In this document: positions 1-30,108 of the stretch, one piece after another
Position numbering within the stretch: position 1 is the first letter of the stretch
Layout: every line of letters starts with the position of its first letter
The notes under the pieces: generated by a model
What the model was told of the DNA's origin: nothing
Databases searched by the model: none
Seen by the model: the letters and a program-made list of their open reading frames with translations, nothing else
Source: a virus
IMG/VR virus record: IMGVR_UViG_3300021960_000015
Coordinates: 1-30,108 of that record
Direction: 5' to 3' (one strand)
DNA length: 30,108 bases
Translations under genes and position numbers: made by a program

Positions 1-127
1 TTATTGCTTTTGATTGAGCAAACCTGCTTCGCGTGGATTGCCAGCACTCGCTGTGTCTTTCCCTCAGTAGTTTAGAAAGACAAAGATTGCCAATCGTCAC
101 GCCTCAAAATCCTTGTACAATCGGCTT
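1..127. repeat. Terminal direct repeat, copy 1 (assembly closure)
   Basis: Bases 1-127 are identical to 29982-30108. An exact 127-base overlap at both contig ends is the usual sign of a circular assembly graph, so the true unit is about 29,981 bp. The repeat includes the last codons of the dCTP deaminase gene (stop at 97). The gap before the next minus-strand gene is 133 nt across the junction (96-1 and 29981-29945). That gap holds a weak inverted repeat, AGGCGA/TCGCCT, without a T-run, and no gene that I can support. Confidence 0.95.
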
Positions 128-615
128 TCTGTTGCGCCTTCTTGGTTCTGGTACTTGCCGCAATAAGGTTGCTCTGTTGTTTCGTCGAGTTGGAAAAAGA
201 CCAATTGGCAAATGCGAACGCCAGCTTTCAACAGAATTGGCTTATCGCTTTGGTTGTAGAGTTCCAGCGTAATCTGGCCTTGAAAGCCAGCATCGACAAA
301 GCCAGCATTCTGAATTTGCAAACCCAACCTTCCGACTGAACTTCTACCAGCCACAAAAGCGGCTAGATGATTTGGAACACTGACTTTCTCTTGTGTGCTG
401 GCTAAAACGAACTTGTTTGGCTCCAGCAAAAAATCATCACTTTGAACGTGTTGGTAAACGGATTCTGAATCCAGAAACAGAAACTTCTGTTTGACGCCTA
501 GTTGGGCAAAGGTGTTGGACAAGTGCAGGTCAACGCTCGACGGTCCCACTTGAGCGAATCGTGGCAAGTGGCCTAAGTCTTTCAATCGGTTCAGTGCTTG
601 GTGCGAGAGAATCAT
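97..615 (-). CDS. dcd: dCTP deaminase (Dcd family)
   Basis: 172 aa. It converts dCTP to dUTP in the cytoplasm (some relatives also hydrolyse dUTP), supplying dTTP for phage replication. Family signatures are present: PSSVDLHL near residues 25-32, GRSSVGRLGL at 90-99, VDAGFQGQITLELYN at 107-121 with catalytic Glu118, and the C-terminal nucleotide-binding stretch GKYQNQEGA near 153-161. Length is close to the usual 170-190 aa. The ATG shares one base with the upstream rusA stop (TAATG), so the two are translationally coupled. It is the last gene of the early operon. I cannot tell whether it is a pure deaminase or a bifunctional deaminase/dUTPase. Confidence 0.93.
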   Translation of the reverse strand: MILSHQALNRLKDLGHLPRFAQVGPSSVDLHLSNTFAQLGVKQKFLFLDSESVYQHVQSDDFLLEPNKFVLASTQEKVSVPNHLAAFVAGRSSVGRLGLQIQNAGFVDAGFQGQITLELYNQSDKPILLKAGVRICQLVFFQLDETTEQPYCGKYQNQEGATESRLYKDFEA

Positions 616-998
616 TAGTCAGCCCAATCAAATTCGGTTGGTGTGTAAATGCGGATTTGGCCTATTTCACCCCATCGCTTGCTTGCGTGAACATCCCAGA
701 CTTGCTTATCTTCACTGAGTAAGGCGTCAATCAGTGCTTTCAAAAGATTGTCAATGTCAGCGGTTTGTCGATGAGGTTTGCCGTTCATTGCTTTCTTTTT
801 CTTGAGGCTCCAGCTTTTCGGCATGGGCAAAATGAATTCAACGGCAAAACTGTCTGGAAGCTGGAATTTCTGATTGTAAGCCTGAAGTCGCAGACTGTCG
901 CAGAAAACGCGATAACGTAAGACTTCCGGCCTAACTCGCCATTTATCAGAGCGGCTTTGCCGAGGTTTCGGAACAGGTGAAACATGGAACGTAATCAA
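615..998 (-). CDS. rusA: RusA-family Holliday junction resolvase
   Basis: Endonuclease cutting Holliday junctions and branched replication or packaging DNA; acts as a dimer with Mg2+. The core is a VPKPRQSR stretch followed by TADIDNLLKALIDAL, with the paired acidic residues and Lys typical of RusA, and a further Asp in SEDKQVWD. I favour a TTG start at 998. It overlaps the upstream stop as TTGA, has AGGA about 10 nt upstream, and gives 127 aa, close to the 120 aa of E. coli RusA. An ATG at 1097 would add 33 unconserved residues and overlap the upstream gene by 103 nt. The gene lies between the replication genes and dcd. Confidence 0.9.
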   Translation of the reverse strand: MITFHVSPVPKPRQSRSDKWRVRPEVLRYRVFCDSLRLQAYNQKFQLPDSFAVEFILPMPKSWSLKKKKAMNGKPHRQTADIDNLLKALIDALLSEDKQVWDVHASKRWGEIGQIRIYTPTEFDWAD

Positions 999-1465
999 GC
1001 AGCAACCGTCCTGACTAACTTTGCAAAGTATTGGCTTGGTGAATCGGTTTTGCTCGGCTTGTCCGTTTTCACAGGTTTCTCGTCTTTGGTTGTCCAACGA
1101 ACGATTGAATCTTCATCTAGCCAAAAACCGAAAGGTGCGCGACCAATCGCTTGAAAGAACTTCTGGCCTCCTACTGGGTCCAAGCGTTTGCCAATCGCTT
1201 TGAGTTCTGCTTCTTTCGTAAGCCATTCTTCAGGTGTCTTACAAGTCTGCGCTCGGTTGCTGGTGCTGCGTTGAGCGTAGCTTCGGAATACGGCAACGGT
1301 TGGCAAAAAATCACTCTTGAACTCTTTGACCATTCGGTTGAAGCCTTGTTCGATTTGCTCATCACTCAAGCCTTCCATCCCAATCTGCCAAGCTTGCGCG
1401 AGTTCTTGGCTTGGTTTGACTTTGTAGATTGCGCTCAGTTTGCGTAAAAGCTCGACGGACTGCAT
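995..1465 (-). CDS. Replication protein P-like, putative helicase loader
   Basis: 156 aa. The N-terminal two thirds (LLRKLSAIYKVKPS, then ELAQAWQIGMEGLSDEQI and a hydrophobic FLPTVAVFRSYA near 53-64) match the helical layout of lambda P-like proteins, where a GLSDEQ-type segment and a P-x-x-x-x-F-R segment recur. Such proteins bring the host DnaB helicase to the initiator at the origin. The C-terminus is a Lys/Asp/Pro/Ser-rich tail of low complexity. It overlaps the initiator gene by 31 nt, the same initiator-then-loader order as lambda O-P. The family assignment rests on pattern and position; the exact role is inference. Confidence 0.6.
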   Translation of the reverse strand: MQSVELLRKLSAIYKVKPSQELAQAWQIGMEGLSDEQIEQGFNRMVKEFKSDFLPTVAVFRSYAQRSTSNRAQTCKTPEEWLTKEAELKAIGKRLDPVGGQKFFQAIGRAPFGFWLDEDSIVRWTTKDEKPVKTDKPSKTDSPSQYFAKLVRTVAA

Positions 1466-2304
1466 TGGCTTTCTCCTTGAGTGAGTTGTTGTTCAATCAA
1501 ATCCCATTCGTCAGATTGGTTGCTTGGTGAGGCGCGGCTTGGTGCTTCCCAAGCCAAATAATGCTCAATGTTTGAAATTTTCAGAAACGTTGCGGCATGT
1601 TGGTTGGGTCTGCAATGGTTGTTTCCAAACCTGTCCAATCGGCATTCTTCGAGATAGTTCTCTGTCGATTTCTGAATTTGGTCTAAGTTGAACTTTTTGC
1701 GAACTGTATTGAAGTTGCGTTCGGCTTTGTCTGGTGTTCCTGAAGCGGCTGGTTTTTCGGTAGGCAAGGTCTTGATTGCAGCAAGCCAACTCTTCCACCA
1801 AATCTTGAAATCTGACTGAGGTTCTTCTTGGGGGGATATAGGGGGAATGTCTATAGTGATTGTTTTTAATGATTCCTTATTAATAGAACCCTTACGATTT
1901 GTAAGGGTTGAAGGTGACGATTCGTAACCCTTACGATTCGTAACCCTTACCGATTGTAATTGTTGGGCTAAGAAGGCTTCCAAGGCTTCCAAGTTCAAGC
2001 GAAACCAAAGCTTTGGAGGTGAGCCTTTCATCTGGTCAATCAGAATTCCTTTTTCCTTCAGAAAAGCTTTTGCTCTGCGAAGCACTCTCGGTGTGATTCC
2101 GATTTCTTCCCATTCGTCTTCTGTCTTGTAGAACCATCCTGGCTCTTGGTGAAAGTCAACTGGCAACCATCCCAAGCGGTTTGCGTGGTCTTTGCGGTAA
2201 AACTCATCCCACTTGCAGAGTTCCGCCAAAATCACAGCAGTTGCCGGATCTGGGCAAGCCTTCAGTAGTTTGTAGTTTAAAACAACGTAGTGATTGCCAG
2301 CCAT
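1435..2304 (-). CDS. Phage replication initiator-like protein (O/DnaD type, winged helix)
   Basis: 289 aa. The N-terminal half is a winged-helix layout common in phage replisome organisers: YKLLKACPDPATAVILAEL, then WFYKTEDEWEEIGITPRVLR and the KGILIDQ wing near residues 57-90. A polar linker (about 115-160) follows. The C-terminal region starts at FKIWWKSW and contains HAATFLKISNIEHYL, a pattern typical of the C-terminal part of such proteins. The linker DNA carries the iterons described below, as lambda O carries ori. The gene follows bet with an 8-nt gap and overlaps the P-like gene. It probably binds its own gene region and opens the origin; binding is inferred, not seen. Confidence 0.72.
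   Translation of the reverse strand: MAGNHYVVLNYKLLKACPDPATAVILAELCKWDEFYRKDHANRLGWLPVDFHQEPGWFYKTEDEWEEIGITPRVLRRAKAFLKEKGILIDQMKGSPPKLWFRLNLEALEAFLAQQLQSVRVTNRKGYESSPSTLTNRKGSINKESLKTITIDIPPISPQEEPQSDFKIWWKSWLAAIKTLPTEKPAASGTPDKAERNFNTVRKKFNLDQIQKSTENYLEECRLDRFGNNHCRPNQHAATFLKISNIEHYLAWEAPSRASPSNQSDEWDLIEQQLTQGESQCSPSSFYAN
1840..1960. other. Candidate replication origin inside the initiator gene
   Basis: The octamer AACCCTTA occurs three times on plus (1887-1894, 1926-1933, 1942-1949) and once inverted (1902-1909). Copies 1 and 2 form a perfect 9-bp inverted repeat, AACCCTTAC / GTAAGGGTT, with a 5-nt loop (1887-1909). Next is a perfect 16-bp tandem repeat, ACGATTCGTAACCCTT, at 1917-1932 and 1933-1948, with a degraded third start at 1949-1959. 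Immediately beside it, 1855-1886 is very A+T-rich, as a DNA-unwinding element would be. The arrangement matches origins such as lambda ori within O. Confidence 0.72.
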
Positions 2305-2312
2305 ATTTCCTC

Positions 2313-3062
2313 TTAAGCGGCTTCTGTGGCTTGTGCCATTGTTGCGGCAATATCTTGCGCGACTTGCTTTTGAATCAGCTTCAATCGGTCAACCTCGCCT
2401 TTGCTCAAGTCACCTCTTTTTGCGTAGGCATTGGCTAAACTGTTTGCCTCTTCGAGTGATTCCTGAGACTGACACGATTCAAATTGCTCTTTCAGCAAAA
2501 AGAAGGTTTGTGAACCGCTTTCAGGATTCACAACCTTTGGCGCTGGTGGTTCTTCCTCTTCAGTGGCTTCTGGTTCTGGCGCAACGCCTGACAAGCCAAA
2601 GGCTAGTCGTATCGCTTGCTTCATTGCGGCATGGCGTAGCATTCGGCTTGGGTATTGTTTCCAAGGTTGCGAACCAGTGTTGCACTCGCTCAAGAACTCT
2701 GTCACTACGGTTGGTCTTTGTCGGTCTTTCCGGTAAATCGTTGCAGTAACGCTGGTGACTTGGCCTTTTTCGTCTGTGGCATGATTAAATTCAATGCCGT
2801 CAAACTGCGGATGTTGATTCATGATTTTATTCCAACCGTCCACACTCATCACCACGCTGATGCCACCGGACTTGGCTGGAAAGGCGTAAATCTCTCGCGT
2901 CAGTGGGTTCAGGTTGTGTTGTTTGGCGACTGCCAGAAATGCCATCAAATGCTCTGGCTTGGTTCCGCTCGGTAGTACGGTTTTGGACAGGACTTCTTGC
3001 AGTTCTTTTGGTTGGACTTTGCACTGCTCGGCAACTTGCGCGACTAGGTTGTTTTCAGTCAT
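2313..3062 (-). CDS. bet: Bet/RecT-family single-strand annealing recombinase
   Basis: 249 aa from the preferred start. It anneals complementary single strands and drives phage recombination and break repair. The Bet core is clear: VLPSGTKPEHLMAFLAVAKQ, then LNPLTREIYAFPAK, VVMSVDGWNKIMNQHPQFDG, and a final MLRHAAMKQAIRLAFGLSG segment, followed by an acidic linker and a helical tail. The start at 3062 has AAGGA 4 nt upstream in the 10-nt gap after the previous gene; an in-frame ATG at 3098 has no such site. No lambda Exo (YqaJ) gene is present. The nuclease-like gene directly upstream could be its partner, which is inference. Confidence 0.92.
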   Translation of the reverse strand: MTENNLVAQVAEQCKVQPKELQEVLSKTVLPSGTKPEHLMAFLAVAKQHNLNPLTREIYAFPAKSGGISVVMSVDGWNKIMNQHPQFDGIEFNHATDEKGQVTSVTATIYRKDRQRPTVVTEFLSECNTGSQPWKQYPSRMLRHAAMKQAIRLAFGLSGVAPEPEATEEEEPPAPKVVNPESGSQTFFLLKEQFESCQSQESLEEANSLANAYAKRGDLSKGEVDRLKLIQKQVAQDIAATMAQATEAA

Positions 3063-3072
3063 GAGTTCCTTG

Positions 3073-3684
3073 TTAGTTTTCAAGAGGTTTAACTCCATTT
3101 ACTTGGATTGTGAAGTTGTTGAAAATGGCTCCAAAAAGCTCGCTTGGCTCAATTGCAAAATTAAGCGTTTCGTAGCCTTTGTTCTGTGCCGCTATAAGCT
3201 GATTTTCTCTCTGCAACCACTTGTCTTTGTACTTCTCCCAAACAATTTGAAGTGGTCCTACTGGCAGCATATATATTAAGCCAAGTCCTTTGACGTAATA
3301 GGCAATGTAATCTGCAAGCAAAGGCTTGCACACCCATCCTGGGCTATTTCTTCGATTGTTGCTTACATACTCAAGAAGTATGTCTGTGTAGACTCTGCCG
3401 CTTTTGCTTGGGTAGCGTATCTTTTCATCAATCACATAATTCTTGCCACCGTCACAAATTACTTGTCGATCTCCACCTAGCCTTTGAAAATCAGAATCCT
3501 GCTGAAAATAAACAGAGCATTTAAAGTTTGGGAAAAACTTTTTATAGGCTTCTTCCCAAACAGGTAACTCACTGTCTAAATGTGAGTCGTTCAGTTGTTT
3601 ATAAAAATCGTTCACTGGCTCAGTAACTGATACCTGATAGTCTAAAAACAGGTCTAATTGATTTGGTTGCCCCACTGGCTCCAA
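3073..3684 (-). CDS. PD-(D/E)XK-like protein, putative nuclease
   Basis: 203 aa, no named family recognised with certainty. Residues about 68-110 carry LGGDRQVICDGG, then YVIDEKIRYP and TDILLEYVSN. The spaced D...DEK...E pattern on predicted beta strands resembles the PD-(D/E)XK restriction-endonuclease fold. I recall the DEKxR...DILLEY pattern in unannotated phage proteins. It starts 31 nt inside the MT-A70 methyltransferase gene and is followed by bet. It could be the cutting half of a restriction-modification-like pair, an exonuclease feeding Bet, or something else. The nuclease call is inference from motif spacing and neighbours. Confidence 0.45.
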   Translation of the reverse strand: MEPVGQPNQLDLFLDYQVSVTEPVNDFYKQLNDSHLDSELPVWEEAYKKFFPNFKCSVYFQQDSDFQRLGGDRQVICDGGKNYVIDEKIRYPSKSGRVYTDILLEYVSNNRRNSPGWVCKPLLADYIAYYVKGLGLIYMLPVGPLQIVWEKYKDKWLQRENQLIAAQNKGYETLNFAIEPSELFGAIFNNFTIQVNGVKPLEN

Positions 3685-4622
3685 CCTTCTCTTGCAGTCC
3701 TAGCAAAGAGTTCAAGTTTCTTTGCTTCTGAAAAAGCCGAATCAATCCACTCCATGAATTCAACAGGCTTTGCGCTATGCTTTGTTCTTGAGTAGCTAAA
3801 AATAGAAGAGTGTCTGTGGTCTGGCTCTGGTGGTGAAAAGTTGCCTTTGGTTGCGACAAACAGAAGCTCATGTTGTCCACGAAACCAGTAGCCCATTCCT
3901 ATTTTCTGCTTGTCCCAAATCGCATGGGTTTTGTAGGTCAATCCCCACGCATCAATTACCATGAAAGCCTCTCGTAACTTTGGCGCAGTTGCCCATAGCA
4001 AAAGCAAACTGTCGGCAGCAAAAGGTATTTGCATTGCACAGATTTCATCAATCTTCATGGTTGGGTAGTGATTCGCCAAATCTCTGCTTTGAGTTTCTGC
4101 AAAATCATAATCCCAAGGTGGATCTGCATAGACTAGGTTGAACTCTCCTTCTGGAAGAACTGTCTTGGGTAACTCGGCATGTTCTGCCTTTTTCTTTTGC
4201 AGTTGAAAATCTTTGGATTCTCGCAGCATTAGGGCTTGAGTAAGTTCCTTTTTTTCTTCTTTGGTTTCTTCAATTACTTCTTCAAAAATTACCTCCGGCA
4301 AGTCAGCAATCTGTTGCCAACGTTGAGATTGTAATCTATGAATTCCTAAGTCTTTAAGTTTTGGTGTAATAGGCTCACCATGTGCCAATTCTTTTTTAGG
4401 TCTACCTGTTTTAGCTCTTTCCATTTCTTTCAGCAATTCGCCACCTTTGCGCTCGGCTCGTAGCTTCGTTTCTGCGGCTTGGTTCTGCATTTCCAAAGAA
4501 TAACCAGCGGCCTTCACATAAGCCTTTATCGCTTCCGCTTGGTCTCGTATTTCCTTGATTTCTTGCAGTGTCGAAGCTTCTTCTAAAGCTCTTCTAGCTG
4601 CGTCTAGTTTAACGAGTTGCAT
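3654..4622 (-). CDS. MT-A70 family DNA N6-adenine methyltransferase
   Basis: 322 aa. Residues about 160-315 are an MT-A70 domain: NLVYADPPWDYDF with the DPPW catalytic motif at 167-170, then LLLLWATAPKLREA, GYWFRGQHELLFVATKG and the closing ELFARTAREGWSQWGNQ. Residues 1-150 form a charged, mostly helical region (AARRALEEASTLQEIKEIRDQAEAIK is its start), which often precedes this domain in phages. Transfer of methyl from SAM to adenine N6 in phage or host DNA is expected. It may protect DNA from host restriction or tune gene expression. It follows a 129-nt hairpin-bearing gap and overlaps the nuclease-like gene by 31 nt. Confidence 0.9.
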   Translation of the reverse strand: MQLVKLDAARRALEEASTLQEIKEIRDQAEAIKAYVKAAGYSLEMQNQAAETKLRAERKGGELLKEMERAKTGRPKKELAHGEPITPKLKDLGIHRLQSQRWQQIADLPEVIFEEVIEETKEEKKELTQALMLRESKDFQLQKKKAEHAELPKTVLPEGEFNLVYADPPWDYDFAETQSRDLANHYPTMKIDEICAMQIPFAADSLLLLWATAPKLREAFMVIDAWGLTYKTHAIWDKQKIGMGYWFRGQHELLFVATKGNFSPPEPDHRHSSIFSYSRTKHSAKPVEFMEWIDSAFSEAKKLELFARTAREGWSQWGNQIN

Positions 4623-4751
4623 TCTTCTCTTTCATTCACGCCTTCCAGCCAGCTTGAGCGAGAGTTGAGTGAATCGCTTTATCGCTTACTCCGGCACATG
4701 AATGTTTGCCCGTTTTTTTAGGGAGGATGGGCAAACCGGATAACCGGAAGG
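4623..4751. promoter_or_regulatory. Hairpin-rich gap in the early operon
   Basis: This 129-nt gap is exceptional in an operon whose other genes mostly overlap. It holds a perfect 8-bp stem GTTTGCCC / GGGCAAAC (4704-4711 and 4729-4736) with a 17-nt loop, directly followed by CCGG-ATAA-CCGG (4736-4747), and a short direct repeat of AAGCGAT-type units near 4674-4687. On the minus strand no U-run follows the large stem, so it is not a classic terminator. It could be an attenuator, an RNA-processing site or a binding site. I see no gene in it. Confidence 0.4.
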
Positions 4752-5711
4752 CTAATCTGTTAAAAAATCCTCTTCATATTCTGAAGGTTTTGAACCTTCA
4801 ACCCATACTGGATTAACGTATTGCGTGATCTGTCCACCACGCTTGAAGAAAGCAAGGATCTCTTCTGGAAACATGGAATCAGCAGGAAGCTCATTGGATT
4901 TGACAGAAGCGTCATTCCATTTTTCTTTGACTTCCACCTGTTTTTTGGCCTCCTGCTCCAGCTCAGCCTGTTTCTCTTTGGCCTTGTTGCCGTGATGAAT
5001 CGCTCGGCACTCGTTGCTGCAAAACTTTGCTCTCGACTTGCTCGTCACTGGTTTGAATTCGGTCTTACAAATCCAGCATTTAAGAAGTCGATTGTGGTCT
5101 AAGCGGCTGCGGTTTCTTTTAAGGTGAACCAAACCGTTGCAAGTTGGGCTACAGTATTTTTGGCTTCCGGCCTTTGGTTGAAACGTCTTCTGGCAAACCA
5201 GACATTCTTTGGGTTTCAGCGTCCCAGGCATTCTGGGAATCGTCCCTCGAACGTAGGCTCGCCTTTTGTCGTTGATATAACGGCATTGCTGACTACATAA
5301 AATGTTGCGCTGATTTCTTGGCTGGAACACCTCACCGCATTCGACACATGGCCTTGGCTCAACCGTTACCGTTCTCTTGTATTGCTGGTTGTAGCACCTA
5401 GATCCACAAAATCGCTGATCCTTACGTTTGGGCATAAAGATTTTGCTGCAACCTTCACAGGCAATCTTGACTTTCGGCTTTCTATGCTTAGCTCGGTATC
5501 TTGCCGAATTGTCTAGCTGCAACTGGTAACTGCATTTTTTAGAACAAGTCTTGTGGCTGCTAGACTTGCGGTTGAACCGCTTTGAACAAATCACACACTT
5601 GGGTCTTGTGTCCTGGGCCTTCATCTCGTCTTTGCAGATTTGCCCACAGGCCTTTTCTTTGCCTTCGGTCAGAAACTTCAGGCCGCAATTTACGCAGACC
5701 TTAATGGTCAA
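4752..5711 (-). CDS. Six tandem zinc-knuckle protein
   Basis: 319 aa, of no recognised full-length family. It contains six consecutive C-x2-C-x12-15-C-x3-C units: Cys 6/9/22/26, 39/42/56/60, 85/88/102/106, 122/125/139/143, 170/173/187/191 and 212/215/231/235. Several units share a CxxCGxxFxPxxxxQxxCSxxC look, like the short zinc ribbons found singly in many phage proteins. Linkers are Lys/Arg-rich. The last 80 residues are helical and acidic with no cysteine. The likely property is multivalent zinc-dependent binding of nucleic acid or protein; the target is unknown. The start overlaps the preceding gene as ATGA. It lies between the immediate-early small genes and the methyltransferase, so an early regulator or host-takeover role is possible. 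Confidence 0.8.
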   Translation of the reverse strand: MTIKVCVNCGLKFLTEGKEKACGQICKDEMKAQDTRPKCVICSKRFNRKSSSHKTCSKKCSYQLQLDNSARYRAKHRKPKVKIACEGCSKIFMPKRKDQRFCGSRCYNQQYKRTVTVEPRPCVECGEVFQPRNQRNILCSQQCRYINDKRRAYVRGTIPRMPGTLKPKECLVCQKTFQPKAGSQKYCSPTCNGLVHLKRNRSRLDHNRLLKCWICKTEFKPVTSKSRAKFCSNECRAIHHGNKAKEKQAELEQEAKKQVEVKEKWNDASVKSNELPADSMFPEEILAFFKRGGQITQYVNPVWVEGSKPSEYEEDFLTD

Positions 5712-5956
5712 AGGTCACTCCATGTCTGTTCATTATGTGGATCGTCCAGCCTGCTAAACTTCTCTTCCTTCGATATGTCTAGCGGCTTTAAATCAAAACA
5801 GTTTCTTTCATGCTTTTGGTGTGTCAGCTTGCCGCACCTTGAGCATTCGTATAACTGACAGAAGGTGGGTTCACGCCTTTCAGATTGCCGAACCAATCCC
5901 CAGAAATAAGCCTCTTTTCGCCTAGTTTCTTCTTTGAAGTCTTCGAGCGTTCGCAT
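5708..5956 (-). CDS. Small C2HC zinc-binding-like protein
   Basis: 82 aa, family not recognised. It has a basic/acidic helical N-terminus (MRTLEDFKEETRRKEAYFWG). Next is a compact putative zinc site, C38-x2-C41-x7-H49-x3-C53, with another Cys at 33, and then a polar tail. It overlaps the six-knuckle gene by 4 nt (ATGA), so the two zinc proteins are co-translated and may work together. The gene overlaps the upstream small gene by 35 nt. No function can be assigned. Confidence 0.65.
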   Translation of the reverse strand: MRTLEDFKEETRRKEAYFWGLVRQSERREPTFCQLYECSRCGKLTHQKHERNCFDLKPLDISKEEKFSRLDDPHNEQTWSDL

Positions 5957-6095
5957 AACGTCTATTGATGAAATACAAGCGAATTCGCCACCAAAGCTTC
6001 TTCCAAGCTGGCGCTGAATGGTGTGTGATGATTCTTGATTTGCTTCTGGACTCGGCTCGAAAGAAGTGAGCCTGAATGCTTGGTGTGGTTGTCAT
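5922..6095 (-). CDS. Small very basic protein, unknown
   Basis: 57 aa from the ATG at 6095, chosen because GGAG lies 6 nt upstream; upstream in-frame ATGs at 6107 and 6185 have no ribosome binding site. The C-terminal half (AWKKLWWRIRLYFINRRYAN) is strongly basic and aromatic, suggesting nucleic-acid or membrane-surface binding. It overlaps the next gene by 35 nt. Family and role are unknown. Small size and the overlap leave some doubt that it is translated. Confidence 0.5.
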   Translation of the reverse strand: MTTTPSIQAHFFRAESRSKSRIITHHSAPAWKKLWWRIRLYFINRRYANARRLQRRN

Positions 6096-6190
6096 CTTCA
6101 ACTCCATGTTTGTGGTGGGGAAACCTTGCTCAAGCTGCTGGCAGACCCCTCTGCCAATTACAAAAACAAGGCTTGTTTTCCCCATGTAGA

Positions 6191-6275
6191 CTGTTCAATG
6201 AGACGGAGCCGTTTCAGCCGGTTCTCCCAAACCGCAACCCATCCATTGGGTTGAAAACTCCGTCTCAGTCAACAG
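6191..6275 (-). ncRNA. Structured RNA candidate (three-way junction)
   Basis: Outer arms 6191-6208 and 6258-6275 are complementary at 16 of 18 positions, including a perfect 10-bp block TGAGACGGAG/CTCCGTCTCA. Inside are two adjacent perfect hairpins: CGGTT-6 nt-AACCG at 6219-6234 and CAACCCA-5 nt-TGGGTTG at 6235-6253. Together they fold 85 nt into a three-way junction. No U-run follows on minus, so a plain terminator is unlikely. The 5' arm on minus includes the stop codon of the 63-aa gene (6269-6271). Possible roles are a small regulatory RNA processed from the early transcript, a protein-binding leader or an antitermination element. Strand is assigned from the operon direction. Confidence 0.5.
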
Positions 6276-6460
6276 CTAGTCTTGCGAATTGCCTTGAGTG
6301 CCGTCTTTTGTAATCTCGCAATCTCAACCGCTCTTTCTGCTTGGGTTGCCTGAATGGCAACATCAGCGGAAATCTGCTTCAAAATTTGTTTTTGATTCTC
6401 ATTGATTTCTTCCAAGAGATTTCTTGATTCAATCAATAGAGTCTTTATGTCTTCATCCAT
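6269..6460 (-). CDS. Small helical protein, unknown
   Basis: 63 aa from the ATG at 6460. The frame is open further upstream, but the 55-aa HTH gene (6453-6620) occupies that DNA in another frame, so the internal ATG with its 8-nt overlap is preferred. The product is a continuous charged helix with coiled-coil character (for example LIESRNLLEEINENQKQILK), ending in a basic stretch. It has no motif I recognise. It is the second gene of the immediate-early transcript, and its stop lies in the arm of the structured RNA candidate. Confidence 0.5.
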   Translation of the reverse strand: MDEDIKTLLIESRNLLEEINENQKQILKQISADVAIQATQAERAVEIARLQKTALKAIRKTSC

Positions 6461-6620
6461 TGACCACCTCCCGAATCTTTCTAACTTCCTCTTCAGACCA
6501 TTCAACTCCGGCATATTTGTGGAGTTGCCGTCCTTGCGGAATTTTTCCTTCTCTGCGAAGTCGCAGAAGCTTGGGATGTGATATGCCAATTTGATTGGCA
6601 ACTTGTTGTGTGGTCAGCAT
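6453..6620 (-). CDS. Small MerR/excisionase-type HTH protein
   Basis: 55 aa. MLTTQQVANQIGISHPKLL, then LRREGKIPQG, is a typical HTH_17/MerR-like helix-turn-helix with a short basic wing, and EEEVRKIREVV closes it. It is the first gene of the minus early operon and faces the repressor across an 89-nt operator region, the place of Cro or an excisionase. It could repress the repressor promoter, act as the directionality factor for the integrase, or both. The ATG at 6620 lacks a visible Shine-Dalgarno sequence. Confidence 0.72.
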   Translation of the reverse strand: MLTTQQVANQIGISHPKLLRLRREGKIPQGRQLHKYAGVEWSEEEVRKIREVVNG

Positions 6621-6634
6621 AATCGGTTGAATAA

Positions 6635-6662
6635 TTGCAAAGCTGGTTAGCAGGTTTAAAAG
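6635..6662 (+). promoter_or_regulatory. Candidate repressor promoter
   Basis: TTGCAA (6635-6640) and TAAAAG (6657-6662) are separated by 16 nt and lie upstream of the repressor. The -10 falls in the left arm of the 10-bp inverted repeat, so the repressor could control its own synthesis. Hexamer matches are moderate, and the call rests on spacing and position. Confidence 0.4.
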
Positions 6663-6674
6663 AGTTTTAAACCT
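6652..6674. promoter_or_regulatory. Operator palindrome between divergent regulators
   Basis: A perfect 10-bp inverted repeat, AGGTTTAAAA / TTTTAAACCT, with a 3-nt centre lies between the HTH gene and the repressor. It overlaps the -10 boxes of both proposed divergent promoters, as expected of a phage immunity operator. Related half-sites (GTTTAAAT twice) recur downstream of the repressor at 7360-7378. It is the most likely binding site for the repressor, the small HTH protein or both. Confidence 0.75.
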
Positions 6675-6692
6675 ATTCTAAACTTAAGTCAA
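6664..6692 (-). promoter_or_regulatory. Candidate early leftward promoter
   Basis: Read on minus, TTGACT (6692-6687) is followed after 17 nt by TAAAAC (6669-6664). The -10 lies in the operator palindrome. It would transcribe the HTH gene and the whole early operon down to dcd and be shut by the repressor in a lysogen. Confidence 0.5.
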
Positions 6693-6709
6693 CTCTTTTT
6701 CCGAAAAAA

Positions 6710-7345
6710 ATGCTCAGATCGGTTTCAAAAAGGTTTAGCGAGAGAGTCGTTGAACAAAGAAGTGCTATGGGAATGTCTCAAGCAGATTTAGCCAAAGCGT
6801 TAGAGGTTTCTCAAAACACTGTCAGCAAGCTTGAAAGAAATCGGACAAGGATTGATACCGATAAAATTGAAAAACTTTGTGAGGTTCTAGGTCTTGACGT
6901 ATCGGAAGCGTTGACGCCTGACCAAGTGAAAAAACCAGAATCCAAGGAAGGCTACCGAACGATTCCAGAATATGACGTCCGAGTTTCTGCTGGGCATGGC
7001 GAGTTCCAAGGCATTGAACAAGTGAAGCAAAATCTTCAAATGCCCAAAATGTTTCTTCCTGAAAATGGACAAGTGGGGTTCGTCAGAGTCGAAGGCGATT
7101 CCATGACGCCAACAATCGCTCATGGTGATTATGTGGCTGTTGAGTTCGATTCTGGCTACACCAGTGACGGTTTGTATCTGATAAGGATTGATGATGCGGT
7201 TTTTGTAAAGAGGCTTCAGAGGAAGTTTGGAGGTGTGAGAATCATTTCAGACAATCAGCAATATGAAGAAATGAACGTTTCACCCGATGATGGAAACGAC
7301 TTTGGCTTGATTGGAAGAGTGGCTTTGGTCATTCGGAAAACTTAA
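6710..7345 (+). CDS. CI-type repressor with S24 self-cleavage domain
   Basis: 211 aa. Residues about 8-65 are an XRE-type helix-turn-helix (MSQADLAKALEVSQNTVSKLE). The C-terminal half is a LexA/CI S24 peptidase domain: Ser131 in GDSM and Lys167 in AVFVKRL form the catalytic dyad, and Ala94-Gly95 in VSAGHG is the probable self-cleavage site. It should therefore be inactivated by RecA on DNA damage, giving SOS induction. It sits opposite the early operon and ahead of integrase, as in lambda-like immunity regions. No Shine-Dalgarno sequence is visible before the ATG. Some of the start could be off by a few codons (other ATGs at residues 20 and 22). Confidence 0.93.
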   Translation: MLRSVSKRFSERVVEQRSAMGMSQADLAKALEVSQNTVSKLERNRTRIDTDKIEKLCEVLGLDVSEALTPDQVKKPESKEGYRTIPEYDVRVSAGHGEFQGIEQVKQNLQMPKMFLPENGQVGFVRVEGDSMTPTIAHGDYVAVEFDSGYTSDGLYLIRIDDAVFVKRLQRKFGGVRIISDNQQYEEMNVSPDDGNDFGLIGRVALVIRKT

Positions 7346-7359
7346 ACAACACTTCAACT

Positions 7360-7378
7360 GTTTAAATGTCGTTTAAAT
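7360..7378. promoter_or_regulatory. Paired GTTTAAAT half-sites between repressor and integrase
   Basis: GTTTAAAT occurs at 7360-7367 and 7371-7378, 11 bp start to start, in the 80-nt gap between repressor and integrase. The core matches the arms of the main operator (GTTTAAA). A second pair, TTGATCT twice, follows just before the integrase start. The first pair could bind the repressor and control integrase; this is inference. Confidence 0.35.
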
Positions 7379-7425
7379 CTTTTCGGAGTATTTAAGTCAA
7401 TTGATCTCAATGTTGATCTAATTCA

Positions 7426-8607
7426 ATGAGCCACAAAAACGAGATTGTTTCAGACAAACGCCAACAGGCTTTTGTTGGTCAGTTGTGGATTGAGAAAAAA
7501 CGCTACCGTCGAGTCCTGGCGCGATTTGCTGAAGTTGAGGACTTGCCAGAAGAGCAACTGAATTCTTTGCTTGTCGAGCGGTTGCTGCAACTCAAGAAGA
7601 AGCTGACGCGAGAGGTTGAAGCCTCTACAGATAAAGACGGTTTGTTTTTCTCGGAAGTCCTGCGGTTGTTTCTCGCCCATGTGGAAGCCAATCGTGATAA
7701 GTTGACGGTTCGCCAGTATCGGCAGCAGCTCAGTCGTTATCAAAAAATCGTTGGCGATTATCGGATTCGGCTTCATTCGTCCAAGTTCACAGACCAACTT
7801 GTTTTATCATTAAGAAGAGCCGGATTAGGCGATCATAGTTGTAATTCATACCTTCGAGCAGTTCGCGCAATCCTTAATTGGAGCTGGGAGCAAGGCTTTC
7901 TTCCGGCTGCGATTAAAGTCAAATCGGTTCGCTCATCCAAGCCTTTGCCTTCGGTCTTCACTCAAGAACAACTCGAAGACTTGCGGCAACACCTAGAAGA
8001 AGGCTGGCAGGAAACCAAACGAAGACGATTTCTGGTGCTTCTCAGGACGTTCTGGTTTCTTCGCTATACTGGCATGAGAGGTGGCGAACTGTTGCACCTC
8101 GAGTGGCGTTTTGTCTATGCGGATAGGATTGAACTTCGCTCAAGTCGAGAATGGAAGATTAAAGGTAGGCGTGATTCAGTTCTGCCGATTGCGGTTAGGC
8201 TTCAGGAATTTATTCAGTCGCAGGATATTCAAGGCGAGCGTTATGTGCTGGACAACGGCAGAGGTAAGCCGCTTTATAGTTCGCTTGGGGATTTGACCAA
8301 GAGTATGCGAAAAGCTTTGTTGAAGTGTGGCATTGAAAACGCGAAACCGTTGCATAGTTTCAGAAGTACGGTTGCAACGGAATTGTTGGCTGGTGAGAAT
8401 TCAAATCCGGTTCAGGTGCAAAAACTATTGCGTCATCAGTCGATTCAAACAACCATGAGTTATTTGAACACTGACCATTTGCAGCAAGTTGATTTGGTGA
8501 ATCAACTCGGAAACACTGGCGGAAACACTGGCAAGAAAAAATCTGAAGAATCCAGCAAGGCTAGTATTCGTCTAGCCTATAGCCGAAAGTCTAAAGCTGA
8601 CTGTTAA
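7426..8607 (+). CDS. int: Tyrosine recombinase, phage integrase
   Basis: 393 aa. It catalyses recombination between attP and the host attB. The N-terminal part (about 72-160) is a SAM-like core-binding domain. The catalytic domain shows Arg218 (YTGMRGGE), a likely Lys at 244 or 246, His310 and Arg313 (LHSFR), His337 (LLRHQS) and the nucleophile Tyr346 (MSYLNTD). Length is normal. The C-terminus (GNTGGNTGKKK onward) is a basic tail encoded partly by a 12-bp tandem repeat. The gene's last codons and stop lie in the attP core, so integration puts host tRNA sequence next to its 3' end. No Shine-Dalgarno sequence is visible before the ATG. Confidence 0.95.
   Translation: MSHKNEIVSDKRQQAFVGQLWIEKKRYRRVLARFAEVEDLPEEQLNSLLVERLLQLKKKLTREVEASTDKDGLFFSEVLRLFLAHVEANRDKLTVRQYRQQLSRYQKIVGDYRIRLHSSKFTDQLVLSLRRAGLGDHSCNSYLRAVRAILNWSWEQGFLPAAIKVKSVRSSKPLPSVFTQEQLEDLRQHLEEGWQETKRRRFLVLLRTFWFLRYTGMRGGELLHLEWRFVYADRIELRSSREWKIKGRRDSVLPIAVRLQEFIQSQDIQGERYVLDNGRGKPLYSSLGDLTKSMRKALLKCGIENAKPLHSFRSTVATELLAGENSNPVQVQKLLRHQSIQTTMSYLNTDHLQQVDLVNQLGNTGGNTGKKKSEESSKASIRLAYSRKSKADC
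8509..8578. repeat. Short repeats at the integrase 3' end, near attP
   Basis: GGAAACACTGGC is repeated in tandem (8509-8520, 8521-8532). It is followed by a perfect 7-bp inverted repeat AGGCTAG / CTAGCCT with a 7-nt loop (8558-8564, 8572-8578). They lie 20-90 bp from the attP core, where arm-type integrase or Xis sites are often found. They may equally reflect only coding sequence. Confidence 0.3.
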
Positions 8608-8645
8608 TCATTGGGTCGCTGGTTCGAGTCCAGCTTGGGGAGCCA
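8598..8645 (+). other. attP: attP core: 3' half of tRNA-Asn(GTT)
   Basis: The segment matches a tRNA from the anticodon stem onward: loop CTGTTAA (8601-8607, anticodon GTT at 8603-8605), stem TCATT, variable loop GGGTC, T-arm GCTGG-TTCGAGT-CCAGC (8618-8634), acceptor strand TTGGGGA, discriminator G and CCA (8643-8645). The loop and G73 are those of tRNA-Asn. Only three pairs of the anticodon stem can form (8598-8600 with 8608-8610), which marks the left edge of host identity. Integration would rebuild the host tRNA with this phage copy. It is not a complete tRNA gene because no 5' half is present. Confidence 0.9.
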
Positions 8646-8680
8646 CTTCCAGCCGAAAAACCAGACTGTTTCAAAGTGGC
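8642..8680. terminator. Weak terminator-like inverted repeat between convergent genes
   Basis: GCCACTT (8642-8648) and AAGTGGC (8674-8680) form a 7-bp stem with a 25-nt loop, followed on plus by GGTTTTG. It lies between the convergent integrase and late operon. The T-run is poor, so termination is only possible, not shown. The left arm overlaps the tRNA CCA end. Confidence 0.3.
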
Positions 8681-8688
8681 GGTTTTGA

Positions 8689-8847
8689 CTATCCGCCAGT
8701 GATTGCCTCTTTCAGCTTCTTTGCCTTCCTGACTTTTCTATAAATTCCTACTCCAGCCGCTGCCATCGGCAGCCCGATTGCCGTTAATACTAGCTCAACG
8801 CCACCGGATTCAACAGCAGAATTAAAATATTCAAAAAAGATTTCCAT
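8689..8847 (-). CDS. Small one-helix membrane protein, holin candidate
   Basis: 52 aa. The ATG at 8847 follows directly on the endolysin stop (8848-8850). One hydrophobic segment (VELVLTAIGLPMAAAGVGIY, residues about 17-36) is followed by a strongly basic tail (RKVRKAKKLK). A small single-span protein with a charged tail beside an endolysin suggests a holin or antiholin. It is the last gene of the late operon, before attP. The function is inferred from topology and position only. Confidence 0.6.
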   Translation of the reverse strand: MEIFFEYFNSAVESGGVELVLTAIGLPMAAAGVGIYRKVRKAKKLKEAITGG

Positions 8848-9237
8848 TTAATAGCTCCAAATCATTAAACCGTCTTCTCTATCGTCTACATGCAGAAATC
8901 TTTGACTTCCTGTGAAACTGAAGCCATACCCACCGAACAAGCCCATCTGAATTCCAATTTCTAAGAGTCTTGCTCCATCGGCATTCCAGCAAGCAATATC
9001 CACTGCTCGACCTAATACATGATAACCTGTTGATTTTGGCTTCCCGTCTTTCCATTTAGCTTTTTCAACCGGATGCTCTGGCGAGCGATACGCTGAAGTC
9101 AGTCTGATAGGTTTGCCGTAATGCTGCCGCAAGGTTTCAAGCTTCGTCAGAAACAAATCTGACATTTCACACTCACCTGTGAATTTACACTTCAGCTCGT
9201 CCCTCGAAAAATGCTCAGAGTGGTCAATAAATTCCAT
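8848..9237 (-). CDS. Endolysin, M15-type peptidase
   Basis: 129 aa. It is a peptidoglycan peptidase of the M15 (DD-carboxypeptidase-like, M15A/M15_3) group. Motifs are RLTSAYRSPEHP at 45-56, then STGYHVLGRAVDI with zinc ligands His73 and Asp80, and FLHVDD with His116. It should cut cell-wall peptide cross-links at lysis. It has no signal peptide, so a holin is expected; candidates flank it. The start shares bases with the upstream stop (TAATG). Length is normal for single-domain phage M15 lysins. Confidence 0.92.
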   Translation of the reverse strand: MEFIDHSEHFSRDELKCKFTGECEMSDLFLTKLETLRQHYGKPIRLTSAYRSPEHPVEKAKWKDGKPKSTGYHVLGRAVDIACWNADGARLLEIGIQMGLFGGYGFSFTGSQRFLHVDDREDGLMIWSY

Positions 9238-9551
9238 TAGGTTTCTCGTTCAGGATAATCAATACACTCTTGCGAATACATTTCACCAAACGCTTCTCTT
9301 TGGGGTAACGGCATTAGCTGAAGGTCTACATATCTGTGATTCTCGCGGTAATGGTCAATGACGCAAGAGCACAACTGAATGGCGGATTGCATGGCGAGAT
9401 TACTGGTCATGCCTTGCATTTGATAGGTGGGAGCAAGTCGAAGTGAGCATTGGTAAGCCCATGAAACTAAGTGCAAGGTTTTGTACTCAACAGGCAAGGC
9501 GTAGGCTGACGTTGAAAGCAGCAAAGCCAAGCCTGTGAGAAGCGGTTTCAT
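9237..9551 (-). CDS. Secreted Cys-containing protein of the lysis cassette
   Basis: 104 aa. The first 18 residues (MKPLLTGLALLLSTSAYA) are a clear Sec signal peptide ending in a type I AxA-like site. There is no lipobox. The mature part is small, with four cysteines able to form disulphides in the periplasm. It overlaps the upstream gene by 4 nt and is coupled to the endolysin by TAATG. It could be a periplasmic lysis helper or an inhibitor. It lacks spanin features (no lipoprotein signal, no long helix), so I leave it unassigned. Confidence 0.6.
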   Translation of the reverse strand: MKPLLTGLALLLSTSAYALPVEYKTLHLVSWAYQCSLRLAPTYQMQGMTSNLAMQSAIQLCSCVIDHYRENHRYVDLQLMPLPQREAFGEMYSQECIDYPERET

Positions 9552-9889
9552 TTTTTTAGATTATCCATTTTTTGACTTAGCTCAGAGATGGCAACGGTCA
9601 TGTTGGTCAGTGTTGTGTTGAGCTTTTCGTGAACTGCTAAAAGCTGTTGAGACTGCGCGGCCTGAAGGTTCGCGAGCTTTTCTGTGGTGGCCTGCTGCAA
9701 TTGGGAATTTTCGCGTAATAGCTCGCTGACGCGAATATCACTTTCAGAATCTTTAGTTAGCCAAATGTTTCGCTCCTTTTCAAAACCTCTTAAAAGAAAC
9801 ACGATCAGCCATCCACTGAAGGTCAGAGAAGCCATGCCAAAACCTAAATCTTGGACTAATTGAATCATTGAATTGGGTTCTGCTGGCAT
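9548..9889 (-). CDS. Membrane-anchored coiled-coil protein, holin or i-spanin-like
   Basis: 113 aa. A single hydrophobic segment near residues 15-34 (within FGMASLTFSGWLIVFLLRGF) is followed by a long polar helix with coiled-coil repeats from residue about 50 to the end. AAGG 7 nt upstream supports the ATG at 9889. One span plus a long coiled coil fits an inner-membrane spanin or an accessory holin. Position just ahead of the secreted protein and endolysin fits lysis. Orientation and role are inferred. Confidence 0.55.
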   Translation of the reverse strand: MPAEPNSMIQLVQDLGFGMASLTFSGWLIVFLLRGFEKERNIWLTKDSESDIRVSELLRENSQLQQATTEKLANLQAAQSQQLLAVHEKLNTTLTNMTVAISELSQKMDNLKK

Positions 9890-9902
9890 TGCTCGGCCTT
9901 GG

Positions 9903-10181
9903 TTAATCGTTAGGAGGTGTGGGCCAGGTGATGCCCGTTAGGTTTCCGTTTTCATCCAATGCAGGAGTTTGTGTAGTTATGTCCCTAAGAGCCTGTCTGT
10001 AGACTCGCCATTCTTCGGTCATTATTACGTCAGCGTTTGCCATCCAATCACATTTCGCTAAAAGTCCCATTCGATACTGTCTGACGAATTCCAGAGCGAT
10101 TTGATTATTTGTTGGAGAAGTAACTCCTTTTTCGTTTAAACTGTTTTTAGCAATTTCAATATCTAATGGATAAAGTTTCAT
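9903..10181 (-). CDS. Tail fibre assembly chaperone-like protein
   Basis: 92 aa. The C-terminal half has the layout of the short phage tail assembly chaperone (APC-type) domain: LLAKCDWMANAD, then EEWRVYRQALRDIT and a final ITWPTPP. Such proteins are encoded beside fibre genes and help the fibre fold or attach. The N-terminal part (LDIEIAKNSLNEKGV) is specific to this phage. It overlaps the fibre gene by 4 nt (ATGA). Confidence 0.72.
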   Translation of the reverse strand: MKLYPLDIEIAKNSLNEKGVTSPTNNQIALEFVRQYRMGLLAKCDWMANADVIMTEEWRVYRQALRDITTQTPALDENGNLTGITWPTPPND

Positions 10182-10810
10182 AACTGCACCTCAAATAAAT
10201 GAATTGCCAATCGATAATCTGTATATCTCAAATTACAACTAGTCGTTGACACACTATCCAGGTTTATCTGAAGCACATAATCTGGAGTCGTTGAAGATGG
10301 TGAAGCGTCCAAGACCAATCCTGCACAAGTAATATTTGTAAATGTAGCGCTGGACTGCCCACCACTAAAGACTGCCAAATCTGTTGAAGGTGATGCAACG
10401 GTTCCCTTACTTACGAACATTGAGGCAAAACTTTGTGTTCCACCTGTTGCTCTTAATTGAGCAGAAACATAAATCAAAACAGCATTTCCTGAAGTTATGG
10501 TGATTTGCCCAATCACATCGGCTACGCCTGTTTTTGAGGTTTTAGTGCCAGTATCTGTATTTGTAATTGTTGGACTGAACACGGATTGGATGATATGCCC
10601 AGCCGGAAACACAACCGAACTCCCGATTGTCCCACCAGAAATTGTTCCAGCCGTAACCGTTCCCAAATTATTTGCTGTTCCTGCAAACGTAGCATTTCCG
10701 CTAGAATCTATCGTAATTCCAGAAACGCCTGTTCCACTGTTATCCCCTTGAAGCGTGAGGCTAGCGTCAGCCGTGACGGGCCTGACGGTGTCAACTTTGA
10801 TCGTACTCAT
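10178..10810 (-). CDS. Tail fibre-like protein
   Basis: 210 aa. The N-terminus (MSTIKVDTVRP, then SLTLQGDNSG and DSSGNATFAGT) is the Gly/Thr/Ser-rich opening seen in many tail fibre proteins of aquatic phages. The FPAGHIIQ region begins a beta-rich C-terminal domain, which could contact the receptor. It is short for a fibre, suggesting a small receptor-binding protein at the tail tip. It lies between the tip protein and the fibre chaperone, with 4-nt overlaps on both sides. Receptor binding is inferred. Confidence 0.65.
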   Translation of the reverse strand: MSTIKVDTVRPVTADASLTLQGDNSGTGVSGITIDSSGNATFAGTANNLGTVTAGTISGGTIGSSVVFPAGHIIQSVFSPTITNTDTGTKTSKTGVADVIGQITITSGNAVLIYVSAQLRATGGTQSFASMFVSKGTVASPSTDLAVFSGGQSSATFTNITCAGLVLDASPSSTTPDYVLQINLDSVSTTSCNLRYTDYRLAIHLFEVQL

Positions 10811-11844
10811 AAGACTTCTGTTATTGAAAAGTTAAGATTTCGATAAGTTCCGGTTGGGGTTGCGTAAGCATCCGTTGGAATGGTAATTGCTCCAAAAACC
10901 GCTTGTAGATCCCTTTCCGTTGTCATCGACTCCGTGATTTGAATTGGCACAGGTTCGCCTCTTTTGGCAGCCGCAATGCCGATTAAATCATCCGCTTGCG
11001 CTTGCGTGTAAACCCCTTGAACGTTAATCGTTTGAGCGATTCCTCTTTTGGTGACTTGACGAAAGCCAGAAGTTCCAGTTCTGACTGTGCTAAAATCTTC
11101 GTAGTTTCTGCTTAAACTTTGAGGATTCGCAAAGTCCGTTGAATTGCCAACTCGCAGAATTCCAAGGCTGATTGGTGGTGCTAATTCATCAACTGTAAAG
11201 CTTGTTCCAGGTCTGCTTGCGCTCAGTCTAACCGCGCCATCTGTAGTCCCGTCACCTACAATCGACACAATAGTATAATTTGTTCCGCTTGGATTACTCG
11301 CACTACTTAGTTTGATAACGGTATTCGGAAAAACATAACCGTGGTCTATAAGATTGACGCGAACATTGTTTGCGTCTCTGAAATTTCCGGTAGTTGTATC
11401 ATAAATGTAAGGAGCCCAATCATCAATCGCGTTCCCTTCTAACTGCTGATTCATGAATTTGCCAGCAGTTGTCGTTCTATCTGTGTTTAAGATTAGATCC
11501 AGCGTTGAAGAAAACGATAATCCTGAAATATAAATCGGTTTTCGACGTTTTGAGAGATTGACACCCCAAGGTTTGAATTCAAACCGATTTTCTAATTGTG
11601 TCGCTGAAAAGTTCACGGCAGCGCCACCATCCAACGAATACGAACCACTGACAAAATGCCATCCGTCCAGAAAAAACGAATCGCTAGAGCCTGAGACATT
11701 CACCCGAATCGTTACGCTCGCGCTAGTTGAAGAAAAACGCTCTTGCGGTTGATTGCTTTCAATGTTTGAAAGAGCAAAGCCACTGGCAGCGCTGCCGCTC
11801 ATTAGGCTCGAGCTCGAATAAGTCGATTCAGTAAGAATTTTCAT
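10807..11844 (-). CDS. Tail tip protein
   Basis: 345 aa, beta-rich and Ser/Thr-rich, with no signal peptide. The C-terminal third (FRQVTKRGIAQTINVQGVYT, then a DLIGIAAAKRGEPVPIQI stretch) looks like the folded part of a distal tail or tip component. It follows the 625-aa tail protein with a 4-nt overlap and precedes the fibre, so it belongs to the adsorption tip. The exact counterpart (lambda L, M or J) cannot be fixed from sequence alone. Confidence 0.55.
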   Translation of the reverse strand: MKILTESTYSSSSLMSGSAASGFALSNIESNQPQERFSSTSASVTIRVNVSGSSDSFFLDGWHFVSGSYSLDGGAAVNFSATQLENRFEFKPWGVNLSKRRKPIYISGLSFSSTLDLILNTDRTTTAGKFMNQQLEGNAIDDWAPYIYDTTTGNFRDANNVRVNLIDHGYVFPNTVIKLSSASNPSGTNYTIVSIVGDGTTDGAVRLSASRPGTSFTVDELAPPISLGILRVGNSTDFANPQSLSRNYEDFSTVRTGTSGFRQVTKRGIAQTINVQGVYTQAQADDLIGIAAAKRGEPVPIQITESMTTERDLQAVFGAITIPTDAYATPTGTYRNLNFSITEVL

Positions 11845-13718
11845 ATCGACAGAGGTGTCAAAGTAGAATCGCCTGAAAAAGTGGTTGTCTCATTGACAAA
11901 ATCCCAAGCTCGCTTGCGAACAATCATGTTTCCAGTAATGCCCAAGGTTTTGTTGTTAACGTCGATTCTTTCGCCTGCCTGAACGTCGAGATTTATTCCG
12001 TCAATCGTCACACTTAATCTTGGCTTGTTTTTTACGGCAATAATATCGGTTAGAACTTCAGCCGCGACTTCGATGGAAGGGCTAAAAGTTTTGATCGTGT
12101 CATCCCGTCCAGTATCAATATTCGCTACTCTCACGGCTCTTTCAACCTTTAGCAGTTTATAAGGATTTGCGCCTAATCCTGTACCAACTGCCAAATTATA
12201 ACTGTTGGATGAAAGCAAACCTGAAAGTGGCGCTGGTAAGTCAATCTGGCTTGCTAAAATTTCGTAATCCTCCAGCGTCAGGCTCGCAGTGCCTGGTACA
12301 TTCTCTCGGTCAATCAAATGCAGAATGTCATTCTCATCATCTAAATAAAATTGCATGTTCAGCGCTTTGGCGACTTGGTCTGCAAAGTCGAGAATTCTTT
12401 GTTGATTCGTCTCAAAAATTGATACTTTCCGGTCATCATTATTCGCGTTGCTCGCTAGACTGGAATCGTAGGAATACCCAATGGATTGCGCTAACCAACC
12501 AAAAAAATCATATGCGTTTTCATCACCGTTTATTGCGTCAAAATGGATACTGATTCCAGAAATGGAAGCCTCACCTTCTAAGCTTCCCGATTGCAAAGTA
12601 AATCTTGGAACTTCACCATCTGGGACAGTATAAAAATCATAACTGAGCGAAGCATTCAGCACTTCGTCTTGTCCATCATCCTGAACAGAAGCGCTTGTGG
12701 TTTTTAAATTCGGATTACCAACCTGGGTTTTTGCAGCGTTCAGAATCGGCACAGGTTCTTGAAGCGTGACTGTGCCAAAAGCAAAAGGTAGTTGGGTGTC
12801 AGTCGCAGAGGCGTTTCCAATGTCGTAAGCGTTGAGTCCTGTAACGGATACGGTTGAGCCTGAAACTATCGTAATTGTGTTCCCACTGCTGACGGAATAC
12901 GTCTGCGGTAATTGAGCTTCCCCTTGGATTGCCAACACGACTGATTGAGCAACAGTAATTGTGATTCCTGATGAGATCGTGCAGATGGATTCTAGGCTTT
13001 GAGAAATCGAAAAAGTTTCGTTCGTTGTTAGTTCCGTTCCAGAATCAAAAGAATAATTTCCGCTGCTGGGGTTGGTGTAGGTAATTGTCGAAACGTCAAC
13101 GTTAATATCAAAGGTTGTGTCCGTTACGTCAGTAATTGTAAATTGAGTTGAAGTATCGCTCGGATTATATTCGAGCTCTTCCCCTACTATTGACATGCCT
13201 TGAAAAAATGCTTGTTCGCCCAATCCAAAATTGTGCAAAGCTGCGGTGGTAATTCTGATTTTGCCTGCGCCATTATTTTTGAGTTCAATGAGTTCAGCCT
13301 TTGAACTGGTTTCCGCAACAATCAAACGCAACAGGTTGGTTCGCTGAACTTTGGCTTCTAACTGAAAGCTGAGAGACTCTGGCGTTAGGTTGTTTAAAAT
13401 TGCGGTTCCGTCAAGTAACTGCTTGCCGTTGTATCTTAAAATTACGGGAATCGCGGTTGCTGGTGAACTTAGTAAAGCCGTGTAATTCGCACCACTAAAC
13501 GGATGGCTTGAGTCATTCGGGCGATTAACTAGCTGAAGATTGCCAACGTTTACGTTCAGCCACCCAGCGTCATAATCGCCCAACTCTATATATGGTGGCG
13601 CGGTAATATAAGGTTGATAAAATCGGTCATTCTTCCAGGTGCTTGGCGTGTCTGAAACATAGTAGACAGCATCCGTGAAAGGCGCTGAAGTCAGATCCAT
13701 GTCTACCTGAAACGACAT
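11841..13718 (-). CDS. Large tail tip/baseplate protein
   Basis: 625 aa. It comes directly after the tape measure gene (TAATG), where siphophages encode distal tail and hub proteins. N-terminal residues about 1-130 are a compact beta domain. A long Ser/Thr-rich beta insertion (about 210-300) follows. The C-terminal region contains ILDFADQVAKALNMQFYLDD and INLDVQAGERIDVNN, a pattern seen in hub-type proteins that carry a beta-barrel ring. Hub or tail-associated adhesion function is inferred from place and composition. Confidence 0.6.
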   Translation of the reverse strand: MSFQVDMDLTSAPFTDAVYYVSDTPSTWKNDRFYQPYITAPPYIELGDYDAGWLNVNVGNLQLVNRPNDSSHPFSGANYTALLSSPATAIPVILRYNGKQLLDGTAILNNLTPESLSFQLEAKVQRTNLLRLIVAETSSKAELIELKNNGAGKIRITTAALHNFGLGEQAFFQGMSIVGEELEYNPSDTSTQFTITDVTDTTFDINVDVSTITYTNPSSGNYSFDSGTELTTNETFSISQSLESICTISSGITITVAQSVVLAIQGEAQLPQTYSVSSGNTITIVSGSTVSVTGLNAYDIGNASATDTQLPFAFGTVTLQEPVPILNAAKTQVGNPNLKTTSASVQDDGQDEVLNASLSYDFYTVPDGEVPRFTLQSGSLEGEASISGISIHFDAINGDENAYDFFGWLAQSIGYSYDSSLASNANNDDRKVSIFETNQQRILDFADQVAKALNMQFYLDDENDILHLIDRENVPGTASLTLEDYEILASQIDLPAPLSGLLSSNSYNLAVGTGLGANPYKLLKVERAVRVANIDTGRDDTIKTFSPSIEVAAEVLTDIIAVKNKPRLSVTIDGINLDVQAGERIDVNNKTLGITGNMIVRKRAWDFVNETTTFSGDSTLTPLSI

Positions 13719-16495
13719 TAGGCCACTGCTGGAAATTGATTGTTTCGGGCCGCTCGCTCCTTGATTTCTACTCGTATTGCTGAATCGTATTCTCTGATTC
13801 GTTTGCCTGTTTCGTCGTAAATGTTCACAACGATATTATTGCGATCAACGCCATTATTCAGTTCGTTCAATCTGCCAGCGCCTAAACTCTGAACCGCTTT
13901 TCGGCTGAATATATACTCGCCACCTTCCGCATTAATAAGCTGTCCGCCTCGCGAATGAGAAGCACCTACCAGCATTCCGGCTTCAGCCTTGGGGATCAGT
14001 CCACCTTGCTTAAAGCCCAAAGCGGAAGCCACTGAAGAAACCCCACTCGAAACAAAACCAACGGCCTGCCCAACCACTGAATTATCACCTCCGGTCAGTT
14101 GACTGCCGAAGTCTGGCAAAACGCCTTGAATTGCTTTTGCGATTGCATTGGGCAACTCAGTGAAAGCTCCAGTGATTGCGGTTGCGATTGCATTGGGCAA
14201 CTCAGTGAAAGCTCCAGTGATTGCGGTTGCGATTGCGTTCGGTAGTTCTTCCAACCCATCGACAAGAGCCTGAAAAAACTGTTGGGGCAATTTAAGTAGA
14301 TTTTGAATGAAACTCACATATGCTTGGTTTAATCTTTCAATCACACCAAATACGGCTTCAATTGCATTGATTAAATTAACAATGAAATGAATAAGAGGCT
14401 CTAAAAGGCTTATTACTTTAAATAATATTGGCGCAAGCTTTTCAACGATAGGAATCAGCTTCTCAAACAAAGGTCTTAGAGCGTCAATCACGGGAATCAA
14501 AGCGTCAATCACTGGAACCAAGGCGTCAATGATTGGGTCAATCAACGCAAAGATTGCGTCGAAGACTTTGGTTAAGGCTTCCTGAACTTTTTGATTAGAA
14601 AGCACTAACGCCAGCAATCCTTCTTCAACCCCTTTTTGTGCTGTGATTTGTGCGATATTCGCAGCCCTTGAACCGGAAGAGCCAGCCGCGCCAGTGACTT
14701 GCTGGAAGGTGTCATTGGCGACCAGTCCTTGTGCGCCTTCTTGGATTCTCTCGCTGATTGTTTTGTTGGCTTCTTTTTGGGCTTCAGCGATTGCGAGCGC
14801 AGCCTTGGATTGCTTCTCTAAAAGTTTTAGGGATTTTTCTTCCGCTGCGGCTCTTAAAAGTGCTTCCTGGGCAAGTTTAACCTGTTCCTGAATTTCTAAC
14901 TGGCGAGTGATTTCTTCAACTTCTTTTTTGACTTTATCATAGGCTGCGAGTTCAACGAGTTTCTTTTTGGCGAGGGCTAAAGCTTCTTGCTCTTTCAAAG
15001 CTTTAGTAGTTTCTTGGTTGTTTTTATTTTGTTCTTTAGAGGCTGAACTTTGATTCTGTAGGCTTTCGGCCTTTGCTCGCTCAACCTTTTCTTGTTTCCT
15101 AGCAATGTCATAGGCTTTGACGCCATTCGTGTAATTATCCAAGGCTTGCTGAATATTCTTCTTGCCTTGTGCGTAAACATCCTTTGCGTTCTGAACTGTC
15201 GATTTCCCGATAATGTCAATTTCAGAAATTGCGTTCTTTTGCTGAATGTAAGATTTGTAAACTTTATCCGATTCTGAGGCTAAGTTTTTCTGGGCTTGTA
15301 TTAAGCCTTGTGCGGCTTCCTCGTCATCAGCAAATGGATTGTATGTTTGCGCTGCGGCTGCTGCAACGGCCAACACATCATCCAGAAGCATTACCTTGTC
15401 GATTAGATTCGTAATGTCCAAAAGAATGGTCTTGAACGTCACCTCAAGCGCTCTGAACGCTACCCCAATCACAGAACCAGAAATCAAATCTGTGAGGAAA
15501 ATCAGCGAAGCTGAAAGCAACTCAACCGCTAAACGCACTGCGGCAAAGACCTTGGCGAATCCTATCACTGAATCGCCTTGACCTATCATTTCCCCAATTT
15601 TCCCAATCACATTCGTGAAAGGCGTAATGAGAGCGGAAACAATCCCAGAAAGGGTTTCAAAATAGAAGGCAATGTCTGCTCTTAAAATATCATCCAGCGC
15701 AGAGGCAACATCACGCAGAACGCCACCCAATGAAGAGTTTGCGCCTGTCACTTCATTAATCACTCCAGCCAATCGAACCGCAGAATTACTCACAATCGTA
15801 AAGCTTTGAGCAATCGTCTGGTTGGTTTTCCCAAACTCTTGCTCTAGTACGTCACTTTGCGATTTCAGCGCATTGAAAACTGCTTCAGCCGTAAGCTTGC
15901 CTTCTTTTCCGTATTCTTTGAGTTGTCCAACCGTAATACCTAAACCGTCCGCGATGGCTTGTGCCACTCTTGGCGTTTGTTCTAAAACAGAATTCAATTC
16001 TTCACCACGCAACGCACCAGCCGCGAAACCTTGCCCAAGCTGAATCATTGCCGCTTCAGCGCTTGCGGCACTAGAGCCGGAAATTGTGATTGCTTGAGAA
16101 AGAGCCTTGGTGACTTGTTCTAAGTCGGTGTTTGTAGTGCCTAGTTGAGCAGTAGCGCGAGCTAGGCGAGAGTAGAGATCAACCGTTGACTCAAAAGAGT
16201 TTCCGGTGGATTGGGCAATTTTGAATAGGGCCGATTGCGCTCTGGTGAGTTCTTGAGTGCTTGATGTGACTAGCTTGAGGCGAGAATCAATGTTTGCGGC
16301 TGCGTCACTAAATTTAATTAGTTTATCAATGGCAAAGGCGGCGATTGCGGCATTCAAGGCAGTAGTCAGGCCACCAACAGAGCGAGCGACTGCCGATGAG
16401 GTGCTTTGTAGTTTTTTGAGCGAACGATCAACCGAATTAAAAGCCGCTTGGGTCTTGTCTACGGCTGAAATCGTGATCGTGGTGTTATTCGCCAT
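13718..16495 (-). CDS. Tape measure protein
   Basis: 925 aa; the largest tail gene. It sets tail length and later helps DNA passage. The N-terminus (about 1-260) has the usual tape measure domain: SFESTVDLYSRLARAT, then GEELNSVLEQTPRVAQAIA and LKEYGKEGKLTAE. A coiled-coil stretch (about 490-600) follows. A hydrophobic region with repeated IDALVPVIDALIPVIDAL units (about 660-690) comes next. Then come ELPNAIATAITGAFT repeats and a C-terminal GGLIPKAEAGMLVG segment. At roughly 0.15 nm per residue (known for siphophages) the tail would be near 140 nm. Its start is coupled to the GT reading frame stop (TAATG). Confidence 0.93.
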   Translation of the reverse strand: MANNTTITISAVDKTQAAFNSVDRSLKKLQSTSSAVARSVGGLTTALNAAIAAFAIDKLIKFSDAAANIDSRLKLVTSSTQELTRAQSALFKIAQSTGNSFESTVDLYSRLARATAQLGTTNTDLEQVTKALSQAITISGSSAASAEAAMIQLGQGFAAGALRGEELNSVLEQTPRVAQAIADGLGITVGQLKEYGKEGKLTAEAVFNALKSQSDVLEQEFGKTNQTIAQSFTIVSNSAVRLAGVINEVTGANSSLGGVLRDVASALDDILRADIAFYFETLSGIVSALITPFTNVIGKIGEMIGQGDSVIGFAKVFAAVRLAVELLSASLIFLTDLISGSVIGVAFRALEVTFKTILLDITNLIDKVMLLDDVLAVAAAAAQTYNPFADDEEAAQGLIQAQKNLASESDKVYKSYIQQKNAISEIDIIGKSTVQNAKDVYAQGKKNIQQALDNYTNGVKAYDIARKQEKVERAKAESLQNQSSASKEQNKNNQETTKALKEQEALALAKKKLVELAAYDKVKKEVEEITRQLEIQEQVKLAQEALLRAAAEEKSLKLLEKQSKAALAIAEAQKEANKTISERIQEGAQGLVANDTFQQVTGAAGSSGSRAANIAQITAQKGVEEGLLALVLSNQKVQEALTKVFDAIFALIDPIIDALVPVIDALIPVIDALRPLFEKLIPIVEKLAPILFKVISLLEPLIHFIVNLINAIEAVFGVIERLNQAYVSFIQNLLKLPQQFFQALVDGLEELPNAIATAITGAFTELPNAIATAITGAFTELPNAIAKAIQGVLPDFGSQLTGGDNSVVGQAVGFVSSGVSSVASALGFKQGGLIPKAEAGMLVGASHSRGGQLINAEGGEYIFSRKAVQSLGAGRLNELNNGVDRNNIVVNIYDETGKRIREYDSAIRVEIKERAARNNQFPAVA
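14138..14227. repeat. 45-bp perfect tandem duplication in the tape measure gene
   Basis: 14138-14182 and 14183-14227 are identical; a diverged third copy begins at 14228. The unit is 15 codons, encoding about ELPNAIATAITGAFT, so reading frame is kept and copy number can change tail length. Exact identity suggests a recent duplication. Confidence 0.9.
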
Positions 16496-16644
16496 TACTT
16501 AGATTTTCGCTTCTCTGACTGAATCGTAAAGTAAGCCACCCAACCTCGAATCTCGTCGACTGTCCAGCTCATCACCTCGCGGATCGGCTGGTGCAGTGTT
16601 TCCGCAAGCTGAAAAGCAATAAAGAGGTCAGGTGACTCCCTCAG
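16495..16644 (-). CDS. T-domain extension of the tail chaperone, made by -1 frameshift
   Basis: Reading on from 16644 in the -1 frame gives 49 residues (beginning LRESPDLFIAFQLAETL and containing IRGWVAYF) before a TAA that overlaps the tape measure ATG as TAATG. This is the T part of a lambda G/GT-type chaperone pair. It has no start codon of its own in place. It is translated only as the 3' part of a 169-aa GT fusion through the slippery site at 16650-16644. GT recruits the tape measure and tube proteins during tail assembly. Confidence 0.85.
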   Translation of the reverse strand: MRESPDLFIAFQLAETLHQPIREVMSWTVDEIRGWVAYFTIQSEKRKSK

Positions 16645-17003
16645 TTTTTTTCAATCTGCTCATCCGTTAGTCCTTCGTCCTGGTTCATCTGTGAGACAAT
16701 CTGAGCAATGACTTCACTGTCCACTTGCCTCATAAACTCTTGACGATTAACCAACTTGAAGAGTTTTTTTCCATCTTCGTCGAGCGCTTTTGCAATTAAA
16801 GTTGCAATCAAGGCTTCACCCACTTTGCCAGCCTGGTTTAAAGCCAGAATCTCCTGTTGTTCGCTCAAGGTCATTGAAGAGCGATAATAGATTTTCGTGG
16901 GTTCACCTTGTTCGTCGGGCCATTCAGGAACCTCTACATATTGTAAAGGTGCTGAAAGCCTGTCGCGATAATGAGCTTTTGCTCGTGATAAAATATCAGT
17001 CAT
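16641..17003 (-). CDS. Tail assembly chaperone (G-like)
   Basis: 120 aa in the zero frame. It lies between tail tube and tape measure, the invariable place of the G/GT chaperone. It is helical, with MTLSEQQEILALNQAGKVGE near 44-63, matching the acidic chaperones that hold the tape measure. The final codons GAA AAA AAC then TGA form the slippery heptamer for the GT fusion. Most ribosomes stop here and make G; a minority shift and make GT. Confidence 0.88.
   Translation of the reverse strand: MTDILSRAKAHYRDRLSAPLQYVEVPEWPDEQGEPTKIYYRSSMTLSEQQEILALNQAGKVGEALIATLIAKALDEDGKKLFKLVNRQEFMRQVDSEVIAQIVSQMNQDEGLTDEQIEKN
16644..16650 (-). promoter_or_regulatory. Programmed -1 frameshift site A AAA AAC
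   Basis: The heptamer is in the correct X XXY YYZ phase relative to the zero frame and is the last thing before the G stop codon. The -1 frame downstream encodes a conserved-looking T domain up to the tape measure start. A short GAGG/CCTC pairing lies just downstream and might stimulate shifting, but it is weak. Confidence 0.85.
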
Positions 17004-17009
17004 TTATTT

Positions 17010-17396
17010 TTACGCTGTGGTTTCTGCCAATGCCCCAGAACCTTGGAACGAAATTGTTGCGTCTACCGTCCCATCGATTGCCCCACTTCGTGAAACTCCG
17101 GTGATTACAACCGAACCGGAATAGTAGGTTGAACTCGTCGCGGTTCCTTCTGGATATAAGTTCAGCGTGACACTAGAACCTACGCCCACTGAAGATTGGC
17201 CTGTGTCGTCTGGGTCCCAAAAGACGTCACAACTGCCAGAAAATGAAGTCAGGCCAGCGACAAAGGTTTGGGCTGAATCGCTCAGTTGGGTTGTGTCGAT
17301 GGTGTTTGCCGTCTGGTCGATTGAGTAGCTTTTGACTTCTCCGATTGTGGTTGAACCGGATTTAATGACTCCGGCTGATCCTTTAGTAACTGCCAT
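17010..17396 (-). CDS. Major tail tube protein
   Basis: 128 aa, beta-rich, Ser/Thr/Gly-rich, no Cys pairs of note beyond one residue. IKSGSTTIGEVKSYSID, then TTQLSDSAQTFVAGLTSFSG and DATISFQGSG follow the usual tube fold sequence pattern (TP901-1/lambda V class). AAGGA lies about 6 nt upstream of the ATG. It is placed between tail terminator and G-like chaperone. It should form the hexameric rings of the tail tube. Confidence 0.88.
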   Translation of the reverse strand: MAVTKGSAGVIKSGSTTIGEVKSYSIDQTANTIDTTQLSDSAQTFVAGLTSFSGSCDVFWDPDDTGQSSVGVGSSVTLNLYPEGTATSSTYYSGSVVITGVSRSGAIDGTVDATISFQGSGALAETTA

Positions 17397-17530
17397 TTCG
17401 TTTCCTTTTGTTGGCTGTTAAAAAATGCCGGTGATTCTTCCGGCTTTAGCGCTGCCCATCCGTCCGCGCTAAACTCTTCAAATTGAGACTCTTCAATAAC
17501 TTTCTTCTCTCTACCTCTGATAATTTTCAT
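17282..17530 (-). CDS. Small hydrophilic protein overlapping the tail tube gene
   Basis: 82 aa. It starts ATGA-coupled to the tail terminator and fills the otherwise empty 130 nt before the tail tube gene. Residues 1-45 (MKIIRGREKKVIEESQFEEF start) resemble short proteins that often precede the tube gene. The last 38 residues run in another frame within the tube gene and are low-complexity (Gln/Ser/Pro), so the tail may simply be overrun to the first stop. Function unknown. Confidence 0.45.
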   Translation of the reverse strand: MKIIRGREKKVIEESQFEEFSADGWAALKPEESPAFFNSQQKETKWQLLKDQPESLNPVQPQSEKSKATQSTRRQTPSTQPN

Positions 17531-17964
17531 AGGATTTCACTCGGTGTTCCGCTTGTCTGGCGATAGATAATCAGGTAGTCCATCGCAATCATTCCAACAG
17601 GTTTTTCGCCTTCTGTTGAAATGTTGATTTCTACATTCTGTAAGACTAATTCTTCGACACTCGCTGGGCTTGTTTCGTTTAGTGCCGCTTCGACTTCTCC
17701 TCCGATAGTGTCCAAAGTGTCGTCTAAATTGCTGGTTGCTTCGGCAACGCCTTCGACTCTTAGATTAAGATTTCTTACTAGGCTCTTTCCATCCGTCATT
17801 GCAGACCGTTCAACGGTTTCCGCGAGTGTGTAAATGAGCAGACACGGCAAATCTGTCTGGGCCAGCCTATGAAACCTCGTTTGATAAACTCTGCTGGCTG
17901 TCGTCGAAAGTCCGGTGAGTGTGGTTGCAACCGCTTCTCGAATCGTTTGACGAGCGTGAGCCAT
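17527..17964 (-). CDS. Tail terminator protein (gpU-like)
   Basis: 145 aa. RQTIREAVATTLTGLSTT, then RLAQTDLPCLLIYTLAE and LNLRVEGVAEA follow the pattern of tail terminator/minor tail U proteins, which cap the tail tube as a hexamer and join it to the head. It lies between the head-tail joining protein and tail tube, the expected site. The ATG overlaps the upstream stop (TGATG-type). Length is typical. Confidence 0.82.
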   Translation of the reverse strand: MAHARQTIREAVATTLTGLSTTASRVYQTRFHRLAQTDLPCLLIYTLAETVERSAMTDGKSLVRNLNLRVEGVAEATSNLDDTLDTIGGEVEAALNETSPASVEELVLQNVEINISTEGEKPVGMIAMDYLIIYRQTSGTPSEIL

Positions 17965-18266
17965 CAGATTCTTTCCATGACTAGCGTCGTCATACCTAAA
18001 TTGTCCGGCTCAATGCCTCGCACCACATAGCCGATTGACTGAATCGTTAGAGCGTCACCATGCGCCAAGCTGGAAACATCACTGGTTCTTGCCATCAGTC
18101 GAGGTTCTGCCGACTCAAGCCCAATCGTCAGTCCATTTGGTTGAATCAAGGTGAAGCGTAAATCCCAGATTCCGCTGAAGGTGCTGGCGTCTGCCTTAAT
18201 GACGGTTACGCCAAAATCTGCGGTATCTAAATAAATTGCTCTGTCAGTATCGGTTTCAATCGCCAT
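17964..18266 (-). CDS. Head-tail joining protein (gpFII-like)
   Basis: 100 aa. MARTSDVSSLAHGDALTI near 58-75, then YVVRGIEPDNLGMTTLVME, is the typical C-terminal motif of FII-like head-tail attachment proteins, which form the last ring of the neck. It overlaps the LpxA-like gene by 11 nt and is coupled to the tail terminator. It marks the resumption of standard virion genes after the sugar/acyl-type cluster. Confidence 0.82.
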   Translation of the reverse strand: MAIETDTDRAIYLDTADFGVTVIKADASTFSGIWDLRFTLIQPNGLTIGLESAEPRLMARTSDVSSLAHGDALTIQSIGYVVRGIEPDNLGMTTLVMERI

Positions 18267-18867
18267 CGAGTATGTACCAAAAACGTTCAGTTTCTTTGAT
18301 GAGGTATTCGTTGGATACCTTATTGCGACTCAAGCCAATCACATTCTCACCAGCCGCTCGCGCTGGATTTCCGGCAAAGATTTTTCCAGGTGTGATTCTA
18401 CATTTCACGCCAACCACTGAATTCATACCAATCATGGAAAAACTGCCAATCAGCGAATATTGGTGAACTGTTGCCCCCAGCCCAATCGTTGCGCCTCGCA
18501 TGACGTAGCTATGTCCGCCTAGCTGCACCGCATTGGCAAGCGTCACGTTGTCCTCAATCACTGAGTCATGGCTAACATGCGAGTAGTTCATTAAATAACA
18601 GTCTTTGCCAATTCTGGTTTTGTTTTCGGTTCCGGCATGAATCGTTGCAAATTCTCGAATCGTGGTGTTGTCACTAATCTCAACTCCACAAAGTTTTGGC
18701 CTTGTCCTGTGCTGTGGCGTATCACCGATTGAAACATGCCCGTGAATTCGGACGTTGTCTCCAATCTCAGCAGGCCCGTAGATTATTGTGTAAGGGCCAA
18801 TAAAAACGTTTTTGCCAAAGTGGACATTTCCCTCAATGATTGCCGTTTTATCGATTTGTACTACCAC
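18256..18867 (-). CDS. LpxA-like left-handed beta-helix acyltransferase
   Basis: 203 aa, starting at GTG. Hexapeptide repeats run through most of the protein. Specific matches to LpxA (UDP-GlcNAc O-acyltransferase) include IGPYTIIYGPAEIGDNVRIH, IGDTPQH, IREFATIHAGT and SHVSHDS, with His100 at the catalytic position, and a GATVHQYSLIGSFSMIG stretch. LpxA acylates UDP-GlcNAc at the first lipid A step. This protein is about 60 residues shorter, keeping only the start of the C-terminal helical domain, so a different sugar nucleotide or acceptor is likely. It overlaps both neighbours by 7-11 nt inside the virion operon. The acyltransferase fold is secure; the substrate is unknown. Confidence 0.88.
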   Translation of the reverse strand: MVVQIDKTAIIEGNVHFGKNVFIGPYTIIYGPAEIGDNVRIHGHVSIGDTPQHRTRPKLCGVEISDNTTIREFATIHAGTENKTRIGKDCYLMNYSHVSHDSVIEDNVTLANAVQLGGHSYVMRGATIGLGATVHQYSLIGSFSMIGMNSVVGVKCRITPGKIFAGNPARAAGENVIGLSRNKVSNEYLIKETERFWYILDGD

Positions 18868-19523
18868 TCAGCGAGTAAATCTGTGTGAACAAAAGGCGGT
18901 TTTGGATTGCCATGAAAGTAAACAATTGAGGCTTCTTCTCGTCTTTCCGGCTCTTTGAGCCAGTGGCACTTGTAGGACTGAATCTGGTTAGGAAAAACCT
19001 CATTCAATCGGGTTGCGTCATTGGCTAGTAATCGCAAAAACTGCATTTCTGAGATTCTTCCGTTGTACAAAATTCGCTCACCGTATTTTTCTTTTCTCTG
19101 CCACTCGTAAAAAATGAAATCGCAGAATTCAGGTGAGTAGCTTCCAACCCCATTGCAAATCGTTTCAGGATAGTTTGGATCTGTAAGAAGCCCGACTCTG
19201 CCGCGCCAATTTAGAATCTCGTCAATATTGTCTTTAATGATCGTGTCGAGCCCAAGAACAAAACGTTGATTTTCTCCCAAGTCCGGCCTGAAGGTTTCCA
19301 TGACATTCCCATAACCGGATTCATTACCTTCAATCTGAACTTGATCAACCTCTTCTTGAAATTCGTAAAACTCATCAACTAAACAAATCAGTCTATATTT
19401 TTGTGTCGTATGTCTTGCAATCGCTTGTGCTAATTTGTCCACCCAGATTGCCGAATATCCTTGGGAAAACTTGGGTAATCCCTTGCCTTCCGGCTTAAAT
19501 AAAATGCAGACAATGTCAATCAT
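18861..19523 (-). CDS. Phage glycosyltransferase-like protein
   Basis: 220 aa. The opening MIDIVCILFKPEGKG, then YSAIWVDKLAQAIARH, LICLVDEFYE and METFRPD with VLGLDTIIKDNIDEIL, and the closing ASIVYFHGNPKPPF follow the layout of a family of small glycosyltransferase-like proteins found in phages and prophages. The LGLDT segment takes the place of the metal-binding acidic motif (only one Asp here, so activity is not certain). It overlaps the small gene upstream by 8 nt and the LpxA-like gene by 7 nt. It probably transfers a sugar to a virion or host-surface acceptor, which is inference. Confidence 0.7.
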   Translation of the reverse strand: MIDIVCILFKPEGKGLPKFSQGYSAIWVDKLAQAIARHTTQKYRLICLVDEFYEFQEEVDQVQIEGNESGYGNVMETFRPDLGENQRFVLGLDTIIKDNIDEILNWRGRVGLLTDPNYPETICNGVGSYSPEFCDFIFYEWQRKEKYGERILYNGRISEMQFLRLLANDATRLNEVFPNQIQSYKCHWLKEPERREEASIVYFHGNPKPPFVHTDLLAEW

Positions 19524-19752
19524 CTGGCTCAGTCTTCTTCGGCTTTCTGGCTGGCTTGCGCTTTACCAATTTTGGTTGGCTTTCGCTCGTTAAGCCCACG
19601 CTGCGATCAATCAGCGGCTCTTTCTCTTCGTAGGGAATCGCCTTGCCTAATCGCATGATTTCGCGAGCTGCATCCACCGTCACAGAAACGATTTGGCCCG
19701 CTTTTACAACTTTTCCGTCTGCTACTGTGCTTCTTAGAATTTGTACCTTCAT
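19516..19752 (-). CDS. Small phage protein, unknown
   Basis: 78 aa. MKVQILRSTVADGKVVKAGQ, then VDAAREIMRLGKAIP, is a pattern common in short unannotated proteins of head-gene regions (a small SH3-like or RHH-like fold is possible). The C-terminus is a Lys/Pro-rich tail (KPARKPKKTEPDD). It overlaps the DUF115-like gene by 4 nt and the glycosyltransferase-like gene by 8 nt. Function unknown; perhaps a head decoration or connector part. Confidence 0.6.
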   Translation of the reverse strand: MKVQILRSTVADGKVVKAGQIVSVTVDAAREIMRLGKAIPYEEKEPLIDRSVGLTSESQPKLVKRKPARKPKKTEPDD

Positions 19753-20300
19753 CGAATCGCTCGCAGTAACTCGTTTAGTTCTGGATTAAAAGTCTTCACT
19801 CGTTTTGGATTTCTTAGTTTCTGAATGATTTCGCCCCAAGCAGATTTTCTTGGGTTTCGCTTGCCTTTCAAGGCTTGGTCATTTTCTGGCCTGACGTACT
19901 GGTGCCAGTAATCGCGCCTTGTGTTTTCGTAGTTATCCACGCCACACAACCAGATTTCTTTGTAGCCCATGTAATCGGCTGTCCAGAGTGCTTCTGGGCC
20001 GCTCAGTTGAACCCAAGGGCAAATTCCTGCGTAAATATCCTTTTCTTTTAAATTTTTAAATTGCGGAGAAACAATCGGGCATTGAATTCCAATGTCTTCT
20101 CTTAAAAACTGAATCATGCTTGGATCGTGAGCATACGCCCAAGCCAAGTCTGGCAAGAGCGCAGCATGTTGGTTAACAGAAATCCAATGTGCGCTCTTCC
20201 AGTTGCTTTGACGAACGTCAGCAGGCGCAGAAGGTGAGCCGCAAATCAAAAGTGCGGTTTCCCCTCTGCACCAATCCTTCAGTTCATCTAAATGAAACAC
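19749..20300 (-). CDS. DUF115/MptE-like protein
   Basis: 183 aa, starting at GTG directly after the capsid gene stop. LLICGSPSAPADVRQSNWKS resembles the glycine-rich loop of the DUF115/MptE-like Rossmann fold. WISVNQHAALLPDLAWAYAH and a GYKEIWLCGVDNYEN segment follow the same family pattern. Relatives include pterin pyrophosphokinases and the Maf proteins of flagellin glycosylation. With the glycosyltransferase-like and LpxA-like genes downstream, a sugar-handling role is plausible. The family call is moderately sure; the reaction is unknown. Confidence 0.6.
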   Translation of the reverse strand: MFHLDELKDWCRGETALLICGSPSAPADVRQSNWKSAHWISVNQHAALLPDLAWAYAHDPSMIQFLREDIGIQCPIVSPQFKNLKEKDIYAGICPWVQLSGPEALWTADYMGYKEIWLCGVDNYENTRRDYWHQYVRPENDQALKGKRNPRKSAWGEIIQKLRNPKRVKTFNPELNELLRAIR

Positions 20301-22892
20301 TCAGACAGTCACATCCTGTGCTGCTGAGAAGGATTCTGGTCTCGCTACAGCAACGTCCATCATTTGATAGAAGTAGAGGTTCACCGTAGAGGTTCCGGCT
20401 GCACCGTAAGGATCAACCAGAACATCTAGCGCACCAAAGAAGCCCAAATAAAGGTCGGTGAAATTCCCGAACAATAGGGCATATGGCGCTGAACTTGGCG
20501 CTTGGGTTGTCTGGACAACGGGATAGCCCAGCAATGAATCTGTATCCATCATAATCATTCTGGAATCCGTTGAACTCGCTACCAGTGTCTGCATCAGCTT
20601 GCCAACCACTCGCGGATGAGTCACCCAGTAGAGACTGCCCAGCAGAGCATTATCGGCTGCGACTTCGCTCCAGATGTCAACGCAGTTGCCATACGTCAGC
20701 GCAGCATTTCCAGAGGTTCCAGCGGATTCAACGTCACCGATTCCGGTAGTGCCTAACACTCCGGTAGGTTCATTTGAACCGCCACCTTTGATTGCGACAT
20801 TATCCAGTTTTGCCGCGAACAAGCGGATCATATGATCACGCAAAGTCTGCTCAATGTTGCCATTGAGTCCTTGGTGCAGAAGCTGTCGGCTAATCTGGAT
20901 TTTGTTTGCTGCCGTTTTTGGGCTCATGGTGATTTGTCCAAAGTCGGGCTCACCATTGGCAACTGATCCAGTTTCAGTCTGGAAAGTGACACTCGCATTC
21001 GCTGAAAACTTGGGGATTTGAACATCACCCACCAAACCTTCAAAGCGAGTTGCGCCAACTTGTCCCATGATAGACGTTGAAATCAACGCATCAATGAAAC
21101 GGTCTGCTAGGAAATTATCCGCTACCGCTTTATCGCCAAAACCAGAACCGCTTGAACCTGTTACTCCGGTTAGCGTTCGAGATTGGAAGCCGTGGTCTGG
21201 AATATAGAAGCCTCTTGGCTCTTTTCCGGTTCGGCTCGCAATTTCGCGTGAAATCTCGCGCTCAAATCCAGCGTTTGACCAATCGTTGTTAGCTGCGGCT
21301 TGGATTGCTCGCACTAAAGAGTAATTTTGCTTCTCTTTCTTCGTCAGTTCCGGCTGAACGACATGCGGATTTGTTCGCACTTCGTCGCTTAACTCTTCAG
21401 CAAACTGCAAGTATGGCTTGCCTTCTCGAATGGCTCGCTCTGCAAAGTCAGATTTTCCGAATCCTTCAGCCAAAGAGCGGATTTTGTTTTGTTCATTCAG
21501 CATCTGCTGACGCACAGATTTTTCATCAATTACTGGAACAGGTTCTTTAGTGACCTGCACATTTACGCCTTCCATTTCCATTTTTTCTTCCTTTTTTGTA
21601 GGTAAAATACTTCTTCCTACGCCCACACCTTTATCGGCTGGAACGCTGACGATTGAAATTTCCTGTGGATACCAAGAATTCACTCGAAAGATTCCTCTAC
21701 CGTCGATTTCCTCTTCAGTAGGTGTCATCCCTTTGACTGAATACCCCACAGAAACATTTGAGCGAATGCCATCTACAACATCCGCGAAGACCTCTTCAGC
21801 CAGTGCGCTTCTTCCGAATCGTACTGTCGCCCGTGCTATTCCAGCCGTGCTATCCAGGTCTACCCTTTCGACAACGCCAATCTGCTGGCGCATATCGTGA
21901 TCTAAAAGAAGAGGCATTCTGCCACTTCTCGCAAAACTCAAATCGATTTCGTCTTCACTATGGCCTAAAACCTCATAGCCAAATTCTCTTTCAACTGGGG
22001 ATTGTGAAGACCAAGCTAGTCTGACTCTTCTATCGTCTTTCTCTTTGTCGTAGTGCCAACCGCGCTCAACCTCACCCACCCGAAAGCTGAGAGGTTCGAC
22101 TGTGGCTTTTCTCTCTTCCTCTGCCATTTCCATTTCTTGCTCTTCTGCAACTTCTTCGGCTTTGGCCTTCGCGAAGGCAACGATGTACTCGTTTTCTGTT
22201 TCTTCGACTTCCAAAATGTGTCTAGTTGCTAAATCTTGTCCGTCCATTTCTCTTCCTTTGCTGCTCATGGGGTGGCCTTCCGGTAGTAAATCCGTGTCAT
22301 GTTTTCCAGAACGGAACTTAAAATTTCTAAGGGCATATAAAAAAGAATTTACGCGAGCGTAAGCCCATTGTTCCGGTGAATTCACAGATGGGCGAACCGA
22401 TTGGGGATTGGTTTTGTAAGCTCCAACCCCTCGACGGAAAACGGTGGATAGTGTTCTGAAATTCGTACGTTTTCTTTCGTCATCCCCAACTTCGTCATTA
22501 TGTTCGCTAACTTTGTTTTTTAATCCTTCTTCTACTGCCCCAGTAATTTCAATTTCTGCACGGTTTTCTTTTTCTTTGTTGGCTTGCTCAACAATCTTGT
22601 TTGCCCAAGTTTTTCCAGCGTCACCACCCCAAAGTGCGTTTGCAATTCTGCCGTTTGACGGATAGCCTTTTTCTCCTGGTCTATAACCTTCGGCTTTTTT
22701 ATCAACCTCATGGCGAGCAAAAAAACTTTTCATTCTTTTGACGGTATCCAAAGAAAGGTTCTTTTCGTTAACAATGTCTCTGGCTCTCGCAACTCCAATC
22801 AGTGTCCCGCCACGCCCAAATTCTTTCCGCCATGCCAAGCCCTTTTTTGCCTCTTCGATCATGCCTTGAGTTGGCTTGTGTCCGTCACTCAT
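20301..22892 (-). CDS. Four-part head polyprotein: accessory domains, prohead protease, HK97-type major capsid protein
   Basis: 863 aa from the ATG at 22892 (an in-frame TTG at 22919 adds 9; numbers below use that longer form). Residues 15-112 are a KPTQGM...RKEFGRGGT...ARHEVDK...PGEKGYPSNGRI domain known to me only from other phage head proteins. Residues 178-222 are an AYARVNSFLYALRN...DLLPEGHP module. Residues 275-440 are a U35 (HK97 gp4-like) protease with His341 (LLLDHD) and Ser390 (RSNVSVGY). Residues about 480-570 are a charged, helical, scaffold-like (delta) region, and about 575-872 an HK97-fold capsid protein with QIPKFSANAS and ISRQLLHQG. Usual protease, about 200 aa, and capsid, about 400, are separate genes. 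Self-processing during head maturation is expected. Confidence 0.9.
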   Translation of the reverse strand: MSDGHKPTQGMIEEAKKGLAWRKEFGRGGTLIGVARARDIVNEKNLSLDTVKRMKSFFARHEVDKKAEGYRPGEKGYPSNGRIANALWGGDAGKTWANKIVEQANKEKENRAEIEITGAVEEGLKNKVSEHNDEVGDDERKRTNFRTLSTVFRRGVGAYKTNPQSVRPSVNSPEQWAYARVNSFLYALRNFKFRSGKHDTDLLPEGHPMSSKGREMDGQDLATRHILEVEETENEYIVAFAKAKAEEVAEEQEMEMAEEERKATVEPLSFRVGEVERGWHYDKEKDDRRVRLAWSSQSPVEREFGYEVLGHSEDEIDLSFARSGRMPLLLDHDMRQQIGVVERVDLDSTAGIARATVRFGRSALAEEVFADVVDGIRSNVSVGYSVKGMTPTEEEIDGRGIFRVNSWYPQEISIVSVPADKGVGVGRSILPTKKEEKMEMEGVNVQVTKEPVPVIDEKSVRQQMLNEQNKIRSLAEGFGKSDFAERAIREGKPYLQFAEELSDEVRTNPHVVQPELTKKEKQNYSLVRAIQAAANNDWSNAGFEREISREIASRTGKEPRGFYIPDHGFQSRTLTGVTGSSGSGFGDKAVADNFLADRFIDALISTSIMGQVGATRFEGLVGDVQIPKFSANASVTFQTETGSVANGEPDFGQITMSPKTAANKIQISRQLLHQGLNGNIEQTLRDHMIRLFAAKLDNVAIKGGGSNEPTGVLGTTGIGDVESAGTSGNAALTYGNCVDIWSEVAADNALLGSLYWVTHPRVVGKLMQTLVASSTDSRMIMMDTDSLLGYPVVQTTQAPSSAPYALLFGNFTDLYLGFFGALDVLVDPYGAAGTSTVNLYFYQMMDVAVARPESFSAAQDVTV

Positions 22893-24471
22893 CCGTCTGC
22901 TCTTGTTCGTTTTCAGCAATTTCGACTTGTGTCAAATCTAGGAAGAACGGCTGCTTCGGCCCCAGTGGTTTGAAGTGTCCCACTTCGATTCCGTAGCGTT
23001 CTGCCATTGCTACGTCCTGCTGAATCTGGCTGAATACTTCTTCTGGATCTCGCCCATACTGAAGTTGGACGTCAGAGAGAGACATGAAACCAGACTGAAC
23101 CGCTGCCGTGGCTGCGCTAATTTCTTTAGCAGGATCTACCCAAGCGAAACCTCGCCCTCTAAATTCAGCACTTGGAATAAACTTCGATTCTGCCTTTTCC
23201 ATTGACCAATCGAATGTCCCTCGCAGAACTTGGACTTTATGCCACTCGCGATAGATCGGTTTCGCTAGGTGAGTAATCAGAAACTTCTGAAGCATTCGGT
23301 AATGATCACGCTCTGAGATTGCGCCTTGGCGAATGCTCGAATAGTTCACGCCTGTTAGATCGTTGCTCAACTCGGCATAGCTAATGCCCAAGCCGGAAGC
23401 GATTGAACGTAAAACAGCAGAGTGAAAGTCTGGGAATGCAGTCGTTGGGTGGGTGGGATCCCAAGCTGAAAAAGACATTCCAGCCGGAAGCTGTTGAATG
23501 CTGCCTGGGCTTGCGTCCATGACGGGCTGATAATCGTCAATGGTGTCTTCCCCATCAAAACCGTCACCTTCTGGCGATTGAAGAAAGCCCATTTTGGCAG
23601 CGCCTAGCCTTGCGGCAACCACCTCGGCCTGAAGGTATCCTTGCAGTTGGTGCATGGATTCCATCACTGAAGCAAAAGCTGGAACGCCTCTGGTTTGCTG
23701 GCTTCTTTCGGGCAAATAAATGTGCAGAAGTTCTTCAGCCGGAATCCTTACGCGCCTCATGCCGTGGTGATAGCTTCCAACCGTGCCATAATTCAGCGGA
23801 TGGTCTGGCCCTTCAAAAAGGTGATACGCAACAGGTCGATGGAATCGGTTTAGTTCCACCCCCATGATGATTCTGTTTCCGTTCGAAAGCGTCGTGTCGT
23901 ATTGCTCGTCGAGATAATCGCCTTCAAGAATTTGAAGCCCAAAGCCAAAAGGCAAAGATTTGTCTCTGACTAGTTTGACTAAAACTTCACCGTCACGCTG
24001 AACCGATTCAATCACCAATTGTTGAACATCAATCCAACTGAGCTTTCCGCTAACCTCGCAGTTCCCAAGCTGGCTCCACTCTTTCCAAGCCCTTTCAATT
24101 CTGGCGTTTCCTACTTGATCCAATGGGCCTTGAGCGTTGTTCGGATCGGGCCTTCCGTTGACTAATGGAAGATTTCTGGCGCGGCTTTGAAAAGTCAGCC
24201 CTTCATGCCCGACAATCATCGTGCGGTAAACCTGCAACGCTCTTTTAGCGTAAGGATTATTTCTTGATAGCTGTCGGCTTCTGTCTCTTAGCCTACGGAT
24301 TGCGCCACGGATTTCAGTGTCTGCGGATGTGGCAGGAGAAAGAAAATCTGAAAGCAGAGAGGAAACTTGGTTACCCAAATAAGAGCGTTTGCGCTTTGGG
24401 GTTTCGGCTTTGTTTTGAGGCTTCGATTCTCTGCCGATTAGATCGGGAATTTCACCTTTGAAGGGCCACAT
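22885..24471 (-). CDS. Portal protein (lambda gpB family)
   Basis: 528 aa. It forms the dodecameric DNA entry ring of the head. Motifs of the lambda-type portal family are present: RDRSRQLSRNNPYAKRALQV near 62-81, then RDGEVLVKLVRD, LQILEGDYLDEQ, HIYLPERSQQTRGVPAFASV and a LTGVNYSSIRQGAISERD segment. Length is normal. It starts on the stop of the connector-like gene and overlaps the capsid polyprotein by 8 nt. The acidic C-terminus (EIAENEQEQTDE) is typical. Confidence 0.95.
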   Translation of the reverse strand: MWPFKGEIPDLIGRESKPQNKAETPKRKRSYLGNQVSSLLSDFLSPATSADTEIRGAIRRLRDRSRQLSRNNPYAKRALQVYRTMIVGHEGLTFQSRARNLPLVNGRPDPNNAQGPLDQVGNARIERAWKEWSQLGNCEVSGKLSWIDVQQLVIESVQRDGEVLVKLVRDKSLPFGFGLQILEGDYLDEQYDTTLSNGNRIIMGVELNRFHRPVAYHLFEGPDHPLNYGTVGSYHHGMRRVRIPAEELLHIYLPERSQQTRGVPAFASVMESMHQLQGYLQAEVVAARLGAAKMGFLQSPEGDGFDGEDTIDDYQPVMDASPGSIQQLPAGMSFSAWDPTHPTTAFPDFHSAVLRSIASGLGISYAELSNDLTGVNYSSIRQGAISERDHYRMLQKFLITHLAKPIYREWHKVQVLRGTFDWSMEKAESKFIPSAEFRGRGFAWVDPAKEISAATAAVQSGFMSLSDVQLQYGRDPEEVFSQIQQDVAMAERYGIEVGHFKPLGPKQPFFLDLTQVEIAENEQEQTDE

Positions 24472-25067
24472 TAGCCTAGCCCTCCGAATCGGGTTGCGAT
24501 TACGTCACCTGTTGGCTTACCTGCTTTTCTTCGCGTTGCCTTGATTTCTTTTCTGAGCTCAGACTTCCAATAGTTCAGTTCTTGGCGAGTTTTGACCATG
24601 TCCGCATAGATCATGTTTCGATCTGCAATTGCGTATTGGCTCGCGTGTTTCTGGGCGAGTTCTTTGAGCGTTGCCTCCAGATAAGTAACCATTAAATCCG
24701 CAGTTGAGCGCGGATCACTTTGGTTAGAATCGTAATCGCCAATGATGTTCCAAGCCCCTTCTGAAACAGAAATCTGTTCAGAATCGGAGGCTCGAACAAT
24801 CCAAGCTTGCCAATGTAAGTGGCCTAATGGGTAGTCAGCAGTTGTTGTGGAGGGAACTTCGATGTAATAGGTGGAATCGGCTTCTGTTGCGGAAAAAGTA
24901 ATTTCCTGTCCGCCACCATGAACGCGAGCGTGATAGTGAAGAGAGTAAGAACCGATAGGGTAAGGTGTCGCTAGATCGTCTCTGCGCCATGTCCAGAAGG
25001 CGCCAGCGATTAGAGTCTCTGGTTCAGTTGTGGGGTAGTTGTTGCGGTCAAATAGATCAATTGCCAT
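24471..25067 (-). CDS. Connector-like protein (N-terminal beta domain, gpW-like C-terminus)
   Basis: 198 aa. The N-terminal 110 residues form a beta sandwich (LIAGAFWTWRRDDLATPYP, YSLHYHARVHGGGQ, GHLHWQAWIVRASDSEQ). The C-terminal 80 are helical (LEATLKELAQKHASQYAIAD, then a RQELNYWKSELRKEIKAT segment), like the small gpW head-completion proteins that precede portal genes. The ATG has no Shine-Dalgarno sequence and abuts a 6-bp hairpin (25068-25083), suggesting controlled translation. Joining role is inferred from position. Confidence 0.55.
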   Translation of the reverse strand: MAIDLFDRNNYPTTEPETLIAGAFWTWRRDDLATPYPIGSYSLHYHARVHGGGQEITFSATEADSTYYIEVPSTTTADYPLGHLHWQAWIVRASDSEQISVSEGAWNIIGDYDSNQSDPRSTADLMVTYLEATLKELAQKHASQYAIADRNMIYADMVKTRQELNYWKSELRKEIKATRRKAGKPTGDVIATRFGGLG

Positions 25068-25083
25068 GCGCTACATTTAGCGC
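25068..25083 (-). promoter_or_regulatory. Hairpin abutting the start codon of the connector-like gene
   Basis: GCGCTA / TAGCGC with a 4-nt loop ends exactly one base before the ATG at 25067. It sits where a ribosome binding site should be, and none is visible. It would block initiation unless melted or bound. Confidence 0.5.
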
Positions 25084-25100
25084 AAAAGCAAAAGGCTGTG

Positions 25101-25135
25101 GGGAATTTTGGGAATTTTGGGAATTTTGGGAATTT
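25101..25135. repeat. 9-bp tandem repeat, four copies
   Basis: GGGAATTTT is repeated head to tail at 25101, 25110, 25119 and 25128 (the last copy lacks its final T). It lies in the 66-nt gap between the HTH gene and the connector-like gene; the stop codon of the HTH gene is in the last copy. It is one of the few real gaps in the late operon. A binding array for the HTH protein is the simplest idea; slippage or a packaging signal are alternatives. Confidence 0.85.
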
Positions 25136-25304
25136 AGCGATATTGCAAATAATCGCTGCGGCTTTCAATTCGCCACCTTCCTCCAACCCGATAACTTGGC
25201 ACTAGCCCACTTTCACAGTATCGGTAGGCTGTGCTTTTGCTGATGTCCAGCAATGCTTGCAGTTCTTTTGGTGTGATATACGGCATTCTTGGTGGTCTTT
25301 TCAT
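25134..25304 (-). CDS. Excisionase-family HTH protein in the late operon
   Basis: 56 aa. YITPKELQALLDISKSTAYR, then YCESGLVPSYRVGGRWRI, is an HTH_17 (excisionase/AlpA-type) domain almost end to end. The ATG at 25304 is coupled to the terL stop (TAATG) and has AAGGA 5 nt upstream; an ATG at 25322 is less likely. Such proteins bend DNA or activate excision genes. Placed between terminase and portal genes it is far from int on the linear map, so it might instead regulate late transcription or bind the repeat next to it. Function is unproven. Confidence 0.75.
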   Translation of the reverse strand: MKRPPRMPYITPKELQALLDISKSTAYRYCESGLVPSYRVGGRWRIESRSDYLQYR

Positions 25305-27217
25305 TAAAATCCTTGAATCCAAGAGCGTCGAGGCATACGAAGGCGGTTTCTTCGCATTGGTGGGCTATCCACTTCCGGTGCAGGAGGTGGAGGTTCTTCG
25401 ATTTCGTTGATTTTATTGGTGAGCTTGTCCAGATTCTTGACGTTCAGAATCGCCAAGGCAGACAAAGCATAAACTCGACAGTCTAAAGCTTCGTTTCTGT
25501 CTCTGGTTTTGATCCATTCGCGTTTTGCGTAGCCTTTACTATGCTTAGTGGCGAGCCTTTCGCTCAAAAGTTCCAGAAAATAGCTTCGATCACGGCTCAT
25601 TGGGAAATGGCAGAAGCCAGCGCCTTTTTCTTCAATCCTGAGTTGAGCAAAAATCTGCTCTTTGGCGGAAAATGTGCCGATTGGGTAGAGTCTAACCTTG
25701 CCAATGTTGTTTCTTGAAGGTTTGCCTACGATTGGGCGGCCTTCCTGCCCCATGCCTTTGATTGCAAAAACTCTTCTGCCTTCTCTGGATCGACAAAAGG
25801 CATAAACAGACTGCGTGTAGTGTCCACCTGAATCAATACATGCCGCTGAAATGGCGAGTTCCTTGCCGTTTTCGAGAGTATAGCCTTGAACCAGCACAGC
25901 ATCCAGCCTTTCCCATAACTCGCGGCTGCTTGGATCGCCATAAATTGTGCCGTATTCGAGTGACCAGTTTTCTGGACTTGCGCCACCTTTGCCCCAACCT
26001 ACAATCTCATAACAAAGTCGATCATCCTGGACGTCTACTCCTGCCGTTATGATTCCAATTCCAGTTGGTGCGGTTTTCTCTCCGTCACTCCAGTTTGATT
26101 CTCTGCGAGCGAACAGATATTCATAAGGGATTTCTTCTTGGCTGTTCGTCATATCCCAAGATTCGGCTAAGTAGGTGTTTACGAATCCTTGCAGTGTGTG
26201 CGCGGATTGTTTTGCAATCACAAACTCCTGAGCTGCTTCCGCTATCGTCTGCCAAGGTGAATATAAACCAGAGAGGTGAAAACCTGCGATTCCCTTGAAA
26301 TCCCTTTCCGCTCGCCATTCGCCAAAACGCAACGCCTTGATTCTGTGGGCATCTGTCCAAGGTTCGTCACAGTGTTCGCAAAAGTAACTCGCATTCTCTG
26401 GCTCATTCTCAGGCCAACGGATTTGCCTAAACGCTAACGTTTGAAACTCTCCGCAAGCATGGCAAGGAATCCAGAACTGTCTTCTGTCGCTTCGTTTGTA
26501 TGCGGCCTCAATGCGTGATTGATCTTTGATCGTTGGGCTAGAAACCTGAAGAATTTTGCGATTCCAAAAAGTGGCAGAACGTCTGCGAGCCAGTGCCACC
26601 GGATCACCTTCTGAACCTGCGCTCACTGGGTATCTGTCCACCTCGTCGCACAAAACGATTCTTATTGGGCGAGAAGCCAGCGAGCTTGGCGAGTTCGCAC
26701 CACAGACGGTAAGGTGTCCGCCTGGGAAAGTTTTGTGAAGCGTTGTGTTCCCAGAGTCTCGGCTTCTAGGGTCTGCTACTTTCCCTTGCAGAGTTGGGGT
26801 GTCGCGCAACATAGGCGCGAGCCTGTCTTTACTCCATGCCTGTGCCATTTCTAGTGTTGGTTGAACTACCAGAATTGGGCTTGGATCATGAGCAATATGA
26901 TAACCACAAATGTTTAGACAAACTTCTGTTTTCCCAAGCTGACTTCCACACATTGCCACCACTTCCGAAACAGCCGGATCAGAAACGGCCTCCATGATCC
27001 CAATCAAATAGGGCGTTCTGTTATTTTGCCACTGTCCTGGCTCTGCTGACGCTTCGGGACTTAGTCGCCTTTCGGCTTCCGCCCATTGGCTGATGTTTAG
27101 TTTGGGAGGAGGTAGGAAGTGCTTTGCTGATAGCTTTCGCGCCTTCTGCTCTTTCTTCCAGGCGTTCTCTGTTGTCTGAAAGGATTCTTGCAAGTTCTCC
27201 AAGGGTTGCATGGACAT
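25304..27217 (-). CDS. terL: Terminase large subunit (lambda gpA family)
   Basis: 637 aa. It is the packaging motor and nuclease. Order: ISQWAEAERRLSPEASAEPG near 42-61 (family hallmark), Walker A GSQLGKT at 91-97, Walker B IVLCDEVD with Asp191-Glu192, a Cys4 zinc site at 252/255/280/283, and the nuclease acidic residues Asp395 (AGVDVQDD) and Asp462 (IDSGG). The start at 27217 has GGAAG just upstream. Its first 66 codons overlap the TerS gene. A Pro-rich, basic C-terminus ends the protein. The gpA class makes cos ends, so a cos site should exist nearby. Confidence 0.95.
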   Translation of the reverse strand: MSMQPLENLQESFQTTENAWKKEQKARKLSAKHFLPPPKLNISQWAEAERRLSPEASAEPGQWQNNRTPYLIGIMEAVSDPAVSEVVAMCGSQLGKTEVCLNICGYHIAHDPSPILVVQPTLEMAQAWSKDRLAPMLRDTPTLQGKVADPRSRDSGNTTLHKTFPGGHLTVCGANSPSSLASRPIRIVLCDEVDRYPVSAGSEGDPVALARRRSATFWNRKILQVSSPTIKDQSRIEAAYKRSDRRQFWIPCHACGEFQTLAFRQIRWPENEPENASYFCEHCDEPWTDAHRIKALRFGEWRAERDFKGIAGFHLSGLYSPWQTIAEAAQEFVIAKQSAHTLQGFVNTYLAESWDMTNSQEEIPYEYLFARRESNWSDGEKTAPTGIGIITAGVDVQDDRLCYEIVGWGKGGASPENWSLEYGTIYGDPSSRELWERLDAVLVQGYTLENGKELAISAACIDSGGHYTQSVYAFCRSREGRRVFAIKGMGQEGRPIVGKPSRNNIGKVRLYPIGTFSAKEQIFAQLRIEEKGAGFCHFPMSRDRSYFLELLSERLATKHSKGYAKREWIKTRDRNEALDCRVYALSALAILNVKNLDKLTNKINEIEEPPPPAPEVDSPPMRRNRLRMPRRSWIQGF

Positions 27218-27635
27218 GTTCTTCCAAGTTTGACTGACAAACCGCTTGATTGGTTTCCATTGCTAGAGTTGGGGCCAGCAAGGTTGGCAACGAAATCAGT
27301 TTGGCTTTAATAATCTCTGCAATGTTTTCAATTACCTTTGCATGGTCTTTTATTGCAATGGTTTCAAATTCTGCATTTGCTAATTCAATTTCAGCAAGCC
27401 TAGCTTCTGCCGCAATTTTTCGGGCTTTTGCGTCTTCAATATTTGGCGCAGTTGTTCCAATGCCGTCCAGCCTAGCTTGCAGATACTGAATATATGAAGT
27501 GACGCAACGGATGAGCGGATAACGTCCTCGCTCCGGCTTGGGAATAATTCCTTCTTTTGCCAACTGCTGAATTCTTCGATCTGTGACATTGCAGATTTTG
27601 GCAACCGCTGCCACTGGTGCGGTTTGTTCACTCAA
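27021..27635 (-). CDS. terS: Terminase small subunit (Nu1-like)
   Basis: 204 aa, starting at TTG with an AAGGAAAGG run directly upstream and a TTGA overlap with the methyltransferase stop. The N-terminal HTH (VAAVAKICNVTDRRIQQLAK, then EGIIPKPERGRYPL) matches Nu1-type DNA-recognition domains. Then KARKIAAEARLAEIELANAE is the usual oligomerisation helix. It recognises cos and loads TerL. The last 65 residues are encoded within terL and are basic and low-complexity (KATKSRSVSRARTV). Confidence 0.88.
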   Translation of the reverse strand: MSEQTAPVAAVAKICNVTDRRIQQLAKEGIIPKPERGRYPLIRCVTSYIQYLQARLDGIGTTAPNIEDAKARKIAAEARLAEIELANAEFETIAIKDHAKVIENIAEIIKAKLISLPTLLAPTLAMETNQAVCQSNLEEHVHATLGELARILSDNRERLEERAEGAKAISKALPTSSQTKHQPMGGSRKATKSRSVSRARTVAK

Positions 27636-28864
27636 CCTTTCCTCTCTGCTTCGACTTCCGCAAAGGTTTTGCCGCTACTTTCCAGAATCGCTTCCTTGCC
27701 TGTGAACTGCTGCCAACGCTTGACGGCAACGTCAACATAAGGCGGATGAAGTTCCATTGCGTAACAGACTCGACTGGTTGTTTCGGCTGCGATGATGGTT
27801 GTGCCGCTACCACTGAAAGGCTCATAAACCGCTTGCCCAGGTGATGAGTTGTTTTCAATCGGCTTTCTCATACACTCCACCGGCTTTTGTGTGCTGTGTC
27901 CGGTTTCAGATTTTCTGTGTTGAATCTGCCAAAGTGTTGTTTGTTTTCGGTCGCCTTGCCAATGTCCGTTTTTGTTATTTCGCACTGCATACCAACACGG
28001 TTCATGCTGATGATGATAATGCCCACGTCCAAATGTGTGTTGTGATTTTGCCCAAATTATCAAAGCCCGAATTGAAAAGTCTGAACCAGTCAAGCTATTG
28101 GCAACCGTTGCGCCATGAACACCAGCATGCCAAATGTAAGCAACCTCACCTGGAAACAAAGCCCATGCGTCTGACCAATCGGCTTTGTCGTCATTCATTA
28201 CAATGCCAGTTGCTCTTTTTGAATTTGGTCCGTCATTGTTTGCCCACTCTGCTGCTCTCCATGACGCGTCATAGCTCACTCCATAAGGTGGGTCTGTCAC
28301 CATCAGGTGCGGTTGAACGTTTTGCAGTAAATCCGCAACGTGTTCTGCGTTTGTGCTGTCTCCACAACGCAATCGGTGCTTGCCTAGAATCCAGAGGTCG
28401 CCTTCTAGCGTGATGGCTTCTTCTTCGACTTCTGGTGTTTCGTCTTCATCGGTCAAGCCGTCTTCGGTTCCTTCTGCCAGAAGTGCTTCGAGTTCGTCTT
28501 CATTGAATCCGGTTAGGTCTAGGCTAAAGCCTTCTTCGTCCAGCTCGCTGAGTTCAAGTTTCAGCAAGTCCATGTCCCATTCCGCCTCTTGCGCCACTCG
28601 GTTGTCAGCGAGTCGATAGGCTTTGATTTGTTGCGGTGAAAGGTCAGTCGCAATATGAACCGGAACTTGAGACAAGCCTAGCTTCTGAGCAGCCAGCAAT
28701 CTGGTGTGTCCTGCGATGATGACGCCTTCGGTGTCCACCACAATTGGCTGACGCCAGCCAAATTCCTTCAGTGAACCTGCAACTTTGGCGATTGCGCCTT
28801 CATTGCGCCTTGGATTGCGTGAATAGGGTATGGGCTTGGTAATGGGCCAGTTTTCAACTTTCAT
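27632..28864 (-). CDS. ParB-domain and N6/N4 DNA methyltransferase fusion
   Basis: 410 aa. Residues about 8-110 are a ParB/Srx-like domain: YSRNPRRNEGAI, then GWRQPIVVD, AGHTRLLAA (51-59) and KAYRLADNRVA. An acidic linker (about 105-150) follows. The methyltransferase has DPPYGV at 191-196, then STQKPVE and the SAM site FSGSGT at 350-355, so the motif order is that of the beta class. It probably methylates adenine or cytosine N4 in DNA. Methylation may protect phage DNA at packaging, since the gene is ATG/TTG-coupled to terS. It has no visible Shine-Dalgarno sequence. Confidence 0.9.
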   Translation of the reverse strand: MKVENWPITKPIPYSRNPRRNEGAIAKVAGSLKEFGWRQPIVVDTEGVIIAGHTRLLAAQKLGLSQVPVHIATDLSPQQIKAYRLADNRVAQEAEWDMDLLKLELSELDEEGFSLDLTGFNEDELEALLAEGTEDGLTDEDETPEVEEEAITLEGDLWILGKHRLRCGDSTNAEHVADLLQNVQPHLMVTDPPYGVSYDASWRAAEWANNDGPNSKRATGIVMNDDKADWSDAWALFPGEVAYIWHAGVHGATVANSLTGSDFSIRALIIWAKSQHTFGRGHYHHQHEPCWYAVRNNKNGHWQGDRKQTTLWQIQHRKSETGHSTQKPVECMRKPIENNSSPGQAVYEPFSGSGTTIIAAETTSRVCYAMELHPPYVDVAVKRWQQFTGKEAILESSGKTFAEVEAERKG

Positions 28865-28957
28865 TCAGTGCGAACCGAAAAGGTGTTTAAGTTGCTATTA
28901 CTAGAAATAAACTGCGGTCGGGCGCAAAACCACCGCAAGTTAGGTCAGGAAGTACCT
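28865..28957 (-). promoter_or_regulatory. Gap with hairpin upstream of methyltransferase-terminase genes
   Basis: This 93-nt gap contains, on minus, TGCGGT-13 nt-ACCGCA (28937-28913) followed by GTTTATTTC, a weak terminator-like hairpin. Further down is an A+T-rich stretch that could hold a promoter for the packaging genes. As it lies two genes upstream of terS it is also a possible site for cos. No gene is seen. Confidence 0.35.
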
Positions 28958-29599
28958 TCAGACCCTCCTCCCAGCCGTCCGGTTGGCTCTTGCGATGGCT
29001 TGGGAAAGGTTCTGGTTCCAAACCTGCTTCAAGCGATTGACACTCAAGCCGAATAGATCGAATGGGGCAGCGCCATAGTGCGTCTGTCTTTCAAAGGCCA
29101 CCACTAGCTGAAGAACGCCTTGGTAGCTTGACCAAAGTCCATATTGACCATTGATCGTCCCAAGAAATCCACCACGACCAAGCACTTTGCTGATGTAATC
29201 CCTTGGCAGATTTCCATAACGATTCAGTCGCGCATTCGCTGGGACTTGAATTCCTTTGGTTCCTGGCCTTGCTACCCTCACCTTCGGGCCTTTGGGAATC
29301 AAGCGAGACATATATTCAGAAGGAGGAATTCCAGCGTTGGCAGGTAGTCTCCCGAACCCCTCGCCAGCAAAACCGACCGCCGCCTTGAGTGTCCGCTTCG
29401 TTGCCTTCTCGACTTGTACCCCTCTAATTGTGTAAGGCGTTGGACGATCTAACTTTTTCGGTAGCTCGCTTTTTAAATGGCGCTGAATATCAAAGGCGGA
29501 TGAGTTCAAAGCTGTCGAAATTGCAAAAGGCAATTGCCTGCGCTGTTGCTTCAGGTTTCCGCGCAATGCCGAAGTATCAGACTTGAAACTAAATTTCAT
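28958..29599 (-). CDS. Putative virion morphogenesis protein (Z-like)
   Basis: 213 aa, basic. RRQLPFAISTALNSSAFDIQ near 20-39 resembles the N-terminus of lambda Z and similar tail-completion or minor tail proteins. PPSEYMSRLIPKGPKVRVAR and ending QLVVAFERQTHYGAAPFDL fit the same pattern. These act at the head-tail junction or tail tip. It is placed, unusually, upstream of the terminase genes. The family is not certain, and HK97 gp10-like is another option. Confidence 0.5.
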   Translation of the reverse strand: MKFSFKSDTSALRGNLKQQRRQLPFAISTALNSSAFDIQRHLKSELPKKLDRPTPYTIRGVQVEKATKRTLKAAVGFAGEGFGRLPANAGIPPSEYMSRLIPKGPKVRVARPGTKGIQVPANARLNRYGNLPRDYISKVLGRGGFLGTINGQYGLWSSYQGVLQLVVAFERQTHYGAAPFDLFGLSVNRLKQVWNQNLSQAIARANRTAGRRV

Positions 29600-29817
29600 G
29601 AGCCTAGCCTCCCCCCCTTTCTTTTTTTGATTTCATACTCGACACGTTGGCAATCTTTGCATTTGGGGAAATCGTTAAAATAAAGTTTTGTATTCGGCTT
29701 CTGAAACCCACACCTTGCACACATCCGGAAAGCCGGCTTTTTTTCTAGTTTTTTAAGCCTCTCTTCGAGTCTTTCGCTGAGTGGCCTTCTGTTGTCTTGC
29801 CAAGTGTAGCGCCTCAC
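29596..29817 (-). CDS. Zinc-ribbon protein, small
   Basis: 73 aa, starting at GTG with AGGA about 8 nt upstream. Cys33-x2-Cys36 and Cys53-x2-Cys56 form a zinc ribbon; both flanks are Lys/Arg-rich. It overlaps the upstream small gene by 65 nt and the Z-like gene by 4 nt (ATGA). It could be a transcription regulator at the early-late border. Function unknown. Confidence 0.6.
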   Translation of the reverse strand: MRRYTWQDNRRPLSERLEERLKKLEKKPAFRMCARCGFQKPNTKLYFNDFPKCKDCQRVEYEIKKRKGGRLGS

Positions 29818-29944
29818 GTTCGGCTTCCTCTCTGGTTAGTCCGCCATCGAATTGCATGATTGCGGCTCGCTCAATAAACCAGACGTACAAGTCTGGTTCA
29901 TAGCAACGCATTCGTTCAACTTCGTCGAAAATCTTTTCGTTCAT
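29753..29944 (-). CDS. Small protein at the early-late border
   Basis: 63 aa. YVWFIERAAIMQFDGGLTRE, then EEAEREALHLARQQ, resembles a short pattern (ERAAIMxFDGGLxREEAE) seen in many small phage proteins and primase tails. There is no clear Shine-Dalgarno sequence at the ATG. It is the first gene after dcd across the circle closure, 133 nt downstream, the position where lambdoid phages carry a late regulator. Function unknown. Confidence 0.6.
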   Translation of the reverse strand: MNEKIFDEVERMRCYEPDLYVWFIERAAIMQFDGGLTREEAEREALHLARQQKATQRKTRREA

Positions 29945-29981
29945 TGAGGCGCAGCGTCAGGCGAGCGTCCGTTAATCGCCT

Positions 29982-30108
29982 TTATTGCTTTTGATTGAGC
30001 AAACCTGCTTCGCGTGGATTGCCAGCACTCGCTGTGTCTTTCCCTCAGTAGTTTAGAAAGACAAAGATTGCCAATCGTCACGCCTCAAAATCCTTGTACA
30101 ATCGGCTT
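29982..30108. repeat. Terminal direct repeat, copy 2
   Basis: Identical to 1-127. Bases 30078-30108 repeat the end of dcd and are not a second gene. Confidence 0.95.

Follow-up and report, generated by a model that had tools for sequence, protein, structure and literature searches.

Putative sugar- and acyl-transfer genes in the head-tail operon of a temperate siphophage: a conserved set that recurs behind phage capsid genes

Why should a small phage carry, between its capsid gene and a head-tail joining gene, proteins that resemble enzymes of sugar and acyl transfer? The question was addressed in a window of 30,108 nucleotides, i.e. the whole stretch of viral DNA analyzed (IMG/VR record IMGVR_UViG_3300021960_000015). 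The record was handled as a linear fragment, yet its ends form an exact 127-bp direct repeat, from which we conclude that the assembly is circular and complete, with a length of about 29,981 bp. The window phage is a temperate siphophage of about 30 kb: the genome contains a CI-like repressor and an integrase, which indicate the temperate lifestyle, a Bet/O-like/RusA replication block and a lambda-type head-tail operon. Among its closest cultured relatives by capsid are Roseobacter phages CRP-821/831 (about 45% identity), which are also circular and 30-31 kb long. No tRNA genes were found in the window genome. Nearly all ORFs of about 80 aa or more were scanned in this complete genome and no gene for sugar-nucleotide synthesis or base hypermodification was present, so any sugar donor must be host-derived. 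An MT-A70-type methyltransferase (3654-4622) and a ParB-like/DNA methyltransferase fusion (27632-28864) are probably anti-restriction functions. The features considered here are distributed as follows:

1-127, plus strand: left copy of the exact terminal direct repeat of 127 bp (copy 2 at 29982-30108)
17964-18266, minus strand: FII-like head-tail joining protein, downstream border (PF05354 E 4e-10; phrog_82 head closure Hc1 E 7e-12)
18256-18867, minus strand: LpxA-like hexapeptide acyltransferase, 203 aa (NF003657, PDB 8e62, residue map to E. coli LpxA)
18861-19523, minus strand: GT8/glycogenin-fold glycosyltransferase (GT), phrog_1962 family, GLDT/SEM subtype, 220 aa (phrog_1962, AF2 fold, motif alignment)
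19516-19752, minus strand: small head protein, 78 aa, phrog_829/phrog_2616-like (homologues in capsid slots and in CRP-831)
19749-20300, minus strand: DUF115/MptE-GT42-fold protein, 183 aa (AF2 model, fold matches, alignments)
20301-22919, minus strand: major capsid protein (MCP) gene, upstream border (PF05065 E 2e-32, PF04586 E 3e-5, phrog_617 E 2e-109)

The four genes that a sequence-only reading had placed between the capsid and FII-like genes are thus present as ORFs, and the spacing of 0-11 nt that it gave is exact: the MCP and DUF115-like genes abut (0 nt), and the junctions downstream overlap in turn by 4, 8, 7 and 11 nt. Predicted promoters in the region do not exceed the expectation from shuffled sequences (5 found, 7.7 expected). 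A promoter specific to the cassette was therefore rejected, and both observations agree with the proposal that these genes belong to the virion operon. The MCP ORF itself fuses an N-terminal domain (about 270 aa), an S78-type prohead protease and an HK97-type MCP; most of its length is common to Roseobacter phages and to Synechococcus phages S-CBS1/S-CBS3.

The small protein had been counted as a member of the set, which is not borne out by its distribution. Among 80 capsid relatives, 53 have a slot that reaches FII; the small gene was recognised in 45 of these 53 slots, and a DUF115 gene is missing from 46 of the 53. In the cultured phage CRP-831 the order is MCP-small-FII with nothing else in the slot, and its small protein fits a profile built from 47 small proteins and that of the window (E 3e-11). 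The small gene belongs to the core head genes (order MCP-small-FII) and not to the sugar set; since it occurs without the enzymes, the latter are insertions that flank it on both sides. A fusion of a small-protein domain to DUF115, suspected by eye in L146 and MW202621, was not supported by the small-protein profile.

The family of each enzyme was then considered. The LpxA-like protein is matched by NF003657 (E 1e-48, under the curated cut-off) and by PDB 8e62 (E 3e-30); its scores against the LpxA equivalog models NF003657 and TIGR01852 are below their cut-offs (165.6 versus 226 bits and 156.3 versus 231 bits, respectively). In the alignment it shares with LpxA the left-handed beta-helix of hexapeptide repeats, followed by the first C-terminal helix only, where it ends, so that most of the C-terminal helical domain is absent. 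It was predicted to keep the catalytic His while being shorter than LpxA, and this is indeed the case: His100 corresponds to LpxA His125 and Asp101 to Asp126, and the dyad is kept in all nine aligned relatives. The equivalents of Gly143, His160, Gln161, Asn198 and Arg204 (E. coli LpxA numbering) are also kept, i.e. the UDP-sugar contacts are retained, whereas E200 and R205 are lost and a Met occupies the position of Gly173. In LpxA this position is the ruler for acyl length, and Met leads to shorter chains. A distant LpxA-like protein lies in a large sugar cluster of another phage contig (L049, 1614-11672) together with Gfo/Idh, DegT aminotransferase, epimerase-, methyltransferase- and nucleotidyltransferase-like proteins; the vicinity of UDP-GlcNAc 3-dehydrogenase- and aminotransferase-like genes fits an amino-sugar substrate.

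Searching the PDB by sequence, we obtained no match to the DUF115-like protein, and those to the GT were weak and doubtful; fold comparison of AF2 models was used for this reason. The GT matches the phage GT family phrog_1962 (E 1.4e-28 over 201 residues), and its model (pLDDT 93.9) has a GT8 fold (GT-A, glycogenin-like) over its whole length, with a glycogenin match of Z 18.6 (196 residues, rmsd 2.6; Foldseek E 5e-9) at 15-18% identity. It differs from glycogenin/GT8 in its metal-binding motif: Gly91-Leu92-Asp93 stands where its relatives have DLD, so that the first Asp of DXD is missing, and the GDQ motif of these relatives is absent as well. In the motif alignment the whole GLDT subfamily has GLD where its relatives read DLD, and SEM where they read GDQ. 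Both GLD and FHGxPKP are kept across 19 sequence clusters whose identity falls to about 30%; such conservation makes decay unlikely, and with a dN/dS of about 0.1 the GT was rejected as a decayed pseudogene. The fold matches include the metal-independent GT-A enzyme 4ayl, which together with the conserved GLD makes altered metal use a reasonable guess.

For the DUF115-like protein the model (pLDDT 83.9) has a fold matched by SteA (VIA Z 11.6), by MjHPPK, an archaeal MptE-type HPPK (Z 10.6), and by the sialyltransferase CstII (Z 10.4); the match to 8sd5 (Z 10.6, 145 residues, rmsd 3.5) is that of a DUF115/MptE-like fold. The earlier label is therefore right at the level of fold, and for neither this protein nor the GT did the comparison reveal the fold of a structural protein. 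Identity to CstII/Cst-I (GT42) and to MptE-type HPPK (DUF115) is only 12-16%. Conserved positions in the alignments are GxPS, Asn43, Asp59, Ser100-Gly101, Gly120-x-Asp122, Tyr124 and His133. At the sequence level, a Pfam profile search gave no PF01973 (DUF115/MptE-like) match at E<=1, and relatives of the protein match this family weakly, under the cut-off. GT42 profiles are weak for the window protein (PF06002, CST-I, E 0.13; phrog_4603 E 0.013), and phrog_4603 matches its L146 relative at E 2e-6. With SteA, MptE-type HPPK and CstII tied at Z 10-12, the fold does not choose between sugar transfer and pyrophosphokinase activity; the protein is a candidate first glycosyltransferase.

To what extent do these genes form a set? 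Their order is intact in every contig spanning the stretch (at least 16), and the three enzyme genes are under purifying selection (dN/dS 0.05-0.15); both results indicate more than a chance assembly. GT sequences were clustered at 70% identity, which gave 19 GLDT-type and 43 DLD-type clusters. An LpxA-like or shorter hexapeptide gene is found nearby in 15 of the 19 GLDT clusters versus 3 of the 43 DLD clusters (Fisher 2.6e-8), and usually overlaps the GLDT-type GT gene by a few bases, so that this type of GT is tied to the acyltransferase. DUF115 genes accompany both types without preference (5/19 GLDT, 16/43 DLD clusters). The best natural experiment is provided by the lineage of contigs L281 and L203, which overlap over 2,346 bp with 89.8% nucleotide identity. 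The capsid tree places it as the sister group of the window clade and puts L084 outside the two; the full cassette is carried by the window clade and by L084. In L203 the order is portal, MCP, DUF115, small gene and FII, and GT and LpxA are absent from the slot; in L281 GT-LpxA precedes an HNH gene and then the terminase. As judged from these overlapping contigs, since no single one holds all three genes, the GT-LpxA pair probably moved before the terminase and yet stayed in the lineage. The genes thus travel together in relatives, as had been expected: GT and LpxA remain paired even when relocated.

Several other arrangements were noted. In L019 and L046 (contig 3300006870_000346), DUF115, small gene and GT resemble the window clade (92-97%) and FII and tail terminator resemble a second clade (84% and 59%), which likely reflects a recombination breakpoint around the cassette end. 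Contig L092 (3401-3880) retains only a partial LpxA-like match, preceded by the portal gene, a gene for 131 aa and a GT of the GLDT type, and followed by a low-complexity ORF; this may reflect a frameshift or a sequencing error. Many Rhodobacteraceae genomes (L153-L196) contain relatives of the GT that are of the DLD type, and neither a DUF115 nor an acyltransferase partner was detected close to them; most of these matches look like single chromosomal genes and were left aside.

Pairs of DUF115 and GT genes are found repeatedly in phages unrelated to that of the window; at least three further head types have them behind the capsid gene. The order is Gp13-like MCP (PF20036)-methyltransferase-GT-DUF115-small gene-connector in L142-L148, and phrog_10 MCP-DUF115-GT-connector in prophages of Aidingimonas and Onishia (Halomonadaceae) and of Alcanivorax; MW202621 has MCP-methyltransferase-DUF115, and L110 also has enzymes of these families directly behind the MCP gene. 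Within the capsid family of the window itself, L228 has MCP-DUF115-small-DLD-type GT-FkbM methyltransferase-FII; in this region (7202-9153) a methyltransferase replaces the LpxA-like acyltransferase as third enzyme, an exchange of tailoring enzymes. In L150, L151 and L111 enzymes of these families adjoin portal or terminase genes. These families are not confined to the vicinity of capsid genes: they occur elsewhere in T4-like phages, in the GT-LpxA pair before the terminase and in P1. In one late operon, as in the window, P1 has DUF115-like genes (PmgO, PmgP) and a phrog_1962-type GT (PmgQ), with a Ser/Thr phosphatase gene between them (pmgO, pmgP, ppp, pmgQ; L284, 4144-6702). The P1 set contains a DLD-type GT and no LpxA-like protein and is located by tail/baseplate genes, in contrast to the GLDT type, LpxA-like protein and capsid-side position of the window. 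PmgO/PmgP/PmgQ genes are nonessential in the laboratory and are called "putative morphogenetic" (PMC10695390).

Similar enzymes occupy the same place in unrelated phages, which suggests that a sugar decoration is probably built, with the phage's own particle as the likeliest site. We regard the cassette as a real, conserved and recurrent set of phage genes whose predicted task is glycan building; an action on sugars is well supported. The reading we prefer, to which we give an even chance, is that the three enzymes are a late-expressed set, produced alongside head and tail proteins and building an acylated sugar from host nucleotide sugars, with a virion protein as the most likely acceptor. 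The LpxA-like enzyme would acylate a host UDP-amino sugar with a short chain, the acylated sugar would be transferred by the GLDT-type GT8-fold enzyme, and the DUF115/GT42-fold enzyme would transfer another sugar, perhaps the first on the acceptor, the small gene between them being an ordinary head gene. Judging from gene linkage, the best supported step is that the LpxA-like enzyme and the GT would act in series, most simply with an acylated UDP-sugar as donor for the GT. The acceptor would be a virion protein assembling in the same cytosol, the capsid being the first candidate; late-operon placement, tight coupling without a promoter surplus and recurrence by capsid genes favour this. Against it we count the absence from the GT of the first Asp of DXD and of GDQ, the occurrence of the families away from capsid genes, and the DUF115 fold, which also covers pterin pyrophosphokinases and SteA. 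A Ser/Thr-rich capsid end was considered as acceptor and discarded: no clear one was seen at the MCP ends of cassette-bearing phages, and there was no clear difference.

The product had first been proposed to be an acylated sugar on either the virion or the host surface; the sugar/acyl-transfer set in a late operon stands, and of the two sites the virion is favoured over lysogenic conversion. The main rival, possible though rather unlikely, is that a glycan of the host surface (LPS or its lipid-linked precursor) is the target, either in the lysogen or late during infection, so that superinfection is blocked or progeny are kept from sticking to debris. Relatives of LpxA use UDP-GlcNAc in the making of lipid A, LOS enzymes occur among the GT8/GT42 relatives (CstII and LgtC are among the fold matches), the phage is temperate, and the LpxA-like gene of L049 accompanies amino-sugar genes as in amino-sugar lipid A/O-antigen pathways. 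However, overlap coupling in a late operon with no promoter surplus argues against expression in the lysogen, and the capsid-gene placement recurs across head types. We find it improbable that the GLDT-type GT is noncatalytic, with a binding or scaffold role, the DUF115-like and LpxA-like proteins being the only enzymes: the changes to GLD and SEM would allow it, but the altered motif is conserved across its clusters alongside FHGxPKP, selection is purifying and acyltransferase linkage tight, and a metal-independent enzyme shares the fold. Glycosylation of phage DNA (hypermodified bases) is highly improbable. Phages are known to have GTs that act on DNA (Pyle et al. 2024, as cited in PMC12619734), and two genes of the window phage are DNA methyltransferase-like; but the scanned ORFs of the complete genome include no gene for a hydroxymethylase, a TET-like protein or a base kinase, and an LpxA-like enzyme in a late head operon is a poor fit.

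For a virion acceptor, the closest precedents are mycobacteriophages Che8, Corndog and Myrna, where phage-encoded glycosyltransferases are described to decorate capsid and tail tube proteins (PMC12363180, PMC12619734, PMC11256854). In these systems the glycan is demonstrated whereas that of the window set is predicted, no LpxA-like or DUF115-like partner is mentioned in these accounts whereas the window has both, and the Maravista record describes the glycosylation genes as lying near the genome 3' end. In the literature searched we found no description of a GLDT-GT, LpxA-like and DUF115 set around a small head gene, and nothing relevant on a described LpxA-like phage protein, capsid-linked sialyltransferase-like genes or CstII residues. 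The claim that no such phage system is described consequently holds for function in that literature; it does not hold for the genes, P1 having a homologous DUF115+GT pair.

To our knowledge, protein glycosylation of phage particles has been demonstrated in few systems, mostly actinobacteriophages. A bolder version of the preferred reading, which we consider unlikely in its full form, is a dedicated phage pathway that would decorate the capsid with an N- or O-acylated sugar, the metal motif of the GLDT-GT having changed to use the acylated nucleotide sugar of its LpxA-like partner, and other phages swapping the acyltransferase for a methyltransferase in the same slot. If the acceptor is indeed on the virion, PmgO/PmgP/PmgQ of the model phage P1 would gain a function, and capsid-side glycosylation would be recurrent in phages of Gram-negative hosts, with exchangeable acyl and methyl tailoring enzymes.
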